A DNA stretch of 64,000 nucleotides from assembly GCA_030425645.1 (NCBI GenBank), contig JAUHZK010000011.1, forward strand, positions 1-64,000, written 5' to 3'. Every line of letters starts with the position of its first letter. Positions within the stretch are counted from its first letter, which is position 1. Below the pieces are notes generated by a model that was given only the letters and a program-made list of their open reading frames with translations, ran no database searches and was not told the DNA's origin. The stretch is from Gammaproteobacteria bacterium. Lineage in GTDB: Bacteria > Pseudomonadota > Gammaproteobacteria > JAPPPA01. The position numbers were made by a program, and so were the translations under genes. Below, piece after piece: positions 1 through 64,000 of this stretch.

Positions 1-1
1 A

Positions 2-100
2 GCTAGAACTGATGTGTTCGATTACATCGAACGCTTCCATAACCCAAGGCGCCGACGTAAGCTGGCGCTGAGAAAAGCGGGCATTTTGCCCTTAACTTAA
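2..100 (+). pseudogene. C-terminal fragment of an IS3-family transposase (OrfB), cut by the window edge
   Basis: The frame opens at the window edge and ends with TAA at 98-100. It encodes ARTDVFDYIERFHNPRRRRK and then a short divergent tail, LALRKAGILPLT. The block DVFDYIERFHNP followed by arginines is the typical end of the integrase core (rve domain) of IS3-family OrfB transposases. In complete copies the motif is usually followed by a HS(T/A)LGY-type stretch, which is absent here, so the end may be degenerate or a subgroup variant. The body of the element lies upstream of the window, so I cannot say whether it is intact. The IS right end probably lies just after 100, because the same frame continues into unrelated sequence. 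Confidence 0.75.
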
Positions 101-436
101 CTGTCCGTTATTTCGGGGGATTACCCCAGTTCTTACGATTTATGGAATAGTAATTTTAGAAGTAATATTCCTTACGATTTATATGCTGACCTGAACGAGT
201 CAAGGGTTGATTCATTTTTTCCTTATGTAGATTTTACGGTTAACAAAGAGGGAGGGCGCGTGGACGACTTTCAAATTCTTACTGTTACACAGAAGTTGGA
301 ACGCCGGAGTGGCCCAATAGAGTTTCCTATATTATTGGCGTGGCGAGACTGCGAGTTAGTATATGACGGGTCCGTAGGGGGAGCGTTTAATCGGTCGCCA
401 ACTAGAGATTTAGCTTTAGACAAGTTGTTGGAATGA
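101..436 (+). pseudogene. Truncated hypothetical gene interrupted by the IS3-type element
   Basis: After the transposase stop the same frame stays open for 111 codons and ends with TGA at 434-436. It has no ATG; the first in-frame alternative start is a GTG near 260. The readable protein contains YDLYADLNESRVDSFFPYVD, then a mixed hydrophilic and hydrophobic stretch with ILLAWRDCELVYDG, and ends LDKLLE. I do not recognise a family. Codon use is AT-richer than in the neighbouring genes. The simplest reading is the 3' part of a foreign gene whose 5' end was replaced by the IS insertion; a small intact gene using the GTG is less likely. The first codons may be IS terminal sequence rather than gene. 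Confidence 0.45.
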
Positions 437-454
437 AGCTAAAAGAGGAAAAGG

Positions 455-480
455 AAATAGGGGACAGACTGAGCTGTTCC
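455..480. repeat. Small hairpin GGGACAG/CTGTTCC
   Basis: GGGACAG and CTGTTCC flank a six-base loop around 461-480 and pair fully with one G-U. It lies in the AT-rich stretch between the truncated gene and the GST terminator. The AATAGGGGACAGACTG context resembles short repeats I associate with REP/RAYT-type elements, but a single copy cannot establish this. Confidence 0.3.
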
Positions 481-502
481 AGCTTTTTCGGACAACAAAA
501 GT

Positions 503-540
503 AAGCCACTAGATATGAGTTCCCTAACAACTAGTGGCTT
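503..540. terminator. Inverted repeat AAGCCACTAG/CTAGTGGCTT downstream of the GST gene
   Basis: A perfect 10-bp stem (503-512 and 531-540) with an 18-base loop sits eight bases beyond the stop codon of the minus-strand GST gene. Read on the minus strand it is followed by ACTTTTGTTG, a weak T-tract. It is placed to end GST transcription and may act on both strands. Confidence 0.55.
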
Positions 541-548
541 CCTCAACC

Positions 549-1217
549 TCACGCTAACGGCGACGCATACCCCACAGCCTGCATCACCTTAAGCTCTACC
601 GCTAACACCTGCTGCACCATCGGCAATGCTAGGAAACGATCAGCATAAGCCTGTACGTTAGGTGCACTGTCAGGGATGGTTTGGCCAGTGTGTAGTAGTG
701 TGATCAGCAAACCACCAACACTAATATCTGCCAGTGATAACTCGTCGCCAGCGATCCAGCTGTCGCCACTGAGGTTGTCATTTAGGAATGCGTGTAGAGC
801 TGGCAGTTCTTCATTAATCGCTTTATCAACATCGGCCTGAATCACTGGGCGTTTAAACACGTATTGCGCCATCACAACTTCGGCAAAGAGGTGGCCAGCA
901 ATAACCGGTGTCATTTTGCCGTCGGCGTATTTGTCCCACCATAGGGTTTTATTACGGGCTTTGGCTTCGGTTGGAATGAGGGCTGGGCCGTCGTATTCGA
1001 TGTCAACGTGTTGGGCAATGACTGAAGAGTCTGAGAAGCCATCAATATCGTCTTGATAAGCCGGAATTTTGCCGAGTGGGCTGAGGCTTTTGAAAGGTTC
1101 GTCTTGGCTACGCGGCATGGTGTTTACGTAGTCAAAGTCGACGCCTTTGTAGAGTAAGGCTAGGTGTGCTTTGCGGCTGTAAAGCGAAAATGGGTGGCCG
1201 TATAAGGTGGGTTTCAT
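549..1217 (-). CDS. Glutathione S-transferase family protein
   Basis: This 222-residue protein has the size and two-domain plan of cytosolic GSTs, which conjugate or reduce electrophiles with glutathione. The N-terminal thioredoxin-like half (about 1-80) begins KPTLYGHPFSLYSRK, where the SLYS/R segment is the usual catalytic position. A cis-proline motif GKIP is at 49-52, and the glutathione-binding acidic-Ser motif appears as DSS at 63-65. The all-helical C-terminal half carries the N-capping pattern SLADISVGG. The substrate cannot be told from sequence. The gene lies 30 bp downstream of the aquaporin gene on the same strand and may be co-transcribed with it. A hairpin follows the stop. Confidence 0.85.
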   Translation of the reverse strand: MKPTLYGHPFSLYSRKAHLALLYKGVDFDYVNTMPRSQDEPFKSLSPLGKIPAYQDDIDGFSDSSVIAQHVDIEYDGPALIPTEAKARNKTLWWDKYADGKMTPVIAGHLFAEVVMAQYVFKRPVIQADVDKAINEELPALHAFLNDNLSGDSWIAGDELSLADISVGGLLITLLHTGQTIPDSAPNVQAYADRFLALPMVQQVLAVELKVMQAVGYASPLA

Positions 1218-1247
1218 GTCTCTTCCTGTCGATAACTTGTTGTGTAT

Positions 1248-1916
1248 TTAGCAGCAGTCGCCATCGTCGCAGTCATGCACATGGCGGCATATCAGTACGG
1301 CGACCAATGCTCCGATAATGGGGGCGGCGATATAAATCCACAAGTCGTTTAACTCGCCGGCAAATAGCGCCGGGGCAATGGAACGTGCCGGGTTCATCGA
1401 TGCGCCGGTGACCGGGCCTGCAAATAAGGCTTCTAAACCCACGGTGGCGCCAATGGCGGCACCGGCGGAAATGCCTTTTTCTTTGGCACCGGTAGAAACA
1501 CAGAGAATGACGAACATCAGAATGGCGGTAAGAATAATCTCAAAGCCAAAGCTCTGACCTTGGCTGCCTGCCGGTAAAGTGGCGCCCATGGTTGGGTGAT
1601 CGGGCAGTAGCGCCCAGAGGCTGGCACTGGCGAGCAGCGCGCCGGTGAGTTGGGCAACGATAAACAGCGGTGCCTCCGCTAGCGGCATGCGTTTGGCGGC
1701 TACAAAACCGAGTGTGACAGCGGGGTTAAAGTGGGCGCCAGAAATCTCACCAACGGCGTAAATCATCGCCATCACTACCATGCCAAATACCAGCGCAATG
1801 CCTAGGTGGCCTAAGGCACCGCCGTAGAGGTCGTTAATAATAATGGCGCCAGTGCCGGCGAGGACCAAAGCATAAGTGCCGACAGCTTCGGCGACGAAAA
1901 TAGAACGTTTTTGCAT
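1248..1916 (-). CDS. MIP-family aquaporin, NIP-like
   Basis: This is a 222-residue inner-membrane channel with six predicted membrane helices and the two half-helix motifs NPA (64-66, in SGAHFNPAVTLG) and NPA (175-177, in GPVTGASMNPARS). The GPVTGASMNPARS segment resembles the nodulin-intrinsic-protein (NIP) branch more than AqpZ. By hand alignment to AqpZ the selectivity-filter positions are F44, A163, A172 and R178, lacking the AqpZ His, so it is probably not a strict water channel. NIP-like bacterial channels can pass small uncharged solutes, including metalloid hydroxides; this is inference. The C-terminus is CRHVHDCDDGDCC, an unusual Cys/His/Asp tail. It lies upstream of the GST gene. 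Confidence 0.85.
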   Translation of the reverse strand: MQKRSIFVAEAVGTYALVLAGTGAIIINDLYGGALGHLGIALVFGMVVMAMIYAVGEISGAHFNPAVTLGFVAAKRMPLAEAPLFIVAQLTGALLASASLWALLPDHPTMGATLPAGSQGQSFGFEIILTAILMFVILCVSTGAKEKGISAGAAIGATVGLEALFAGPVTGASMNPARSIAPALFAGELNDLWIYIAAPIIGALVAVLICRHVHDCDDGDCC

Positions 1917-1958
1917 CTTTTTACCGCTTAACAGGGGCGCGATTGTAGTGGCTGCAGT

Positions 1959-4505
1959 TTACCGTTGTGTGGCAATGGCAGCTAGCTCTGCTGCAAGCGG
2001 GTAGTGCTCTGCCAGTGCTTGCAGTTTGCTGATGGCGGCCGGGTCGCGTTCGGCCAATAGGCCGACGGCTTGATGTAATTGTGCGGTTTGCTTGGCTGCG
2101 GTCCTATTGATTTCTGATTTCGCAATAGCCACGCGTTTATGGTCGGTGCCTAGTGCCCATAACACTGGCGCTTCCCAGTCGGTGATTGCTAGTAGTTGGC
2201 TAATTACCTGCAGGCGTTGTGTTTGGTTGGGGCGGAACTGGCCATTGAGTAATGGTTGTATGGCCCAAGCGATTTGTAGCTGGTCATCGGCTAGTGGCCA
2301 TTGCGTGGCCCAAACCGAGGCTTTGAAACGCGCCTCGCTGTCGGCACCGTCCATCCATTTGGCGTAGGTTTTGATGTCGATATCACCGGGCCAGCGGCTT
2401 TCAATCCGTTGCGGCCAGTTGTCGCTAACGGCTGGTCGTGTGCCGGCCCATTGTTGCAGGGTATCTGGCCCAGCAATAAAGCTGCTGGCCAGCTGAGCCG
2501 GGGTTTCAAAACCGGCGGTTTTGAGCTGCTGTCTAGATGCGGAATCGTTAAATAAGGCGGTGATGGCGTCGCTGGCCACTTGGCCTTGTTTGCTACCGAG
2601 CAGTATCCAGTTGTAATGGCTGCCAGCCCATAGGCTGCAATCGGCAAAGGCCTTGCAGAAGGCTTGAATAATGGCTTTACTGCTGGCGACGGTAAGCTGA
2701 TCTACCGGCAACCAATAACTGGCCCAGCCCTGCGGTTTTAAGGCCTGCTGCATCAGTTGGAAATACTCTTGGCTATAGAGCGCGTGCATACCCGCCAAGC
2801 GGGGTGGCGGTGGTTCGCCGGTAATCAGATCGAATTGCGCCGGGTTTTGCTGCAAGACTTTGCGGCCGTCTTCTAAGCGCAGGCGAACCCGTGGGTCGTC
2901 TAGCGGTTGATCGGGTCGTTGAATCAGGCGACTAGTGGCAAGAATGGTGGCGGAGGGGTCGGCAATAGTTAGGCTTTGCGTGTTGGCTGAGGCCAGCAAG
3001 GTTTCAGCAGTGGTGCCAACGCCATAGCTAATTAGCAATACGTCGCTAAGGTCGCTACGCATAGCCTGTGGTAACCATGCGAATAGCCGCATATAACGTT
3101 CTGAGTCTGCGGCAGTGCTGGTCATCGAGTAAGAGTCGGTGACTAAGCGATGCGATAGCGGCTGTTCTAGGAAACGGCTTTCTAGCAGTTGTACCGACTG
3201 ATACTTGCCGTCGGCTTGGGCAACGATTTCGGCTTGATCCAGCTGCACATAAAGCTGAGCGGCACGGTTTTGTTTCTGTTGCCATTGTTCAGGTAAGGCA
3301 AAAGCAATAATGCCAACGGCAACAAAGCCAGCCGCGGCCAATTTGGTTTGATTAAGTAGCGCCGCCAGCGCGGTAATTAGCAATAGGCATTGCAAGGCAT
3401 GGGCAACGCCAATCGTGGGGAGTAAATACAGCGCGACCAGCGGCGCACCGATGGCGCTACCCAAGGTGCTGGCGAGAATTAGTTGTGCGCTGGCATTACG
3501 TTGATTGTTCGATTGCTGAAGCGCGCGCGTAGCTATAACCATTAACGCGCCGCTGCAGATACAAGGCAGGGCAATCAATGCCGCCGCATGCAGTATTAAT
3601 GAACCGCTAGCACCTGGCTGCCACAACATAAGCCCGATAACGGTGACTAGGCTTTGGGTAATTAGCAGTACGACTAATGCTTGGTTCGTTGCTAGCGATG
3701 GCCTTTTTCGTAAATAGGTGGAGGCACCTGCACTGCCTATGGCTAAGCCAACTAAAACCACCGCCAACATGACGGCGAAATTTTCGCTGGTGGAACGGTG
3801 TGTGAGGAGTAGGGCGCGGAACCAGATCACTTCCATACCCAACACAAATAGGCCGCTGGCGGCTACGGCTAGCAGCGGTCGCCACGGTGTGTTTGAGTGT
3901 TGTTGGTTGTCAGAGGTGTCATCGCTAGGGGCGTTATCTGTATAGCGGTCGCTAGCGAAAATAAACACCAATAACGCCGCCAAGCATTGACCGACCACAG
4001 CCACCAGCCCGGTATGGCTTAGGCCAAGCTGGGGTATTAACCACCAAACGGTAGCGACGGCGCCTAAGGCCGCGCCGCTGGTATTGGCAGCGTAGGCGAG
4101 GCCAATGCCGGTACTTAGGCTTTGTTGGCGCAGGCAGGCGACAGCCAGCGGTAAGGTCATGCCCATAAATAACGTTGGTGCCAAAATCCACAGCAGCGCT
4201 GTCCACGACACTACATCGCTACTATTGGCAAAGCGGCTGTTGGCCGCTAGCGCGAACAGCCCGACTAATAGTTCGCATAAGGCCCAGAGTTTGGCGCTGC
4301 TGAGTGGTAATGACTGGCGCTTTAACATCAGCCATTGGCCTAGCCCAAGGCCCAACATAAAACAGGCCAGTACCGCAGCACTGGCTTCGGCAGTGTGACC
4401 CCAATGCAGCGCTAACCAGTCAAACCATAGGGTTTCAAGAACAAGGCTGGCAGCGCCCGAGAAAAATAGCGTTATCAGTAATAAAGCGTGGCGAAGGGGC
4501 AGCAT
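1959..4505 (-). CDS. Polytopic membrane protein with C-terminal spermidine-synthase-like domain
   Basis: This 848-residue protein has about a dozen hydrophobic segments in its first half, beginning LLITLFFSGAASLVLETLWF, the start seen in 'fused MFS/spermidine synthase' proteins. A Rossmann methyltransferase-like domain of the spermidine synthase fold follows at about 430-690 (LISYGVGTTAETLL, then IADPSATILATS, then EDGRKVLQQ). The catalytic block that reads D-S-T-D-P in SpeE is ITGEPPPP here, so the two acidic residues needed for aminopropyl transfer are missing. It is therefore unlikely to make spermidine. Real function unknown; members of this group are often envelope-associated. It ends in a hydrophilic helical tail of about 150 residues. 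Confidence 0.7.
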   Translation of the reverse strand: MLPLRHALLLITLFFSGAASLVLETLWFDWLALHWGHTAEASAAVLACFMLGLGLGQWLMLKRQSLPLSSAKLWALCELLVGLFALAANSRFANSSDVVSWTALLWILAPTLFMGMTLPLAVACLRQQSLSTGIGLAYAANTSGAALGAVATVWWLIPQLGLSHTGLVAVVGQCLAALLVFIFASDRYTDNAPSDDTSDNQQHSNTPWRPLLAVAASGLFVLGMEVIWFRALLLTHRSTSENFAVMLAVVLVGLAIGSAGASTYLRKRPSLATNQALVVLLITQSLVTVIGLMLWQPGASGSLILHAAALIALPCICSGALMVIATRALQQSNNQRNASAQLILASTLGSAIGAPLVALYLLPTIGVAHALQCLLLITALAALLNQTKLAAAGFVAVGIIAFALPEQWQQKQNRAAQLYVQLDQAEIVAQADGKYQSVQLLESRFLEQPLSHRLVTDSYSMTSTAADSERYMRLFAWLPQAMRSDLSDVLLISYGVGTTAETLLASANTQSLTIADPSATILATSRLIQRPDQPLDDPRVRLRLEDGRKVLQQNPAQFDLITGEPPPPRLAGMHALYSQEYFQLMQQALKPQGWASYWLPVDQLTVASSKAIIQAFCKAFADCSLWAGSHYNWILLGSKQGQVASDAITALFNDSASRQQLKTAGFETPAQLASSFIAGPDTLQQWAGTRPAVSDNWPQRIESRWPGDIDIKTYAKWMDGADSEARFKASVWATQWPLADDQLQIAWAIQPLLNGQFRPNQTQRLQVISQLLAITDWEAPVLWALGTDHKRVAIAKSEINRTAAKQTAQLHQAVGLLAERDPAAISKLQALAEHYPLAAELAAIATQR

Positions 4506-4541
4506 GCGCTTGGTTTTGGCTAATGACCCACTACAGGCGGT

Positions 4542-5933
4542 TTAGTCGTTGCCAGCAGGTGGTTCCACAAAACGTTCAGACTCGTCATGTGAAATTTGCT
4601 TACGCGTTTTTACGCCCAAGTCGCGTAAACGTTCTGCTGTGCGCAGAGCGTTGCCTTTGCCGGTGGCAAGGCGTGACCATGCGCTGTCCCATTGGTCTTG
4701 CGCCTTTTGTAGGGAGGCTTTGACTTTCTGCAGGTCGTTTTCAGAGTCGGCAATTTTGTCGTACAAGGTGCCAGCAACACGGGCGATCTCGACGGCATTC
4801 TGATTTTGTTCGTGATTCCGCCACAGCATCTCGACGGTTTTTAGATTCGGGTACAGGCTGTATGGCGACACGATCACGACTTTTTTCTCTAACCCATAAG
4901 CAATCAGGCTGAGATCGGCTTGGGTGGCGTCTAAATAGGCCTGGTCGATGGGCATAAACATAAATACGAAATCGAGTGTTTTGCCAGGGTAGGCCGTTTC
5001 GTAACGTTTCTTAGAGAGGCCGTCGATATGCTGCCGGATTGAGCGCACGTGTAAATCTAACTGTTGCTTTTTGTCAGTGGCGCCTTCGGCATTGCAATAG
5101 GCGCTGTAGGCAGTGAGCGAGACCTTACTGTCGATCACCACAATCCGATCTTGCGGCAAATAAAGTACGACGTCAGGCCGAATAATGGTGTTCTCGTCAT
5201 TGCGCTCAGTGGTTTGCTGGTCAAAGTGCAAACCTTCAGATAAACCGGCTTGTTCCAATACGGTTTTGAGAATGATCTCGCCCCAGTTGCCTTGTACCTT
5301 GTTCTGGCCGCTAAGGGCATTGGTAAGGGCGTTGGCTTCGGCGCTAATTTGCTGGTTTAGCTCGGTCAGCGCTTTAATCTCGCCCTGCAAGCTCGCGCGC
5401 TCTTTGCCTTCGGTTTCAAATTTTTGCTCTACGGTTTGCTTAAAACCTTTGAGCTGCTCGGCGAATGGATTCAGCAATTGGCCAATTTGTTCTTGGCTGC
5501 GTTCGCCGAATTGTTTGCTTTTGTTGTCGAAGATTTTTTGCGCGGTGTTTTCAAACTGATTTCTTAACTCTTCGCGATCCTGTTCGCGAGTTTTGGTTAA
5601 TAGTGCAAGCTTTTCTTCAGCGGCTTTTTGCTCGCTAGTTAGCTGGGCTTGTAGCCCAGCCAGTTGTTGTTGAGCTTGTTGGGTTTGCTTAACGCTATGT
5701 TCCAGCTCAGTCTGCAGCGCGGCTATTTTTTGCTGGGCTTGGCTGTTCTCTAACTCACGGGCGCTAAGGCTGAGTTGGGACTTGTTTAGTTCTAGTGTCA
5801 GTTTTTGTTGCTTACGTAAATGCCATAGCGACAAAAGCAGCGCGACACAGAAAACGCTAACTGCGGCCACCGTGATGGCAGTAGCGAGGCTAACGCTGGC
5901 GGGTAAGGATATTTCAGACAATGATAAAGGCAT
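4542..5933 (-). CDS. rmuC: DNA recombination protein RmuC
   Basis: The 463-residue protein has an N-terminal membrane anchor (about 16-38), a long coiled coil rich in Gln, Glu and Leu (about 40-190), then the RmuC domain containing GNWGEIILKTVLEQAGL, RPDVVLYLP and VIDSKVSLTAY. The domain resembles a PD-(D/E)XK nuclease fold. RmuC limits rearrangements at inverted repeats in E. coli; the biochemical activity is not firmly known. It starts 5' of an AT-rich gap that holds a hairpin and ends 36 bp before the next minus-strand gene, so the two may share a transcript. Length is typical (E. coli 475). Confidence 0.93.
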   Translation of the reverse strand: MPLSLSEISLPASVSLATAITVAAVSVFCVALLLSLWHLRKQQKLTLELNKSQLSLSARELENSQAQQKIAALQTELEHSVKQTQQAQQQLAGLQAQLTSEQKAAEEKLALLTKTREQDREELRNQFENTAQKIFDNKSKQFGERSQEQIGQLLNPFAEQLKGFKQTVEQKFETEGKERASLQGEIKALTELNQQISAEANALTNALSGQNKVQGNWGEIILKTVLEQAGLSEGLHFDQQTTERNDENTIIRPDVVLYLPQDRIVVIDSKVSLTAYSAYCNAEGATDKKQQLDLHVRSIRQHIDGLSKKRYETAYPGKTLDFVFMFMPIDQAYLDATQADLSLIAYGLEKKVVIVSPYSLYPNLKTVEMLWRNHEQNQNAVEIARVAGTLYDKIADSENDLQKVKASLQKAQDQWDSAWSRLATGKGNALRTAERLRDLGVKTRKQISHDESERFVEPPAGND

Positions 5934-5975
5934 GATGAGCCTGCGATTTTTTTGCTTAGCTTGCCATTTTTCACA

Positions 5976-6000
5976 GTGGCTCGCTCATTTAGTGAGCCAC
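5976..6000. repeat. Inverted repeat GTGGCTC/GAGCCAC between nuclease and rmuC
   Basis: A perfect 7-bp stem (5976-5982 and 5994-6000) lies downstream of the minus-strand nuclease gene and upstream of rmuC. It lacks a T-run on the minus strand, so it is at best a weak or Rho-assisted terminator or an RNA-processing hairpin. Confidence 0.4.
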
Positions 6001-6034
6001 CGCTTGTATTGATGGCCCGTATTAATAGCGTGTC

Positions 6035-6964
6035 TTAATAGCGGGCTGGGTTTCGATCAACCGCGGCTAGGTTCCAACTGCGGCCATCGCTTGCTTGGCT
6101 TTCCAGCTGTTGTTCGGCCGGATCGGCTAGCTGGTGAAAAAAGTCGAGGCCGGTAGCGGCTTCAATATCATCAATACTGCTCAGAAAACGGCTGAGCGGC
6201 TCATTGCCTTTGACTTGTTGCGGCATCACAAAACTGATGGCCTCTGCCGGTGCGGTATCGGTAGCGGGTTTGACGATGATTTTGTAGAAGGCATCTGGGA
6301 TTTCAACGCCGCTGCGCAGGCTGCTGATTTGGTCGTCAAAAATGGGCCCGGTGATGACCCATAGTGTTTGCTGACGCGGCAAAAAATGGTCGACTACGAC
6401 TTCTTCCAAACGCTGCCAGAGTTTTTGGTTTAGATTCTTACGTTGTGGGCTGATATTGCTCATTTTGAAGCTGGCGAGCTGGGCGCTGCGGCCATATTCG
6501 CTGGCAATGGCATAGTTAGGCGCTAGATGCCCACGATCGTAGCCGCTGCGGGTGTAATCGTTGCTGGCAATGCGCATCAGGCTGCGGTTGTCGATCGTAA
6601 AGTGTTTAGGGCGTTGGCCGCTGTGGCGTTGGGGTTTCTGGCTAAGGCGATAGGTCACCCAAAGCGCGTTACGGCGCCATTCTGAGTAGCCGAGCATAAA
6701 GCCGGGGTTACGCCAATGTCGCAGCCAATGGCTGGGGCCGGACTCGGTGGTTTTAGGGACGCCCATATAGGCCATTTTGGCTTGTTCTTGGCGGTCATGG
6801 TCTAACCAGAGAAAGCTTAGGGGAATGGCGATCAATAAAATCAGCAGACGTTTGCCACGCGCATGGCGTGAGAAAAACAAACTCAGTAAAGTGACCAGCA
6901 GATTTTTGGATTGCCGGCGATGAGATTGTCGGCGAGGTGATGATTGGGGAAATTGAAAGGCCAT
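6035..6964 (-). CDS. DNA/RNA non-specific endonuclease (NUC1 family), membrane-anchored
   Basis: This 309-residue protein carries the signature DRGHLAP at 143-149, with His146 as the expected general base. NISPQRKNLNQKLW follows, where Asn179 aligns with the Mg-binding Asn of Serratia nuclease. A basic N-terminus is followed by one hydrophobic segment (about 40-54), suggesting an inner-membrane anchor or uncleaved signal with the nuclease in the periplasm. Such enzymes cut DNA and RNA without sequence preference and may serve nutrient scavenging. The start codon shares the tetranucleotide CATG with the divergent VOC gene. A later start would remove the membrane segment, so I keep this one. 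Confidence 0.85.
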   Translation of the reverse strand: MAFQFPQSSPRRQSHRRQSKNLLVTLLSLFFSRHARGKRLLILLIAIPLSFLWLDHDRQEQAKMAYMGVPKTTESGPSHWLRHWRNPGFMLGYSEWRRNALWVTYRLSQKPQRHSGQRPKHFTIDNRSLMRIASNDYTRSGYDRGHLAPNYAIASEYGRSAQLASFKMSNISPQRKNLNQKLWQRLEEVVVDHFLPRQQTLWVITGPIFDDQISSLRSGVEIPDAFYKIIVKPATDTAPAEAISFVMPQQVKGNEPLSRFLSSIDDIEAATGLDFFHQLADPAEQQLESQASDGRSWNLAAVDRNPARY

Positions 6965-7358
6965 GACAGACAGTAATAATTCAGCGAGTGGGGCAGGAAG
7001 TGCCGGCGCATCTTATCCGGTTTCGCATGTGGAATGGGAGGTTGCCGATGGTGGTTTGTCAGCGGCCTTTTTAGAGCGTCTGTTTGCTTGGTCTTTTTCT
7101 CGCTTTAGCGAACATTATTGGTTGTACGAGGCCGCCCAGGGCCCGGCCATAGGCTTGCTAGAGAAAGCCGAACCGAAGCGCTTGGATGAAAGTTGCCCGG
7201 TGTTTATTCAAGTAGATGATATGGCCGCTAGTTTGGCGCTGGCAGAGTCGTTGGCGGCAGAAATTATTGAGCAGCCGGTAGCGATTGAAGGTTATGGACG
7301 TTGGGCCAAAATAAAAGAGCCCGGCGGTAATCTCGTCGGGCTCTTTGAAAAGGTTTAA
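6963..7358 (+). CDS. VOC-superfamily (glyoxalase/bleomycin-resistance-like) protein
   Basis: The 131-residue protein has two beta-alpha-beta modules in the style of the vicinal-oxygen-chelate fold. The first opens with SHVEWEV, the second ends with the diagnostic EPGGNLVGLFE, corresponding to the common DPxGNxxxLFE block. Metal-ligand candidates are His23 and the Glu in GLFE. About 20 residues of Ser/Gly/Ala-rich sequence precede the domain. Substrate is unknown. The gene overlaps the divergent nuclease start by two bases. The DNA of its last 13 codons also forms a strong hairpin that reads as a terminator for the convergent DoxX gene. Confidence 0.75.
   Translation: MTDSNNSASGAGSAGASYPVSHVEWEVADGGLSAAFLERLFAWSFSRFSEHYWLYEAAQGPAIGLLEKAEPKRLDESCPVFIQVDDMAASLALAESLAAEIIEQPVAIEGYGRWAKIKEPGGNLVGLFEKV
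7310..7346 (-). terminator. Terminator for doxX/htrA embedded in the VOC coding sequence
   Basis: On the minus strand, AAAGAGCCCGACG and a matching arm form a 13-bp stem (7334-7346 with 7314-7326, one G-U) around a seven-base loop. TTTTATTTT follows directly. This is a canonical intrinsic terminator for the minus-strand DoxX gene, which ends at 7384. It overlaps the conserved EPGGNLVGLFE codons of the VOC gene. Confidence 0.75.
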
Positions 7359-7383
7359 GGGCTTAATTTAGGCGCTGAAGGTT

Positions 7384-7998
7384 TTAGCGACGAAAGACTT
7401 GGTAAATCCAATAGTCGAGGCTAAAGAAGCGCCCAGCGCCCGTGAAGAACAGCGATAACAACATCACAAAATAGGTGGCGGCGAATTCAATGCCGTTATT
7501 CAAAATCACGAAGTTGCCACTGCTCTTAAGCCAGCCGTAGTTGCCGTGTGCCTGTAACAGGCTTTTGGCAGCGGCGAGCTTGTCGGCAGAGTCAGCAATG
7601 CGGTCGGTCAGGAAGATGGCCGGTGCTTTGGGGTCAGCGATTGCTGGCCAGCCGTATTGCCAATGTACAGTTACGGCGGCGACCACCATGGTCACCATCA
7701 TCGGGATGGCCATCCAGCGTAGGGCGAAACCAAATAACAGGGCAACAGCGCCGAGCAGTTCGGCGTAGCCAGCCAAATAGGCCATTAAGGTTGGGAACGG
7801 CAAACCTAGACCCCAATCGGGGTTGCCAAACCACTGCACCACCGAGTCGTAGGGGGCGAGGGTTTCAAAATCAATTTTGTTGCTGCCGGCCATCCAAAAA
7901 ATAGGCACTAAGTAGAGGCGTATGGCGAGTGGCGCGAGGAAGTCGAGTTTCCGAGTCCAGTTCAGTGCGTCATGTGCACGGTTGGCAAGCATCAGCAT
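7384..7998 (-). CDS. DoxX-family membrane protein
   Basis: I start this 204-residue protein at the ATG at 7996-7998, which has AGGGA eight bases upstream; a longer frame would run into htrA. The sequence has four hydrophobic segments. It contains LVPIFWMAGSNKIDFE near the first helix, YAELLGAVALLFGFALR and MMVTMVVAAVTVHW, the usual pattern of DoxX proteins of the inner membrane. An insertion of about 45 residues (GWPAIADPKAPAIFLTDRI onward) lies between helices 3 and 4. The family's role is poorly defined, with links to redox homeostasis. It starts 20 bp after the htrA stop, so the two probably form an operon. Confidence 0.85.
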   Translation of the reverse strand: MLMLANRAHDALNWTRKLDFLAPLAIRLYLVPIFWMAGSNKIDFETLAPYDSVVQWFGNPDWGLGLPFPTLMAYLAGYAELLGAVALLFGFALRWMAIPMMVTMVVAAVTVHWQYGWPAIADPKAPAIFLTDRIADSADKLAAAKSLLQAHGNYGWLKSSGNFVILNNGIEFAATYFVMLLSLFFTGAGRFFSLDYWIYQVFRR

Positions 7999-8017
7999 GA
8001 TGATTTCCCTGTGTTGG

Positions 8018-9445
8018 TTATCGAATAGTGACGTCGTAAACCTGTTGGCCACTTTGTACCAAGAGTTTGAGGCGGTTGCCGCTGCCACGTAAAGCTTCTC
8101 GGAAAGACTGCATACCGTTAATAAAAGTTCCATTTACCTGCAGTACCACGTCGCCGGGGCGCAGGTTGGCGTGCCAAGCGGAGGTGCCGCTGCGTACCGA
8201 GTGCACGAGTACGCCGGCGGCGGGGCCGATTTGTTCAGCTAGTGGTAAATCGCGGAATTCAGCGCCGGAAAGTTTGGGGTGAATAAAGTCACCGGCGCTG
8301 CGGCTGGGTACTGGGCGTGGGAAACGGGTCTGAAAACTCAGTGCTTGCGTGCCGCGTTGCACTTCGATGGTAAACAGCTGGCCTGCAAGCAAAAGCCCGG
8401 TGGCGTTACGTAAGGTTTGCTGGCTGTCGATATCGGTGCCATTAATACGCTGAATGATGTCGCCCTCGCGCATGCCGGTGCGGGCGGCTAATGAACTGCC
8501 TTCGACCTTAGTAACGACAATGCCTTCGGCGGTATTGCTTAGGCCAAAGCGCAACCGCAAAGCATCGTTTAGCGGTTCGGTGACAACGCCGAATTTGCCA
8601 CGCTGTACGCTGCCGTACATTAGTAGCTGCTCCATAATGCCGTTGAGCTTTGAGGTTGGTATGGCAAAGCCAATACCGGCGTTGCTGCCAGCTTCAGAAT
8701 AAATGGCGGTATTCAGGCCTACCAGTTCACCATTGGTGTTAACGAGCGCACCGCCGGAGTTGCCCGGGTTAATCGGCGCATCGGTCTGGATATAGTCTTC
8801 GATACCGTTGCCGTTACCGTTAATACCGTAGCGCCCAAGGGCGCTAACAATGCCCAAGGTGACCGAGTGGCGCAGCCCAAAGGGGTTGCCGACCGCGACG
8901 ACAAAGTCGCCGACTTCTAGGTCAGTGGAGTCACCAAATGGCAGCTCGCTCAAATTGGTAGGGTCTATTTTCAGCAGTGCGACGTCGGTGTTGGGGTCGC
9001 TGCCGAGTAAGCGCGCATTAACTTGGCGTTCGTCGTTTAGCACCACGTTAATTTGGTGAGCGTCTTCGATCACGTGGAAGTTGGTGATGATGTAGCCAAG
9101 CTCAGCGTTAACAATAACGCCGGAACCCAAGTTACGAAATTCGCGGTCGTCGCTGCCATCAGGGTTGTCGAGAAAGTATCGCAGGCCGTCGGTTTCACCG
9201 GCCTCGCGTTTTTCATAGCCAACCGTAGTGATGTTGACCACCGCTGGGATGACTTGTTTGAGCATGGGTGACAGGGTCAATAAACCCTGACTTTCGGCCG
9301 CAGGCTTGGGAACTGAGCCACCGCCTGCGCTAGGCTGCAAAGGTGGTGGCTGCGAGAAGAACTGCTCGTAGGCCACTAAAACCACGATGGTAGTAAGGAT
9401 GACCCGCCACAAATACAGGGAAATTTTTCGCCAGCGTAGTTCCAC
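8018..9445 (-). CDS. HtrA/Deg-type periplasmic serine protease with two PDZ domains
   Basis: This 475-residue protein has a single N-terminal hydrophobic segment (about 11-26), a trypsin-like domain (about 60-260) and two PDZ domains (about 285-375 and 400-475). The triad is His124 (TNFHVIEDA), Asp154 (NTDVALLKI) and Ser230 (PGNSGGAL). Two PDZ domains indicate a DegP/DegQ-type quality-control protease-chaperone, whereas DegS has one. The LA loop (RYFLDNPDG) is short, more like DegQ. The N-terminal segment lacks a clear signal peptidase site, so the protein may be membrane-tethered. It lies in an operon with DoxX; a 51-bp gap separates it from the divergent 5'-nucleotidase. Confidence 0.9.
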   Translation of the reverse strand: MELRWRKISLYLWRVILTTIVVLVAYEQFFSQPPPLQPSAGGGSVPKPAAESQGLLTLSPMLKQVIPAVVNITTVGYEKREAGETDGLRYFLDNPDGSDDREFRNLGSGVIVNAELGYIITNFHVIEDAHQINVVLNDERQVNARLLGSDPNTDVALLKIDPTNLSELPFGDSTDLEVGDFVVAVGNPFGLRHSVTLGIVSALGRYGINGNGNGIEDYIQTDAPINPGNSGGALVNTNGELVGLNTAIYSEAGSNAGIGFAIPTSKLNGIMEQLLMYGSVQRGKFGVVTEPLNDALRLRFGLSNTAEGIVVTKVEGSSLAARTGMREGDIIQRINGTDIDSQQTLRNATGLLLAGQLFTIEVQRGTQALSFQTRFPRPVPSRSAGDFIHPKLSGAEFRDLPLAEQIGPAAGVLVHSVRSGTSAWHANLRPGDVVLQVNGTFINGMQSFREALRGSGNRLKLLVQSGQQVYDVTIR

Positions 9446-9496
9446 TATTCGCTCAAGTTAATGAATCTGCGAATAGCTTAACGGTAAGCTAAGGCT

Positions 9497-10465
9497 ATGA
9501 AGAAACAAAATCAGATAAAAGATTTAAGCGTACTGATCTCATCGCGTGCCTTATTTGATTTAGAGGACAGCCATCAGGTCTATTTAGACAAGGGTGTGGA
9601 GGCTTATTGCGCCTACCAGCGCGAGCATGAAAACGAACCCTTGGCACCGGGCGTGGCCTTTAACTTGGTGCGCAAGTTGCTGCGCATTAATGAGCTGGTC
9701 GGCGACGATCCCGAGGTGCCGAAGATTGAGGTTTGCCTGTTGTCTCGTAACAGCGCCGATACTGGCTTACGGATTTTTAATTCGATTGCTCATCATGGGC
9801 TACCGATTGAGCGTGCCGCCTTTACCAACGGTGAATCGCCATTCCGTTACGTGAACCCGTTTCATGGTGATTTGTTTTTGTCGGCCGAGGATGACGATGT
9901 GCGCTTGGCTTTGGCTGGTAACCATGCTGCCGCTAGGATTTCGGGTGCCTCGGTTGGCGCTAACGACGACGACATTGTGCGTATTGCTTTTGATGGTGAC
10001 GCGGTGCTGTTCTCGGATCAGTCGGAGCGCATCTTTAAAGAGCAGGGTTTGGATGCCTTTATGGAGAACGAGGCCAAATCTGCACAGCAGCCGTTGGACC
10101 CCGGCCCGTTTAAGGGCTTTTTAGAAGGCCTGCATCAAATTCAGCGGCGCTTTAACGTAGACGAGTCACCGATACGGACGGCACTGATTACCGCGCGTGG
10201 TGCCCCCGCGCATGAACGCGTGATTCGCACCCTGCGTTCTTGGGACGTGCGGCTTGATGAAATGCTGTTTTTGGGCGGCAAGCCGAAACGTGAGTTTTTA
10301 GAAGCCTTCGGCGCCGATTTCTTTTTTGACGACCAGCAAAGCCATATTGATGGCGCTAGCGGCAGCATTGCCTCTGGCCATGTGCCGCACGGTGTTGCCA
10401 ATGAAAAAGCTACGGCGCAGAAAGTAGTTTCTCTATCATCCAGCGGCGGTCGTAACCCCAAGTAA
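9497..10465 (+). CDS. 5'-nucleotidase, cytosolic NT5C1-like family
   Basis: The 322-residue protein matches the family of cytosolic 5'-nucleotidase I (PF06189-type). It has VLISSRALFDLEDSH at the N-terminus, YQREHENEPLAPGVAFNLVRKLL, LSRNSADTGLRIFNSI, a DGDAVLFSDQSE motif (HAD-like acidic motif) and FFDDQQSH near the C-terminus. It would hydrolyse nucleoside monophosphates in the cytoplasm; AMP or IMP preference is not visible. The last 56 bp overlap, in antisense, the 3' end of the convergent DsbA-type gene, so both C-termini are encoded by the same DNA. Confidence 0.88.
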   Translation: MKKQNQIKDLSVLISSRALFDLEDSHQVYLDKGVEAYCAYQREHENEPLAPGVAFNLVRKLLRINELVGDDPEVPKIEVCLLSRNSADTGLRIFNSIAHHGLPIERAAFTNGESPFRYVNPFHGDLFLSAEDDDVRLALAGNHAAARISGASVGANDDDIVRIAFDGDAVLFSDQSERIFKEQGLDAFMENEAKSAQQPLDPGPFKGFLEGLHQIQRRFNVDESPIRTALITARGAPAHERVIRTLRSWDVRLDEMLFLGGKPKREFLEAFGADFFFDDQQSHIDGASGSIASGHVPHGVANEKATAQKVVSLSSSGGRNPK

Positions 10466-11687
10466 CAAAGTCGCCCAGTTTCCAACTCGGTACGCCCCAA
10501 AGGCCTTGGTTAAAGAGGTCTTGGCGGTTGCGTTCGGCTAGGTCCAAATCCATACCTTTGGCGAGTTTGGCGAGTACCGCAGAATCATCTAAGCCTGCTT
10601 GGCGGCTGGCATGAAGCAAGCCTTCGTCGGTGGCAATGTCGGTGCTCTCAGCAAAGGCAGCGCGTGAGGCGGCGGCTAGGAACTGCAGCTGTTGCTGGGT
10701 GCCTTTGCAGAGGTTGAAGACGGTGAGTGCGCGTTCGGCACCAGCGCCAATAGGGTCGGCAATACGGCCAAAACGTAGGCCGTCGCGTTCAGCGCAGCGT
10801 TTTACGTCGCGCACGATATACAAACGCTTAGCGCGCGGCACCGGCAGTCCCCGCATGGCCATTGGTAGCACCGGTTTGACGACAACGTCAGCGGGCCATT
10901 GCTGATGATTTTTTAGCACGTAGTCAGCGGCCAAGTAGGAGTAGGGGCTACGAAAGCTGAAATAAAACTCCAGCTGTTTGTCGCCGCTCATTTTGAGCTG
11001 GGCGGCATCCGCATTGAAGTCTAATAACGGTGTTTCTGCTTCTAACGCTCCCCATTTCAAAAGCTTTTGCTGCAAAAACTCAAAGCGGTCCAAGGCCCAG
11101 AACCACTCGCCGTCGAATTGCCACATGGCGGGCAAATAGTGGCCCATTTTCTTGCGTCTTAGCGCGTTGCGGCCGAGTTCGGCGTCGGCGCGGGTGCGAT
11201 CGAGTAAAGCGATGTCAGCTGGCCAACCGGCGTTGCCAAAAATGGCGGCTCGAGTTTCAGCCTCAAGTGTCAGTAGGCGATAGAGGTCTTGGCCATGACC
11301 GCAGAATGCCTGCATGGCGCGTTGTTTGCTGTCTGCGTTAGGAAGGCTGGCGTTGGCCGGTAGTTGTAGTCCCCAAGCGTTGGCAATGCGCAACGCATCA
11401 ATCAAGGCAAACTGCTGTTGCTTGTCGGCCTCCGGATAGGTGTTGGCCTCTGGCGTCGGCACAACCAATACTTGAATTGGACAATGTATGCGGTCTGCAA
11501 AACGCCCTAGGGCTTGTAGGGCTAGGTGCGAATGTGGGTCGCCGGGTTCGAAATAGAGTTCTAGTGTGGGTGGTTTGCCACGCACGTTGTTCAACCCAAA
11601 ACGGCGGGCTTTGGCACGTGCGCTAGGGTCGGGGCGCGACACCACTTGCTCAATAATCCAGCCCCGTAATTTGCTTGCCATACTCAT
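10410..11687 (-). CDS. Tandem DsbA/HCCA-isomerase-like (kappa-GST fold) protein
   Basis: I start at the second in-frame ATG (11685-11687), which has AAGGGG eight bases upstream; an ATG at 11708 would overlap the upstream stop. The 425-residue protein has two related halves. The second (about 215-425) contains LEFYFSFRSPYSYLA and ends GVPSWKLGDFVTWGYDRRW, the pattern of 2-hydroxychromene-2-carboxylate isomerase and kappa-class GST. The first (about 25-200) has LELYFEPGDPHSHLA and MWQFDGEWFWALDRFEFL. No CxxC pair is present, so it is not a thiol oxidase. It lies 11 bp after an acyl-CoA dehydrogenase gene, hinting at a catabolic role. Confidence 0.75.
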   Translation of the reverse strand: MSMASKLRGWIIEQVVSRPDPSARAKARRFGLNNVRGKPPTLELYFEPGDPHSHLALQALGRFADRIHCPIQVLVVPTPEANTYPEADKQQQFALIDALRIANAWGLQLPANASLPNADSKQRAMQAFCGHGQDLYRLLTLEAETRAAIFGNAGWPADIALLDRTRADAELGRNALRRKKMGHYLPAMWQFDGEWFWALDRFEFLQQKLLKWGALEAETPLLDFNADAAQLKMSGDKQLEFYFSFRSPYSYLAADYVLKNHQQWPADVVVKPVLPMAMRGLPVPRAKRLYIVRDVKRCAERDGLRFGRIADPIGAGAERALTVFNLCKGTQQQLQFLAAASRAAFAESTDIATDEGLLHASRQAGLDDSAVLAKLAKGMDLDLAERNRQDLFNQGLWGVPSWKLGDFVTWGYDRRWMIEKLLSAP

Positions 11688-11698
11688 GATTCTGCCCC

Positions 11699-12847
11699 TT
11701 ATAACCATCCCTGTTGGCGGGCTGCCAGTTCATTCATGATTTCGCGTGTGCCACCACCAATGCTCAGCACCTTGGTTTCACGAAAGATGCGCTCTGACTT
11801 GGTCTCGCGCATATAGCCCGCACCACCCAAAATCTGCACGGCTTCTGGCGCAATGTATTCAATCAGGTCGGTGCAATGGTTTTTAAGCTGCGCCAAGTCG
11901 GCGGGTTTGGCTTGGTTCTTTGATATTAGCCAAGTAATTTCAAATAGATAGGCCCGCGCCGCATCAAGACGCGCGCGCATGTCGGTGAGCTTATGGCGAA
12001 TCACTTGGTGGTGAATAATCGGTTTGCCGAAGGTTTTGCGCTGCTGCGCCCATTCCAGTGCCTCTTCAAACGCAGCGTTGGCTAGGCCCCAAGCCTGTGC
12101 GGCGAGCCCAAGGCGTTCGTTATTGAAGTTTTGCATGATGAAAGGGAAGCCGGCATTTTCAGGCCCAATGCGGTTGGCAACGGGCACGCGGCAGTCGTCA
12201 AAATAGAGCGTGGCGGTGTCAGAGCACCACCAGCCCATTTTCTTTAATGGTGTGCGTGTAAATCCGGGCGCATCACGTGGCACTAAGATTAGGCTAACTC
12301 CACCGGCACCTTCGCCACCGGTACGCACGGCAACGGTAAACCAATCGGCATCCATACCGCTGGTGATAAAGGTTTTGCTGCCATTAATCACGTAATCATC
12401 GCCGTCACGGCTGGCGCGAGTTTGAATATTGGCAACATCGGAGCCGCCACTGGGTTCGGTAATGGCCAGTGCGGCGCGTTGTTGGCCGCTAAGTACGGCG
12501 GTACAAACGCTGTCGCGCAAGGGGTGCTGTGTATCCAGTATCAGTGGCGGGATAGCGATATCGTGCGTAAACAAATTCGCCATTAGGCCGCCGCTGCCGG
12601 CGCGCGATATTTCGATGGTGCTGAGGACTTTATAGAAGGGGTCAGCCTCAAATCCGCCTAGTTCCTCTGGGTATCCGATACCGAAAAGCCCAAGTTCGGC
12701 GGCTTGTTGGTACAGCTCGCTAGGTAAGCCGCCATCTTCTTCCCACTGGTTAATATGCGGAATGATTTGCTCGTCGACAAAACGGGCGACGCTGTCTCTG
12801 AACGCTAGGTGTTCGTCGTTAAGATAAATGGAGCGATAGGCCGCCAT
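11699..12847 (-). CDS. Acyl-CoA dehydrogenase
   Basis: A 382-residue flavoenzyme of beta-oxidation or branched-chain catabolism. Visible motifs are ALAITEPSGGSDVANI (FAD/substrate loop, about 127-141), VINGSKTFITSG, QRKTFGKPI and AVQILGGAGYMRETKSERIFRETK. The C-terminal catalytic Glu position of medium-chain enzymes reads SIGGGTREIM here, with Gly in place of Glu. Glu244 in FNNERLGLA instead aligns with the base of isovaleryl-CoA and long-chain dehydrogenases. The substrate is thus probably branched or long-chain; this is inference. It is followed closely by the tandem DsbA-like gene in the same direction. Confidence 0.92.
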   Translation of the reverse strand: MAAYRSIYLNDEHLAFRDSVARFVDEQIIPHINQWEEDGGLPSELYQQAAELGLFGIGYPEELGGFEADPFYKVLSTIEISRAGSGGLMANLFTHDIAIPPLILDTQHPLRDSVCTAVLSGQQRAALAITEPSGGSDVANIQTRASRDGDDYVINGSKTFITSGMDADWFTVAVRTGGEGAGGVSLILVPRDAPGFTRTPLKKMGWWCSDTATLYFDDCRVPVANRIGPENAGFPFIMQNFNNERLGLAAQAWGLANAAFEEALEWAQQRKTFGKPIIHHQVIRHKLTDMRARLDAARAYLFEITWLISKNQAKPADLAQLKNHCTDLIEYIAPEAVQILGGAGYMRETKSERIFRETKVLSIGGGTREIMNELAARQQGWL

Positions 12848-12881
12848 ATGGTCCCCTCAGAATAAGCTGGTATCAGAATAA

Positions 12882-14417
12882 TTAGTCGATGATTAGGTTG
12901 AAGCCGGCTTCGGTGAGCCGTGCCGCTTCTTGTTCAAGGTCGGCGCGGGTCAGTGGGTGGCGGTTGAGCCAGCCGCGTTTGAACGTAACGGTTAATTGGC
13001 GGCCCTTGGCCTTTATGCGGATGGGTGTTTCGCGCTTAGGTGCGCGGTCACGATGCACATAAACCGCCAAACGCAGCAAGATAGCCAATTTGATAATCAC
13101 GGCACCTTGTTTTTCGGTTAGGTGTTCTAGCCTTTCCAGCGGAATGCGTTTTCGATGCGCCTGGATTAATGTGCCCAGTGTGTGCTGCTCTTGCCGCGAA
13201 AAGCCGGGCATATTGCTGTGGTCAACGATATAGGCGCCGTGGCGATGGTAGCTGCGAAAGCCTATGCCGAGGCCCAATTCGTGCAAGCGGGCAGCCCAGT
13301 GCAAATAGGCCATGTGTATTTCGGTATTCAGTTTCCAGCTGTTGGCCACTTGCGCCAGCAGCGCCCGAGCAGTTTTACTAATGCGACGTGCGTGACGGCT
13401 GTCTAGGCGGTGACGCTTGGCAAGTGCACGTACCGACTCATGCCTGAGCTCGCGCCCTTGGCGATCACCCATAAGGTCGTAGAGCACGCCTTCGCGTAGG
13501 GCGGTTTCGGTGGTGCGCATGGATTCTATTTTCAGCGCTTTGAAAATACCCATCATGGCGGCGAGGCCAGCGGCAAAGACTTTTTCGCGGTCAGCAGACA
13601 AACCGGCGAGTTTCAGTTTCTGGCTGTTGCCGCATTGAATGCAAAGTTTGCGTACTTCGCGCATACCGCTATAGGTGATGGTGCCGTCGCTCAGGCCGTT
13701 TTCTTTCAGCACCAAGCTGATGGCTTGCGCACTGCCGCTGGTGCCGATCACCGTTTGCCAAGGAAACTTGCGCCAGCGGCGTTGAATGGGCGCTAGCTCA
13801 TGCATGGCGTCTTGGCGGGCGGCTTTAAAGGCTTTGCTAGTCAGGTCACCGTTTGCGAAATATTTTTCCGTTAAACGCACGCAGCCAATCTGTAAGCTGG
13901 CTAGCTCATGCGGGGTGTGGTCTTCACCATAAATAAATTCGGTACTGCCGCCGCCAATATCGAGAATTAAACGTTTTGAGGGCGCGTCACCAAGGCTTTT
14001 GGTCACGCCTAGCCAAATTAAACGGGCTTCTTCATGACCAGAGATAATGTCGATTGGGGTGCCCAGCGCGGCTTCTGCCTGTGGCAAAAACGTTTCGCTA
14101 TTGCTGATGCGGCGTAAGGTGTTGGTGCCAACGGCGCGAATGTTTTCATTCGGCACTTGGCTCATCAGCTGCGAAATACGCTGCAAACAGTCGAGCGCGC
14201 GTTGTTGCGCGTCAGCATTCAGAAAGTAATGTTCGTCTATGCCAGCCGCTAGGCGCACGGTTTCTTTATGACGGTCAACGATATCGAGCTGATTACCCTG
14301 GCAGCGAGCCACCACGGTATGAAAACTATTGGAGCCAAGGTCAATGGCGGCAACCAGCTGCGAGTCAGTCTCTGGCGTATCGTTATTAGCAGTAAGTTTT
14401 GGTTCCGTGCTACTCAA
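12882..14417 (-). CDS. ppx: Exopolyphosphatase / guanosine pentaphosphate phosphatase (Ppx/GppA)
   Basis: The 511-residue protein has the ASKHA-fold signature motifs DLGSNSFH (26-33), VGTNTLRR, GHEEARLIWLGV and DIGGGSTEF, followed by a C-terminal HD-like helical domain with RLHELGLGIGFRSYHRHGAYI. It removes terminal phosphate from polyphosphate or pppGpp. Length (E. coli Ppx 513) favours Ppx, but paralogue assignment from sequence alone is uncertain. It is not linked to ppk here, but lies about 3 kb from phoBR, consistent with a phosphate role. The gene is divergent from pepN with a 51-bp gap. Confidence 0.88.
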   Translation of the reverse strand: MSSTEPKLTANNDTPETDSQLVAAIDLGSNSFHTVVARCQGNQLDIVDRHKETVRLAAGIDEHYFLNADAQQRALDCLQRISQLMSQVPNENIRAVGTNTLRRISNSETFLPQAEAALGTPIDIISGHEEARLIWLGVTKSLGDAPSKRLILDIGGGSTEFIYGEDHTPHELASLQIGCVRLTEKYFANGDLTSKAFKAARQDAMHELAPIQRRWRKFPWQTVIGTSGSAQAISLVLKENGLSDGTITYSGMREVRKLCIQCGNSQKLKLAGLSADREKVFAAGLAAMMGIFKALKIESMRTTETALREGVLYDLMGDRQGRELRHESVRALAKRHRLDSRHARRISKTARALLAQVANSWKLNTEIHMAYLHWAARLHELGLGIGFRSYHRHGAYIVDHSNMPGFSRQEQHTLGTLIQAHRKRIPLERLEHLTEKQGAVIIKLAILLRLAVYVHRDRAPKRETPIRIKAKGRQLTVTFKRGWLNRHPLTRADLEQEAARLTEAGFNLIID

Positions 14418-14468
14418 GGTTAGCTACACTGTGGCTTCTTATTTAACCGCAGCTTACCTCAATAAAAC

Positions 14469-17093
14469 ATGGCTACAAACGCCCAAACCGAAACAATTTA
14501 TCTAAAAGATTATGTTGCGCCAGCTTGGCGTATTACCGAGGTTGATTTAACCGTGGCGCTGTATGAAAGCCACGCCTTGGTAACAGCCTGTTTGACGTTT
14601 GAGCAGGCGACGCCTGATGCCGCCGAGATGCGCCTTGATGGCGAGCTGTTGCAGCTAGAGGCGATTGCGATTGATGGCCGCACTTTGCCGCCGACAGAAT
14701 ATCAAGTGCAGGATGAGGCTTTGGTGCTATGGCAGCCGCCCAAGTCGGGTGTATTGCAAACAACGGTCAGAATCGAGCCACAGAACAATACGGCTTTGGA
14801 AGGTCTTTATCGCAGCGGTGGTATGTTCTGTACCCAGTGTGAGGCTGACGGTTTTCGCCGCATCACCTATTTTCTAGATCGGCCGGATGTATTGTCGCGC
14901 TACCGCACCCGCATTGAGGCCGATAAGCAGCAATATCCGGTGCTGCTGTCGAACGGTAATCCGATTGAGCAGGGTGACCTGGCGGACGGGCGTCACTTTG
15001 TCACTTGGGAAGATCCGTTTCCTAAACCTTGCTATTTATTTGCCTTGGTAGCCGGCGATTTACATTTGCAGCAATCGAGCTTTACCACTGCCAGTGGTCG
15101 AGAAGTCGACTTGCGTCTCTATGTTGAGCCGCAAAATGCCGACAAATGCGAGCATGCGATGCAGTCGCTGAAAAACGCCATGCGCTGGGATGAGGAAACC
15201 TTTGGCCTAGAGTACGACCTCGATATTTACATGATCGTGGCGGTAGACGATTTCAATATGGGCGCGATGGAGAATAAAGGCTTAAATGTTTTCAATTCTC
15301 GGTTTGTATTGGCGCGCCCAGAAATCGCCGAAGACAGCGATTACGAAGATATTGAAGCCGTCATTGGCCACGAATACTTCCATAACTGGACTGGTAATCG
15401 TGTGACTTGCCGTGATTGGTTTCAGCTGTCTCTAAAAGAGGGCCTTACGGTGTTTCGAGAGCAAGAGTTCTCGGCCGATATGAACGCGCGTAGCGTGAAA
15501 CGGATTGCCGATGTGCGTCGTTTGCGTAGTTTCCAGTTCCCAGAAGATGCGGGCCCCACAGCGCACCCGATTCGCCCGGATCGTTATAGCGAAAGCAATA
15601 ACCTCTATACCGCTACCGTTTATGAAAAGGGCGGCGAGGTGATTCGGATGTTGCATGGTTTGGTGGGCAAAGCCGGCTTCCGTGCTGGCATGGATCTGTA
15701 TTTTGAGCGCCATGATGGTCAGGCAGTGACTTGCGAGGACTTTGTTGCCGCCATTGCCGATGCCAACCAAATCGATTTGAGTGCCTATTTAGGTTGGTAC
15801 ACCCAAGCGGGTACGCCGCGTCTTGCGATGCAGCAGCACTATGATGCAGAACGCCAACAACTGACCTTGCGTTTCAGTCAAGAAACCTTGCCGACCGCAG
15901 AGCAGGCCGAGAAAAAACCGTTGCCCATCCCAATTGCATTGGCCTTGCTAGATAAAAACGGCGACAACGTAGCAGCTACGCTGTTAGCGGGTGCCGGCCG
16001 CGTAGACGGTGATGGTTGGGTATTGGAACTTAGCCAAGCACAGGGCGAGTTTGTATTCGACGACGTGCCGGAAGGTGCAGTGCCATCCGTGTTACGAGGT
16101 TTTTCAGCACCGGTAGAGCTGGCGGCTGATTTGAGTCGTGAGCAAAAATTACTGCTGCTTAAATCAGATAGTGATGCCTTTGTGCGTTGGGATGCCGGCC
16201 AACAGCTGGCCTTTGACGAGCTCAGCGCCTTGGTTTGCGGCGAACAAGAAACCGTGGCCGCCGATTTTATAAGTGCCTGTGGCGATGCGATTGACTTGGT
16301 TTTATCTGGCCAAGATCAAGACTATGCACTCTATGCCGAATTACTGACATTTCCGGACGAGGCTTTTCTGGTTAACCGCTTAAGCCGGGTTGACGTGCAT
16401 AGCATTCACCATGCCGTCAAAGCTCTACGCCGCGGTTTGGCCGCTGCGCTTAGCAGCCAGTGGTTGGCGCTGTATGAGTGCTGTCAGCAACAGGCCGATA
16501 ATGCCAGTGCAAGGTCATTACGTAATGTGGCTTTGCGTTATATCGCCGTGGCCGATGTGGCGAAGGCTAATACGCTTGTAGAACAGCAAATGGATAATGC
16601 TGCCTGTATGACCGATAGCATGGGTGCTTTAAGAGTGGCGGTACATGCGCAGTTACCGTCGGCTAAAACGATGCTAGAAGACTTCTATCAGCGCTGGCAG
16701 CAAGAGCCGCTAGTGGTGAATAAATGGTTGGCGGTGCAAGCCAGCCGAGCTGATATGAATGTGTTGGCTGATATTAAAGCACTGGCTGAGCATGAAGCCT
16801 TTGATATCACTAATCCGAATAAAGTACGTTCGTTATTCAACTTATATGCGGCATGGAATCCGGTGGGCTTCCACGGTGGCGGCAAAGCGGCTTATAGCTT
16901 TATTGCTGATCAAGTATTACGTTTAAATGAGCTGAATCCACAAGTGGCCGCCAGATTAGTGGGCGCTTTTAATCATTGGCGCAAGTTTGACGGCGAGCCG
17001 CGTTTAGAGATGCAGCAGCAGTTGCAGCGTATTCAGTCGGCTTCGGGCTTAAGCCGTGCGGTGGCGGATATTGTCGGTAAAAGTTTGGCGTAA
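14469..17093 (+). CDS. pepN: Aminopeptidase N
   Basis: An 874-residue M1-family zinc metallopeptidase that trims N-terminal residues from peptides in the cytoplasm. The exopeptidase motif GAMEN is at 265-269 and the zinc site HEYFH at 301-305, with Glu324 in KEGLTVFREQE completing HExxHx18E. A beta-rich N-terminal domain and a C-terminal helical-repeat domain of about 330 residues follow the family plan (E. coli 870). The start ATG lies 51 bp from the divergent ppx start. The downstream gap contains the phoB Pho box. Confidence 0.97.
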   Translation: MATNAQTETIYLKDYVAPAWRITEVDLTVALYESHALVTACLTFEQATPDAAEMRLDGELLQLEAIAIDGRTLPPTEYQVQDEALVLWQPPKSGVLQTTVRIEPQNNTALEGLYRSGGMFCTQCEADGFRRITYFLDRPDVLSRYRTRIEADKQQYPVLLSNGNPIEQGDLADGRHFVTWEDPFPKPCYLFALVAGDLHLQQSSFTTASGREVDLRLYVEPQNADKCEHAMQSLKNAMRWDEETFGLEYDLDIYMIVAVDDFNMGAMENKGLNVFNSRFVLARPEIAEDSDYEDIEAVIGHEYFHNWTGNRVTCRDWFQLSLKEGLTVFREQEFSADMNARSVKRIADVRRLRSFQFPEDAGPTAHPIRPDRYSESNNLYTATVYEKGGEVIRMLHGLVGKAGFRAGMDLYFERHDGQAVTCEDFVAAIADANQIDLSAYLGWYTQAGTPRLAMQQHYDAERQQLTLRFSQETLPTAEQAEKKPLPIPIALALLDKNGDNVAATLLAGAGRVDGDGWVLELSQAQGEFVFDDVPEGAVPSVLRGFSAPVELAADLSREQKLLLLKSDSDAFVRWDAGQQLAFDELSALVCGEQETVAADFISACGDAIDLVLSGQDQDYALYAELLTFPDEAFLVNRLSRVDVHSIHHAVKALRRGLAAALSSQWLALYECCQQQADNASARSLRNVALRYIAVADVAKANTLVEQQMDNAACMTDSMGALRVAVHAQLPSAKTMLEDFYQRWQQEPLVVNKWLAVQASRADMNVLADIKALAEHEAFDITNPNKVRSLFNLYAAWNPVGFHGGGKAAYSFIADQVLRLNELNPQVAARLVGAFNHWRKFDGEPRLEMQQQLQRIQSASGLSRAVADIVGKSLA

Positions 17094-17145
17094 CTTTAAG
17101 CTGGATGCGGTTAAATTTGATTCCGGCGGGGTCTTTGTAATAAAA

Positions 17146-17163
17146 ACGTCATTGCTGTGTCAT
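17146..17163 (+). promoter_or_regulatory. Candidate Pho box upstream of phoB
   Basis: Two 7-mers, ACGTCAT (17146-17152) and GTGTCAT (17157-17163), are separated by TGCT, giving the 11-bp spacing of PhoB half-sites (consensus CTGTCAT). They lie 48 bp before the phoB start, as expected for autoregulation. Confidence 0.7.
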
Positions 17164-17210
17164 CTAATGACGCCGGTTTAAAAGACAAAAGCGAGAAGTA
17201 GATAACAGCC

Positions 17211-17894
17211 ATGAAAACCATATTGTTGGTAGAAGACGATCAAGCCATTCGTGAAATGGTGGTGTTCGCCTTGGAAAAAGAAGGCTACCGAGTCGTAGAG
17301 GCTGAAGATGGCCAAGCGGCTTATGTGGCCATTGCCAATGAACGTCCTGATTTGGTTTTATTGGATTGGATGTTGCCGGGCGAAAGCGGTATTGAAATTT
17401 GTCGGCAGCTAAAACGCGACGAAGACAGCCGCGATCTACCCATTATTATGCTCACCGCGCGCGGTGAAGAAGATGATCGCGTGCAAGGTTTAGAAACCGG
17501 TGCTGATGACTATATGTCTAAGCCGTTTTCGGTGCGCGAGTTGCTAGCCCGCATTAAGGCCTTGTTGCGCCGTACCTCGCCGGAGCAAGATGGCGTGCTA
17601 GAAGCCAATGGGCTGTTATTGGATGCGGCCAGTGCTCGTGTGAGCTGTAATGGTGAGTCGATTCACCTGGGCCCAACCGAATATCGCCTGCTGCACTTTT
17701 TTATGTCGCACCCCGACCGGGTGTATAACCGTACCCAGCTATTAGACCAAGTATGGGGTGCCAACGTTTATGTTGAAGAGCGTACGGTTGACGTGCATAT
17801 CCGCCGTCTTCGTAAAGCGCTGGAACCTTGCTCAGCTGAAGATTTGGTACAAACGGTACGTGGTCTTGGTTACCGTTTTTCCACTCAGACTTAG
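17211..17894 (+). CDS. phoB: Phosphate regulon response regulator PhoB
   Basis: A 227-residue OmpR-type response regulator. The receiver domain (1-120) has the acidic cluster VEDD (7-10), phospho-acceptor Asp52 in LLDWMLPG, the conserved Thr in MLTARGEE and Lys in SKPF. The winged-helix DNA-binding domain (about 130-227) contains [16 protein letters not shown] and [12 protein letters not shown]. Phosphorylated PhoB binds Pho boxes and activates the regulon; four such sites are visible in this window. Its own promoter carries one. phoR follows after 49 bp in the same direction. Confidence 0.97.
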
Positions 17895-17943
17895 GCCGCA
17901 GGGTTAGACTCTCGGTCCGTCCTGAGCATCGCACAAGGTTCGC

Positions 17944-19299
17944 ATGGCAGCACAACAAACAAGTCAGCCTATCTGGGTTAAAGCACTCTGGCGTTTAGTG
18001 ACGATATTGGCGCTAGGGGCGCTAGTCGGGTCGGCGTTTGGGGGCTATGCCAACGGCCTAGTCGTTGTGATGGTGCCTTATGTTTGTTGGCACATGTATA
18101 ACCTGTATTTGATAGAGCGCTGGTTACGTAGCGGCAAAGTTTCTGACGTGCCGGACAGCTGGGGCATGTGGCGCGATATCTTTGACCGCATTTACACACT
18201 CCAAAATGCTGAGCGTAAGCGTCAGCGTGAACTGGGCCGCATGGTGCGCCGTTTCCGTAAAAGCTCATCAGCGCTGCCCGATGGCGTGCTGGTATTGGAT
18301 AGTAGCTTTCGTATCGAATGGGTTAATACCGCGGCGCGAAACCTGCTTGGGTTAAAAAAGAAAAAAGATATTGGTCAGCGCATTAGTAATTTGGTGCGCG
18401 ACCCTAAGTTTTCAGAGTATCTATTAGCCAAGGACTACAGCGGCTCCTGTGAAATCACGGTGTCGGATCGGCCCGGACTCGTGTTATCGCTGATGTTGGT
18501 GCCCTACGACAGCAATCAGTACCTGCTAATGGTGCGTGACGTGACGCGCTTACATCAACTAGAACAGATGCGGCGCGATTTTGTGGCGAATGCTTCCCAC
18601 GAATTGCGTACACCGCTAACCGTGTTGAGGGGCTATGTCGACGCGCTGGATGACGAAGTGGAAAGCTTGCCGCCTCACTGGCAAAAAGCTTGGCTTGCCG
18701 TCGGCAAACAAACCAGTCATATGCAACGGCTGGTGCGTGACTTGATGGTGACTTTGCGTTTGGAGGACAAGCCGTTATCGGCGGGTGATCAAATTATCGA
18801 TATGCAGCGACTCTGCGACGATGCCACCCAAGAGCTAAAAACTCTGGCAGGGCCAGATATAGAAATTACCATTAAGGCTGATGCACGCCTGATGCTACGT
18901 GGCGATATCATCGAGATTCAATCAATCGTCGGTAATTTGGTCGGTAACGCCATTAACTATATGCCACAGGACTACGGGCCGGGGCAGGGGACGGTGACAC
19001 TGAAATGGCAAGCCAATAGCAAAGGCGCGGCATTGATCGTAAGTGATAACGGTGCCGGCATTGCTAAGAAGCATCTTGCCCATATTACCGAGCGGTTTTA
19101 TCGGGTTGATAACCGTCCCGGGCGCATTCAACAGGGCACCGGCTTAGGCCTCACCATTGTTACTCAAGCGCTGAGCCGTCATGGTGGCAAGCTGTCAGTC
19201 AAGTCTAAAGTGGGCCAAGGTACGGTATTTAAGTGCCAGTTCCCCAAGGGCCGGGTGTTGACCGCAACCGATAATAATTTATTAAGAACAGGCAGCTAA
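17944..19299 (+). CDS. phoR: Phosphate regulon sensor histidine kinase PhoR
   Basis: This 451-residue inner-membrane kinase has two closely spaced N-terminal hydrophobic segments (about 11-50), a basic linker, a PAS domain (about 100-205) and the HisKA motif [16 protein letters not shown] with phosphorylated His219. An ATPase domain follows with N-box [12 protein letters not shown]1 DNGAGI and G2 GTGLGLTIV. There is no large periplasmic domain, as in other PhoR proteins, which sense phosphate through PstSCAB and PhoU. The TAA stop lies in the loop of a terminator hairpin. Confidence 0.96.
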
Positions 19300-19312
19300 G
19301 GCTGCCTTTTTT
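19291..19312 (+). terminator. phoR terminator with the stop codon in its loop
   Basis: GGCAGC-TAAG-GCTGCC (19291-19306) is followed by six T residues. The loop contains the phoR TAA. It separates phoBR from the pstS Pho-box array, which begins 11 bases later. Confidence 0.85.
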
Positions 19313-19322
19313 GTGGCTGGCG

Positions 19323-19372
19323 CTGTCATATAACCGTAACAAACGCGTCATATTGTCGACATACGCCGTCAC
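19323..19372 (+). promoter_or_regulatory. Tandem Pho-box array upstream of pstS
   Basis: Four 7-mers lie in exact 11-bp phase: CTGTCAT (19323), CCGTAAC (19334), GCGTCAT (19345) and TCGACAT (19356). A fifth, CCGTCAC (19366), is one base out of phase. The first pair resembles the consensus best. The array ends about 70 bp before the pstS ATG and suggests binding of two or more PhoB dimers. Confidence 0.8.
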
Positions 19373-19445
19373 CAAAATGCGCTGCATGAAATTACTTATT
19401 GAAAATACTGCGTTTACTAATCTTGGACTTACTAGGAGTAACCCC

Positions 19446-20411
19446 ATGCAATTTGTTAAAGGTCTAATGGCTGGTGCTGCTTTCGTTGCAGCCGGTGCAG
19501 CAGTTGCTGCCCCGCAAGTAGACCCTGAGCTACCTACATACGAGCGCGCTAGCGGTGTCTCTGGCAACCTATCTTCTGTGGGTTCTGACACCTTGGCTAA
19601 CCTGATGACCCTATGGGCTGAGGAATACAAGCGTTTGTACCCCAATGTAAATATCCAAATTCAGGCAGCTGGTTCGTCTACTGCGCCGCCTGCATTAATG
19701 GAAGGTACTTCAAACTTGGGCCCAATGAGCCGCAAGATGAAGAACAAAGAAAATGCCGCGTTTGAGAAGAAGTTTGGTTACGACGCCACCCCGATTGCGG
19801 TTGCGATTGATGCCCTAGCGGTATTTGTACACAAAGATAACCCGATTGAAGGTTTGACCATTAAGCAGCTAGATGCGATTTTCTCTAGCACTCGTAAATG
19901 TGGTTACACGCAAGAAATCAACTCTTGGGGCGACACTGGCCTAACTGGCGCTTGGGAAGAGCGTAATGTTCAGCTTTACGGCCGTAACTCAGTATCGGGT
20001 ACCTACGGTTACTTCAAGAAGAAAGCCCTATGTAAAGGCGACTTCAAGAACAGCGTAAACGAGCAGCCTGGTTCGGCTTCAGTTGTACAGTCAATCACCG
20101 CTTCTTTGAACGGTATTGGTTACTCAGGTATTGGTTACAAAACCTCTGGTGTTAAGACCGTACCGCTAAGCAAGAAAGACGAAGGTCCTTTCATTGACGC
20201 GACTGCAGAAAACTCGGTAAACGGTTCTTACCCGCTAGCTCGCTTCCTTTGGGTTTATGTGAACAAGCACCCGAACAAGCCGCTTGACCCAATGTTGAAA
20301 GAATTCATTAAGATGGTTGTGGCCAAGCAAGGTCAGGAAGTAGTAGTTAAAGACGGCTACATTCCACTGCCAGCTAAAGTGGCTGCCCAGCAGCTAGCTA
20401 AGATTCAATAA
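19446..20411 (+). CDS. pstS: Phosphate ABC transporter substrate-binding protein PstS
   Basis: I start at 19446, preceded by TAGGAG and followed by a clear signal peptide ([21 protein letters not shown], cleavage near residue 22); a longer frame upstream would swallow the Pho boxes. The mature protein contains the phosphate-binding blocks SSVGSDTL and AAGSSTAPP, then [12 protein letters not shown]. It binds phosphate in the periplasm and hands it to PstCAB. At 321 residues it is of normal length. It shares a Pho-controlled transcript with the porin gene 33 bp downstream; the pstCAB unit has its own control region. Confidence 0.95.
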
Positions 20412-20444
20412 ATCTCTATACCCTATATAACGGAGTTTTAACTC

Positions 20445-21428
20445 ATGACAATGACTAAGCAAGCCCTGATTGCAGGTGCATTCCTAACTGCAGCCAGCGT
20501 AGCTGGTACCGCAACTGCTGGCGCCCCAGTAATTTACGGTAAAGCGAATGTTTCTTTGAACGCCAATAGCAACGATGTTGCTGGCCAAGAAGACAACTTC
20601 GTTGTAAACAGCAATGCTTCTCGCTTTGGCCTTAAAGGCCAACACAAGCTGGAAGGTGGTTTGACTGCTTTTTATAAAGCCGAATACCAAATTTCTATTG
20701 ATGGTGACGATGACGAGTTTAGTCAGCGCAACATCTACGCTGGTATTAAAGGCGGTTTCGGTTCTGTAAAAGTGGGTATGTTCGACACCCCAATGAAAAA
20801 AGCTCAGGGCAAGATCGACTTGTTCAACGATCTTTATCTTGGCGATATCAAGAACGTTGTAGATGCTGATTTCGACACCGAAGAGCGTGAAGCTAGCCAA
20901 ATTCAGTACAGCTCTCCAAAAATTGCTGACGCCGTAACCATTAACGTTGCTTTGCTTCCGGGCGAAGGCACTGGTTCTGACGACAGCGGTATTGCTGATG
21001 CAACTTCTGTGTCTGTTGTGTACAAGAAAGACGGTATCTTCGCGGCTATCGCTAACGATAACGAAGTAGAAGGCGTTGATCGCAAAGCAACTCGTTTCGT
21101 TGTTGAAGCTAAAGTAGGTGACGGCAAAGTTGGCGCGCTGTATCAAGTAAAAGATAACGCTGGTGCGGATTCTGACGCCTTCGTACTTAGCTACGCTCAC
21201 AAAGTAGGTAAAAACACTTACAAAGTGCAGTACGGCCAAGAGCAAGAAGACGTTGGTGACCTGAAGTCGACACTTCTTTCAGTAGGTGTTGATCACAAGT
21301 TGTCTAAGAAAGTTAAGGTATATGGCTACTACTCAACCCACGACAACGAAGATGGTGTTAACGACACTTCTGGCGTTGTGGACGACAAGCAGTCAACGCT
21401 AGCGCTAGGTATGGAACTTAAGTTCTAG
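20445..21428 (+). CDS. Outer-membrane porin, probably phosphate-starvation induced
   Basis: A 327-residue protein with a signal peptide (cleavage after about TATAG) and alternating beta-strand sequence throughout. It starts APVIYGKANVSLN and ends LALGMELKF, the terminal Phe recognised by the Bam machinery. Motifs SRFGLKGQHKLEGGLTAFY and RNIYAGIKGGFGSVKVGMFDTP are those of Gram-negative 16-strand trimeric porins. Its position directly after pstS, before a terminator, suggests it admits phosphate across the outer membrane in the role of PhoE/OprP; anion selectivity is inferred. Codon use is strongly biased, as expected for a highly expressed gene. Confidence 0.88.
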   Translation: MTMTKQALIAGAFLTAASVAGTATAGAPVIYGKANVSLNANSNDVAGQEDNFVVNSNASRFGLKGQHKLEGGLTAFYKAEYQISIDGDDDEFSQRNIYAGIKGGFGSVKVGMFDTPMKKAQGKIDLFNDLYLGDIKNVVDADFDTEEREASQIQYSSPKIADAVTINVALLPGEGTGSDDSGIADATSVSVVYKKDGIFAAIANDNEVEGVDRKATRFVVEAKVGDGKVGALYQVKDNAGADSDAFVLSYAHKVGKNTYKVQYGQEQEDVGDLKSTLLSVGVDHKLSKKVKVYGYYSTHDNEDGVNDTSGVVDDKQSTLALGMELKF

Positions 21429-21453
21429 TCGGAACCTAACAAACTAGCGACAG

Positions 21454-21488
21454 AAAAAGCCTCAATCTTCGGATTGGGGCTTTTTTTT
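21454..21488 (+). terminator. Terminator after the porin gene
   Basis: A 9-bp stem, GCCTCAATC with GATTGGGGC (21459-21467 and 21472-21480, one G-U), has a TTCG tetraloop and is followed by eight T residues. It ends the pstS-porin transcript. Confidence 0.92.
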
Positions 21489-21491
21489 GCT

Positions 21492-21520
21492 TGGTCATCT
21501 AGTTGTAATATTTCTGCCAT
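21492..21520 (+). promoter_or_regulatory. Degenerate Pho-box array upstream of pstC
   Basis: Three 7-mers with exact 11-bp spacing are visible: TGGTCAT (21492), TTGTAAT (21503) and CTGCCAT (21514). Each differs from CTGTCAT at one or two positions. They fall between the porin terminator and the pstC start. Confidence 0.55.
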
Positions 21521-21585
21521 ACACTCACGCCAACTGATAGCACTGCGTTATGGTGCTTGGCATCTCTTACCAGAAGGAAGTGTTC

Positions 21586-23844
21586 GTGTCTGAACCTCGC
21601 ATGGACTCCTCGGCCGGTTACAACACCTCGGCCGCAAAAGCACGCCAGAAATGGCGGCTGCTTCAAGACAAAGTAGCCACCTCGTTGGTCACGGTAGGCG
21701 GACTGTCCGTGATCGGGGCCGTACTACTGATCATGTTTTATTTGTTCTATGTAGTGGCGCCGTTATTTGCACCGGCCAGCATGGAAGAGGTGGGTGAGTA
21801 CCCAGTACCGGCGATTGAGGCCGGCGAAACACTGCATATTTCTTTAGAAGAAAAGCTGGCGATGGGTACGCGTATTACCGATCAAGGCCAGATTATTTAC
21901 TTTGATGCTAAGACCGGTGAGGTCAACCAGCGAACCGCTCTAACGGGTGGCGAAGCCACAGCTTGGTTCCCCGTTAGCGAATACACCAATACCCATGCTT
22001 TTGGGTTTGATAACGGCACTGCCCAGCTGGTAACCCTGGCTTATAAAACCAGCTATATCGACGGTGTACGCCAGCTGGCGCCTAAGATCGAATACCCGCT
22101 GGGTGAAGATGCCCTAGAAATTGACGAGGACGGTGGTCAAATTAGCGGCATTGCCGCCGCCGTTGAGGAAGATGAAGCGACCCTAGTGGGTGTTGTCGAT
22201 GGCGATATTGTGTTGGCCTACTACACCCTAGAAGAAAGCTTTATGACCGAAGGCTTAGAAGCGGAGCTGGATGATAGCTCTCGTTTTACGCCGTCAGTGT
22301 CGCCAGATTATTTATTGATTGACCCAGTAGGTGAGTGGCTATACGTTGCTGACAAAAGCGGTCAAGTGGAAGTCTTCCGCCTGTACGGCGCTGAAGCACA
22401 GTTAAACGAACTCACCCAACTCACTACCAATGGTGAGGCGCTAACGGATTTGCGCTTCCTGCGTGGTGGTATTTCTTTACTAGCAGCTACAGCTAATGGT
22501 GAGATTCACCAGTGGTTCCCTGTGCGCGACCAACAAAACGATTACAAACTGGCTTTAGTGCGTAGTTTTGAAGCGGAAGCTGGTGTTGCTATTACCGCGC
22601 TAACCACCGAGCACCGCCGTAAGGGTTTTGCCACGATCGATACTGATGGCTCGCTGGGCGTGTTCTACACCACCTCTCAGCGTACCTTGATGCAAGAGAA
22701 AATCGCTGAGGACCTAGTTAACTTCAATATCGGCCCACGTTCTGACGCGGTGTTGGCTGAAACTAACGACGGCAAGTTGAAGTTAATTAAGCTCGACAAC
22801 GAGCACCCGGAGATTTCGATTTCATCAATCTGGGGCAAGGTTTGGTACGAAAGCTACCCTGAACCAGCGCATATTTGGCAGTCATCAGCGGCGAATGACG
22901 ACTTTGAGCCGAAATTCTCATTGACACCTCTGGCCTTCGGTACCTTGAAAGCGGCGTTCTACGCCATGTTGCTAGCATTGCCGCTAGCCGTAGCAGGTGC
23001 CGTTTACACCGCTTACTTTATGGCGCCGAGCATGCGCAAAGTTGTGAAGCCGGTGATTGAAATTATGGAAGCGCTGCCAACCGTTATTTTGGGCTTCCTC
23101 GCCGGTCTTTGGTTAGCACCGTTAATGGAGGATCAGCTGTTAGCGGCCTTCCTCGTGGTGCCGATGGTGCTGCTGTCGATTTTGATATTTGGCTTTGTTT
23201 GGGAACGTGCCCCAGAAAAAGTCCGTTTGGCTATCCCAGAGGGCTGGCAGCCAGCCTTATTAATGCCGATTATCGTGATCGCAGGCTGGGCAGCTTTTGC
23301 TTTAGATAATCCGCTAGAGAATGCTTTCTTTGCCGGTAATACCGCACAGTGGCTAACGAACGTAGCCGGTATTGACTACGACCAGCGTAACGCCTTGGTA
23401 GTGGGTTTTGCGATGGGCTTTGCGGTGATTCCAACGATCTTCTCGATTACCGAAGATGCGGTCTTTGGGGTACCGAAGCATCTGTCGAATGGCTCTCTGG
23501 CTTTAGGCGCAACTCCGTGGCAGACCTTGGTTCGCGTAGTGCTGCCAACTGCTTCACCGGGTATGTTTTCAGCGGTAATGATTGGTACCGGCCGCGCCGT
23601 TGGTGAAACCATGATCGTGTTGATGGCGACTGGTAATACGCCGGTGATGGACTTCAATATTTTCGAAGGTATGCGTACCTTGTCAGCCAATATTGCGGTG
23701 GAAATGCCAGAGTCCGAAGTCGGCTCCTCGCATTACCGTATTCTGTTCTTGGCCGGTTTAGTGCTGTTTATTTTCACCTTTATGTTTAACACCATAGCCG
23801 AGCTTGTGCGTCAGCGACTGCGCGCCAAGTATTCGTCGCTTTAA
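21586..23844 (+). CDS. pstC: Phosphate ABC transporter permease PstC with large extracytoplasmic insert
   Basis: I prefer the GTG at 21586, which has AAGGAAG five bases upstream, over an ATG at 21550 with no such site; the protein is then 752 residues. After the first membrane helix (about 35-60) comes an insert of some 390 residues. It is rich in short beta motifs such as LLIDPVGEWLYVADKSGQV and DGSLGVFYTTSQR, resembling a beta-propeller. The permease domain proper starts near LTPLAFGTLKAAFYAML and has the ABC-coupling loop LALGATPWQTLVRVVLPTA. E. coli PstC has 319 residues. It forms the channel with PstA. Confidence 0.92.
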   Translation: MSEPRMDSSAGYNTSAAKARQKWRLLQDKVATSLVTVGGLSVIGAVLLIMFYLFYVVAPLFAPASMEEVGEYPVPAIEAGETLHISLEEKLAMGTRITDQGQIIYFDAKTGEVNQRTALTGGEATAWFPVSEYTNTHAFGFDNGTAQLVTLAYKTSYIDGVRQLAPKIEYPLGEDALEIDEDGGQISGIAAAVEEDEATLVGVVDGDIVLAYYTLEESFMTEGLEAELDDSSRFTPSVSPDYLLIDPVGEWLYVADKSGQVEVFRLYGAEAQLNELTQLTTNGEALTDLRFLRGGISLLAATANGEIHQWFPVRDQQNDYKLALVRSFEAEAGVAITALTTEHRRKGFATIDTDGSLGVFYTTSQRTLMQEKIAEDLVNFNIGPRSDAVLAETNDGKLKLIKLDNEHPEISISSIWGKVWYESYPEPAHIWQSSAANDDFEPKFSLTPLAFGTLKAAFYAMLLALPLAVAGAVYTAYFMAPSMRKVVKPVIEIMEALPTVILGFLAGLWLAPLMEDQLLAAFLVVPMVLLSILIFGFVWERAPEKVRLAIPEGWQPALLMPIIVIAGWAAFALDNPLENAFFAGNTAQWLTNVAGIDYDQRNALVVGFAMGFAVIPTIFSITEDAVFGVPKHLSNGSLALGATPWQTLVRVVLPTASPGMFSAVMIGTGRAVGETMIVLMATGNTPVMDFNIFEGMRTLSANIAVEMPESEVGSSHYRILFLAGLVLFIFTFMFNTIAELVRQRLRAKYSSL

Positions 23845-23863
23845 GCCGGAGAAGGATTAAAAG

Positions 23864-25552
23864 ATGTCACAGAAGCCATCAGTAAAAACCTGGTTTGAAA
23901 GCGGCTCTCCTTGGGTCTGGCTAAACGCCGGTGGTGTTGCCATTAGCGTAGTCTTGGTTGTCGGCCTGATTGGCCTGATTGCAGCGCGTGGCCTCGGCCA
24001 CTTTTGGCCAGCGCCAGTATTTGAAGCGAGCTTTGTAAACCAACAAGGCCAGCAAGAGACCTTGATTGGCGAGATTCGCGGTTCTGAAGAAATTAAAGCG
24101 CAACGCCTACGTGAAGCGGGTTTTAACCTGCCCGCCGACGGCCCTGAGACCTATACCCGCCACCAAGTGAAAACTGGTAACCGTGATTTGGTTGGTTTGG
24201 ATTTCCGCTTTGCTTTGGAAAAAGAGATTGCCGGTCGTTATTACCCCGAGGATATCGTGGTATTGGAGCGTACCGAATGGGGTAGCTTTTACGGCTATTT
24301 GGTCGAGGTTCGCGAAAATGGCACCGTGGTGGCCGGCGCAGATGATCCTAACCGTTTTCAGGTAATGCAAGAGCGGCTTGAGCGGGTGCTTGAGTTGCGT
24401 GAGCAGAGCAAACATATCGAGAAGGTCGATATTGGTGCGGTCAACCATGGCCTAGAGCGCATTCGCTTAAAAACTCGCGGCTTAGAGTTAGACGGTAAAA
24501 CCCCAGAAAATGCGCCTCAGGCTTTTGCACGGTTGGCTGAGCAACGTGCCGAGCTGGACGCAGACTACAAGGTTCTTGAAGAAGAGTTGGTCAAGCTCTA
24601 TCACCAGCTTAATCGTGACTCGGTGTTAATGCGGGCAATGGATGGCCGTGAGGTTGAGATTGAGTTGTCGAAAGCGGTATTCGCGTTCCAACCCAATGCC
24701 TATAGCCTGCTTGGCAAAATTGGCCACTACTTCGAAAAGATGTGGGAGTTTGTGGCAGACGAGCCGCGTGAAGCGAATACCGAAGGCGGTATTTTCCCAG
24801 CCATCTTCGGCACCATCATGATGGTGCTAGTGATGACAGTGCTGGTAACGCCATTTGGTGTGGTAGCGGCGTTGTACCTGCGTGAATATGCCTCGCAAGG
24901 CACCATTACCCGCTTGATCCGCGTGGCGGTGAATAACCTTGCTGGTGTGCCATCGATTGTTTATGGCGTATTCGGCCTTGGCTTCTTTGTTTATTTCCTC
25001 GGTGGCAGCATTGATGCGCTGTTCTACCCAGAGGCGGCGCCGTCGCCGGTGTTTGGTACGCCGGGTTTGATGTGGGCCTCTTTAACGCTGGCACTACTGA
25101 CGCTGCCGGTAGTGATTGTGTCTACCGAAGAAGGCTTAGCACGTATTCCGAGTGCAGTACGTGAAGGCTCATTAGCTCTAGGTGCGACCCGTATTGAAAC
25201 CCTGATGCGGGTAGTGATTCCAATGGCGAGCCCAGGCATTATGACCGGTCTTATTTTGGCGGTAGCACGGGCAGCTGGTGAGGTAGCCCCATTAATGCTG
25301 GTAGGTGTAGTGAAACTGGCGCCGAGCTTGCCATTAGACGGCAACTTCCCGTTCTTACACCTAGATCGCAAGTTTATGCACCTTGGCTTCCATATTTACG
25401 ACGTTGGCTTCCAAAGCCCTAACGTGGAAGCGGCAAGACCGTTGGTTTACGCCACCGCGTTCTTGTTAGTGTTACTGATTATTGGCTTGAACTTGGCCGC
25501 CGTTAGTATTCGTAACCGTTTGCGCGAAAAGTATCGCGCAATGGAAAACTAG
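23864..25552 (+). CDS. pstA: Phosphate ABC transporter permease PstA with N-terminal extension
   Basis: A 562-residue inner-membrane protein, nearly twice the E. coli length (296). An initial helix (about 15-40) is followed by roughly 260 extracytoplasmic residues that include a predicted coiled coil (LERVLELREQSKHIEKVD; RLAEQRAELDADYKVLEEEL). The permease domain from about 305 shows IFPAIFGTIMMVLVMTVLV and the coupling loop SLALGATRIETLMRVVIP. It lies 19 bp after pstC. The extension parallels that of PstC and the two may interact outside the membrane; this is inference. Confidence 0.93.
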   Translation: MSQKPSVKTWFESGSPWVWLNAGGVAISVVLVVGLIGLIAARGLGHFWPAPVFEASFVNQQGQQETLIGEIRGSEEIKAQRLREAGFNLPADGPETYTRHQVKTGNRDLVGLDFRFALEKEIAGRYYPEDIVVLERTEWGSFYGYLVEVRENGTVVAGADDPNRFQVMQERLERVLELREQSKHIEKVDIGAVNHGLERIRLKTRGLELDGKTPENAPQAFARLAEQRAELDADYKVLEEELVKLYHQLNRDSVLMRAMDGREVEIELSKAVFAFQPNAYSLLGKIGHYFEKMWEFVADEPREANTEGGIFPAIFGTIMMVLVMTVLVTPFGVVAALYLREYASQGTITRLIRVAVNNLAGVPSIVYGVFGLGFFVYFLGGSIDALFYPEAAPSPVFGTPGLMWASLTLALLTLPVVIVSTEEGLARIPSAVREGSLALGATRIETLMRVVIPMASPGIMTGLILAVARAAGEVAPLMLVGVVKLAPSLPLDGNFPFLHLDRKFMHLGFHIYDVGFQSPNVEAARPLVYATAFLLVLLIIGLNLAAVSIRNRLREKYRAMEN

Positions 25553-25611
25553 GCCTAAAGGCCAACTAGAAAGAATTATTTTTTAGCCCACACGACCAAA
25601 AGAGAAAGCGA

Positions 25612-26427
25612 ATGAGCGAAGTGGACTTTGATGTTTTAGAGCGCAACGTACAGCGCAACAAGATTTCTGAAGAAGAAATTGCCATGCAAGTGCGTGATTT
25701 CCGCCTGTTTTACGGCGAGAAAGAAGCACTTAAGGGTATTAATCTGGATATCCCTAAAAACAAGGTAACGGCCTTTATTGGACCGTCTGGTTGCGGTAAA
25801 TCTACCTTGCTGCGTTGCTTTAACCGCATGAACGACCTGGTTGATAGCGTCAGCATTAAGGGCGAGATGACTCTTTATGGTGAAGACATCTATCGCAAGG
25901 GCCTAGATGTGGTGGATCTGCGCCGTCGCGTGGGCATGGTATTTCAGAAACCAAACCCGTTTCCAAAAAGCATTTACGAAAATGTGGCTTACGGCCTGCG
26001 TATTCAGGGCATGAATAACCGCCGCAAGTTGGATGAGATTGTTGAGCGTTCACTTAAGCGCGCCGCACTTTGGGACGAAGTGAAAGATCGCTTGGATGAC
26101 AACGCTTTCGGTTTGTCAGGTGGTCAGCAGCAACGTTTGGTGATTGCGCGTGCGGTAGCAGTAGAGCCTGAAGTGCTGCTATTGGATGAGCCTTGCTCGG
26201 CACTGGATCCGATCTCGACTTTAAAAATTGAAGAGTTGATTCACGAGCTACGTGAGGATTTCACTATCGTGATCGTGACGCACAATATGCAGCAGGCTGC
26301 TCGTGTCTCTGACTACACCGCCTTTATGTACTTGGGCGATTTGATCGAGTTTGATGACACCGACACCTTGTTCACCAAGCCAAGCAATAAACAAACAGAA
26401 GACTACATCACTGGCCGCTTCGGCTAA
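25612..26427 (+). CDS. pstB: Phosphate ABC transporter ATPase PstB
   Basis: A 271-residue ABC ATPase that powers PstCA. Walker A is [11 protein letters not shown], the signature [14 protein letters not shown], Walker [14 protein letters not shown], with the switch His in [15 protein letters not shown]. About 25 residues precede the usual PstB start ([19 protein letters not shown]). It is 59 bp after pstA and 21 bp before phoU, in one operon. Confidence 0.97.
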
Positions 26428-26448
26428 TAGGGATTAGGAGACAAGAAC

Positions 26449-27168
26449 ATGGCCATGGATAAAAAACATTTAAGCGAACATATTTCCAGCCAATTTAACG
26501 ACGAGATCGAAAGTATTCGTGAACGCGTATTGGCAATGGGTGGTTTGGTTGAAGAGCAACTCGCTAATGCAGTAACGGCGCTGGTTGATAGCAAGGGTGA
26601 ACTAGGGCAAGAGGTTGCTAAAGCCGATTACCGGGTTAACGCTGCTGAAGTCAGCATTGACGAAGAATGTAATTTAATTTTGGCACGGCGCCAGCCAGCT
26701 GCTACTGATTTACGTTTGATCGTAGCGATTATTAAAACTATTACCGACCTTGAGCGTATCGGTGATGAAGCCAAAAAGATTGCCAAAATGGCGGTTAAAC
26801 TTTCAGAGCAAGACCGTCCGGCAACCGGCTACCGTGAGGTAGCGCATTTGGGCGAGGCCGTTTCTCGTAGTCTTAACGGCGCGCTAGACGCTTTCGCGCG
26901 GATGGATGCTAAAGCAGCGGTAGAAGTTGTGCAGCGAGATATGGAAATTGACCGCGAATACGAAGCGGTTATGCGCCAGTGCATCACTTTTATGATGGAA
27001 GACCCGCGCACCATTAAACGCGTTATGGATCTAGTCTGGGCAGTTCGTTCGATGGAAAGGGTTGGCGACCACGCGGCCAACTTAGCTGAGTACGTGATTT
27101 ACCTAGTTGAGGGTAAAGATGTACGTCATATTAAAGCTGAGGAACTTTCTGACAAACTGTTTGACTAA
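26449..27168 (+). CDS. phoU: Phosphate signalling regulator PhoU
   Basis: A 239-residue all-helical protein made of two repeated three-helix bundles. The metal-binding motif occurs as ERIGDEAKKIAK and ERVGDHAANLAEYVIYL, the E/DxxxD pattern of PhoU. It links the Pst transporter to PhoR and holds the kinase in phosphatase mode when phosphate is plentiful. It is the last gene of the pst operon and is followed by a strong terminator. Confidence 0.97.
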   Translation: MAMDKKHLSEHISSQFNDEIESIRERVLAMGGLVEEQLANAVTALVDSKGELGQEVAKADYRVNAAEVSIDEECNLILARRQPAATDLRLIVAIIKTITDLERIGDEAKKIAKMAVKLSEQDRPATGYREVAHLGEAVSRSLNGALDAFARMDAKAAVEVVQRDMEIDREYEAVMRQCITFMMEDPRTIKRVMDLVWAVRSMERVGDHAANLAEYVIYLVEGKDVRHIKAEELSDKLFD

Positions 27169-27215
27169 CCTTACGAGCTTGCTTAAAGCGAGCTTCTCCT
27201 AAGGTATAGAGCATT

Positions 27216-27246
27216 CAGGGCGAGATTTATTCTCGCCCTTTTTTTT
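27216..27246 (+). terminator. Terminator after phoU
   Basis: GGGCGAGA and TCTCGCCC (27218-27225, 27231-27238) form a perfect 8-bp stem with a five-base loop, followed by eight T residues. Confidence 0.95.
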
Positions 27247-27247
27247 G

Positions 27248-27287
27248 CCGTCATTAAAGCGTCATCTGCGCGCCACTAGACTGCAAT
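27248..27287 (+). promoter_or_regulatory. Pho-box array upstream of the glycerophosphodiester phosphodiesterase
   Basis: Four 7-mers stand in exact 11-bp phase: CCGTCAT (27248), GCGTCAT (27259), GCGCCAC (27270) and CTGCAAT (27281). The first two are close to the consensus CTGTCAT. The array begins two bases after the phoU terminator T-run and ends 23 bp before the likely ATG. Confidence 0.75.
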
Positions 27288-27310
27288 ATCGCCTACTTAC
27301 GATAGGCGCT

Positions 27311-28141
27311 ATGAAATTACCTGCATCTATCCGCAGTTGGGCTTCTTGGCCGAGCACAGCAACCGTGCCAACAGGCTACGATCCGATCGTTTTATCAGCT
27401 CGCCGCCCTACGGTGGGTTTGCCACGGCCGCTGGTGATCGGTCACCGCGCGGCGCGTGGTTTGGCGCCGGAGAACACTCTGTTAGCGGTACGCGAGGCTT
27501 TGGCGGCTGGCGTCGATATGATCGAGATTGATGTTTGGCATATTGATGGTGAATTGGTGGTGATGCACGACCAGCGTGTTGACCGAACCACCAACGGTGT
27601 CGGCTATGTGCAAGATTTCAGTCTGCACGATCTGCGTATGTTAGATGCGGGTTACGGACAACGCGTACCGTTGTTGGAGGAGGTCATTGAGCTAGTTGAT
27701 GGCCGCTGCAGTATCAATATTGAGTTGAAAGGCCCGGACTGTGCTGATGCGGCGGTTGAGGCCGTTAATGCGGCATTGCGCACCGCGCGCTGGCAGCGCG
27801 AGCAGTTTTTGCTTTCGTCTTTTGATCATGAGCAGCTAGCGCGTGTGCGTCAGCTAGATCAATATATCCGCACGGGTTTGTTGTTGGCTGGGGTGCCCTA
27901 TGATTTAGCTAGCTACGCGCAACAGCTCGGTGTTAGCTCGGTGCACTTTAGTGTTGACCTAGTACGCCCTGAATGGATAGCTACGGTCCAGGGCTTAGGA
28001 CTATGGGCCTTCGCCTATACCGTAAATGACCATTGTGATTTGGCATGGCTACAGTCTATGAACATAGACGGCGTATTTGCCGATTATCCAGACGATATCT
28101 TGGCCCAGCTAGCCGCCACGGCAGTGCCGCGTGTGGCTTAA
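27311..28141 (+). CDS. Glycerophosphodiester phosphodiesterase
   Basis: I start at the ATG at 27311; longer readings would begin inside the terminator. The 276-residue protein has the GDPD-family TIM-barrel motifs GHRAARGLAPENT (catalytic HR and E-N), MIEIDVWHIDGELVVMHDQRVDRTTNG (metal-binding E-I-D and second catalytic H-D), and SINIELKG. It hydrolyses glycerophosphodiesters to glycerol-3-phosphate and an alcohol. There is no signal peptide, so it is cytoplasmic like UgpQ. The upstream Pho-box array places it in the phosphate-starvation regulon as a phosphorus-salvage enzyme. The stop codon lies in an inverted repeat. Confidence 0.9.
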   Translation: MKLPASIRSWASWPSTATVPTGYDPIVLSARRPTVGLPRPLVIGHRAARGLAPENTLLAVREALAAGVDMIEIDVWHIDGELVVMHDQRVDRTTNGVGYVQDFSLHDLRMLDAGYGQRVPLLEEVIELVDGRCSINIELKGPDCADAAVEAVNAALRTARWQREQFLLSSFDHEQLARVRQLDQYIRTGLLLAGVPYDLASYAQQLGVSSVHFSVDLVRPEWIATVQGLGLWAFAYTVNDHCDLAWLQSMNIDGVFADYPDDILAQLAATAVPRVA

Positions 28142-28156
28142 GGCGCTTGCCTTAAG
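28137..28156. terminator. Inverted repeat over the phosphodiesterase stop codon
   Basis: CTTAAGGC-GCTT-GCCTTAAG (28137-28156) is a perfect 8-bp stem that includes the TAA stop. It lies between convergent genes and could limit read-through both ways, although neither strand has a good T-run. Confidence 0.5.
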
Positions 28157-28170
28157 TCGTCTGCACCAAG

Positions 28171-29574
28171 TTAGAAGAACAAACTAAGCGTCAGTCGCAC
28201 GCTGTCTTCATGTTCGGCTATATTGATCGGGTCATCGGCGCCAACATCTGACACAAACCGTGTCTCTAAGCCCAGTAGCGTGCTGTCTGATAGGCGCTGT
28301 GTGGCTTCTAACGAGTAGATCTTGCTGCCGTGGTTGCGATCAACAATCACGCCACCCAACATTTGTGTATCAGCAGTGTTATTGAGACCAATGCGGCTGC
28401 CGATAAAAACATCGTCATCAAATGTTGCGATAAAACGATCATCTTCAGCGCGCTCGTCATATAAGTATTCAGCCACAATGCTTACGTCGGCATCGCTGCC
28501 AAAAATCGCTGAAAACGTGTATTCAAGGCCAACATCGGCAATTAAGAAATGTTCCCCTAGTTGCTGGCGCGACACGGCTTCGAGTTTGAATGCGGCGGGG
28601 CCAACGGTGTATTGCAAGTCAATACCAATTTGTTCTGATTGGTCGTAGAAGGGAACTAGGCTGACTTGGCTAAGAATTTCCTGTTCCAAAGCGGTTTGCT
28701 GGTCAGCAGAGCTTTCCGCTAGACCAAGCAGGGCAAGGGTGTCATTGACTACTAGTAATAGTGCTGGCGGCGCGCTAGGAATGCCAGATTCAAGATCGCA
28801 GTTTGGCGTATCTAGACTACTGCCATCCGCATTGGCTCGGCTGGTGCCGCTGCGGTAGCAGGGCTCTAGCCGTGGCGCGCGCGCGGTGCCTTTGAACCAG
28901 CTTAGGCCGATATCGACGGGGCCAAGGTAGTGCTTCCAGCGCAGGGCGTAATCAACGTGTTTATTGCCATCCGGGTGTTCAAATTGTTCGTCTTCTTCGT
29001 AAACCGCGACGGGTAATTGCGGGCGCGCGTTATCTGCGTTGAATTCACGGCTACGGAAATAGGGTAAGGCGTAAGCGGAGAAGTCGCCAAAGGGGCTATA
29101 CCATTTGAATGCCACCATCGGCTGGCCGAGTTTGTCTTCGCCATCAATGTTTTCGACAAAGTCGTCTTGGTTCACCACATCGACAATGTGTTGTGCCTCG
29201 GTTACGCCCCAGAAGACTCGCCCAATGCCGGCTTGTATTTCAACGCTGTTAAGAACTAGCGTCAGTAGTGCTTCTCGCACATCCGCGTGCGTGCGGTTTT
29301 CATCGCGCTCATCTTCACGTGCAAATAACTTAAGATCAAAAAGGTGATAGCGGCTAGACCAGCTGCGTCCGACGGTAACGGCCAATGAAGAATTAGCGTG
29401 GTAATCAGCTTCTGGGTTTTCGTTATTAGGGTTGTCACTTGGGTACCAGGTGAACTCTGGCTCAAGTGTGCTTTCCCAATCGCTGGCGACTAGCGGGCTA
29501 TGCCATGTGACGCATAGCAATAAGCCGCTAAGCAGCAGTAATCGTCCGTAGTTAAACGAATATATGTTCTTCAT
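28171..29574 (-). CDS. Putative outer-membrane beta-barrel protein of unknown function
   Basis: I start at the ATG at 29572-29574 with AAGGG seven bases upstream, giving 467 residues. A signal peptide (KNIYSFNYGRLLLLSGLLLC, cleavage near LVAS) is followed by a mature chain rich in amphipathic strands, acidic and aromatic residues, ending VRLTLSLFF, a typical barrel terminus. Recognisable strands include HLFDLKLFAREDERDENR, MVAFKWYSPFGDFSAYALPYF and DVSIVAEYLYDERAEDDRF. I recognise no named family, although the general look recalls DUF1302-like or porin-like proteins. It has no Pho box upstream and is convergent with the phosphodiesterase gene. Confidence 0.7.
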   Translation of the reverse strand: MKNIYSFNYGRLLLLSGLLLCVTWHSPLVASDWESTLEPEFTWYPSDNPNNENPEADYHANSSLAVTVGRSWSSRYHLFDLKLFAREDERDENRTHADVREALLTLVLNSVEIQAGIGRVFWGVTEAQHIVDVVNQDDFVENIDGEDKLGQPMVAFKWYSPFGDFSAYALPYFRSREFNADNARPQLPVAVYEEDEQFEHPDGNKHVDYALRWKHYLGPVDIGLSWFKGTARAPRLEPCYRSGTSRANADGSSLDTPNCDLESGIPSAPPALLLVVNDTLALLGLAESSADQQTALEQEILSQVSLVPFYDQSEQIGIDLQYTVGPAAFKLEAVSRQQLGEHFLIADVGLEYTFSAIFGSDADVSIVAEYLYDERAEDDRFIATFDDDVFIGSRIGLNNTADTQMLGGVIVDRNHGSKIYSLEATQRLSDSTLLGLETRFVSDVGADDPINIAEHEDSVRLTLSLFF

Positions 29575-29646
29575 TGTGATCCCTTGCTGCGTCGCTTTTG
29601 GCATCTTGCGTATAGCGACGGCTGTTTTTGCCCAGTTCTAGCTTTG

Positions 29647-29665
29647 CCCTAGCCTTAGGCTAGGG
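29647..29665 (-). terminator. Inverted repeat with the valS stop codon as its loop
   Basis: CCCTAGCC-TTA-GGCTAGGG is a perfect 8-bp stem whose three-base loop is the valS stop codon (TAA on the minus strand). No T-run follows, so it may be Rho-dependent or protect the 3' end. Confidence 0.5.
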
Positions 29666-32420
29666 TGTCTAGCTGAGCCATCTGTTCTTGTAGTTGCTGA
29701 ATGGTTTGTTCGGCCTCGGCCAAAATCCCTTTTTCTTTAGCAACTACGGCTTCAGGTGCATTGGCGACGAATTTCTCGTTACCGAGTTTTGCTTGCTTTT
29801 GCTGTGCTAGTTTTTGCGCTTTCTCAAGCTGCTTGCCTAGTCGTTCCAGCTCGGCTTGCACGTCAATCAAGCCAGCCATTGGTACCAAAATTTTCATTTG
29901 GCCGAGTAGGGCAACTGCTGACTGCGGTGCGTCGGCGCTATTGTCTAGCAACTGGATACTTTCCACCTTGGCTAGTTTGTCTAACAAATCGCGATGCAGG
30001 GTCAAACGGGCCTGATCGTCAGCGCTGGCATTTTGGATTAGCAGCGGTAGCGGTTTGCTTGGCGCAATATCCATTTCGCCGCGGATTTGGCGTAGGCCAA
30101 GAATAAATGCCTTGACCCATTCAATTTCGGTTTCGGCACTGTCGTTGACCTTGCTGTCGTCGGCTTGCGGCCACGCTTGGAGCATGATGGTATCGCCTGA
30201 CTTGCCTGCTAGTGGTGCCACCGTTTCCCAAATAGATTCGGTAATAAATGGCATCAGCGGATGCAGCATGCGTAGCGTTGCTTCTAATACACGTACTAGA
30301 GTGCGGCGAGTGCCGGCTTTAGCGGCCTCACTGGCATTGTCGTTCTGTAGTACGGCTTTGGTCAGCTCTAGGTACCAATCGCAGTACTCGTTCCAAACGA
30401 ACTCGTAGCAGGTCTTAGCGGCCAAATCGAAGCGGTAGTCACCAAAGTTACGGTGCACTTCGGCTTCGGCGCGTTGTAGGCGGCTGATAATCCAGTTGTC
30501 GGCGGTAGACAGCTCTACTTCATCTGCATTGCAGTCTTGGCCTTCGCATTGCATCAATACATAGCGTGAGGCATTCCAAATCTTGTTGCAGAAGTTGCGA
30601 TAGCCATCAATACGGCCAAGGTCGAAACGAATGTCGCGGCCTGGCGTGGCCAAGGCGGCAAAGGTAAAGCGCAGGGCGTCGGTACCGTAGGCGTTAATGC
30701 CGTCTGGGAACTCCTTACGTGTGGCTTTTTCGATTTTGGCGGCTTTTTGCGGCTGCATCATGCCCTTGGTGCGTTTGGCCACCAATGATTCCAAATCAAT
30801 GCCGTCGATGAGGTCGATAGGGTCAAGCACATTGCCCTTCGACTTCGACATTTTCTGGCCTTCGCCATCGCGTACTAATGCGTGTACATAGACTTCTTTG
30901 AACGGTACTTCGCCGTCCATAAACTTCATGCCCATCATGATCATGCGGGCAACCCAGAAGAAGATAATGTCGAAGCCGGTAACCAGCACGCTAGTCGGGT
31001 AGAACTTTTCAAGCTCAGGCGTTTTCTCTGGCCAGCCTAGGGTTGAGAACGGCCATAGTGCCGAGCTAAACCAAGTGTCGAGTACGTCTTCGTCTTGCGT
31101 CAGTTCAATATCGCCAAGGTTATGCTTAGCGCGTACAGCCGCCTCGTCTTCGCCTACGTAAACATTGCCGTCAGCGTCATACCAAGCCGGAATACGATGG
31201 CCCCACCAAATCTGGCGGCTAATGCACCAGTCTTCGATATTGCGCATCCATTCGAAGTAAGTCTTTGACCAGTTTTCGGGCACGAATTTAATTTTGCCGG
31301 TTTCAACCGCTTCAATGGCTGGCTTAGCTAGCGGTTCGGCGCGTACAAACCATTGGTCGGTCATGTACGGTTCGATAACCGCATTGGTACGGTCGCCGCG
31401 TGGCACCATTAACTTGTGCGGTTTGATGTTGCCTAGGCAGCCTTCGGCGTCTAAATCAGCCACGATTTGCTTACGCGCTTCGTAGCGGTCTAGGCCTTGG
31501 TATTTTTCAGGTGCGTTGTCGTTAATGGCGGCAACATCGGTGAGGATATTGATAACTGGTAAGTCGTGACGCTTACCCATTTGGTTATCGTTAAAGTCGT
31601 GCGCCGGGGTGATTTTTACCACGCCGGTACCGAACTCCATGTCCACATAGTCGTCGGCAATGACAGGGATTTCACGACCAACCAAGGGTAGGGTCACGGT
31701 CTTGCCGATCATGTCGGCATAACGTTCGTCTTTTGGATTTACCGCTACAGCGGTATCGCCCAACATAGTTTCTGGGCGAGTGGTCGCTACCGTAAGCCTG
31801 CCGCTACCATCGGTAAGCGGGTAGTGGAATTCCCACAGGAAGCCGTCTTCTTCCTCAGAAATTACTTCAAGGTCAGAAACGGCGGTTTCGAGTACTGGGT
31901 CCCAGTTAACGAGGCGCTTGCCGCGATAGATCAGGTCTTCTTCGTAAAGTTTTACGAAAACCTCTTGTACGGCGTCAGACAGGCCTTCGTCCATGGTGAA
32001 GCGCTCGCGTTGCCAATCAACCGAAGCACCCATGCGGCGTAGTTGTTTGCAGATGGTGCCGCCAGATTCGGCTTTCCAATCCCAAACTTTGTCTATAAAG
32101 GCTTCGCGACCTAAATCATGGCGGGTTTTGCCGTCGGCGTTGAGTTGGCGTTCAACCACCATTTGCGTGGCAATACCGGCGTGATCGGTGCCCGGCTGCC
32201 AAAGGGTGTCTTTGCCTTGCATGCGCTGCCAACGAATCAAGGCATCCATAATGGTGTCTTGGAAAGCGTGGCCCATATGCAAGCTGCCGGTGACATTCGG
32301 CGGCGGAATCATGATGCAGTACTCATCGTCGCTCTTGCTGGTGGCGGCGAAATGGTTTTGGTCTTCCCAGTTTTGGTAAATACCAGACTCGATGCTTTTC
32401 GGGTCGTAAGTCTTCTGCAT
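29655..32420 (-). CDS. valS: Valyl-tRNA synthetase
   Basis: I start at [11 protein letters not shown] (32418-32420); the open frame runs 22 codons further upstream without a matching N-terminus. The 921-residue class I synthetase has the HIGH motif as LHMGHAF in [13 protein letters not shown], an editing (CP1) domain with [15 protein letters not shown], and KMSKS in [12 protein letters not shown]-terminal coiled-coil tRNA-binding arm ([20 protein letters not shown]) ends the protein. It charges tRNA-Val and edits mischarged Thr. It follows holC, the usual gammaproteobacterial order. Confidence 0.97.
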
Positions 32421-32517
32421 GATGTTTTGGTCGCTTAATGTAGGCGTATGTTGCAATGCGCAAAAATAGCTTGCCATTATAGGCAAACTGCGGCCAAGGT
32501 TTTAGTGCTGAAAGCCT

Positions 32518-32949
32518 CTAGGCTTCAAAAATTTGATGATCTTCGACGCGATAACCGCGGTCGTGGAACCATTGGGCTTGTTGTTGCAGTTGCTCGGCTT
32601 GTTGCGAGTGAATTTCAGCGTAGCGTTCAAAGCGGCTGAATGGCGTCAGGCGTTGCTCCCCTAGATTGAGCAGCAGGCTATTGCGAACCATTTTTAACAT
32701 GGTGCTATTGGATGTGGCGGCAAGCGCCTCAGCGGCGTCTACGCAGACCGCGATAGCGCCAGACTGCGGTGTTAGCTGCGGTTCTAAGTCGTAACGATTG
32801 AGTGCTTGGATGAGGGCCGTTTGCTTCTGCTGATCTTCGCAGTGAACAACCACGGTGAAGTTCAAAGCCCGCACTTTACGAATAAGGCGTGCACTAAAAG
32901 CGGAGGCGTCAACGGCCTCCGCTAATAAATACCGAGTTACAGGTGTCAC
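32518..32949 (-). CDS. holC: DNA polymerase III chi subunit
   Basis: A 143-residue protein in the canonical pepA-holC-valS order. It has a Rossmann-like core with the chi-family features RLIRKVRALNFTVVVHC and a C-terminal YRVEDHQIFEA. Chi links the clamp loader (through psi) to single-stranded DNA-binding protein. Sequence similarity to E. coli HolC is low, which is usual for this subunit, and the region corresponding to the W-motif and GxxDxxLW block is weak, so synteny carries much of the call. It starts 9 bp after the pepA stop. Confidence 0.8.
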   Translation of the reverse strand: MTPVTRYLLAEAVDASAFSARLIRKVRALNFTVVVHCEDQQKQTALIQALNRYDLEPQLTPQSGAIAVCVDAAEALAATSNSTMLKMVRNSLLLNLGEQRLTPFSRFERYAEIHSQQAEQLQQQAQWFHDRGYRVEDHQIFEA

Positions 32950-32958
32950 GTGCTGCGC

Positions 32959-34449
32959 TTAGGCTTGGCCAGCTCGAGTCAACAAAAATTCGCTCAGTAG
33001 GGGCACAGGGCGGCCAGTGGCGCCTTTATGCGCGCCGCTTTTCCAAGCCGTTCCGGCAATGTCTAAATGCGCCCAACGGAAATCTTCGGTAAAGCGCGCT
33101 AAGAAACAAGCCGCGGTAATGGTGCCAGCAGGGCGACCGCCAATATTGGCAATGTCGGCAAAGTTTGATTTCAGCTGAGCTTGGTACTCATCCGTGATCG
33201 GTAGTCGCCATGCTGGGTCGCCAGCAGTTTCGCCAGCGGCGAGTAGCTCATTCGCTAGACTGTCGTCATTGCCTAAGAGGCCGCTGGTGTGGTGGCCGAG
33301 GGCGATGATGCAAGCACCGGTTAATGTTGCCATGTCGACTACCACTTCCGGGTCAAAACGACGACTGTATTCGAGCGCGTCACAAAGGATCAGGCGGCCT
33401 TCGGCATCGGTATTCAGGATTTCGATGGTTTTGCCAGCCATGCTGGTAACAACGTCACCGGGTTTTACCGCAATACCGTCGGGTAGGTTTTCAGAGCTAG
33501 GTACAACAGCGACGATATTGAGTGGTAACTCAAGCTCGCAGGCTGCTTGCATGACGCCAAATACTGAGGCCGCGCCACACATGTCGTATTTCATTTCGTC
33601 CATGCCAGCGCCTGGTTTTAGGCTGATGCCACCCGCATCAAAAGTAAGACCTTTGCCGACTAGGCAGATCGGTTTGTCTTTAGCGGCGCCGCCTTTGTAT
33701 TCCATGGTGATTAGCTTGGCTGGTTCGCGGCTGCCTTGAGACACGGCAAGCAGCGCGCCCATGCCAAGCTCTTGCATATCAGCTTCTTCGAGCACGGTAG
33801 TCGTCAGGCGCGCATGTTCTGCTGCCAAGTCCTGAGCCTGTTGGGCTAGATAACTGGGTGTGCAGACGTTGCCGGGTAGATTGCCGAGTTCACGGGCGAA
33901 GTTGCTGCCAGCGCCAACGGCGGCGCCAGCGTTAACGGCGTCAACCAGCTCGCTTGGCGCGGTAATGTTCATGCAAGCTAGTGATTGGCTAGTGCTGCTG
34001 CTTTTAGTAGTGCTGTACTGATAGCTCGCGAGAGCGGCTGCCGCCGCCAACTGACGGATGCAAGCGGCTGTTAGTTGGTTGTTTTCTACGCTAAGGCTTA
34101 GTGCGGATATTGCCTGGCTCGCCTGCGTTTTAGCGAGTGCTTTTTGAGCGCTTTGCTGAGCAGAAGCGAGTACCCGCGCGTTAAGTTTGCTGCGGCTACC
34201 CAAACCCACCAACATAATTTTTCGCTGGCGGTGCCATAGTAATTGGGTCTGGTTGCGGCTACCGCTGAAATCACCGGCTTCGAGTAGAGCGCTAAGGCTG
34301 CCTTCAACGGTTTGATCTAAGGTCTTGAAAAAGCCGTTGCTCTCCAGCTCGCCGCAGGTTTCTGCGCCGGCAGTACCAGCACATAAGCCGACAATCAGCG
34401 GGGCGGTCCCTTCAAGTGTTTGTTGGGGAGAAAGGGCTTTAATTTGCAT
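32959..34449 (-). CDS. pepA: Cytosol (leucyl) aminopeptidase PepA
   Basis: A 496-residue M17-family peptidase with two metal ions. The family signature [10 protein letters not shown] is present, together with [17 protein letters not shown] and [10 protein letters not shown] that supply metal ligands and the catalytic Lys. The N-terminal domain is the usual macro-like fold. In E. coli PepA is also a DNA-binding accessory factor in site-specific recombination. It starts divergently from lptF with a 133-bp shared upstream region. Confidence 0.96.
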
Positions 34450-34582
34450 CGTCAGTTCCTAGGTTTTATAGATCGTGCCAGATAACTTTGCGGCATGACT
34501 GGGCGCGCAATGTTATATGCTTGTGCGCTAAGGTCTCAACTATAGTTTTATCTAGCAAACTAGGCGCAGTGTAAGGTTTCCA

Positions 34583-35707
34583 GTGTCCCGCATTTTAAAT
34601 CGTTACTTGCTAAAGCAGGTTGTCGTTAGCTTCCTTGGGGTAACGGCCATTTTGATGGTGGTACTCATTGCCGCTCGCTTTATGCGCTATCTTGGCCAAG
34701 CGGCTGATGGCTTTCTTGATCCGGCCTCTGTTTTTACACTGCTTGGGTTAACCACCTTGCACTATATGGTGCTGCTATTTCCGCCGGCTATATTGATTGC
34801 CGTGCAGCTGGCGCTAGGCCGTTTGTATCGAGATTCTGAAATGCATGCGGTGATGGCTTGCGGTGTCGGTGTCACCCAGCTTTATAGGCCGTTATTGGGC
34901 TTCGCACTGTTGTTAACTGCACTGGTGGCGGCGTTAACTTTGTACGTGACGCCGTGGGCCGGGCAGTTTGCTGAGGAAGTACGCGGCAAGGCCAAGCATG
35001 AAGCCCAAGTGGGTGTGTTAGAGGCTGGCCGCTTCCAAAGCTTTGACCGCGGCCAGGCGGTGTTGTTTGCTGAAGAAGTGAACGATGAAACTGGCGAATT
35101 AACAGAACTGTTTTTGTATAGCCGTGCGACACAAGAGTCGCCGGGTGATACCGCGGTGCGAGCCAGTCAGGGGCGTTTTGCGGTTGATAAAGAAAGTGGT
35201 GATCGTAGCTTGGTGCTGGATAACGGTTGGCGCTACGAGGGCGTGCCGGGCCAATCAGCATGGGAAATTACGCGCTTTGAACAACACGGCGTTTATTTCA
35301 ACATCTCACCACCCGATATCGTAGTTAGCGAGCGTAGCTTGCGCCCAACGCGCAGTTTGATCGACTCGGATAAACCCGCAGATAGGGCAGAGCTGCAGTG
35401 GCGATTGGCGTACCCCTTAGCCGTTTTAATGCTGGTTTTGTTAGCGGTGCCAATGTCGAAGGTAGAGCCGCGGCAGGGACGCTATGGGCGCCTGATCGGT
35501 GGTTTGCTCGCCTATATCGTGTATTTCAATGTGATGGGCATTTTGAAGGTCCAAATTGAGAAGGGCGTAATGCCGGAGTGGCCAGGTATTTGGCTGGCGC
35601 ATGGCATGGTCATTGTTTGGGTCTTGTGGCTGTTATGGCGCGAAGGCATTTTTGTGAAGTTGCCAAGCTCAGCTACCTCAAAAGCGTCGCTAGAAGGAAG
35701 TGCCTAG
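34583..35707 (+). CDS. lptF: LPS export ABC transporter permease LptF
   Basis: A 374-residue inner-membrane protein with three N-terminal and three C-terminal helices flanking a periplasmic beta-jellyroll (about 130-270). The start reads SRILNRYLLKQVVVSFLGVTAIL and the coupling region YRDSEMHAVMACGVG is typical. With LptG and LptB2 it extracts LPS from the inner membrane and pushes it to LptC. lptG follows after 3 bp. Confidence 0.95.
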   Translation: MSRILNRYLLKQVVVSFLGVTAILMVVLIAARFMRYLGQAADGFLDPASVFTLLGLTTLHYMVLLFPPAILIAVQLALGRLYRDSEMHAVMACGVGVTQLYRPLLGFALLLTALVAALTLYVTPWAGQFAEEVRGKAKHEAQVGVLEAGRFQSFDRGQAVLFAEEVNDETGELTELFLYSRATQESPGDTAVRASQGRFAVDKESGDRSLVLDNGWRYEGVPGQSAWEITRFEQHGVYFNISPPDIVVSERSLRPTRSLIDSDKPADRAELQWRLAYPLAVLMLVLLAVPMSKVEPRQGRYGRLIGGLLAYIVYFNVMGILKVQIEKGVMPEWPGIWLAHGMVIVWVLWLLWREGIFVKLPSSATSKASLEGSA

Positions 35708-35710
35708 GCC

Positions 35711-36775
35711 ATGAATCAGTTGACGAAATATTTGGCTGGGGCAACGCTGACTGGCGCAAGCTTGGTGTTGATGGCGCTATTGGCGATTTCTATATTCTTA
35801 GGTTTTCTAGGTGAGCTAGATAATGTCGGCAGTGGCAATTACAGCTTAGGCGTAGCGTTTTTGACTGTGTTGCTGGAGATGCCGGCGCTCGCGTATGAGA
35901 TGTTGCCGTTGGCGGCATTAATTGGCGGTTTAATGGGGCTAGGAACCTTGGCGACCGGCAGTGAGCTGATTGTGATGCGCGCTGCTGGCATGTCTTTGTG
36001 GCGGATAGGGCGCTCGGTCGCGCTGGCGGGTTTGCTGCTGTCTGGTGTTGCCTTTGTACTTGGTGACTGGGTGGCGCCATGGGCCTCGGCGGAGTCGGAG
36101 CTGGTGCGTGTGCAGTCGCTGCGCGGAGCGTCTTGGGACGGCAATAAAAAAGATGTTTGGTTTCGCGATGGTAACCGCTATGTAAACGTTAGAAAGTTAG
36201 GTGAAGAGCGGGTCGACGGCCGTATCACCACTTTTGATGTCGATAACACTGGCAAGTTTAGCCATATCGGTGTCGCCACTTCGGCTGATATCGAAGGCAA
36301 ACGTTGGTTCTTAAATGGTTGGCGTAGCGCTGACTTCCTCAATGATGAAGTTCGTTTGCAGCTACGTGACCGTAGGGCTTGGGATACCAGCCTAACGCCA
36401 GAAATGATTAATCTGTTTGCGGTTGAACCGCAGAGCTTTACCAGTTACGAGCTATTTCGGTACGTGCAGTATTTGCATGCCAATCGCTTAGATGCTTCCG
36501 TTTTTGAACAAGCATTGTGGCGTAAGGCAGTGGTGCCAGTGTCGATTGTGCTGATGTGTTTGCTGGCGCTGCCTTTTGTGATGGGGCCGTTACGCGATTC
36601 TGGTAGCGGTCAGCGCCTGGTCACCGGTGTCGTGATTGGGGTGGTGTACTTTTTAGCCAATCAACTGTTTCGCGATAGCGCGCAGTTATATGGCTTTGAT
36701 CCGCTAATTGGCGCCTGGATGCCAACCGCTATTTTGGCGGTGATTACCGCAATCTCTTTACGGCTGGCCCGCTAA
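35711..36775 (+). CDS. lptG: LPS export ABC transporter permease LptG
   Basis: A 354-residue partner of LptF with the same six-helix plus periplasmic jellyroll plan. The start LTKYLAGATLTGASLVL, the coupling segment LATGSELIVMRAAGMSLWRIGRSV and the late helix VTGVVIGVVYFLANQLF fit the family. It is nearly adjacent to lptF and translationally coupled by position. Confidence 0.95.
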   Translation: MNQLTKYLAGATLTGASLVLMALLAISIFLGFLGELDNVGSGNYSLGVAFLTVLLEMPALAYEMLPLAALIGGLMGLGTLATGSELIVMRAAGMSLWRIGRSVALAGLLLSGVAFVLGDWVAPWASAESELVRVQSLRGASWDGNKKDVWFRDGNRYVNVRKLGEERVDGRITTFDVDNTGKFSHIGVATSADIEGKRWFLNGWRSADFLNDEVRLQLRDRRAWDTSLTPEMINLFAVEPQSFTSYELFRYVQYLHANRLDASVFEQALWRKAVVPVSIVLMCLLALPFVMGPLRDSGSGQRLVTGVVIGVVYFLANQLFRDSAQLYGFDPLIGAWMPTAILAVITAISLRLAR

Positions 36776-36799
36776 ACAGCTAGGCCAGTGGTGTTCGCT

Positions 36800-36828
36800 A
36801 ATTAGACATTAGTGATCTAATTTAATTT
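36800..36828. terminator. Convergent terminator between lptG and the RDD gene
   Basis: AATTAGA (36800-36806) and TCTAATT (36816-36822) form a 7-bp stem followed by TAATTTT on the plus strand. The loop contains the TAA of the minus-strand RDD gene (36809-36811). It could end lptG transcription and possibly both genes. Confidence 0.5.
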
Positions 36829-37273
36829 TCTCTAGCGGCTGGAAAATCACTTCGGTTTTGCTCAGGCGGTCATGCCAAGTGCGCTGTGCTGGGTCGATAA
36901 ACGCCCACCAATAACCCAGCCCTAAACAACCCCAAGAAATAATAGCCGCTAGGAATCGTAGTAAAGCCGATAACCATGTCATCGGTTCACCGTTGGCGAG
37001 CACGGTTTTTACTTTCCACACACGCATGCCTAATGTCTGGCCGCCGCGGGTCCAGCTCCAGCCGTAGAAGAAAAACGTCGCTAGCGCCCACAGGCTAATT
37101 AACGCGGGGGTATTGATATCCACGGGGTTCACCGCGGTGGTTTCAGCGCCGGCTTCAGGTAGCGGTACTTGGAAGGCGATGAAAATCAGGCTTAGAAAAA
37201 CGTTAAGGCCGACCACGAGAAGGCCGTCGTAGCCAAGCGCCGCAAAACGGCGCCAAAGAGCTGCAGGTTGCAT
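36809..37273 (-). CDS. RDD-family membrane protein
   Basis: A 154-residue protein with three or four hydrophobic segments. It has the RDD signatures LWRRFAALGYDGLLVVGLNV near the N-terminus (Arg and Asp of the family) and GGQTLGMRVWKVKTV. TWHDRLSKTEVI near the C-terminus is the usual terminal D. Function is unknown; such proteins often sit next to lptFG or pepA in gammaproteobacteria, but no mechanism is established. It is transcribed against both neighbours. Confidence 0.87.
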   Translation of the reverse strand: MQPAALWRRFAALGYDGLLVVGLNVFLSLIFIAFQVPLPEAGAETTAVNPVDINTPALISLWALATFFFYGWSWTRGGQTLGMRVWKVKTVLANGEPMTWLSALLRFLAAIISWGCLGLGYWWAFIDPAQRTWHDRLSKTEVIFQPLEKIKLDH

Positions 37274-37384
37274 AGTTGGGTCTTTAGAATGCAGTCGTTG
37301 GAAGGAAGGGATTGCATGATAGTATAGCCGCGCATAAATGGCTGCGCTCGCGCAGTGTTAAGAAAAATCAATTCAAACTGCCGC

Positions 37385-38704
37385 ATGTCCGCCAATCCTC
37401 TACCCAGTGCAAAAATTTATGGCCCGCAAGATCACGGAATGCGTGGTCGAGACCTCCCTAAAGACGCTCTTAATGTTGTTAGTACCCTAAAGCAGGCGGG
37501 CTACGATGCTTATATTGTGGGCGGTGGGGTACGCGATACGCTGCTCGATTTGCACCCTAAAGACTTTGATGTGGCGACAGACGCGACGCCTGAGCAAGCG
37601 CATGAATTGTTTCGCCGTAGCCGTTTAATCGGTCGCCGTTTTCGTTTGCTGCACGTCTATTCCGGCCGTGACTATATTGAGGTCGCGACTTTCCGCGGGC
37701 ATGCGCCGGAAGAAGGCCATGAAAAACACGAGGCCGACGGCGAAGGCCGAGTACTGCGTGACAACGTCTACGGCAATATGGCCGAAGATGCGGTACGCCG
37801 CGACTTCACCATTAATAGTATGTTCTTCGATCCAGATCGGAATGAGGTGCATGACTATGTTGATGGCATTGCCGATCTAGACGAAGGTTTTGTGCGCCTT
37901 ATCGGTGATCCGGAGACCCGTTACCGGGAAGATCCGGTACGCATGCTGCGAGCTGTCCGTTTTGCGGTAAAACTTAGTTTTGATATTCACCCAGAGACTG
38001 AAAAACCGATTCCGCGTCTGCATGAGTTGTTAGCCAACATTCCAGCGGCGCGTTTGTTTGAGGAAGTGTTAAAGCTGTTTCACACGCCAGTCGCAGTTGA
38101 GACCTATCACGAGTTACGGCACCTGCATCTGTTCCAGCATCTGTTCCCGCAAACCGAGCGGGCTCTGCAGAGTGAGGACGGTGAGTGGACCAATGCACTC
38201 ATTGAATCCGCGCTTGCGAACACCGAAAGCCGCTTAAAGGCGGGTAAATCAGTGACCCCAGCGTTTGCCTATGCGATGTTCTTATGGGGCCCTATCCGCC
38301 GCCATGAGCGCGAAAATTTGGCCGCGGGCATGAGCCCAGTGCCGGCTTTGCAAAAGGCGCAAAGCGAAGTGTTACACCAGCAAATTCATAGCACCGCGAT
38401 TCCAAAACGCTTTCGAGGCGGCATGACGGATATCTGGTCCTTACAGCCGCAGTTAGATAATCCGCGTGGGCGTCGTCCTTATCTGGTGCTTGAACATCCG
38501 CGATTTAGAGCCGCCTATGACTTCCTCTGCCTGCGCGCAGAAGTGGGTGATGCAGACCCTGCTAAGGCGGATTGGTGGACTAAGTTTCAGGATGTTGATG
38601 AAGCGACCCAACAGGCAATGTTGGCGGAGTTGCCTCGTGGCCCACGCCGTCGTGGTCGTCGGCGCAAGCCGCGCGCTCAGACTGAGCGACCTTCGACAGA
38701 CTAG
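37385..38704 (+). CDS. pcnB: Poly(A) polymerase I
   Basis: I take the ATG at 37385; a GTG at 37355 is possible and neither has a strong ribosome binding site. The 439-residue nucleotidyltransferase has GGGVRDTLLDLHPKDFDVATDATPEQ (catalytic Asp pair) and the PcnB-specific RLIGRRFRLLHV, which separates it from CCA-adding enzymes. A very basic C-terminal tail ends with RRRGRRRKPRAQ, a likely RNA-binding extension. It adds 3' poly(A) tails that promote RNA decay. folK follows in 22 bp. Confidence 0.95.
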   Translation: MSANPLPSAKIYGPQDHGMRGRDLPKDALNVVSTLKQAGYDAYIVGGGVRDTLLDLHPKDFDVATDATPEQAHELFRRSRLIGRRFRLLHVYSGRDYIEVATFRGHAPEEGHEKHEADGEGRVLRDNVYGNMAEDAVRRDFTINSMFFDPDRNEVHDYVDGIADLDEGFVRLIGDPETRYREDPVRMLRAVRFAVKLSFDIHPETEKPIPRLHELLANIPAARLFEEVLKLFHTPVAVETYHELRHLHLFQHLFPQTERALQSEDGEWTNALIESALANTESRLKAGKSVTPAFAYAMFLWGPIRRHERENLAAGMSPVPALQKAQSEVLHQQIHSTAIPKRFRGGMTDIWSLQPQLDNPRGRRPYLVLEHPRFRAAYDFLCLRAEVGDADPAKADWWTKFQDVDEATQQAMLAELPRGPRRRGRRRKPRAQTERPSTD

Positions 38705-38726
38705 TTGCCTGTTATCTGCTTAGTCG

Positions 38727-39266
38727 ATGATTAAACCGGTTTTTCTAGGTTTGGGCAGCAACTTGGCGCTGCCTGCTAAGCAGCTGCGTCAGGCCTGCGA
38801 ATGGTTACAGCAGCACCCACAAATAACGCTTTGTCAGCAGTCAGCTGTATATCAAAGCCCGGCTATGCTGCTGCCAGAGCAACTTGCTGAACCAGCCGCA
38901 GAAGCGGTGTCTGATTATTTAAATATGGTGGTGGAGATCGAGACCTCGCTATCGGCGGAGTCTTTATTAGATGCCATCAAGCAACAAGAGCAGCAGCAGG
39001 GCCGTGACTTGGACGCACGGCGTTGGAGCTCCCGCCCGCTAGATATTGATATTCTGCTGTATGGCCAGCAGTGCATCCGCACAGAGCGGCTAACGGTGCC
39101 GCATGTCGGTATTGCTGAGCGCGATTTTGTGTTGCTGCCGTGGCGAGATATTTCACCAAATACGCTTATTCCTGAGCTTGGGACTGTGGCAGACTGTGCC
39201 TCGGCTTTAGGAGAGACATCGGCAGTTAAGATTGCTGACCGCCTAAGCGATATAACACCCAATTAA
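38727..39266 (+). CDS. folK: HPPK, dihydropterin pyrophosphokinase
   Basis: A 179-residue enzyme that pyrophosphorylates 6-hydroxymethyl-dihydropterin with ATP in folate synthesis. Visible motifs are FLGLGSNLALP at the N-terminus, VYQSPAML, YLNMVVEIETSL and RWSSRPLDIDILLYG, with the metal-binding DxD. VPHVGIAERDFVLLPWRDI completes the family pattern. Length is a little above the E. coli enzyme (159). It lies between pcnB and panB, the common order. Confidence 0.95.
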   Translation: MIKPVFLGLGSNLALPAKQLRQACEWLQQHPQITLCQQSAVYQSPAMLLPEQLAEPAAEAVSDYLNMVVEIETSLSAESLLDAIKQQEQQQGRDLDARRWSSRPLDIDILLYGQQCIRTERLTVPHVGIAERDFVLLPWRDISPNTLIPELGTVADCASALGETSAVKIADRLSDITPN

Positions 39267-39280
39267 ATTTATTCAAAACG

Positions 39281-40117
39281 ATGTATAGCAGCGTACAAGA
39301 CCTTTCTAACGCATCACCGGTTACGGTGAAAACTTTGCGTGAAATGCGTGATAAAGGCGAGAAAATCGCCTGCCTAACGGCCTACGATGCCAGCTTTGCT
39401 CAGGCCCAAGATTTGGCTGGGGTAGACGTGGTCTTGGTCGGTGACTCACTGGGAATGGTGATTCAAGGTGACAACACCACCGTGAGTGTCAGCACCGACG
39501 ATATTGCTTACCACGCCCGTGCCGTATCTAAAGGTTTGCACCGCGCCTTTGTGATGGCTGATATGCCGTTTATGAGTTATGCCACTTTGGATTTGGCAAT
39601 TGCCAACGCTACCCAGCTGATGCAGCAGGGCCGCGCGAATATGATCAAGCTAGAAGGTGGCGAACAGCAGGCTGAAATTGTTGAGTACTTGTCGACTCGC
39701 GGTATTCCGGTTTGTGCCCATGTTGGCCTTTGTCCTCAGCTGATCCATAAGCTTGGTGGTTTCAAGGTACAAGGCCGCGAAGATGCGGCGGCAGAGCAAA
39801 TGTTGCGTGACGCGCGTGCTTTGACGGATGCCGGCGCTGACTTGCTATTGGTTGAGTGTGTGCCTGCCGCTTTGGGGCGTGAGTTAACTGAGCAAAGCCC
39901 CGTACCGGTAATCGGGATCGGCGCCGGTAATGCAGTAGACGGCCAAATTCTAGTGATGCATGACCTGCTAAACGTATTGCCAGGGCAGAAGCCACGTTTT
40001 GTGCGTGACTTTAGTGCGCCTGGGCGTTCAGTGCGTGAAGCATTTGGCGCTTATGTTGCGGCTGTTAAAGATGGTAGTTACCCGGCGGCCGACGAACAGT
40101 TTTTCGCAGAAACCTAA
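39281..40117 (+). CDS. panB: Ketopantoate hydroxymethyltransferase
   Basis: A 278-residue TIM-barrel enzyme that makes ketopantoate from 2-oxoisovalerate and methylene-THF, the first step of pantothenate synthesis. Motifs include LTAYDASFAQAQDLAGVD, VGDSLGMVIQG, ADMPFMSY, AHVGLCPQ and VIGIGAGNAVDGQILVMHD. It lies 12 bp before panC, in one operon. Confidence 0.97.
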   Translation: MYSSVQDLSNASPVTVKTLREMRDKGEKIACLTAYDASFAQAQDLAGVDVVLVGDSLGMVIQGDNTTVSVSTDDIAYHARAVSKGLHRAFVMADMPFMSYATLDLAIANATQLMQQGRANMIKLEGGEQQAEIVEYLSTRGIPVCAHVGLCPQLIHKLGGFKVQGREDAAAEQMLRDARALTDAGADLLLVECVPAALGRELTEQSPVPVIGIGAGNAVDGQILVMHDLLNVLPGQKPRFVRDFSAPGRSVREAFGAYVAAVKDGSYPAADEQFFAET

Positions 40118-40129
40118 GAGTTAACAACG

Positions 40130-40999
40130 ATGCGGACGGTTCATTCGATTGCTGAGTTACGCGAGCAGCTTAGCGCATGGCAGCAACAAGGTTTAAGTGT
40201 GGGTTTTGCACCTACTATGGGTAATCTGCATCGCGGTCATATTTCGCTGATTACCGCCGCCAAAGCGCGCTGTGACAAAGTGGTTTCTAGCGTGTTTGTG
40301 AATCCGCTGCAGTTTGGCCCCAATGAAGACCTAGAAGCTTATCCCCGCACCTTAAGCGCGGATCAAAGCCAGCTACAAGCGGCCGGTTGTGACCTATTGT
40401 TTGCACCGCCGGTAGAAGAGATGTATCCCGCTGGCCAAGCTGCCGTCAGCAATGTGATTGTGCCGGAGCTAACGCTGGATCACTGTGGTGATTCCCGCCC
40501 TGGGCATTTTGACGGCGTTACGACTGTGGTAGCCAAACTTTTCAACCTTGTGCAGCCTCAGTCTGCCTTCTTTGGTAAGAAAGACTTCCAGCAGTTGCGG
40601 GTTATTAAGCAGATGGTGGTAGACCTTTGTTTTCCGATTGAGGTGGTTGGGGTTGAGACTTGTCGTGAAGACGATGGCCTAGCGATGAGTTCTAGAAACC
40701 AATATTTAACAACGGATGAGCGACAGTCGGCACCACAGCTACGGCAAACGTTGTTGGCTGCAAAAGACAGCCTGCTAAGTGGCAAACCGGTGTCTGTGGT
40801 GACCGATGAGGCGCAGAAGGTGCTAATGGCCGCCGGTTTTGAACCAGATTATTTCAACATCTGTGATGCAAATAGCCTGCAAAGGCAAAATGGCGTCTAC
40901 GAAAGCGCCCAAAGCTGGGTAATTTTAGCTGCGGCAAAGCTCGGAAAGGCCCGTCTGCTGGACAATATCGAACTAATTGCCACAAAAACGCAACAATAG
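40130..40999 (+). CDS. panC: Pantothenate synthetase
   Basis: A 289-residue adenylate-forming enzyme that joins pantoate and beta-alanine. It has the HIGH-like motif in PTMGNLHRGHISLI, VSSVFVNPLQFGPNEDL, PGHFDGVTTVVAKLFNLV, FGKKDFQQLRVI and a KMS-like MSSRNQYL. It follows panB directly. panD, which makes beta-alanine, is downstream but separated by 207 bp with its own structure. Confidence 0.97.
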   Translation: MRTVHSIAELREQLSAWQQQGLSVGFAPTMGNLHRGHISLITAAKARCDKVVSSVFVNPLQFGPNEDLEAYPRTLSADQSQLQAAGCDLLFAPPVEEMYPAGQAAVSNVIVPELTLDHCGDSRPGHFDGVTTVVAKLFNLVQPQSAFFGKKDFQQLRVIKQMVVDLCFPIEVVGVETCREDDGLAMSSRNQYLTTDERQSAPQLRQTLLAAKDSLLSGKPVSVVTDEAQKVLMAAGFEPDYFNICDANSLQRQNGVYESAQSWVILAAAKLGKARLLDNIELIATKTQQ

Positions 41000-41044
41000 T
41001 TAGCCAGCGGCGGCTGAGATAGGTAGAATTCGCGCCTATTACTG

Positions 41045-41095
41045 CCAAGCACTTGCTTGGTAGGGCTCGGGAAAGGCAAATTTACCGTCGGTAAA
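41045..41095. promoter_or_regulatory. Two inverted repeats in the panC-panD gap
   Basis: CCAAGC-ACTT-GCTTGG (41045-41060) and TTTACCG-T-CGGTAAA (41081-41095) are both perfect. The first could be a short panC hairpin, the second looks like a 15-bp operator. Nothing else is recognisable in the 207-bp gap, and there is no T-run after either. Confidence 0.4.
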
Positions 41096-41206
41096 AACCG
41101 TGGTTGCCGTATTAGGCTTGCATTTTAGTACCGCGCCAATGAGGCCTGCCGCCACATAACCACATGTAGGCGAGCAGGGCAGTTCACCCATTACAAAACG
41201 AGAGCC

Positions 41207-41587
41207 ATGCAAATAACGCTGCTGAAGAACAAACTTCACCGTGCTTGTGTGACCCACGCCGAGTTGGATTACGAAGGTTCCTGCGCCATTGATACGGATT
41301 TGATGGAGCTCGCTGGTATCCAAGAGTACGAACAATTGCACATCTATAACGTTACCAATGGTGAGCGTTTTAGTACTTATGCCATTTGTGCGGAAAAGGG
41401 TTCAAAAGTTATTTCTATTAATGGCGCTGCTGCGCATAAAGCGTCAGTGGGCGACCGCATTATTATTTGTACCTACGCCAGCATGTCTGCGGCTGAGGGA
41501 CAGTCTTATAAACCGGCTTTGGTTTATTTAGACGAGCACAATAATGTGACCGGTACGGCTAATGCGATTCCGGTGCAGGCGGCTTAA
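41207..41587 (+). CDS. panD: Aspartate 1-decarboxylase proenzyme
   Basis: A 126-residue pyruvoyl enzyme making beta-alanine for pantothenate. The self-cleavage site is Gly24-Ser25 in [10 protein letters not shown]; Ser25 becomes the pyruvoyl group. [15 protein letters not shown] precedes it, Lys9 being the conserved catalytic lysine, and [20 protein letters not shown] follows. Length matches E. coli (126). It is followed by a terminator and the large inverted repeat. Confidence 0.97.
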
Positions 41588-41616
41588 GCAGTAGGCTTAA
41601 TCACCTCGACTTTGAG

Positions 41617-41646
41617 AAAGGCTCGCTTAGGCGGGCCTTTTTTATT
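41617..41646 (+). terminator. panD terminator
   Basis: AAAGGCTCGC (41617-41626) and GCGGGCCTTT (41631-41640) pair with one T-G around TTAG and run into a T-rich tract. Confidence 0.9.
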
Positions 41647-41665
41647 TGTGCGTGGGGTGACCCGG

Positions 41666-42200
41666 GTCGGTTTCGGCCTTTAGAAGGTTTTATACGCTTT
41701 CGGTAAGTGTGTTGGTTCGGGCCGAGTGACTTTTCTTTGCGTCGCCAAAGAAAAGTAACCAAAAGAAAGGCGATCCCACCATGCGGCCCCTTCGGGGTTC
41801 CCTGCGCTACTCGTCAAATCGAGCGCCTGCGGGAACTCACTCCGCTAACGCTCCGTTCAAACAAGCCGCAGGCTCAATCTCGATTTGACTCCGTTGCTCG
41901 GCCGCATAGAAGGGCAAAGGCACTGCTAACCAACACCGCTGATTGCGTAAAGACTCCCTTCTAAGGCCCCTTTTGCGCAGCTGAGCATCGCAGTGGATTT
42001 TGGACTGAGGGAGCGGCTTGTTTGAGCGTTAGCGAGTTCCCGCGACCGCCAAAATCCGCGAGAAGCGCAAGGGACCGCGAAGCGGCTGCGCGGTTGGCGG
42101 TGGCTTTTTTGGTTACTTTTTTCGCCAAGGAAAAAGTAACTCGGCCTTACCAGTACACTTGCCGAAAGCGAGTAGAACCCTCTAGGGCCGAAACAAGCAC
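41666..42200. repeat. Large imperfect inverted-repeat element with nested hairpins
   Basis: This gene-free stretch is an imperfect palindrome. The left outer arm (about 41666-41775) and right outer arm (about 42105-42200) are inverted copies. They share TTTCGGCC, CGCTTTCGG(T/C)AAGTGT, GGCCGAGT(G/T)ACTTTT and AAAGTAACCAAAA. Inner arms GCGGGAACTC...GCTAACGCTC...CAAACAAGCCGC (41829-41870) recur inverted at 42011-42043 with two short deletions. Each half has its own closing repeat: TCAAATCGAG/CTCGATTTGA (41814, 41879) and GGATTTTGG/CCAAAATCC (41995, 42049). AGAAGGG/CCCTTCT lies at the centre. From memory, similar GTTACTTTT-type blocks recur between genes in other gammaproteobacteria. Reading frames through it look spurious. 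Confidence 0.8.
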
Positions 42201-42222
42201 CAACCAACTTTTTTCAGTGGGT

Positions 42223-43314
42223 TTAGCCGTTGTGCTGCTCCAAAGCCCAAACAATATGCTCCCGAACCAACTCAGAGCAGTCTTCAAGGCGAGCCTTTAA
42301 CGCATCAACGACCGCCTCTGAGGTTTCCGCATTGCCGAGAGCCACAGCGATATTTCTTAACCACAGCTCATAACCCGCCCGCCGCAGCGGCATACCCGCA
42401 GTTTTGTCGTTAAATTCGGTTTCATCCCAACTAAACAACTCGACCAAATTGGCTTGCTCTAGGCCGTGCCGCGGATTGAAATCGGCTTCTCGGCTGGGTT
42501 CGGCGTGGCGGTTCCAGGGGCAGAGTAATTGGCAGTCGTCACAACCAAATATGCGATTGCCGATAGGCTTGCGCATGTCATGTGGAATGCTGCCTTTGTA
42601 TTCAATGGTGAGATAGCTAATGCAGCGTCGTGCGTCTAGTTTGTTAGGCCCAATAATGGCTTGAGTAGGGCATATATCGATGCACTTTGTACAGCTGCCA
42701 CAGTGGTGCTTCTCAAAGACTTCGGTAACCGGTAGGGGTAAGTCGGTAAAGATTTCCCCGAGGAAAAACAAGCTACCTTGTTTGGGGTTAATTAATAGCG
42801 TGTGTTTGCCGATCCACCCAAGCCCGGCATTTCGGGCAAGGGCTTTTTCGAGTACCGGCGCGCTGTCGGCAAATACGCGGTAGCCATGAGCGCCAACAGC
42901 GCCTTCGATCTTCTTCGCAAGGGTGTTTAGTCGGTTGCGTATGACTTTGTGGTAGTCACGACCAAGCGCGTAGCGCGATATGTAGGCCTTGTCTGGGCGG
43001 TCCAGCAGCGCTTGGCTGTGGCTAAGTGAATCGGTGAGGTAGTTCAAACGTACCGATATAACGCGGACCGTACCGGGCAGTAGGGACTCGGGTTTGTGGC
43101 GTTTATCGCCATGCGCGGCCATCCATTGCATATCGCCTTGGTGCCCTTGCGCTAACCATTCCGTCAAATAAGCACTGTCTTCGTCGACTTGCGTGTCGGC
43201 CACGCCAAAGCCGTCAAAGCCGAGTTCTGTGGCCCAGCGCTGAATTTGATTGCGCAGCGCGCCCCAGTCCTGCTGGATGGGCGAAATATTGCGGTTAGTG
43301 GCTGTATCTGACAC
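42223..43314 (-). CDS. queG: Epoxyqueuosine reductase
   Basis: A 363-residue cobalamin-dependent iron-sulfur protein that performs the last step of queuosine synthesis in tRNA. Two 4Fe-4S clusters are read from CGSCTKCIDICPTQAI and GCDDCQLLCPWNRHA. The N-terminal cobalamin-binding domain includes RYALGRDYHKVIRNRL and ALARNAGLGWIGKHTLLI. HEAT-like helices end the chain. It is divergent from nnr with a 75-bp gap, and its 3' end abuts the large inverted repeat. Confidence 0.96.
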   Translation of the reverse strand: MSDTATNRNISPIQQDWGALRNQIQRWATELGFDGFGVADTQVDEDSAYLTEWLAQGHQGDMQWMAAHGDKRHKPESLLPGTVRVISVRLNYLTDSLSHSQALLDRPDKAYISRYALGRDYHKVIRNRLNTLAKKIEGAVGAHGYRVFADSAPVLEKALARNAGLGWIGKHTLLINPKQGSLFFLGEIFTDLPLPVTEVFEKHHCGSCTKCIDICPTQAIIGPNKLDARRCISYLTIEYKGSIPHDMRKPIGNRIFGCDDCQLLCPWNRHAEPSREADFNPRHGLEQANLVELFSWDETEFNDKTAGMPLRRAGYELWLRNIAVALGNAETSEAVVDALKARLEDCSELVREHIVWALEQHNG

Positions 43315-43389
43315 GTCAATTTCTGGCAGGATAGGGGGTTATTACATTTGCGTTAACGATTAAACGGAGAGCCGCTCAGGCAGCCCAGT

Positions 43390-44892
43390 ATGTGGACTAG
43401 TTTACCAAGCCAACTTTATACCGCGGAACAAGTTCATGAGCTGGACCGGCAGCTGATCGAACAAAGCGCGATAAGCGCTTACGACCTGATGAAAAAAGCG
43501 GCTGAGGCGGCGTGGCAGGAGTGTCGCCAGCGTTGGCCTGAGGCGAAGACATTTAATGTGTTTTGCGGTGTCGGTAACAACGCCGGTGACGGTTATGTGT
43601 TGGCGACATTGGCCCGACAAGCGGGTCTCGAGGTACGGGTCACTGCACTAGCGGATCCGGCCAGCTTAGTAGCTGAAGCCAAACAGGCGGCGGATGATTG
43701 GCATGCCGCGGGTGGTATCAGTGAGCCGTTTGATGGTAGTCGTTCGCCGGATAGTGATGACGTAATCGTCGACGCCTTGTTGGGCACCGGGCTTAACCGC
43801 AATGTTGAAGGCTTATGGCGGCAAGCCATCTGTTGGATTAACGAGCGCCACGGTCAGCAGGTATTGGCTTTGGATATCCCCAGCGGCCTCTGCGCCAATA
43901 CCGGTGCTGTTCTTGGCGATGCCGTGCGTGCCAGCGTTACGGTTAGCTTTGTGGCCTTGAAATTAGGCCTTAGCACGGGTTATGCGGCTGACTTTCGCGG
44001 CGAATTAGTGTTCGCAGATTTAGGTGCAGCATCTGTTACCGCAGAGGTCGAGCCAGAGGCCAGTTGTTTAGATATTAATGACTTCCGCCACTGGTTGGCG
44101 CCGCGCCGGCCTAGCAACCATAAAGGTATGCATGGGCACCTCTTTTTGCTTGGCGGCTTTCAGGGTTACAGCGGTGCTATTTTGTTGGCTGGCGAGGCCG
44201 CGCTGCGCAGTGGTACCGGTTTGGTATCTGTCGCCACCTGGCCCGGGCATGCGAATCAATTGAATTTAGGACGCCCCGAGTTAATGGTGAGAGGCGTTCT
44301 CGACGAAGAAGAGTTGCTTGAGTCCGCTGGCCGGGCAACAGTTGCCGCGCTGGGCCCTGGCCTCGGCCGCGAAGAATGGGGTAAGCAGCTCTACCAAGCC
44401 GCAGCCGAGTTAGATCTGCCGAAGGTGATTGATGCTGATGCGCTTTACCATTTGGCTGAGCAACCGACACATGAAGACCGTCGAGTGCTAACGCCGCATC
44501 CGGGTGAGGCTGCCAAACTCTTGGGCACAACCAGCTTAGAGGTCCAGAAGAACAGACCGAAAGCAGTGCGAGAAATCCAAAAACGCTATGGCGGAGTAGT
44601 GCTACTTAAGGGCAGCGGTACCTTAATTGCCACGCCGCAGGGCGAGCTATTGGTTTGTACCGACGGTAACCCCGGCATGGCAGTGGGAGGCATGGGTGAC
44701 GTGTTAACGGGCTTGATTGCGTCTTTAATTGCTCAAGGTTTGCCGTTGCGGGATGCGACCTGTTTGGGCGCCTTAATTCATGCCCAGTCGGCAGATCGCT
44801 TGGCGCAGGCGTATGGAACACGCGGCATTCTGGCGGGAGATTTATTCCCAGTATTGAGACAGATGGTGAACGAACACCAAGTGGAAGCCTAG
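43390..44892 (+). CDS. nnr: Bifunctional NAD(P)H-hydrate epimerase/dehydratase
   Basis: A 500-residue fusion of the YjeF epimerase (about 1-215) and ADP-dependent dehydratase (about 230-500). The epimerase part has NVFCGVGNNAGDGYVLA and VDALLGTGLNRNVEG; the dehydratase part has NHKGMHGHLFLLGGFQGYSGA, TPHPGEAAKLL and the phosphate-binding GNPGMAVGGMGDVLTGLI. It repairs hydrated NADH/NADPH. It begins the nnr-tsaE-amiB-mutL-miaA-hfq cluster; tsaE starts 3 bp later. Confidence 0.96.
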   Translation: MWTSLPSQLYTAEQVHELDRQLIEQSAISAYDLMKKAAEAAWQECRQRWPEAKTFNVFCGVGNNAGDGYVLATLARQAGLEVRVTALADPASLVAEAKQAADDWHAAGGISEPFDGSRSPDSDDVIVDALLGTGLNRNVEGLWRQAICWINERHGQQVLALDIPSGLCANTGAVLGDAVRASVTVSFVALKLGLSTGYAADFRGELVFADLGAASVTAEVEPEASCLDINDFRHWLAPRRPSNHKGMHGHLFLLGGFQGYSGAILLAGEAALRSGTGLVSVATWPGHANQLNLGRPELMVRGVLDEEELLESAGRATVAALGPGLGREEWGKQLYQAAAELDLPKVIDADALYHLAEQPTHEDRRVLTPHPGEAAKLLGTTSLEVQKNRPKAVREIQKRYGGVVLLKGSGTLIATPQGELLVCTDGNPGMAVGGMGDVLTGLIASLIAQGLPLRDATCLGALIHAQSADRLAQAYGTRGILAGDLFPVLRQMVNEHQVEA

Positions 44893-44895
44893 TCA

Positions 44896-45381
44896 TTGAG
44901 CACTATTGAATTTAGCCTCTGCAGCGGCGTCATCAATACCGAGACTGAAACCCGAGCGCTGGCGAAAGCCTTTGGCGATGCCTTGCAAGCCGCGGCGGTG
45001 CCGCAGCTGCTGGCACTAAACGGCAACTTAGGGGCGGGTAAGTCATTTTTTGCGAGGGCTTTGCTGCAGCAGTTTGGCGTCAACGGCGCGGTACGTAGCC
45101 CAACCTATACCCTGATAGAACCCTATGAATGCGATTTGGGCAAGGTGTTGCATTTGGATTTGTATCGTTTGGCGGATCCTGAGGAAGTGCTTTATTTAGG
45201 CTTGGAAGATCAGCTGCAAGATGCCAGTTTGACGATGGTGGAGTGGCCGCAAAAAGCCGCGGGGGTGCTGGACCAGTACGACATTAACCTAACCTTAAGC
45301 GTTGAGCAGCAAACCCGCCACTGGCAGTTGCAAGCATTGACTGAACGAGGCGACCGCTTATTACGGCAGTGGCCGCATTAG
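44896..45381 (+). CDS. tsaE: tRNA threonylcarbamoyladenosine ATPase TsaE
   Basis: A 161-residue P-loop ATPase needed for t6A37 synthesis with TsaB, TsaC and TsaD. Walker A is GNLGAGKSFFARALL; switch residues follow in RSPTYTLIEPYE and LHLDLYRLADPEEVLYLGLED, and MVEWPQKA ends the family block. No ATG is available; the start is TTG with GGAAG eight bases upstream, overlapping the end of nnr. Confidence 0.94.
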   Translation: MSTIEFSLCSGVINTETETRALAKAFGDALQAAAVPQLLALNGNLGAGKSFFARALLQQFGVNGAVRSPTYTLIEPYECDLGKVLHLDLYRLADPEEVLYLGLEDQLQDASLTMVEWPQKAAGVLDQYDINLTLSVEQQTRHWQLQALTERGDRLLRQWPH

Positions 45382-45548
45382 TGTTGCTATAGCAGCGGCG
45401 GCAGACTGAACTAATGACCGCAAGTAGGTACCAATAGGTATACTCTGGTATTCAAATATAAGGTTCACGTGATAGCGGCGTGACGATAGGAAGAGATAGT
45501 CGCTTGAGAATAAACAAGCGCATAACGCCGTTAAAAACGGCGCCAATA

Positions 45549-46895
45549 ATGACTATGTTCACAAGACCATTTTATCTAAGCCGTTGGCTATTGCTGCTGA
45601 GTTTTTGTTTGGTTTGCAGCCGTGCGTCTGCTGCTGAGCTGACGGCTATTGCGGTAGAACAAAATGGTGCAACCACCGAGATTGCCCTCAAGCTAACAGC
45701 AGATGCTGAATACCGATATTTTGCCTTGCAGTCGCCTGATCGCTTGGTGCTTGACCTGTCCTCGGTGAGGGCTAAGTTGGCGAGCAAACCCGCTGCCGGT
45801 GTGGTGACGAATATTCGAACCGGCGTACGCAACGGTAGCGACCTACGGGTGGTATTTGACCTCAGTACAGGTGTTTCGGCCGAAGTTAGTAAAACAGTCG
45901 CGGGTGATCAGGTGTTTATGTCCTTGTCACTGAAACCGTTAAGAGCGGCCGCCAAACCGGTCGCCAAGCCCAAACCTAAGCCTAAACCGGTTGAAGTGGC
46001 AAAGCCGACTTCGCCGCAGGTGGTAAAAAAAGAGATCAAAAAACGTCGGCCGGTGCGAGTGGTAATTGATGCTGGGCATGGTGGTAAAGATACTGGTGCG
46101 ATTGGCCCGAGCGGAACGCGCGAAAAAGACGTGGCGCTATCTGTATCTAAACGCCTATACCAAATCCTTAAAGACAGTCCCGATTTTGCGCCAGTGATGT
46201 CGCGCACTGGGGATCAATTCTTGAAACTAAGAAGGCGCATGGATGTCGCCCGCAACAACAAGGCGGATGCCTTTGTTTCAGTTCACGCTAACAGTTTTAC
46301 TAGCAGAAACGTGCGCGGTGGTTCTGTTTATGCTTTATCGGTTGGTGGGGCTACTTCTGAGCACGCGCGTTGGTTAGCTGAGCGCGAAAATGCGGCGGAC
46401 TTAGTCGGCGGGGTGTCGATTCAAGATAAGGACAACTCGCTTGCTGCTGTGCTATTGGATTTGTCGCAAACGGCGACGTTGGAAGCCAGTATTGAGCTGG
46501 CTGATAACGTACTCAAAGAATTAGGGGTGATTGGCCCGTTACATAAGAAAACCGTCCAGCAAGCTGGTTTTCTAGTGCTGAAATCACCGGATATCCCATC
46601 AATTTTGGTGGAGACCGCCTATATTTCTAATCCCAAAGAGGAGCGGAAATTACGCGATGCTCGTTATCAGCAAAAGCTCGCTAATGCTATATTCCGCGGT
46701 CTCCGCGATTTTTTTGTAGCGAATCCGCCGCCGGGTACATTGTTTGCTCAGCATGGCGGCGACTATATCGTTCGTCGGGGAGACAGTTTGTCGGTCTTGG
46801 CCCAGCGTTGGGGAACCACCGTGAATGCCATCCGCCAAGTCAACCAGTTACGTAGTTCCAGCTTGGAAGTTGGGCAGCAACTCATTATTCCTTAA
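45549..46895 (+). CDS. amiB: N-acetylmuramoyl-L-alanine amidase, AmiB type, with LysM domain
   Basis: I start at the ATG at 45549 because it gives a compact signal peptide (WLLLLSFCLVCSRASA); upstream TTG (45504) and GTG (45480) starts are open alternatives and the RBS evidence is weak. The 448-residue protein has an AMIN domain (about 30-130), a Lys/Pro-rich linker, an Amidase_3 zinc domain with VVIDAGHGGKDTGA, FVSVHANSF and VETAYISNPKEE, and a C-terminal LysM (YIVRRGDSLSVLAQRWG). It cuts septal peptidoglycan at cell separation, normally activated by EnvC/NlpD. mutL starts 11 bp later. Confidence 0.93.
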   Translation: MTMFTRPFYLSRWLLLLSFCLVCSRASAAELTAIAVEQNGATTEIALKLTADAEYRYFALQSPDRLVLDLSSVRAKLASKPAAGVVTNIRTGVRNGSDLRVVFDLSTGVSAEVSKTVAGDQVFMSLSLKPLRAAAKPVAKPKPKPKPVEVAKPTSPQVVKKEIKKRRPVRVVIDAGHGGKDTGAIGPSGTREKDVALSVSKRLYQILKDSPDFAPVMSRTGDQFLKLRRRMDVARNNKADAFVSVHANSFTSRNVRGGSVYALSVGGATSEHARWLAERENAADLVGGVSIQDKDNSLAAVLLDLSQTATLEASIELADNVLKELGVIGPLHKKTVQQAGFLVLKSPDIPSILVETAYISNPKEERKLRDARYQQKLANAIFRGLRDFFVANPPPGTLFAQHGGDYIVRRGDSLSVLAQRWGTTVNAIRQVNQLRSSSLEVGQQLIIP

Positions 46896-46906
46896 AGGTT
46901 TAGCAC

Positions 46907-48748
46907 GTGCCTATTCAGCAATTGCCGGCGCAATTAGTTAACCAAATTGCGGCAGGTGAGGTCGTTGAGCGCCCCGCGTCTGTTGTAAAAGAGTTAATGG
47001 AAAACAGCCTAGACGCTGGCGCTACCCAAATTGATGTAGAGGTAGAACAGGGTGGTGCGCGGCTACTTCGTTTACGAGATAACGGTCACGGCATTGCGCC
47101 TGAGCAGCTAACGCTGGCAGTGTCGCGTCATGCCACCAGCAAGATCAGCAATTTAGAAGACTTAGAAGCCGTCGGCTCATTGGGTTTTCGCGGCGAGGCG
47201 TTGCCGAGTATCGGTTCCGTGGCACGTTTGCGCATCGCCTCAGCGGAAGCAGGACAGGATGCCGCCGAACTGGTGGGTGACGGTAGCGGTGAATGGCAGG
47301 GGCCGCAGCCAACCGCGCATCCGGCGGGCACCACCATTGAAGTACGTGATCTATTTTTTAATACGCCCGCGCGCCGCAAATTCATGCGCGCCGAGCGTAC
47401 CGAGTTCGACCACATTGAAAAAACGGTGCGTAAATTAGCGCTGTCGCGCTTTGACGTAGGTTTTAGCTTGCGCCATAACGGTAAAGCTAGGTTCCGCTTG
47501 CCGCCCGCGACTAGTCGTACAACTCAAGAGCATCGTATTGCTGAATTGGTTGGCGCGCCCTTTATTTCGCAAAGCCTGCATGTGGATATCGCAGTTGGCG
47601 GCTTACGTGTCTCGGGCTGGATTAGCCAGCCGACTTTCTCGCGCAGCCAGGGCGACATGCAGCACTTTTACGTCAATGGCCGCGCGATTCGCGACAAGCT
47701 AGTTATTCATGCTGTGCGGCAGGCTTACCATGATGTGCTGTTCCACGGTCGCCAACCGGCTTATGTGTTGTTTCTAGAGATTGACCCGCGCGAGGTCGAT
47801 GTCAACGTGCACCCAACTAAACATGAAGTGCGTTTTCGCAATAGCCGTGGCGTCTACGAGTTTTTAATGCGGAATCTGGCCAAGGTGCTGGAGGATTCGC
47901 GCGGTGGTGCTGAAGGACAGTCTGAAGTTGCCTTGGCCGAACGGCATGACGGCGCGGGTTTGGCCCAGCCATCCTTAGATCAAACGAGCATGGGGCTGCC
48001 AGCTTGGTCAGCGCCAACACAGCAACCGATTAATTTAGACCAGCAAACCGCAGCGACGTTGTTTGCGCAGGAGCGGGTTTCACCCAGCTATGGGGCAGGG
48101 GTGAGCGCAGCTAATCCAGCCGTTGGAGCTGGCTTGGCTACCAGTGAAGATAGCGATGCAGAAATGCCGCCAATGGGATACGCGCTTGGGCAGTTGCATG
48201 GCATCTATATCTTGGCGCAGAACCAACAGGGTTTAGTGCTTGTGGATATGCACGCAGCTCATGAGCGTATTGTGTATGAGCGTTTAAAGCTCCAATTTGG
48301 CGGCGATGGCGTGCAATCGCAGCCGTTGCTAGTGCCAGCCCGGGTGGCGGTTAGTGACCGTGAGGCAGAGCAGGTTGAACGCCATTATCAGGTTTTTAAA
48401 CAAGCCGGTTTTGTGTTGGAAAGACTTGGCCCGGAAACCGTCACCGTGCGCGAGGTGCCGGTGCTGTTGGCGCAAGCAGATATAGAGTCCTTAGTACGTG
48501 ACGTGCTTTCTGATTTGATGGAAAACCTAGGCGCAGATCGCTTGCGGCATGCTTTAGAAGACAAGTTGTCGAGTATGGCTTGCCACGGTTCGGTTCGCGC
48601 GAATCGTCAGCTAACGGTAGCCGAGATGAATGCCTTACTACGGGACATGGAAGCGACGCCGCGTAGCGGCCAATGTAACCACGGTCGTCCGACTTGGGTA
48701 CAGCTGACAATGAAGGCCCTCGACGCCTTCTTTATGCGGGGACAATAG
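46907..48748 (+). CDS. mutL: DNA mismatch repair protein MutL with endonuclease motif
   Basis: A 613-residue GHKL ATPase. N-terminal motifs are ELMENSLDAGAT, LRDNGHGI, RHATSKI and GFRGEALPSIGSV. The variable linker spans about 330-420. The C-terminal domain has DMHAAHERIVYE, a Q-to-M version of the DQHA(x)2E(x)4E metal-binding motif, and GQCNHGRPT near the end. This suggests a nicking MutL, as in bacteria without MutH; E. coli MutL lacks the motif. The start is GTG. The last base of its TAG is the first of the miaA GTG. Confidence 0.96.
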   Translation: MPIQQLPAQLVNQIAAGEVVERPASVVKELMENSLDAGATQIDVEVEQGGARLLRLRDNGHGIAPEQLTLAVSRHATSKISNLEDLEAVGSLGFRGEALPSIGSVARLRIASAEAGQDAAELVGDGSGEWQGPQPTAHPAGTTIEVRDLFFNTPARRKFMRAERTEFDHIEKTVRKLALSRFDVGFSLRHNGKARFRLPPATSRTTQEHRIAELVGAPFISQSLHVDIAVGGLRVSGWISQPTFSRSQGDMQHFYVNGRAIRDKLVIHAVRQAYHDVLFHGRQPAYVLFLEIDPREVDVNVHPTKHEVRFRNSRGVYEFLMRNLAKVLEDSRGGAEGQSEVALAERHDGAGLAQPSLDQTSMGLPAWSAPTQQPINLDQQTAATLFAQERVSPSYGAGVSAANPAVGAGLATSEDSDAEMPPMGYALGQLHGIYILAQNQQGLVLVDMHAAHERIVYERLKLQFGGDGVQSQPLLVPARVAVSDREAEQVERHYQVFKQAGFVLERLGPETVTVREVPVLLAQADIESLVRDVLSDLMENLGADRLRHALEDKLSSMACHGSVRANRQLTVAEMNALLRDMEATPRSGQCNHGRPTWVQLTMKALDAFFMRGQ

Positions 48749-49692
48749 TGGCTAGCCATCAGTTGCCCGTTATTTGGTTAATGGGGCCAACCGCGTCTGG
48801 CAAAACGGCCTTAGCCCTAAAACTGGTCGAGCAGTTCCCCTGTGACATTATTAGCGTTGATTCGGCGCTGGTTTATCGCGGCATGGATATTGGCAGTGCT
48901 AAACCCAATCAACAGGAGCAGGCGGCAGCGCCGCATCGGTTGATTGATATTTGCGACCCGAGCGAAGCCTATTCCGCCGGTCAGTTTCGGCAGGACTGCT
49001 TGCAGCATATAGAGGAGATTCACTCCCAAGGCCGGGTGCCTTTGTTGGTTGGTGGCACCATGCTTTATTTTCGTGCGCTGACGCAGATGGATGATTTGCC
49101 GCAGAGCGACCCAGCACTGCGACAGGATTTGCAACAGCGCTTAAAGACGGATGGCTTGGCCGCTTTAGTGGCTGAGCTGCAAGCCCGCGATCCGGCTGGC
49201 GCTAAACGCGTAGAACTGCAGAATCCGCAACGGGTGCTGCGGGCCTTGGAGATGGTGACCTTAAGCGGCGAGTCATTGGTCGAGTTGTGGCAGGGCACTA
49301 AGCCGTCAACCTTGCCATGGCCAACATTAAAGTTGGTGGTCGCTCCTGAGCGTGCGGTGCTGCATCAGCGTATCGCTATGCGCCTTGCGCAAATGTTTGA
49401 TAATGGCTTTGTTGAGGAAGTGGAATCGCTTTACCAACGTGGCGACCTAGCGGAAAATTTGCCGGCGATTCGGGCAGTTGGTTACCGCCAAGTTTGGCAG
49501 GCTTTGGATGGTGTTCATGACATCGATAAAGCCCATGAGTTGGCGTTATACGCAACACGTCAGCTAGCCAAACGGCAGTTAACTTGGTTGCGGAAAGAGC
49601 CAGACTGCCACTGGTTTGATCCCTTGGCACCGGAGAGTGAGACTGAGCTAATGGCTAAAGTCGGTGGATTTCTTGAAAAAGCTAAGGTTTGA
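48748..49692 (+). CDS. miaA: tRNA dimethylallyltransferase
   Basis: The start is the GTG at 48748, overlapping the mutL stop by one base (TAGTG), with GGGGA six bases upstream. The 314-residue enzyme has the P-loop GPTASGKTALAL, DSALVYRGMDIGSAKP, PLLVGGTMLYFRAL and RAVGYRQVW. It transfers a dimethylallyl group to A37 of tRNAs reading UNN codons. The overlap suggests translational coupling to mutL. Confidence 0.96.
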   Translation: MASHQLPVIWLMGPTASGKTALALKLVEQFPCDIISVDSALVYRGMDIGSAKPNQQEQAAAPHRLIDICDPSEAYSAGQFRQDCLQHIEEIHSQGRVPLLVGGTMLYFRALTQMDDLPQSDPALRQDLQQRLKTDGLAALVAELQARDPAGAKRVELQNPQRVLRALEMVTLSGESLVELWQGTKPSTLPWPTLKLVVAPERAVLHQRIAMRLAQMFDNGFVEEVESLYQRGDLAENLPAIRAVGYRQVWQALDGVHDIDKAHELALYATRQLAKRQLTWLRKEPDCHWFDPLAPESETELMAKVGGFLEKAKV

Positions 49693-49779
49693 GCCAGACT
49701 TCGGTGGTATTATTTGGGGAGTTACGCGCATGTCTGGCGATTACGCGCGTCTATCTGGGCTTTAACAAGGAGAATAACA

Positions 49780-50067
49780 ATGGCCAAGGGTCAGTCGTTG
49801 CAGGAACCGTTTTTGAACGCTTTGCGTAAAGAGAAAGTGCCGGTTTCAATCTTTTTAGTAAACGGCATTAAGCTGCAGGGTACTATCGAATCATTTGATC
49901 AGTTTGTGGTGCTATTACGTAATAGCGTGAGCCAAATGATTTATAAACACGCTATTTCTACTGTTGTACCGTCACGTAATATCCGTCTTGCGCCAGCGCA
50001 GGGTGAAGAAGGCGATGCGGCGGAAGCAGCAGAAGCAGAAGAAGGTGATAGCGCCGGTAATGTGTAA
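49780..50067 (+). CDS. hfq: RNA chaperone Hfq
   Basis: The ATG at 49780 follows AAGGAGAATAAC, a strong ribosome binding site. The 95-residue protein has the Sm fold motifs [40 protein letters not shown] and [11 protein letters not shown]. Hfq forms hexamers that pair small RNAs with mRNAs. The C-terminal tail is short and very acidic ([15 protein letters not shown]), unlike the longer E. coli tail. A terminator follows. Confidence 0.98.
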
Positions 50068-50090
50068 AACATACCTTGGCTAACACCAAG

Positions 50091-50121
50091 AAAAGGCTGC
50101 GGTTTTCCGCGGCCTTTTTTA
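50091..50121 (+). terminator. hfq terminator
   Basis: AAGGCTGCGG and CCGCGGCCTT (50093-50102, 50107-50116, one T-G) enclose TTTT and run into a T tract. Confidence 0.92.
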
Positions 50122-50149
50122 TGGCCGATGATATTGGAAATTAACGTAT

Positions 50150-51424
50150 ATGTTTGAACGCCCCAAGTCCGGGGAAAAAGCCATCCTGGTTCACGTCAAT
50201 CAGCCGCTCAGTGAGTGGTTTGCCGACCGTTGTGAGTTTGAAGAGCTCGCGGCGGGTTCGGGTGCTGATGTGGTTTTCAGTATGGCCCAGATCTTACGCC
50301 GAGCTGAACCGAAGTATTTACTAGGGCAGGGCAAAGCAAATGCAGTCGCGGAAGCGGTAAAGGCGACGGGTGCCCAAGTGGTTATTTTTGCGGCGCCGCT
50401 AAGCCCAAGCCAAGAGCGCAATTTAGAAAAACTGCTTTGCTGCCGTGTGCTCGACCGTAACGGATTAATTCTTGATATTTTTGCCCAGCGCGCACGCTCA
50501 TTTGAGGGCAAGCTGCAGGTCGAGTTAGCCCAGCTAAGGCATTTGTCGACTCGTTTGGTTCGTGGTTGGACACACTTGGAGCGCCAGAAAGGCGGTATTG
50601 GTTTACGCGGGCCGGGCGAGACCCAGTTAGAAACGGATCGACGTTTGCTAGCGGTTCGCATTAAATCATTGAGCGCAAAGCTTGACCGCATCGTTTCGCA
50701 GCGTGATCAGCAACGGGCCACCAGGCGTCGTACCGAAGTACCAACGGTGTCACTGGTTGGTTATACCAACGCCGGTAAATCAACCTTATTTAACCGCCTA
50801 ACAGGTGCCGACGCCTATCAAGCTGACCAGCTGTTCGCCACGCTTGACCCCACTTTGCGCCGTTTAAATCTTGGCCCCGGGCAACATGTCGTATTGGCTG
50901 ATACGGTTGGCTTTATTCGTGATCTACCGCCAGAGTTGCTGGCGGCCTTTCGAGCCACGCTAGAGGAAACTCGCGAAGCGACGCTGCTGTTACATGTGGT
51001 CGACGCTGCTGATGACCGCTGGCAGGAAACCATTGAGCACGTTGATGAGACTTTAGAGGCTATTGGTGCCAACGAGTTGCCGCAATTAATTGTGATGAAT
51101 AAGCTTGATCGTTTGGCACCGAACGCGCCGCGTATGGCGGAGTGGCAAAGACGTCCTGTCGCCTGGGTATCTGCGCACAGTGGGGAGGGCGTTGCCGAAT
51201 TAAGACAACGCATTGCTGAACTGGCGTATACCGATGCGGTCAAAGGTTGGCGGCATTTAACACCGTATGAAGGCGGCCTTAGGGCGCGTTTATATCGTGA
51301 CGGTTTTGTGCTTGATGAAAAGCCTTCTGACGATGGCGGTTATTGGTTGCAATTATGTCTACCCAAAACGCGTTTTGATGCCTTGTTTGGTGAAGAAGAA
51401 ACGTTGTTGGATTGTCCTCAGTAA
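50150..51424 (+). CDS. hflX: Ribosome-associated GTPase HflX
   Basis: A 424-residue GTPase that splits stalled 70S ribosomes. The HflX domain (about 20-190) contains KYLLGQGKANAV and the glycine-rich RQKGGIGLRGPGETQLETDRR. The G domain has G1 GYTNAGKSTLFN, G3 DTVGFI and G4 MNKLD. Length matches the E. coli protein (426). It sits between hfq and hflK as in E. coli, but the hfq terminator implies a separate promoter or read-through. Confidence 0.96.
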   Translation: MFERPKSGEKAILVHVNQPLSEWFADRCEFEELAAGSGADVVFSMAQILRRAEPKYLLGQGKANAVAEAVKATGAQVVIFAAPLSPSQERNLEKLLCCRVLDRNGLILDIFAQRARSFEGKLQVELAQLRHLSTRLVRGWTHLERQKGGIGLRGPGETQLETDRRLLAVRIKSLSAKLDRIVSQRDQQRATRRRTEVPTVSLVGYTNAGKSTLFNRLTGADAYQADQLFATLDPTLRRLNLGPGQHVVLADTVGFIRDLPPELLAAFRATLEETREATLLLHVVDAADDRWQETIEHVDETLEAIGANELPQLIVMNKLDRLAPNAPRMAEWQRRPVAWVSAHSGEGVAELRQRIAELAYTDAVKGWRHLTPYEGGLRARLYRDGFVLDEKPSDDGGYWLQLCLPKTRFDALFGEEETLLDCPQ

Positions 51425-51456
51425 TGTGTCGTTGGCAAGACGCCGCAAATTTAAGT

Positions 51457-51536
51457 CGGTAGAATGCTACCGCTTGTGAAAAGCGCAGAAATTGAAGGGT
51501 TTTTGCCTTGTTTTCTTGGCAGATGACACCATCTGC
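51457..51536. promoter_or_regulatory. Two perfect inverted repeats upstream of hflK
   Basis: CGGTAG-AATG-CTACCG (51457-51472) and GCAGATG-ACAC-CATCTGC (51519-51536) lie in the 151-bp hflX-hflK gap. The second, 40 bp before hflK, is operator-like. No T-run follows either. Confidence 0.4.
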
Positions 51537-51575
51537 TAGGTAATACACTAATCTCCGAACATTTTAGGAGCTGCA

Positions 51576-52772
51576 ATGGGCTGGAACGAGCCAGGAAATA
51601 ACGACCCATGGTCTAACGGTGGGTCTAACGGCGGATCTAATGGTAATGGGCGTCGCCCCACCGGTGGCCAAGACGGTCCACCAGATTTAGACGAAGCCTT
51701 ACGCAAGTTACAGGAACAGTTGGGCGCAATGTTTGGCGGCGGCGGTAAAAAAGCCAGCGGCAATAGCGGTAACGGTGGCGCCTCTGGTTTCGGCGGCATG
51801 CTGGTCTTAATCCTGCTATTGGTGTTGGGCGCAGCAGCTGTCAGTAGCGTGCATATTATCGAGCCAGCTGAGCGCGGCGTGGTGATGCGTTTTGGTCGCT
51901 ATGTGGACACCTTGCCTCCAGGCTTGGCGGTACGTTTGCCGTTCCCAGTGGAGCGTGTTTTGAAGGTTGACGTTGAACAAGTTCGTCGTCTCGACTACTC
52001 AGGCACCATGCTCGCCAAAGATGAAAATATCGTTGATATTAAATTGGCCTTGCAGTATCGCGTTGGCGATCCGTATCACTACTTGTTCTCGGTAGAAAAC
52101 CCAGAAAACACCATTCAGGAAGCCACTGCCAGTGCCTTCCGTGAGGTGGTGGGTCAAAACACCATGGACTTTGTGATTAAGGATGGTCGTTCGGAAGTCG
52201 CGGCTCGAGCCAAAGAGCTATTGCAAGAAATTCTAGATGGCTATAACACTGGCCTAGTGGTTGCGGGTGTGAACTTAGCTAATGCGCAAGCACCTGCTGC
52301 CGTCCAAGCGGCGTTTGAAGATGCTAACAAAGCGCGTGAGGATGGTGAGCGTCTGAAGAATGAGGGCGAGGCCTACGCTAATGATGTGATTCCAAAAGCG
52401 CGCGGCCGTGCCGCCCGTGTGTTGGAAGAAGCCAACGCTTATAAAGAAAGTTTGGTGGCGAAAGCTGAAGGTGAATCTGAGCGCTTCACCAAGCTGCTAG
52501 CAGAATACAAAAAAGCCCCTGATGTGACTCGTGACCGTTTGTATCTAGAAACTATCGAAGGGGTTTATGCAGACACCAGCAAAGTGATTGTCGATACCGA
52601 TGAAGGTAGTAACCCGCTGATGTACGTGCCGTTGGATAAGTTGATGCAAGGTAAGGCAACAAGTAGTGCCAGCGCAGAACCTACCGGAGTAAGTGGCCGT
52701 AGCGCTGCGCCAAGACAACCGAGTAGCGAGCGTAGCCGTTTCCGAGATGCTCGTTCACGGGAGGGTCGTTAA
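51576..52772 (+). CDS. hflK: FtsH protease modulator HflK
   Basis: A 398-residue membrane protein with a Gly/Asn-rich cytoplasmic N-terminus (about 1-70), one transmembrane helix (about 72-95) and an SPFH/band-7 domain starting EPAERGVVMRFGRYVDTL. A long helical region ending near RSREGR follows. With HflC it forms a large cage around FtsH. hflC begins 3 bp after the stop. Confidence 0.96.
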   Translation: MGWNEPGNNDPWSNGGSNGGSNGNGRRPTGGQDGPPDLDEALRKLQEQLGAMFGGGGKKASGNSGNGGASGFGGMLVLILLLVLGAAAVSSVHIIEPAERGVVMRFGRYVDTLPPGLAVRLPFPVERVLKVDVEQVRRLDYSGTMLAKDENIVDIKLALQYRVGDPYHYLFSVENPENTIQEATASAFREVVGQNTMDFVIKDGRSEVAARAKELLQEILDGYNTGLVVAGVNLANAQAPAAVQAAFEDANKAREDGERLKNEGEAYANDVIPKARGRAARVLEEANAYKESLVAKAEGESERFTKLLAEYKKAPDVTRDRLYLETIEGVYADTSKVIVDTDEGSNPLMYVPLDKLMQGKATSSASAEPTGVSGRSAAPRQPSSERSRFRDARSREGR

Positions 52773-52774
52773 TC

Positions 52775-53641
52775 ATGGGTAATTCAATGAGAAATGTTGC
52801 CATTCTTGGCCTGCTCGCTGTGGTGGTTATTAGTGGTTCGGCCTTCACTGTAAAAGAGGCTGAAAAAGCGATTGTTTTGCAATTAGGTGAGATTGTCGGT
52901 TCCGACTACGAGCCGGGTCTGCACTTTAAAGTGCCTTTGATTAGTACCGTACGCCGCTTTGATGCACGTATTCGTACCGCAGACAGCGCGCCAGCCAAGT
53001 TTCTAACGTCTGAGAAGAAAAACGTAATCGTTGATTTCTTTGTGAAATGGCGTATCAGCGACCTAGGCAAGTTCTATACCTCTACTGGTGGCGGTGACGC
53101 CCGTCGTGCCAACCAGCTGTTAAACGACATTGTGCGTAAGGGTTTGCGTGATGAGTTTAGTTTGCGTACCAACCGTGAAGTAATCTCGGGTGAACGTGCG
53201 GAAATTATGGAAATCATGACCCGCAACGCCAACGAAGAAGTGGCTGGCTTAGGTGTTGAGATCGTAGACGTTCGAGTTAAGCGCATTGAATATGCTTCTG
53301 ACGTAAGTGAATCGGTATACCTACGTATGCGCGCCGAACGTAATCGAGTTGCTAAGGACTTCCGTGCTCGTGGTGAAGAAGCTAAAGAACGTATTCAGGC
53401 CGATGCTGATCGTCAAAGCACTATTTTGCTAGCCGAAGCTGAGCGAGATGCAGCCAAGATTCGTGGTGAGGGTGATGCGCGTTCGGCAGAAATTTACGCC
53501 GAAGCCTATGGCGCTGACCCTGAGTTCTATCGTTTTTACCGTAGCCTAGAGGCTTATCGAAATAGTCTTGGTGGCGAATCTGACGTAATGGTGATTTCAC
53601 CGGATAGCGAATTTTTCCGCTACTTTAAAAACGACAAGTAA
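52775..53641 (+). CDS. hflC: FtsH protease modulator HflC
   Basis: A 288-residue SPFH protein anchored by an N-terminal helix (about 6-24). It has KEAEKAIVLQLGEIVGSDYEPGLHFKVP, DVRVKRIEYASDVSESVYLRMRAER and EAERDAAKIRGEGDA, all characteristic. It partners HflK in the periplasmic cage around FtsH. A hairpin follows the stop. Confidence 0.97.
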   Translation: MGNSMRNVAILGLLAVVVISGSAFTVKEAEKAIVLQLGEIVGSDYEPGLHFKVPLISTVRRFDARIRTADSAPAKFLTSEKKNVIVDFFVKWRISDLGKFYTSTGGGDARRANQLLNDIVRKGLRDEFSLRTNREVISGERAEIMEIMTRNANEEVAGLGVEIVDVRVKRIEYASDVSESVYLRMRAERNRVAKDFRARGEEAKERIQADADRQSTILLAEAERDAAKIRGEGDARSAEIYAEAYGADPEFYRFYRSLEAYRNSLGGESDVMVISPDSEFFRYFKNDK

Positions 53642-53650
53642 AATAACGCT

Positions 53651-53672
53651 ACGCCCCGTCAATACGGGGCGT
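53651..53672. repeat. Hairpin ACGCCCCGT/ACGGGGCGT after hflC
   Basis: A perfect 9-bp stem with a CAAT loop lies 10 bp after the hflC stop. It lacks a T-run, so it is a weak terminator or an mRNA-stabilising hairpin before the DUF2065 gene. Confidence 0.55.
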
Positions 53673-53704
53673 TGTGCTGTCTGCAGAAAATGCGTCTAGC
53701 TTAA

Positions 53705-53893
53705 ATGACTCAAGATTTATTGACCGCCTTGGCGCTGATGTTAGTGCTCGAAGGCATACTGCCGTTCATTACCCCTCGTGGTGCTCGGCAGACTTGGTTC
53801 ACGCTAGCGCGCATGGAAGACCGCCGAGTCCGTATAATTGGCTTGGCCTCCATGCTTGGAGGCTTAGTTTTGTTGAACCTTGTACAAGGGTAG
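53705..53893 (+). CDS. DUF2065 small membrane protein (YjeT-like)
   Basis: A 62-residue protein with two hydrophobic segments around a central basic loop: LLTALALMLVLEGILPFI, then RGARQTWFTLARMEDRRVR and GLASMLGGLVLLNLV. This is the DUF2065 pattern, and it always tends to lie between hflC and hisZ/purA, as here. Function is unknown. hisZ starts 5 bp later. Confidence 0.9.
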   Translation: MTQDLLTALALMLVLEGILPFITPRGARQTWFTLARMEDRRVRIIGLASMLGGLVLLNLVQG

Positions 53894-53898
53894 AGTGC

Positions 53899-55083
53899 AT
53901 GAGCACCACCAATAGTGACCGTTGGATGTTGCCGGAAGGCATGTTCGAAGCCATGCCTGGCCAGGCCCAGGCATTGGAGTCTTTACGCCGCGAATTGCTC
54001 GATTTATTCGCGACTTGGGGCTACCAATACTGTATGCCGCCGATGGTTGAACATTTAGATGCGTTGTTAACCGGCGTTGGCAGCACACTTGAACGCGAAA
54101 CCTTCAAATTAACCGACCCAGCTGGTGGCCGTCTGCTAGGCATTCGTGCTGATATGACCACTCAAGCAGCGCGTATCGATGCCAACCGCCTCGGCGGCAA
54201 AGGCATTAACCGTCTTTGCTATGTTGGTTCAGTGCTACGTGATGCACCTGCTAATGCGCACCGCCCGCGCAACCCAACTCAGGTGGGTGCGGAGCTATTT
54301 GGTGTGGATACCACAGAAGCCGACCATGAGATGCTGCGTTTGATGGTGGCTTCACTACAACAAGCCGGTGTCGATAACCTCTGTATCGATATCGGCCATA
54401 TTGGTGTTTACCGGGCGGTGATTAACGCACTAGGCCTTAGCGTAGAAGAAGCCAAGCCTTTGTATCGCCTCCTGCAAGGCCGCCGTGTCCCGGAAATTCA
54501 CGAATACGTTCAGCAAGCCAACCTAGATGCCGAATGGCAGCAAATTATTTGCGCGCTACCGTCTCTACATGGTGATTTGGCGGTATTAGCGGAAGCGCGC
54601 GAGCTGCTTGCCACTAAAGTGCCCGAGGCCATTCCTGCCATTGAAGAGATTGAAGCTGCGGCTCAGTTGTTGGCAGCTGATGGTGCCATCTCGGTCCATG
54701 TCGATTTGATTGAATTGCGCGGTTACAGCTACCACACCGGTTTGGTGTTTGCTGCGCTAGTCCCCGGTGTCGGCAGTGAGCTGGCCCGTGGCGGCCGCTA
54801 TAACAGCGTTGGTGCGGCGTTTGGACAGGCGCGTCCAGCTACTGGTTTTAGTGCTGACTTAGGCGCGGTCTTCGACGCCAGCCAGCGCTCTTGTGATTTG
54901 GCGAAAGCGATTTTGGCACCGGCGGTAGCGGGTAATGCGTCTTTGCAAGCAGCAATTGATGCCTTACGCGCCACAGGTGAGGTGGTGATCGAAGATGTTA
55001 GTGGCAGTGCAGATGCCGCTGCGCACGACTGTGATCGTGTTTTGCAAGAAATAGAGGGTGCTTGGCAGCCTGTTGCTGTTTAG
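53899..55083 (+). CDS. hisZ: ATP phosphoribosyltransferase regulatory subunit HisZ
   Basis: I start at the ATG at 53899; the open frame extends upstream only because it shadows the DUF2065 gene. The 394-residue protein is a HisRS paralogue without the synthetase's tRNA-binding domain. It has WMLPEGMFEAMPGQ, LLDLFATWGYQYCMPPMVEH, GIRADMTTQAARID and ARGGRYNSVG. HisZ works with short-form HisG in histidine synthesis. Location before purA is common in this class. Confidence 0.94.
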   Translation: MSTTNSDRWMLPEGMFEAMPGQAQALESLRRELLDLFATWGYQYCMPPMVEHLDALLTGVGSTLERETFKLTDPAGGRLLGIRADMTTQAARIDANRLGGKGINRLCYVGSVLRDAPANAHRPRNPTQVGAELFGVDTTEADHEMLRLMVASLQQAGVDNLCIDIGHIGVYRAVINALGLSVEEAKPLYRLLQGRRVPEIHEYVQQANLDAEWQQIICALPSLHGDLAVLAEARELLATKVPEAIPAIEEIEAAAQLLAADGAISVHVDLIELRGYSYHTGLVFAALVPGVGSELARGGRYNSVGAAFGQARPATGFSADLGAVFDASQRSCDLAKAILAPAVAGNASLQAAIDALRATGEVVIEDVSGSADAAAHDCDRVLQEIEGAWQPVAV

Positions 55084-55119
55084 CTCTCCACGGAAAAAGT
55101 TTTTAAGGACAAGAAATAG

Positions 55120-56427
<1,308 letters not shown>

Positions 56428-56446
56428 AGCGAGTTCTCGTTATAGT

Positions 56447-56483
56447 AAAAAGGCCGTTTATGGAGATAAGCGGCCTTTTTTTT
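56447..56483 (+). terminator. purA terminator
   Basis: GGCCGTTTAT and ATAAGCGGCC (56452-56461, 56466-56475, one T-G) flank GGAG and are followed by a run of T. It ends the long nnr-purA cluster. Confidence 0.93.
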
Positions 56484-56597
56484 GGCATGAGCGGCGCAGG
56501 ACTTCCGGGCGGTCATATTGGCTTATTGAACGGCATTTCAATTTTGGGGTTCTGGAATATTATAAATTGATATAGGGGAATCTAAGGACATAGGGGT

Positions 56598-57413
56598 ATG
56601 TCTACACGTCAATCGGCCTTCACGCTAATGGAATTATTGATTGCTAACGCGATTATCGCGGTGTTAGCAGCGTTGGCTATTCCTCAATATCAAGACTTTG
56701 TCGGTCGTGCTCAAGTGGCGGATGCGGTAGTGCTCTTAACCGCTAGCCGAGTGGACGTCGAAGAACACATCTTGGAGCGCGGCTATTTTCCCGGAAATGA
56801 AACCTTTTCCGGGCTGAGTACAGCGCGCAGCGGTCTCTATACCAGAACGCTTGACGTAACGGTTTCAGATACTTGTAGTACTGCCGGCCAGATACAGGCG
56901 ACCATGCGCCCCACGGGTGTTAGTGCCAAGATCGCAGGTCGAACCTTCCTGATTGAGCGTGATGTAGAAGGCAACTGGCGTTGTGCCCGAGGCGGTGACT
57001 CTGCATTAGCTGATAGTTATCTACCTAATTCCTGCCGAATTGATGCGGTTCCGAAGCATGAGTTCCCAATTTGCTACCGTTTTAAAACCGGTGACGAGAT
57101 GCCCCCAGGCGGTGGAGATAATAGTGTTCCTGATGAGGGTAATTTCGGCAGCGGGGGCGATGGCTCAGGCGATGGTAGTGGAACTGGTACTGGCGACGGT
57201 GGTACCGATGGTGGTGGTTCCGGTTCCGGTGCTGGCGGCGGTAGCGATGATAGCGGAAGCAGTAAGCCCAAAAGTAACAATGGCCACGGCAATAACTATG
57301 ACAGTGTTGACGTGAGTAATCCGGGTAAATCTAAGCCTTATGACCCATCAGGTAGCGTCGACGACGAAGCTGGCGGCGGTAGTAGCAACGGTGGTGGCAA
57401 AGGCAAAAAATAG
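56598..57413 (+). CDS. Type IV pilin-like protein with long Gly/Ser/Asp-rich C-terminal tail
   Basis: A 271-residue prepilin. The class III leader is MSTRQSA and cleavage is expected before Phe8 (mature start FTLMELLIANAI), with Glu at mature position 5. The -1 residue is Ala where Gly is usual. The hydrophobic helix continues to about 30, with AIPQYQDFVGRAQVADAV as in PilA. Cys93, 129, 146 and 159 are present; WRCARGG...YLPNSCR resembles the PilA disulfide region. From about 167 the chain is a hydrophilic tail dominated by Gly, Ser, Asp and Asn, ending GKGKK, which ordinary pilins lack. No pilus-assembly genes adjoin it. Role unknown. Confidence 0.75.
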   Translation: MSTRQSAFTLMELLIANAIIAVLAALAIPQYQDFVGRAQVADAVVLLTASRVDVEEHILERGYFPGNETFSGLSTARSGLYTRTLDVTVSDTCSTAGQIQATMRPTGVSAKIAGRTFLIERDVEGNWRCARGGDSALADSYLPNSCRIDAVPKHEFPICYRFKTGDEMPPGGGDNSVPDEGNFGSGGDGSGDGSGTGTGDGGTDGGGSGSGAGGGSDDSGSSKPKSNNGHGNNYDSVDVSNPGKSKPYDPSGSVDDEAGGGSSNGGGKGKK

Positions 57414-57434
57414 CCCGGCGCTGAGCAGCTTGAG

Positions 57435-57521
<87 letters not shown>

Positions 57522-57645
57522 ATAGATGGGGAGGCGTGTTACGCCTACCAAGTAGGGCGCGAACTTTACTTAGCGGCTACAAAGCTGTCAATTCGCAAAA
57601 CAGTCATTAAATGGCTTATTGAACACCGTTGCGGCTTAGCCTGCG

Positions 57646-57651
57646 TATAAT
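57646..57651 (+). promoter_or_regulatory. Candidate -10 box for rnr
   Basis: A consensus TATAAT ends seven bases before the likely rnr ATG (57659). No convincing -35 stands at 17 bp. If used, transcription would start at or beside the ATG, giving a leaderless mRNA; no Shine-Dalgarno sequence is visible. Confidence 0.35.
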
Positions 57652-57658
57652 TCATTGC

Positions 57659-60049
57659 ATGAGTCCATATAGCCGTTCCGGCAAAAAACAATCGTCTTCT
57701 GCTACTAAAAAACCTTGGTGGCTGAACAAAGATCCTATCGCCGCGGCTGAAGAGGGTAGCTTTGAGCACACCATTCCCAGCCGCCAGTTCTTGCGCCAAA
57801 TTATGGAAGAGGCGGAAGAGCCTTATACCTTTCCTGAGCTCGCTGAGTGGTTGCAAATTTCGGCCGAAGGCGCCTTAATTGGTTTAGAACGCCGTTTGGG
57901 TGCGATGTGCCGTGATGGCCAGTTACACCAAAATCGCGCTGGCGAATATGCCTTGGCAGTGAAACTGGATTTGGTGGCGGGCACTATCCATGGTCACCCA
58001 GAAGGTTTTGGTTTCTTGTTGCCCGACGAAGAGGGCGAAGACCTATTTCTCGCCAAAGAAGAAATGCGTCGCGTATTTCACGGCGACAAAGTCCTTGCAC
58101 GGATTAAAGGTAAGGACCGACGTGGCCGCTTAGAAGGCGCGATTGTGGAAGTTACCCAGCGCAATACCCAAGATGTAGTCGGCCGTTTCGTGATCGAAAA
58201 CGGCGTTAGTTACGTTGAGCCCAGTAACCCGCGTCTTATTCATTCAGTGTTGATTGAAAAAACGGATCGCGGCAACGCTATCGAAGAACAAATTGTGGTG
58301 GCGCGGATTAGTCAGCAGCCTAATCGGCGCACGATTCCGGTGGGCACCATTGCCGCGGTGCTAGGGGATGCTAGCCAGCCAGGTATGGAAACCGAAATTG
58401 CCCTGCGTAGCCACGGCATTCCTCATGAGTTTCCAAAAGCAGTATTAAAAGAAGCCAAAGCCTTCGGCGAAACCATTCCGCAAGACGCCATTAACTCGCG
58501 TAAAGATTTACGAGAAGTGCCATTAATGACGATTGATGGTGAAGATGCACGTGACTTTGACGATGCCGTCTACGCCGAACCGAATGGCAATGGATGGCGC
58601 CTCTACGTGGCGATAGCGGATGTGGCTAGTTACGTGACTCCGGGTTCTGCCCTCAATGACGAGGCCATCGAGCGTGGCACCTCGGTGTATTTCCCGAATC
58701 GGGTGGTGCCGATGTTGCCAGAGGCCTTATCCAATGGTCTTTGCTCGTTAAAGCCCGAGGTTGAGCGCTTGGCCTTGGTTTGCGAGATGAAAATCTCAGA
58801 TAAAGGTAAAGTCACCAGTGCCAAATTTTACGATGCGGTGATCCGGTCACATGCGCGCTTAACCTATAACGACGTTTGGGCGGCGCTCAGTGGTGAGGAC
58901 CCGAGGGCAGAAAAACGCCTAGCTAAGCCATTGCCGCATTTAAAAACCTTACACGCCTTATATGCAGCGCTACTAGGTGCTCGCAAGCGTCGCGGCACCG
59001 TGGACTTTGAAACGCAAGACGCGGCCTTTATGTTTGATGCCGAAGGCCGGGTGGCAGGTTTAATGCCTTATGAGCGTAACGATGCGCATAAGTTGATCGA
59101 AGAATGCATGATCGCCGCCAACGTTGAAGCCGCGCGTTATTTGCAAAAACACCAAATGGCGGCCTTGTACCGTAACCACGCCGATCCGAGCGAGGAAAAG
59201 CTAGAGCGTGTTAATGCATTCTTAGGCGGTTTAGGTTTGTCGGCGGGGTTCAGCGGCAATGTCACGCCAGCTGATTACCAAAAATTATTGAAGTCGGTGG
59301 CTGAGCGCCCAGATCGTGAGTTAATCCAAACCATGCTGTTGCGTTCAATGGCGCAAGCACGCTATGAGCCGGCTTGCGAGGGTCACTTTGGTCTTGCGCT
59401 ACAAGAGTACGCACATTTCACCTCGCCGATTCGTCGCTACCCTGACTTGCTCGTGCATCGAGCGATTAAGCATTTTGCTAATGGCGGCAAGGCCGCCGAC
59501 TACAATGCCGCGGCCGGTGATATGGAGCAGCTGGGTAAGACCTGTTCAAACCATGAGCGCCGCGCTGAAGACGCCAGCCGCGATGTGCAGTCATGGTTGA
59601 AATGTGAATATGTGCAGCAACATCTAGGCGAAAGCTTCGATGGCACAGTGTCGTCGGTAACCAATTTCGGCTTGTTTGTCATGCTGGATGCCTTGTTAGT
59701 AGAAGGCCTAGTACACGTCGCCAGCCTGAATAGTGATTATTACCACTATGATGCGGTTAGCCAGTCATTAACCGGTGAGCGCAGCGGTAAGTCATATAAG
59801 CCGGGCGACAAGGTAAAAGTCACTGTTGCTGCGGCCAACCCGCAAGAACGCAAAATTGATCTCGCGATTGAGGGTGACGAAAAGCCCGAGCCGAATCGGC
59901 GTCAACGACGCAGCAAGGCAGCGCAGGGTAAAAAATCAGCGACTAAAAAGTCGGCAGCAAAGAAACCATCCGCTAGCAAATCGGTCAAAAAGCCCAAAGC
60001 AACGGCTAATAAAGGCCCGAAACCGACTAAAAAGCGGCGTAAGCGTTAG
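57659..60049 (+). CDS. rnr: Ribonuclease R
   Basis: I start at the ATG at 57659, giving 796 residues; ten more codons upstream are open but unlike the family. Order of domains: N-terminal winged helix (about 40-110), two cold-shock domains, the RNB catalytic domain with GEDARDFDDAVYAE (metal-binding Asp cluster) and HFTSPIRRYPDLLVHRAI, an S1 domain (VTNFGLFVMLDALLVEGLVHV) and a Lys-rich tail. It degrades structured RNA 3' to 5'. rlmB lies downstream as usual, but here an OmpA-type gene is inserted between them. Confidence 0.96.
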   Translation: MSPYSRSGKKQSSSATKKPWWLNKDPIAAAEEGSFEHTIPSRQFLRQIMEEAEEPYTFPELAEWLQISAEGALIGLERRLGAMCRDGQLHQNRAGEYALAVKLDLVAGTIHGHPEGFGFLLPDEEGEDLFLAKEEMRRVFHGDKVLARIKGKDRRGRLEGAIVEVTQRNTQDVVGRFVIENGVSYVEPSNPRLIHSVLIEKTDRGNAIEEQIVVARISQQPNRRTIPVGTIAAVLGDASQPGMETEIALRSHGIPHEFPKAVLKEAKAFGETIPQDAINSRKDLREVPLMTIDGEDARDFDDAVYAEPNGNGWRLYVAIADVASYVTPGSALNDEAIERGTSVYFPNRVVPMLPEALSNGLCSLKPEVERLALVCEMKISDKGKVTSAKFYDAVIRSHARLTYNDVWAALSGEDPRAEKRLAKPLPHLKTLHALYAALLGARKRRGTVDFETQDAAFMFDAEGRVAGLMPYERNDAHKLIEECMIAANVEAARYLQKHQMAALYRNHADPSEEKLERVNAFLGGLGLSAGFSGNVTPADYQKLLKSVAERPDRELIQTMLLRSMAQARYEPACEGHFGLALQEYAHFTSPIRRYPDLLVHRAIKHFANGGKAADYNAAAGDMEQLGKTCSNHERRAEDASRDVQSWLKCEYVQQHLGESFDGTVSSVTNFGLFVMLDALLVEGLVHVASLNSDYYHYDAVSQSLTGERSGKSYKPGDKVKVTVAAANPQERKIDLAIEGDEKPEPNRRQRRSKAAQGKKSATKKSAAKKPSASKSVKKPKATANKGPKPTKKRRKR

Positions 60050-60090
60050 CCACACAGCAACAGCTAAACAATCTATTTAGGGGAAATAAA

Positions 60091-60798
60091 ATGCCTAGTA
60101 AGAAAGACTTATTCATGAAAGCCGGTATCGTCGGCTTGGCCGCCAGCATGACGGCCGCCTGTGCCATTGACGATCCTAACCGCCGTGCTAAAACGGGCGC
60201 AGCGATTGGTGCCTTAGCGGGCGCTGTATTGGGACATCAACTGGATGGCGATAAGGGCCGTTATTTTGGTGCCGTGGTTGGTGGGATTGCCGGTGGTGCT
60301 GTGGGTGGTTATATGGATGACCAGCAAGCTGAGCTAGAGCGACAGTTGGCCGCTGAACAGGCTGCTGAACTATTAAAAATTAGCCGCTTACCAGACGGTA
60401 GCCTGCGTATTGGCATTGCCAGCGAAGCTTCGTTTGATGTGAATAAATCGACGATTCGCTCTGATGCCCAGCAAACCTATAACAAGATTGCCAATGTGCT
60501 GGTGGATTACGACAAGTCTATCGTGCATATCATTGGTCACACTGATAGCACAGGTACCGCTGAACATAACCAAACACTGTCTGAAGCCCGCGCCCGTAGC
60601 GTAGCCGACAGCATGAGTTACCAAGGTGTGCCGCGTGACCGTTTACGCACCGAAGGCCGTGGCGAGTTTGAGCCGGTGGCTAGCAATGACACCGCTCAAG
60701 GCCGTACTCGTAATCGCCGTGTTGATATTGTGATCAAACCAGTTGTGCAGGGAAGCGAAGAAGAAGCTTACCGTCGTCCCGGTTTTCTTGGTCGCTAG
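60091..60798 (+). CDS. OmpA-family envelope protein with glycine-zipper region
   Basis: A 235-residue protein. The N-terminus (KKDLFMKAGIVGLAASMTAAC) resembles a signal peptide or lipoprotein signal with Cys24, though the lipobox is imperfect (T-A-A-C). Gly-rich segments TGAAIGALAGAVLGHQLDGDKG and GAVVGGIAGGAVGGY form a glycine zipper. The C-terminal half is an OmpA peptidoglycan-binding domain with HIIGHTDSTGTAEHNQTLSEARARSVA and GRTRNRRVDI. It resembles YiaD-type proteins, anchoring the outer membrane to the cell wall. It lies between rnr and rlmB, with GGGGA upstream. Confidence 0.88.
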   Translation: MPSKKDLFMKAGIVGLAASMTAACAIDDPNRRAKTGAAIGALAGAVLGHQLDGDKGRYFGAVVGGIAGGAVGGYMDDQQAELERQLAAEQAAELLKISRLPDGSLRIGIASEASFDVNKSTIRSDAQQTYNKIANVLVDYDKSIVHIIGHTDSTGTAEHNQTLSEARARSVADSMSYQGVPRDRLRTEGRGEFEPVASNDTAQGRTRNRRVDIVIKPVVQGSEEEAYRRPGFLGR

Positions 60799-60840
60799 GT
60801 CGGGCCGCTAGATCTAGATCGCTAGATTCTTGGCCGCTAG
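60793..60840 (+). repeat. Four CGCTAG repeats downstream of the OmpA-type gene
   Basis: CGCTAG occurs at 60793, 60806, 60820 and 60835, spaced 13, 14 and 15 bp. The first copy includes the stop codon, and CTAGATCTAG between the second and third is a palindrome. No role is evident; it lies in the rlmB upstream region. Confidence 0.55.
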
Positions 60841-60893
60841 GCTGTAGACAGGTAGACTGCGGCACCTTTAGCGTCACCGCAGTTTTACAAAAC

Positions 60894-61640
60894 ATGGCAG
60901 ATCTTATTTTCGGCCTGCACGCTGTGCAGGCCGTTTTACATAGTAGACCCACCGATATTCGTCGAGCCTGGGTGCTCAAAGGGCGCGATGACAGCGCTCT
61001 GCAGGGCATTCTGGAAACACTTTCCCAATACGGTGTTTCAGTAGAAGCCTGTGCCCGTCAGCGTTTGGACGACAAGGTCGAAGGCAACCACCAAGGCATC
61101 GTGGTTGAAGCGAAGTCGGCACCGGTGAAAGAGGAAGATTGGCTACTCGCTCGCTTGGAGCAGTTGCAAGCCGCTGGTGAATCGCCATTTCTCTTAGTGT
61201 TAGACCAAGTGCAAGATCCGCATAACCTAGGCGCTTGCTTGCGCTCGGCAGATGCCGTGGGAGTGCATGCCGTGGTAGCACCAAAAGATCGCTCGGCGAC
61301 ATTAACGGCGACCGCCCGCAAGGTGGCTTGTGGTGCGGCCGAAACCGTGCCCTTTGTGCAGGTGACTAATTTGGCGCGCACTTTGCGAACGCTGAAAGAG
61401 CAGCAGCTTTGGGTAGTGGGTTTAGCAGGTGAGGCCGATGCTGAGTTATGGAATACCCGTCTAGATGGGCCGCTAGCCGTCGTCATGGGTGCCGAGGGCA
61501 AAGGCCTACGACGTTTAACCCGCGAGCATTGCGACGCGATTGCCAGCCTGCCGATGCATGGTTTGGTGGATAGCCTGAATGTGTCGGTCACTACCGGCGT
61601 GGTTTTGTATGAGGCACTGCGCCAGCGGTCCACTAGTTAA
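60894..61640 (+). CDS. rlmB: 23S rRNA (guanosine-2'-O-)-methyltransferase RlmB
   Basis: A 248-residue SPOUT methyltransferase that methylates G2251 of 23S rRNA. The N-terminal substrate-binding domain starts ADLIFGLHAVQAVL. The knotted catalytic domain has DQVQDPHNLGACLRSADAVG, VMGAEGKGLRRL and SLNVSVTTGVVLYEALRQR. Length equals the E. coli enzyme (243) within a few residues. Position downstream of rnr is conserved. Confidence 0.96.
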   Translation: MADLIFGLHAVQAVLHSRPTDIRRAWVLKGRDDSALQGILETLSQYGVSVEACARQRLDDKVEGNHQGIVVEAKSAPVKEEDWLLARLEQLQAAGESPFLLVLDQVQDPHNLGACLRSADAVGVHAVVAPKDRSATLTATARKVACGAAETVPFVQVTNLARTLRTLKEQQLWVVGLAGEADAELWNTRLDGPLAVVMGAEGKGLRRLTREHCDAIASLPMHGLVDSLNVSVTTGVVLYEALRQRSTS

Positions 61641-61664
61641 ACCAAGTGATGGCTAAACCAAGCG

Positions 61665-61688
61665 AAAGCCTTATGCATTAAGGTTTTT
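61665..61688 (+). terminator. Weak rlmB terminator
   Basis: CCTTA-TGCAT-TAAGG (61669-61683), extended by flanking A/T and one G-T pair, runs into TTTTT. It immediately precedes the rpsF promoter. Confidence 0.5.
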
Positions 61689-61690
61689 GC

Positions 61691-61719
61691 TTGAATGCAG
61701 TCGCCTAAATCTGTATAGT
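61691..61719 (+). promoter_or_regulatory. Sigma-70 promoter of the rpsF operon
   Basis: TTGAAT (61691-61696) and TATAGT (61714-61719) are separated by exactly 17 bp. A GC-rich GCGCGC discriminator follows, typical of ribosomal protein promoters under stringent control. It would leave a leader of about 100 nt before rpsF, room for the S6:S18 autoregulatory structure known in other bacteria; I could not confirm that fold. Confidence 0.75.
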
Positions 61720-61826
61720 CGCGCGCTTCTGCTCATTAGGGCAGACGGATATAGCGTGTTTTGCGCCGTATCTACTCCTTACCTCACGCCATGTTGGTGG
61801 AGGTTTTTTATCCATAGGGAGCTACA

Positions 61827-62276
61827 ATGCGTCACTACGAGATTGTGTTCTTGGTTCACCCGGACCAGAGCGAGCAAGTACCTGCAATGGTTGAGCGTTA
61901 CACCGCTGCTGTTGAAGGCGACGGCGGTAAAGTACACCGCCTAGAAGATTGGGGCCGCCGTCAGTTGGCTTATCCAATCGCCAAAATCCACAAAGCCCAT
62001 TACGTCCTCATGAACGTTGAGTGCACACAAGCTGCAGTTGACGAGCTGGAAAACGCGTTCCGTTTTAACGACGCTGTTATCCGTCGCATGATCGCACGTA
62101 TGGACTCTGCTGCTACTGAAGAGTCTCCACTAGCTAAAGCTAAGGAAGAAGAAGATCGCAAGCAAGCTGAGCGTGAAGCACGTGATCGTGCTCGTGCCGA
62201 GGCTTCTCGCGCCGAGTCTGAAGCAAAAGCTGAATCTGAAGAAGCGCCGGCTGCTGAAGCCGCTGACGCTGAATAA
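61827..62276 (+). CDS. rpsF: 30S ribosomal protein S6
   Basis: A 149-residue protein beginning [20 protein letters not shown], with [24 protein letters not shown] and [11 protein letters not shown] in the usual places. It binds 16S rRNA as a pair with S18. The C-terminal tail of about 45 residues is Glu/Ala/Arg-rich and longer than in E. coli (total 131-135), where extra Glu residues are added by RimK. GGGAG lies eight bases upstream of the ATG. rpsR follows after 15 bp. Confidence 0.98.
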
Positions 62277-62291
62277 GTCTAGGAGAATCTC

Positions 62292-62519
62292 ATGGCTGCA
62301 TATTTTCGTCGTCGTAAGTTCTGCAAATTTACTGCAGAAGGCATCGAACAGATCGACTATAAAGATCTAAACCTACTTAAAGGCTACATTAGTGAAACCG
62401 GTAAAATCGTGCCTGCACGTATCACCGGCACCAGTGCTAAGTACCAGCGCCAGCTAAACACCGCGATCAAACGCGCGCGTTACCTTGCGCTATTGCCTTA
62501 CACCGACCGTCACCAATAG
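62292..62519 (+). CDS. rpsR: 30S ribosomal protein S18
   Basis: The 75-residue basic protein matches S18 end to end: [42 protein letters not shown], and [19 protein letters not shown]. It pairs with S6 on the platform of the 30S subunit. A long hairpin follows the stop, separating it from DUF2232 and rplI. Confidence 0.98.
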
Positions 62520-62533
62520 GCGACTGGATAGGT

Positions 62534-62583
62534 ACACGCTATGTCGAGCTTGAGTTTGTTGCTCGGCATAGCGTGTAGGTTTT
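62534..62583 (+). terminator. Long hairpin after rpsR
   Basis: ACACGCTATG-T-CGAGC (62534-62549) pairs with GCTCG-G-CATAGCGTGT (62561-62576) over 16 bp with one T-G, loop 11 nt. AGGTTTT follows, a weak T-tract. It could attenuate or process the transcript between rpsR and the DUF2232-rplI part of the operon. Confidence 0.6.
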
Positions 62584-62640
62584 AAACAAACTCAATCCCC
62601 ACATTAGCCCGCAAAGCGCCACCGTTCGAGCATCGTCATT

Positions 62641-63579
62641 ATGAAGTTTTTGGCAGAACTCGCACTGAAGGGCCCCGGTCAGGCCATTGGTTTGATTGTG
62701 GCACTGGCTTTACTCGGCCTAATGTTACCGCCGACCGCTATTTTGAGCTCAGCTGTGGCTGGCCTAGTGTGTTTGCAGGCGGATGCTAAGAATGCCTCTT
62801 TGGTGATTGTAGCCAGCGCTTTGCTAGCGTCAGTTTTGGGTGCGTTTTTAGCGGCCATGCCTTTGTTGGGCGTGGTGATGGCAATGGTGCTTTGGGCGCC
62901 AGTGGCGGCCACTGCGATGTGGTTGCGTCGTAGCGGTAGCTTATCGCAGGCCATGTTAATGGCGGCTTTGTTTGGTGTTGGCGTAGTGCTGGTATTGGAC
63001 TCAGCAGTGGCAGATTTTGATGCCGCGTGGCGAAGCTTGATTGAAGAAATGCTGGCAAACCCTGAAACCTTAGGCGTGCCGCAAACCGATCTAAGCCAGC
63101 TACAACAGAATTTAGAAAAGCTTGGGCCGTTGTTGCCGGGATTATTGGGCATGTCAATCATGCTCACTTTGCAACTAGCGCTGGTTATCGCGCGCTGGAT
63201 GCAATCTCAGCTACTGAAAGTAGGCGCTTTTGGTGCTGAATATAGACAGTTAAGTATTGGCCGTTTGCCTACTTTGCTAATCGCTGCCGTGTTGGCAGCG
63301 GCATTGTTAAGCAACGCCACCTTATGGCAGTCAATGGCACTCGTTGTCGGTTGGCTGCCGGTCACACAAGGCATTGCCATTATGCATGCCTTCTGTGGCC
63401 GTCCCGGTTTTAGCCAAGGCAAACCGCTATTGGTTTTGGGCTGGGTGTTATTGATTTTCTTGCCACATTTTGTGGTGTTGTTAGCGGCTTTGGGCGCCGT
63501 TGATAATTGGCTTGAGTTCCGTCAGCGCTGGGTGACAAACCCGGCTGAAGGTAACGACAGCCAAGATTCTGAAAAGTGA
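62641..63579 (+). CDS. DUF2232 membrane protein
   Basis: A 312-residue polytopic protein with about eight hydrophobic segments, including AIGLIVALALLGLMLPPTAIL, LLPGLLGMSIMLTLQLALVIARW and ILAVLAAALLSNATLW-type helices. The block RWMQSQLLKVGAFGAEYRQLSIGRLP is typical of DUF2232 proteins that lie between rpsR and rplI in many gammaproteobacteria. Function unknown. It is 31 bp upstream of rplI. Confidence 0.85.
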   Translation: MKFLAELALKGPGQAIGLIVALALLGLMLPPTAILSSAVAGLVCLQADAKNASLVIVASALLASVLGAFLAAMPLLGVVMAMVLWAPVAATAMWLRRSGSLSQAMLMAALFGVGVVLVLDSAVADFDAAWRSLIEEMLANPETLGVPQTDLSQLQQNLEKLGPLLPGLLGMSIMLTLQLALVIARWMQSQLLKVGAFGAEYRQLSIGRLPTLLIAAVLAAALLSNATLWQSMALVVGWLPVTQGIAIMHAFCGRPGFSQGKPLLVLGWVLLIFLPHFVVLLAALGAVDNWLEFRQRWVTNPAEGNDSQDSEK

Positions 63580-63610
63580 GCCCTAACTCTATCTATTTGA
63601 GGACAAAGCA

Positions 63611-64000
63611 ATGAATGTAATTTTGTTAGAAAAAATCGAAAACCTAGGCAACTTGGGTGATCAGGTAACAGTAAAAGCAGGTTACGGCCGTAACTTCCTA
63701 TTGCCACAAGGTAAAGCCTTGCCTGCTACCGAAGCTAACGTAGCTGAGTTTGAAGCACGTCGCGCTGAGCTTGAGCAACGTGCTGCTGACGCTATGACAC
63801 GTGCTCAAGCGCGTGCGGCTGAGATGGTTGAGCTAACCGTACAGATTGAAGCTAACGCTGGCCCGGGTGGCAAGCTGTTCGGTTCTGTTGGTCCTGCTGA
63901 AGTAGCTAAGGCACTGACTGACGCTGGTGTTAGCGTTGAGAAGGCTGAAGTACGTATGCCTGAAGGCCCAATCCGCGCCATCGGCGAAGTGGTTGTGGGT
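63611..64000 (+). CDS. rplI: 50S ribosomal protein L9 (partial, cut by window end)
   Basis: The first 130 codons are present. The N-domain reads [20 protein letters not shown], then [15 protein letters not shown], the standard L9 start. A long connecting helix ([17 protein letters not shown]) leads to the C-domain beginning GGKLFGSVG. About 18-20 residues should remain beyond the window. L9 binds domain V of 23S rRNA near the L1 stalk. Confidence 0.98.

Follow-up and report, generated by a model that had tools for sequence, protein, structure and literature searches.

When a gene stops only 25 nt short of a convergent neighbor, a simple question arises: where would its transcript end? In the stretch of 64,000 nucleotides analyzed here (the window; contig JAUHZK010000011.1 of a gammaproteobacterium), the question is posed by a doxX-type gene of the HvfX family, the stop codon of which has its last base at 7384 (minus strand), and a gene for a VOC-fold protein with the stop codon at 7356-7358 (+ strand). 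A sequence-only reading of this DNA had placed the terminator of the former gene inside the latter, with the same bases serving both protein function and termination. Here we argue that the last codons (116-128) of the VOC gene very probably contain a one-sided intrinsic (rho-independent) terminator of the convergent degS-hvfX unit (Table 1).

Table 1. Features of the VOC/hvfX locus, in window coordinates
Feature	Positions	Strand	Remarks
DNA/RNA non-specific endonuclease gene	6035..6964	-	beyond VOC; would be the target of read-through transcripts
VOC-fold protein gene (glyoxalase/Rv0577-like)	6963..7358	+	codons 116-128 hold U-tract and stem
U-tract UUUUAUUUU	7308..7316	-	reverse complement of codons AAA ATA AAA; first three bases pair in stem base
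Terminator hairpin (candidate)	7314..7346	-	10 outer Watson-Crick pairs, A.C mismatch, 2 inner pairs, 7-nt loop; -17.7 kcal/mol
doxX-type gene, HvfX family	7384..8004	-	start 8004 taken from the ORF of the relative; DoxX match and NF050144
DegS/DegP-like trypsin-PDZ protease gene	8018..9445	-	upstream of hvfX, same strand

The hvfX product scores 226.5 bits against NF050144, the curated cut-off of which is 80, and hence belongs to the HvfX family. The name of such genes is usually tied to the maturation of copper-binding peptides. Here the HvfX-family gene adjoins a DegS-like protease gene, and no other such cluster gene was seen among the four proteins scanned (6035-9445). Judging from the spacing and from the same gene order in a relative, degS and hvfX probably form one operon. 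For the VOC protein, no family was found in Pfam at E<=10; a two-sequence profile matched 3oxh (Rv0577) with an E-value of 2.4e-9, and a Foldseek search with a structure model of moderate confidence (pLDDT 66) returned 16 chains at E<=0.001, mostly with glyoxalase-type names, at TM-scores of only 0.35-0.54 and with large rmsd. These sequence and fold matches to VOC structures point to membership in the VOC fold. In the predicted structure, the hairpin codons correspond to the ends of the last two beta-strands (112-118 and 124-130) and the turn between them. At its other end, the VOC gene overlaps the nuclease gene head to head: the two start codons, ATG at 6963 (+) and ATG at 6964 (-), share the CATG at 6962-6965, and the relative has this CATG too (L002, 1259/1260). 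Provided that both starts are correct, each gene would contain promoters or ribosome sites of the other.

Does the VOC gene indeed carry a terminator for the opposite strand? Read on the minus strand from 7346 to 7314, the hairpin is AAAGAGCCCG-A-CG-AGATTAC-CG-C-CGGGCTCTTT, running into UUUUAUUUU (7316-7308), where 8 of the 9 positions are U, with 5 U among the 8 bases past the stem. All 33 hairpin bases lie within VOC codons, as had been claimed for this hairpin and its T-run; the codons behind the U-tract are AAA ATA AAA (K116-I117-K118). The extent that had been proposed, 7310-7384, does contain the hairpin, but the hairpin proper takes up 7314-7346 and not the whole span. Its stem starts 37 nt after the hvfX stop codon. 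With a GC-rich stable hairpin, a U-tract after the stem and a position downstream of hvfX, the element has the predicted make-up of an intrinsic terminator, and, with both hairpin and U-tract in the codons of the neighbor, that of a terminator embedded in a convergent coding sequence. From the position of the U-tract, the RNA 3' end is predicted at about 7305-7310, in agreement with the earlier expectation of an end near 7305.

The folding of this region is unusual: the segment 7300-7362 has a z-score of -4.0, with none of 200 shuffles as good, and the segment 7310-7384 has a z-score of -3.2 (1 of 200), the longer segment 7300-7400 being less exceptional (z-score of -1.75; 12 of 200). A generic hairpin scan, confined to loops of at most 8 bases, found 6 sites in 5 kb versus 8.1 in shuffles and is evidence neither way; it passed over the present hairpin, probably because the mismatch leaves a loop of 13 bases. 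No Rfam family matched at E<=1 over 6900-8100. The exact arms AAAGAGCCCG...CGGGCTCTTT occur at a single place in the genome and thus do not belong to a repeat element with this sequence. In form, it resembles the intergenic terminators of the same genome, for example, AAAGCCCC...GGGGTTTTTTATT. An alternative terminator between 7358 and 7384, which would have spoken against the embedded one, was searched for, and no intrinsic candidate was found there; elsewhere in 6900-8100, the minus strand has a single candidate at -7 or better (7741-7774, -15.7 kcal/mol), and it lies inside hvfX.

A reality check is important here: could the hairpin be a coincidence? The motif E-P...G-L is readily self-complementary (GAG CCC versus GGG CTC), so that the repeat might follow from the protein sequence and codon choice. 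The amino acids do force the pairs between second codon positions, and among synonymous recodings of the region drawn with the codon usage of the genome, 50 of 4000 still reached -10 kcal/mol or better. However, in the two sets of recodings drawn, none combined a U-tract with a hairpin of -17.7 kcal/mol or better (0 of 3000 and 0 of 4000), and a single recoding per set reached <=-15 kcal/mol (1/3000 and 1/4000). By enumeration, codon choice alone would yield the 10 outer Watson-Crick pairs with an exact probability of 3.7e-5; this value rises to 2.1e-4 when G-U pairs count as well and falls to 3.1e-6 when ATA is required in addition to the Watson-Crick pairs. Recoding of the relative's own codons gave similar figures (0/4000 as strong as its -19.8; 2/4000 at <=-15), and the relative has the stronger hairpin though just about half to two thirds of the shared residues keep their codon in the genes of the locus. 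It is hardly credible, then, that coincidence produced the hairpin.

The interior of genes provides another control. In a sample of 443,836 bases from the same genome, including the window, 2126 antisense windows from gene interiors were scored with strict shape rules; none attained -17.7, and 22 were at -12 or better (these windows, of 130 nt, were slightly shorter than those at gene ends). In a looser scan of 392 such windows of 190 nt, the thresholds of -17.5, -15 and -10 were reached by 1, 5 and 39, respectively. Thus, the hairpin is not accounted for by chance or by protein constraint. As for the motif itself, a search of 369 genomes with a DNA pattern for [DE]PxGNxxGLFE hit only 2 of them, each a member of this genus. 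When the pattern was relaxed, 15 of 114 genomes contained 17 matches between them; the 15 matches outside the genus lacked, by eye, the GAGCCC/GGGCTC arms, a weak control inasmuch as matches were counted as a DNA pattern, whatever their gene.

Has the hairpin been retained in evolution? One usable relative of the VOC-hvfX pair was found, in the same genus (record JAPPPA010000261.1; it came up twice, as loci L002 and L006, each on a contig of 11911 bases). Searches for the VOC protein in the genomes available for the genus and the order yielded the same 2 genomes, and a scan of GTDB contigs yielded 1 locus; in the class, 5 of 56 genomes matched, namely the genome itself, one genus member and three with 27-28% identity (L003-L005), which were left out. 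A search of the class for HvfX matched 104 of 274 genomes, and the best 30 loci (28 besides the two genus members) were examined; among these, relatives of the VOC, nuclease and protease proteins beside hvfX (BLASTP at E<=1e-3, about 1.5 kb on each side) were found in the two genus members only. The relative has the same four genes in the same order, with the protease gene incomplete owing either to the contig stretch or to its start there. Identity amounts to 54% for VOC, to 179 of 204 aligned residues for hvfX and to 235 of 303 for the nuclease.

In the relative, the same codons form a hairpin of -19.8 kcal/mol, with the 10 outer pairs and UUUUAUUUU unchanged. One inner pair, at 7325/7335, has changed on both sides, from C-G to T-A in + strand letters (U-A in RNA), the replacement V125I being half of this double change. 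The sequence-only reading had called EPGGNLVGLFE the most conserved block of the protein. It does align with the C-terminal strand motif of VOC structures, and the longest invariant run of the two-sequence alignment, WAKIKEPGGN, covers part of it, but residues 124 and 125 differ. When neutral drift was simulated with the window sequence as the starting point and with synonymous change rates taken from the genes of the locus, a hairpin as strong as the relative's arose in 20 of 4000 runs at q=0.37 and in 14 of 4000 at q=0.51. As for conservation at synonymous sites in this one relative, the stem pairs and the U-tract are kept, but codon identity (11 of 13 degenerate residues in the hairpin versus 32 of 51 in the rest of VOC) is not significant alone (Fisher p=0.12). 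Moreover, 16-codon stretches that are nearly as alike (11/14, 10/13) are present in the nuclease and hvfX genes, and the exact 24-nt identity at the hairpin is not unique, as other parts of the locus have identical runs of 24 and 23 nt. The two sequences thus speak of retention, with one compensatory pair, and do not amount to a phylogenetic test. Together, the recoding null, the gene-interior control and this retention support the proposed dual use of the bases, for protein codons and, in all likelihood, for minus-strand termination, on which selection may have acted.

The dual use is reflected in the register of the stem. Third codon positions lie opposite first positions across the stem, and second positions opposite second ones. 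In the ten outer pairs, all third positions hold the pairing base, several of them via a rare codon, the shares of the hairpin-region codons in the genome sample being 9.1% for GGG, 8.0% for CTC, 8.4% for ATA, 16.9% for CCC and 16.7% for GTC. The sole mismatch lies between the second positions of the codons for Gly121 and Val125 and recurs unchanged in the relative; it is fixed by the protein because a Watson-Crick repair would need an amino-acid change. This register is the expected look of two constraints on the same bases.

On which strand would the hairpin act? It might serve the VOC mRNA, on the + strand, as a structure at the 3' end (for stability, as a pause site or as a two-way terminator), with the minus-strand fit as a by-product of symmetry. 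The + strand, indeed, folds better, -29.4 (z-score of -5.5) versus -19.3 for the minus strand, because the A.C mismatch is G.U there, and the relative's + strand reaches -34.7 (z-score of -6.7); besides, no + strand terminator candidate of -7 or better was found in 7202-7976, which includes the 160 nt past VOC, the next one being weak (-8.9 at 7977-8013). However, the + strand tail after the hairpin is UUUGAAAA, so that a U-tract, which a bidirectional terminator has on both strands, is present on one strand only, and the best + strand score with a U-tract is -4.4. A VOC mRNA released there would lack its stop codon. Moreover, the rare ATA, which the relative shares, is not part of the stem but fills out the minus-strand U-tract. 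Accordingly, we consider a + strand role quite unlikely. A trailing ribosome should hold a stem open in translated codons. Given the missing + strand U-tract, the loss of the stop codon upon release and the trailing ribosome, the element reads as one-sided, ending degS-hvfX transcripts and letting those of VOC pass.

The termination of degS-hvfX transcription can be envisaged as follows. RNA polymerase would leave hvfX and cross the 25-nt gap with no ribosome following; the RNA of 7346-7314 would fold, and the polymerase would let go in or just past UUUUAUUUU, at about 7305-7310. In VOC transcription, the same DNA would form a stable hairpin, followed by UUUGAAAA, within translated codons, so that the VOC mRNA would reach its stop codon.

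Is such an arrangement common in this genome? With genes called by our own codon-usage script rather than a standard gene finder, 52 convergent pairs were found; after 4 pairs with gaps >200 nt were left out, 48 remained, 36 tight and 12 wide (>60 nt). A fully intergenic strict terminator was present in 9 of the 12 wide pairs, in 7 of these on both strands, and one further wide pair had a strict match that straddles the end of the neighbor, with 57% inside. Wider gaps usually hold strong two-way terminators, such as L040:16657-16690 (contig C1:36657-36690). Any strict match was found in 7 of the 36 tight pairs, and among the 72 tight ends, 3 strict matches at 2 places lie in the codons of the neighbor, with about 0.7 expected from the control; the two places are the VOC/hvfX hairpin and one with a poorer tail. 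Embedded terminators are, thus, not clearly enriched genome-wide, and the VOC/hvfX case stands out for its strength, not as an instance of an established trend. A looser scan put the best hairpin mostly inside the neighboring coding sequence at 10 of 96 convergent gene ends, with many long loose foldings; our claims rest on the strict scan. Elsewhere in the window, the predicted genes 9497-10465 (+) and 10410-11681 (-) overlap convergently by 56 nt, and the scan for intrinsic terminators was blank at both ends of this pair.

The tight pairs also bear on another possibility, namely that Rho ends most hvfX transcripts, or that these continue as RNA antisense to VOC and to the nuclease gene, with the hairpin weak or leaky owing to its fixed A.C mismatch. 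In 29 of the 36 tight pairs there is no strict intrinsic terminator, and other modes of ending are probably used there. Furthermore, an A.C mispair makes a terminator of S. aureus leaky (PMC8745188), and the convergent transcripts tested in Rickettsia prowazekii mostly ran through or ended diffusely (PMC3027695). Here, however, the mismatch is near the loop, and ten unbroken Watson-Crick pairs separate it from the unpaired U-tract, which makes this mode of ending unlikely as compared to the embedded intrinsic terminator. With regard to the same mismatch, it is conceivable, if rather doubtful, that terminator and VOC protein evolved together as a single object. The self-complementary E-P...G-L motif would have been recruited as a one-sided terminator, with the third-versus-first pairing set by the code, and the Gly/Val second-position mismatch, unrepairable without a protein change, would couple the protein sequence to termination efficiency and hence to antisense transcription into VOC.

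How does this element compare to known systems? Bidirectional intergenic terminators are found between convergent genes, for example, tonB/yciA of E. coli, and are reportedly the subject of work by Ju et al. from 2019, cited in PMC7566282. Our scan of the tonB/yciA gap gives candidates on both strands (-10.4 and -23.5). The VOC/hvfX element is similar in that one inverted repeat lies where two convergent genes meet, but it has a U-tract on one strand and is located in codons rather than in the gap. Closer precedents come from E. coli: according to PMC2174442 (Biol Direct 2007 2:22), convergently overlapping genes must have rho-independent terminators in the coding sequence, and putative ones were reported for 23 of 116 such genes. 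There, too, the terminator of one gene would lie within the coding sequence of its convergent partner; yet those cases form a prediction set of overlapping genes, whereas here the genes are separated by a 25-nt gap, the hairpin is wholly in the codons of the neighbor and it is kept in a relative with one double change. Compensatory evolution of intrinsic terminators has been described in Bacillus cereus (PMC5381666). Paired substitutions preserve the stem in both systems, but half of the double change here is the amino-acid change V125I, and the case is single. The literature on terminators and HvfX, searched in general terms, contained no description of the VOC/hvfX locus, which is weak evidence of absence. 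Hence, the idea of a terminator in the codons of a convergent gene is already known from the putative E. coli cases, and this locus appears to add an example that is well supported by its sequence.

Taken together, these data make the locus a clean, small case: the synonymous codon choice of one gene is best explained by where transcription of another is predicted to end, and the codon register can be followed from one pair to the next. They also call for caution, in that rare codons and synonymous conservation near gene ends may not reflect translation effects alone. The VOC/hvfX junction would, thus, be a compact test piece for two information layers that share the same bases.

Follow-up and report, generated by a model that had tools for sequence, protein, structure and literature searches.

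Background

As a rule, a dispersed palindromic repeat of bacteria has a narrow host range and is linked to a transposase that is known. Among those already described, REP sequences are by definition 20-40 bp palindromes headed by GTAG/GTGG (or CGTC) (PMC2817692, PMC3733652), and it has been argued that unlike REP partners (heterodimers) may escape SbcCD (PMC3733652). Among catalogued RNAs, the TwoAYGGAY RNA (Rfam RF01731; Weinberg et al. 2010, PMC2864571) is classed by Rfam as cis-regulatory and shares clan CL00106 with the CsrA-binding sRNA rsmX. Here we describe a non-coding element from a gammaproteobacterium of the JAPPPA01 lineage (assembly GCA_030425645.1), found in a stretch of 64,000 nucleotides, hereafter the window (contig JAUHZK010000011.1, positions 1 to 64,000, forward strand). 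We propose that it is probably a non-autonomous mobile structured repeat belonging to a widespread family.

Results and discussion

Site, extent and anatomy of the element

The genes panD (41207-41587, forward strand) and queG (42223-43314, reverse strand), both confirmed by Pfam, enclose a gap of about 635 bp without a recognisable protein, and frames inside the element matched no Pfam family. This agrees with the initial annotation, made from the sequence of the window, which had seen there no gene and a highly organised palindrome. The strand folds to -299.3 kcal/mol against -201 +/- 6.5 in dinucleotide shuffles (z = -15; 0/100 shuffles as good), and repeat finding recovers inverted arms at 41751-41764/42107-42120 (14 nt, 100%), 41775-41841/42031-42097 (70%) and 41854-41914/41968-42028 (70%). 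The 7-bp central repeat noted earlier is directly readable as AGAAGGG (41908-41914) and CCCTTCT (41956-41962). The palindrome thus lies in the gap as described, but its limits had to be corrected: the ends, read directly and from an alignment of copies, place the palindromic element of about 540 bp at about 41665-42205, just 3' of the panD terminator. It consists of two facing half-units, A on the forward and B on the reverse strand, which are about 67% alike (Table 1).

Each half-unit is about 250 nt long and runs, 5' to 3', through the helix P0, the hairpin H1, and then P2, a small hairpin (hp), P3, P4 and an apical motif near GGAACTCGCTnCGCTCAAACA. P0 is formed by TTCGGCC..GGCCGA and the stem of H1 by GTTACTTTT..AAAAGTAACC, or by GTCTATTTTTG..CAAAAATAGAC in a third type of half, C, described below. 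The closing hairpin previously placed within each half is real and now resolves into the helices P2, hp, P3 and P4. To that description we add a pseudoknot in each half, the H1 loop being complementary to the bases just 3' of CCAAAA. The pairing is TCGCC/GGCGA in A, TTGGCG/CGCCAA in B, AGGCAT/ATGCCT or AAGCAT/ATGCTT in C, and CAGC/GCTG in most A halves of the congener. At least five complementary bases between the loop and the 3' segment occur in 47 of 124 distinct H1 hairpins from public genomes; 500 permutations gave 16.6 such hairpins on average and never more than 30.

Table 1. Features of the element and its immediate surroundings, in window coordinates
Feature	Coordinates	Strand	Basis
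panD intrinsic terminator, just outside the element	41618..41644	+	sequence and congener alignment; kept in the empty site
Whole element: half-unit A (+), 41-nt spacer, half-unit B (-), the halves facing each other	41665..42205	.	ends of homology in the alignment of 11 full copies; empty in congener G001
Left terminal repeat, consensus GCTGGTGnnnGTTTCGGCC, here GGTCGGTTTCGGCC	41665..41678	+	common to the ends of home-genome copies
Half A helix P0, TTCGGCC..GGCCGA around a variable hairpin	41672..41725	+	sequence; kept in A, B and C copies
Half A hairpin H1, GTGACTTTTCTTTG / CAAAGAAAAGTAAC	41726..41759	+	repeat finding, fold, H1 comparison
Half A pseudoknot, loop TCGCC 41742-41746 with GGCGA 41769-41773 across CCAAAA	41742..41773	+	complementarity over 124 hairpins; CAGC/GCTG in half A of the congener
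Half A body: P2 41781-41788/41900-41907, hp, P3 41814-41823/41879-41888, P4 41825-41832/41866-41873	41781..41907	+	covariance model E = 5e-32 (by construction); covariation
Half A apical motif, variant of GGAACTCGCTnCGCTCAAACA	41831..41863	+	motif ACTCGCTnCGCTCAAA 56-78 nt 3' of H1 across phyla
Central spacer, variable, flanked by the 7-bp inverted repeats	41915..41955	.	poor conservation among copies
Half B body: P2 41975-41981/42085-42091, P3 41995-42003/42049-42057	41975..42091	-	covariance model E = 3e-32 (by construction); covariation
Half B hairpin H1, GTTACTTTTTCC../..AAAAAAGTAAC; loop TTGGCG complementary to CGCCAA 3' of CCAAAA	42112..42140	-	H1 comparison
Half B helix P0, CTCGGCC..GGCCGA	42140..42191	-	sequence, alignment
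Right terminal repeat GGGCCGAAACAAGCACCAACC	42185..42205	-	copy alignment

Dispersed copies in the home genome

A DNA search of the home assembly (G000; 16 contigs, 2.75 Mb) with the element recovered 11 full A+B copies in unrelated sites, 87-91% identical, together with several partial and single-half copies. Every full copy comprises the two distinct half types A and B, facing each other, and the copy alignment shows the imperfect terminal repeat at both ends, i.e. terminal inverted repeats are present. The third half type, C, occurs as lone half-units, of which there are at least nine (nine were examined), and a covariance model finds at least 25 body matches in this genome. By crude ORF calling, gaps between convergent genes hold 11/11 full copies, 14 of 15 when partial copies are included, and eight of nine type C units. 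Additional solo terminal repeats were also observed at a distance of about 29-35 bp from four full elements (in the flanks of L002, L004, L008 and L011; e.g. G000 C9:275020-275061), as if elements had inserted beside earlier ends or decayed copies remained.

Compensatory change in the stems

In an alignment drawn from two congeners, the bodies of A, B and C adopt the same fold through different stem sequences, with 92.7% of cells pairing. Both sides have changed in 17 of 28 body pairs, amounting to 84 cells against 27.6 in shuffles (0/500), with at most 16 cells in slid versions; type C alone shows seven doubly changed pairs (0/500 shuffles). Likewise, the innermost H1 pair at a single-half site in Stenotrophomonas is T-A, G-C or C-G depending on the species. 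The fold is thus conserved by compensatory change, and the helix sequences differ among A, B and C, which makes every half a unit that folds by itself, more than the arm of a palindrome. The earlier statement that the substitutions mostly keep pairing is upheld by this strong compensatory change; that the halves are unlike also stands, but they are not merely decayed copies, each having its own within-half stem sequences. Over the stems, G.U and A.C stand at 57 to 63, with no strand bias; single-genome counts of these were left unused because shared ancestry dominates them. The lack of a G.U over A.C bias weakly fits pairing at the level of DNA, the test being a weak one with which a role as RNA is compatible.

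Filled, empty and inverted sites

In the sole congener compared (G001), panD and queG are adjacent (72-74% identity) and separated by a gap of about 70 bp as against 635 bp, with the element absent; related elements (72-86% identity) are carried elsewhere in that genome. Within Stenotrophomonas, the site orthologous to locus L106 is filled in many species, bare in others, where 31-44 bp separate stop codon from stop codon, and partly deleted in one. The interior, scored in both directions, has been inverted in place at this site, about 12 filled loci having it in the reference orientation and about 11 in the flipped one; that is, one natural site carries a half-kilobase palindrome between two genes in both orientations. 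In a few of the loci (L340, L345) the end hairpins and the interior disagree in orientation, as expected from recombination between inverted halves. The second Stenotrophomonas site holds a single half in most species examined and none in L415 and L416. Known GTAG-type REPs (GTAGATCCACGCCATGCGTGGATG) directly adjoin the half-units at this second site (L391-L413), which is a mosaic of repeat families turning over between species. No clean target-site duplication was seen in the home-genome flanks or at a Stenotrophomonas filled/empty site, and empty sites outside the filled Stenotrophomonas species could partly reflect loss.

Distribution across bacteria

The initial annotation had mentioned similar GTTACTTTT blocks in other gammaproteobacteria; such blocks are found there, and far beyond that class. 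With genomes taken one per species, the exact H1 pattern, GTTACTTTTn{4-30}AAAAGTAACCAAAA, is present in at least 119 stretches, whose record titles name Bacteroidota, Bacillota, Pseudomonadota, Desulfobacterota, Nitrospirae, Lentisphaerae, Fusobacteria (Propionigenium) and candidate phyla; a further 14 viral contigs contain it. It is present in 19 of 369 Gammaproteobacteria genomes, as against 0/369 for the reversed pattern, and 35 other genomes hold between 1 and 260 H1 copies each (reversed control 0), the highest numbers per genome being 220 in G371 and 260 in G384. A search of 5,426 E. coli genomes and of phage records returned no match. Across phyla, the orientation relative to the neighbouring gene is mixed (72 same, 59 opposite), and the strict sense orientation in 3'-UTRs suggested by the home genome is accordingly not upheld.

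As the exact-pattern search imposes H1 but not what comes 3' of it, the body was checked separately with a covariance model (R1), for which body sequences of the two congeners were used and H1 was left out, on 724 kb of loci whose sole selection criterion was H1. It gave 19 matches: 15 have an exact H1 on their own strand no more than 150 nt to the 5' side, and another three follow an H1-like hairpin. Among the taxa matched are the Betaproteobacteria Gallionella and Silvimonas (E down to 8e-14), Desulfobacterota (1e-10, 4e-8), the Bacillota family Acidaminococcaceae (1e-5) and Bacteroidota (2.6e-4 and weaker). The apical-loop motif ACTCGCTnCGCTCAAA occurs 12 times in 990 kb, nearly always 56-78 nt 3' of H1 and on the same strand. 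Among 143 sampled gammaproteobacterial genomes, R1 matches at E <= 1e-4 in 24, all from different families except for the two congeners. The architecture is the same from Gammaproteobacteria to Bacteroidota and Bacillota, with hundreds of copies per genome in some, and the model can be used to annotate the repeat in genomes. The most distant phyla (Patescibacteria, Nitrospirae and others) are putative members by virtue of their H1 sequence.

Several of these occurrences deserve individual mention. In G371 (Oscillospiraceae MAG Hs463_bin96; L294-L313), about 220 H1 copies in 1.9 Mb form facing pairs about 880 bp apart, sequence blocks are interchangeable from copy to copy, and many contigs end in the repeat. 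In Pasteurella multocida, a related long palindrome (L334:2440-2960) with H1 and the pseudoknot TCGCC/GGCGA occupies the interval from dapF to a DUF484 gene, immediately upstream of DUF484-xerC; the hairpin at its other end has a different stem sequence. The H1 pattern is also present in the complete chromosome of an SR1 bacterium (L182; CP006913.1), where the body was not recognised; as this genome is complete, that occurrence, at least, is not contamination.

Relationship to the TwoAYGGAY RNA

No Rfam family, TwoAYGGAY included, matches the body or H1 of the present element up to E = 5, and the weak Rfam matches listed for it fall in the panD terminator region. Its relatives L162, L184, L148 and L135 reach the TwoAYGGAY gathering score. 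In L162 and L184, both from Psychromonas, the matches are full-length (168/168), on the opposite strand, and end exactly where H1 starts. L148 has two partial matches in inverted order, one per half, and further partial matches lie inside L135 and L335, the latter below the cut-off. In these relatives TwoAYGGAY appears as the antisense of the repeat body, ending at or near H1 (L162:7253-7458, L184:1364-1572, L148:3914-4504, L135:4286-4454). Judging from these alignments, TwoAYGGAY in the tested loci is best seen as a fragment of the repeat, and may occur elsewhere too. Searches of open-access literature text found the motif letters in no relevant paper, and a survey of stem-loop families in 40 genomes (PMC2267715) has no recognisable description of the element.

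Mobility and competing explanations

The suggestion in the initial annotation of a dispersed structured repeat or non-autonomous mobile unit is supported by the copies, the empty sites and the covariation. A chance duplication-inversion of spacer DNA, unconnected to any family, is scarcely conceivable, given dozens of dispersed homologues with covariation; a chance palindrome is likewise ruled out by the fold z-score and the dispersed copies. A more serious contender, although in our estimate an unlikely one, is that the halves act as transcribed 3'-UTR or cis-regulatory RNA (e.g. CsrA/RsmA-binding or mRNA-stabilising), the palindrome arising because convergent genes each carry one. The preservation of the fold by compensatory change, the cis-regulatory listing of the antisense-body TwoAYGGAY in a clan with rsmX, and the location of nearly all home-genome copies 3' of genes would all suit such a role. 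The mixed orientation across phyla and the absence of a G.U over A.C bias on either strand argue against it, as does the TwoAYGGAY strand, which is opposite to that of the pseudoknot, while 220-260 copies and empty sites fit mobile DNA better.

Among mobile elements, a classical MITE, i.e. an internal-deletion derivative of an IS with the same terminal repeats, would be non-coding and dispersed, with terminal inverted repeats and empty sites, as is the element. We nevertheless regard this origin as improbable: an end-pattern search of the home genome gave 36 matches against 30 for the reversed control, most of them at element copies, with no other element there sharing the ends; no clean target-site duplication could be read; and a fold conserved across phyla is not needed by a deletion remnant. 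The prospects are poorer still for a giant REP/REPIN-like element moved by a resident RAYT of the Y1 family. Its inverted structured halves and intergenic location recall such elements, and the home genome does have one Y1/RAYT-like transposase gene (C2:414125-414451; L233:1200-1920). That gene is, however, flanked by an unrelated palindrome of its own, TGGGACAGACCCAAATGGGTCTGTCCCA; no Y1 match was found in G371, G384 or G378, the first two being the most copy-rich genomes; the GTAG/GTGG (or CGTC) head is absent from both the ends of the element and H1; and the unit exceeds the length of a REP about tenfold (PMC2817692, PMC3733652). With a different palindrome at the home Y1 gene and the most copy-rich genomes lacking a Y1 match, a RAYT is out as the general mover. 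The palindrome at the Y1 gene belongs to a REP-like family of its own, another copy of which lies near L233:2350.

The 134 flanking proteins show no enrichment of any transposase, integrase or reverse transcriptase family. RVT_1 was not found in the copy-carrying genomes G371, G373, G392 and G401, several of the genomes being incomplete MAGs, and is present in others; a resident reverse transcriptase does not seem to be required as the mover. As many of the genomes are MAGs, the absence of an enzyme from them is not final.

Returning to the mobile structured repeat as the preferred explanation, the distribution of the copies suggests that they move. From the want of coding capacity and of a linked enzyme, the copy-rich genomes without Y1 and the lack of a G.U bias, we infer that the fold may be read as single-stranded DNA by a recombinase acting in trans. 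A single-stranded half of about 250 nt folds into P0, the pseudoknotted H1 and the long P2-P3-P4 hairpin, and the 540-bp element is made up of two such halves, unlike in sequence and set face to face; lone halves also occur. An enzyme other than the resident IS200/REP-type one might recognise the folded H1/pseudoknot end and thereby spread the element, with copies surviving mainly in convergent-gene gaps, where they would do the least harm. The unlike halves may persist because SbcCD would cut a perfect palindrome, and their 67% likeness fits the argument made for REP heterodimers (PMC3733652). Recombination between the inverted halves would then flip the interior. More tentatively, and with some doubt on our part, these repeats could represent a phylum-spanning class of mobile DNA with a pseudoknotted single-strand fold in facing pairs, moved by a widely shared enzyme of a kind that has so far had no link to repeats of this sort; TwoAYGGAY would then be an unrecognised fragment of that class. 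A direct question raised by this proposal is which enzyme recognises the H1 pseudoknot.

Comparison with known systems

Like the REP/REPIN/BIME elements associated with RAYTs (PMC2817692, PMC3116915, PMC3733652), the element is intergenic, palindromic, dispersed and often arranged in inverted pairs; unlike REPs, with their 20-40 bp and characteristic head, its half measures about 250 nt and has no Y1 gene tied to it. With bacterial MITEs it shares its non-coding nature, terminal inverted repeats, dispersed copies and empty sites, but it lacks a matching autonomous IS in its own genome and has a conserved, multi-helix, pseudoknotted fold that extends across phyla. The R26 (352 bp) and R200 (320 bp) repeats of Pseudomonas fluorescens (Silby et al. 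2009, PMC2718517), compared by description only, resemble it in size and intergenic dispersal, and relatives of the element occur in the same genus (L135, L189, L213). Finally, whereas TwoAYGGAY is confined to one strand of the body hairpin in some lineages, leaving out H1, the pseudoknot, P0 and the facing pair, in Psychromonas it covers the repeat body on the opposite strand, which places a catalogued RNA family inside a repeat.
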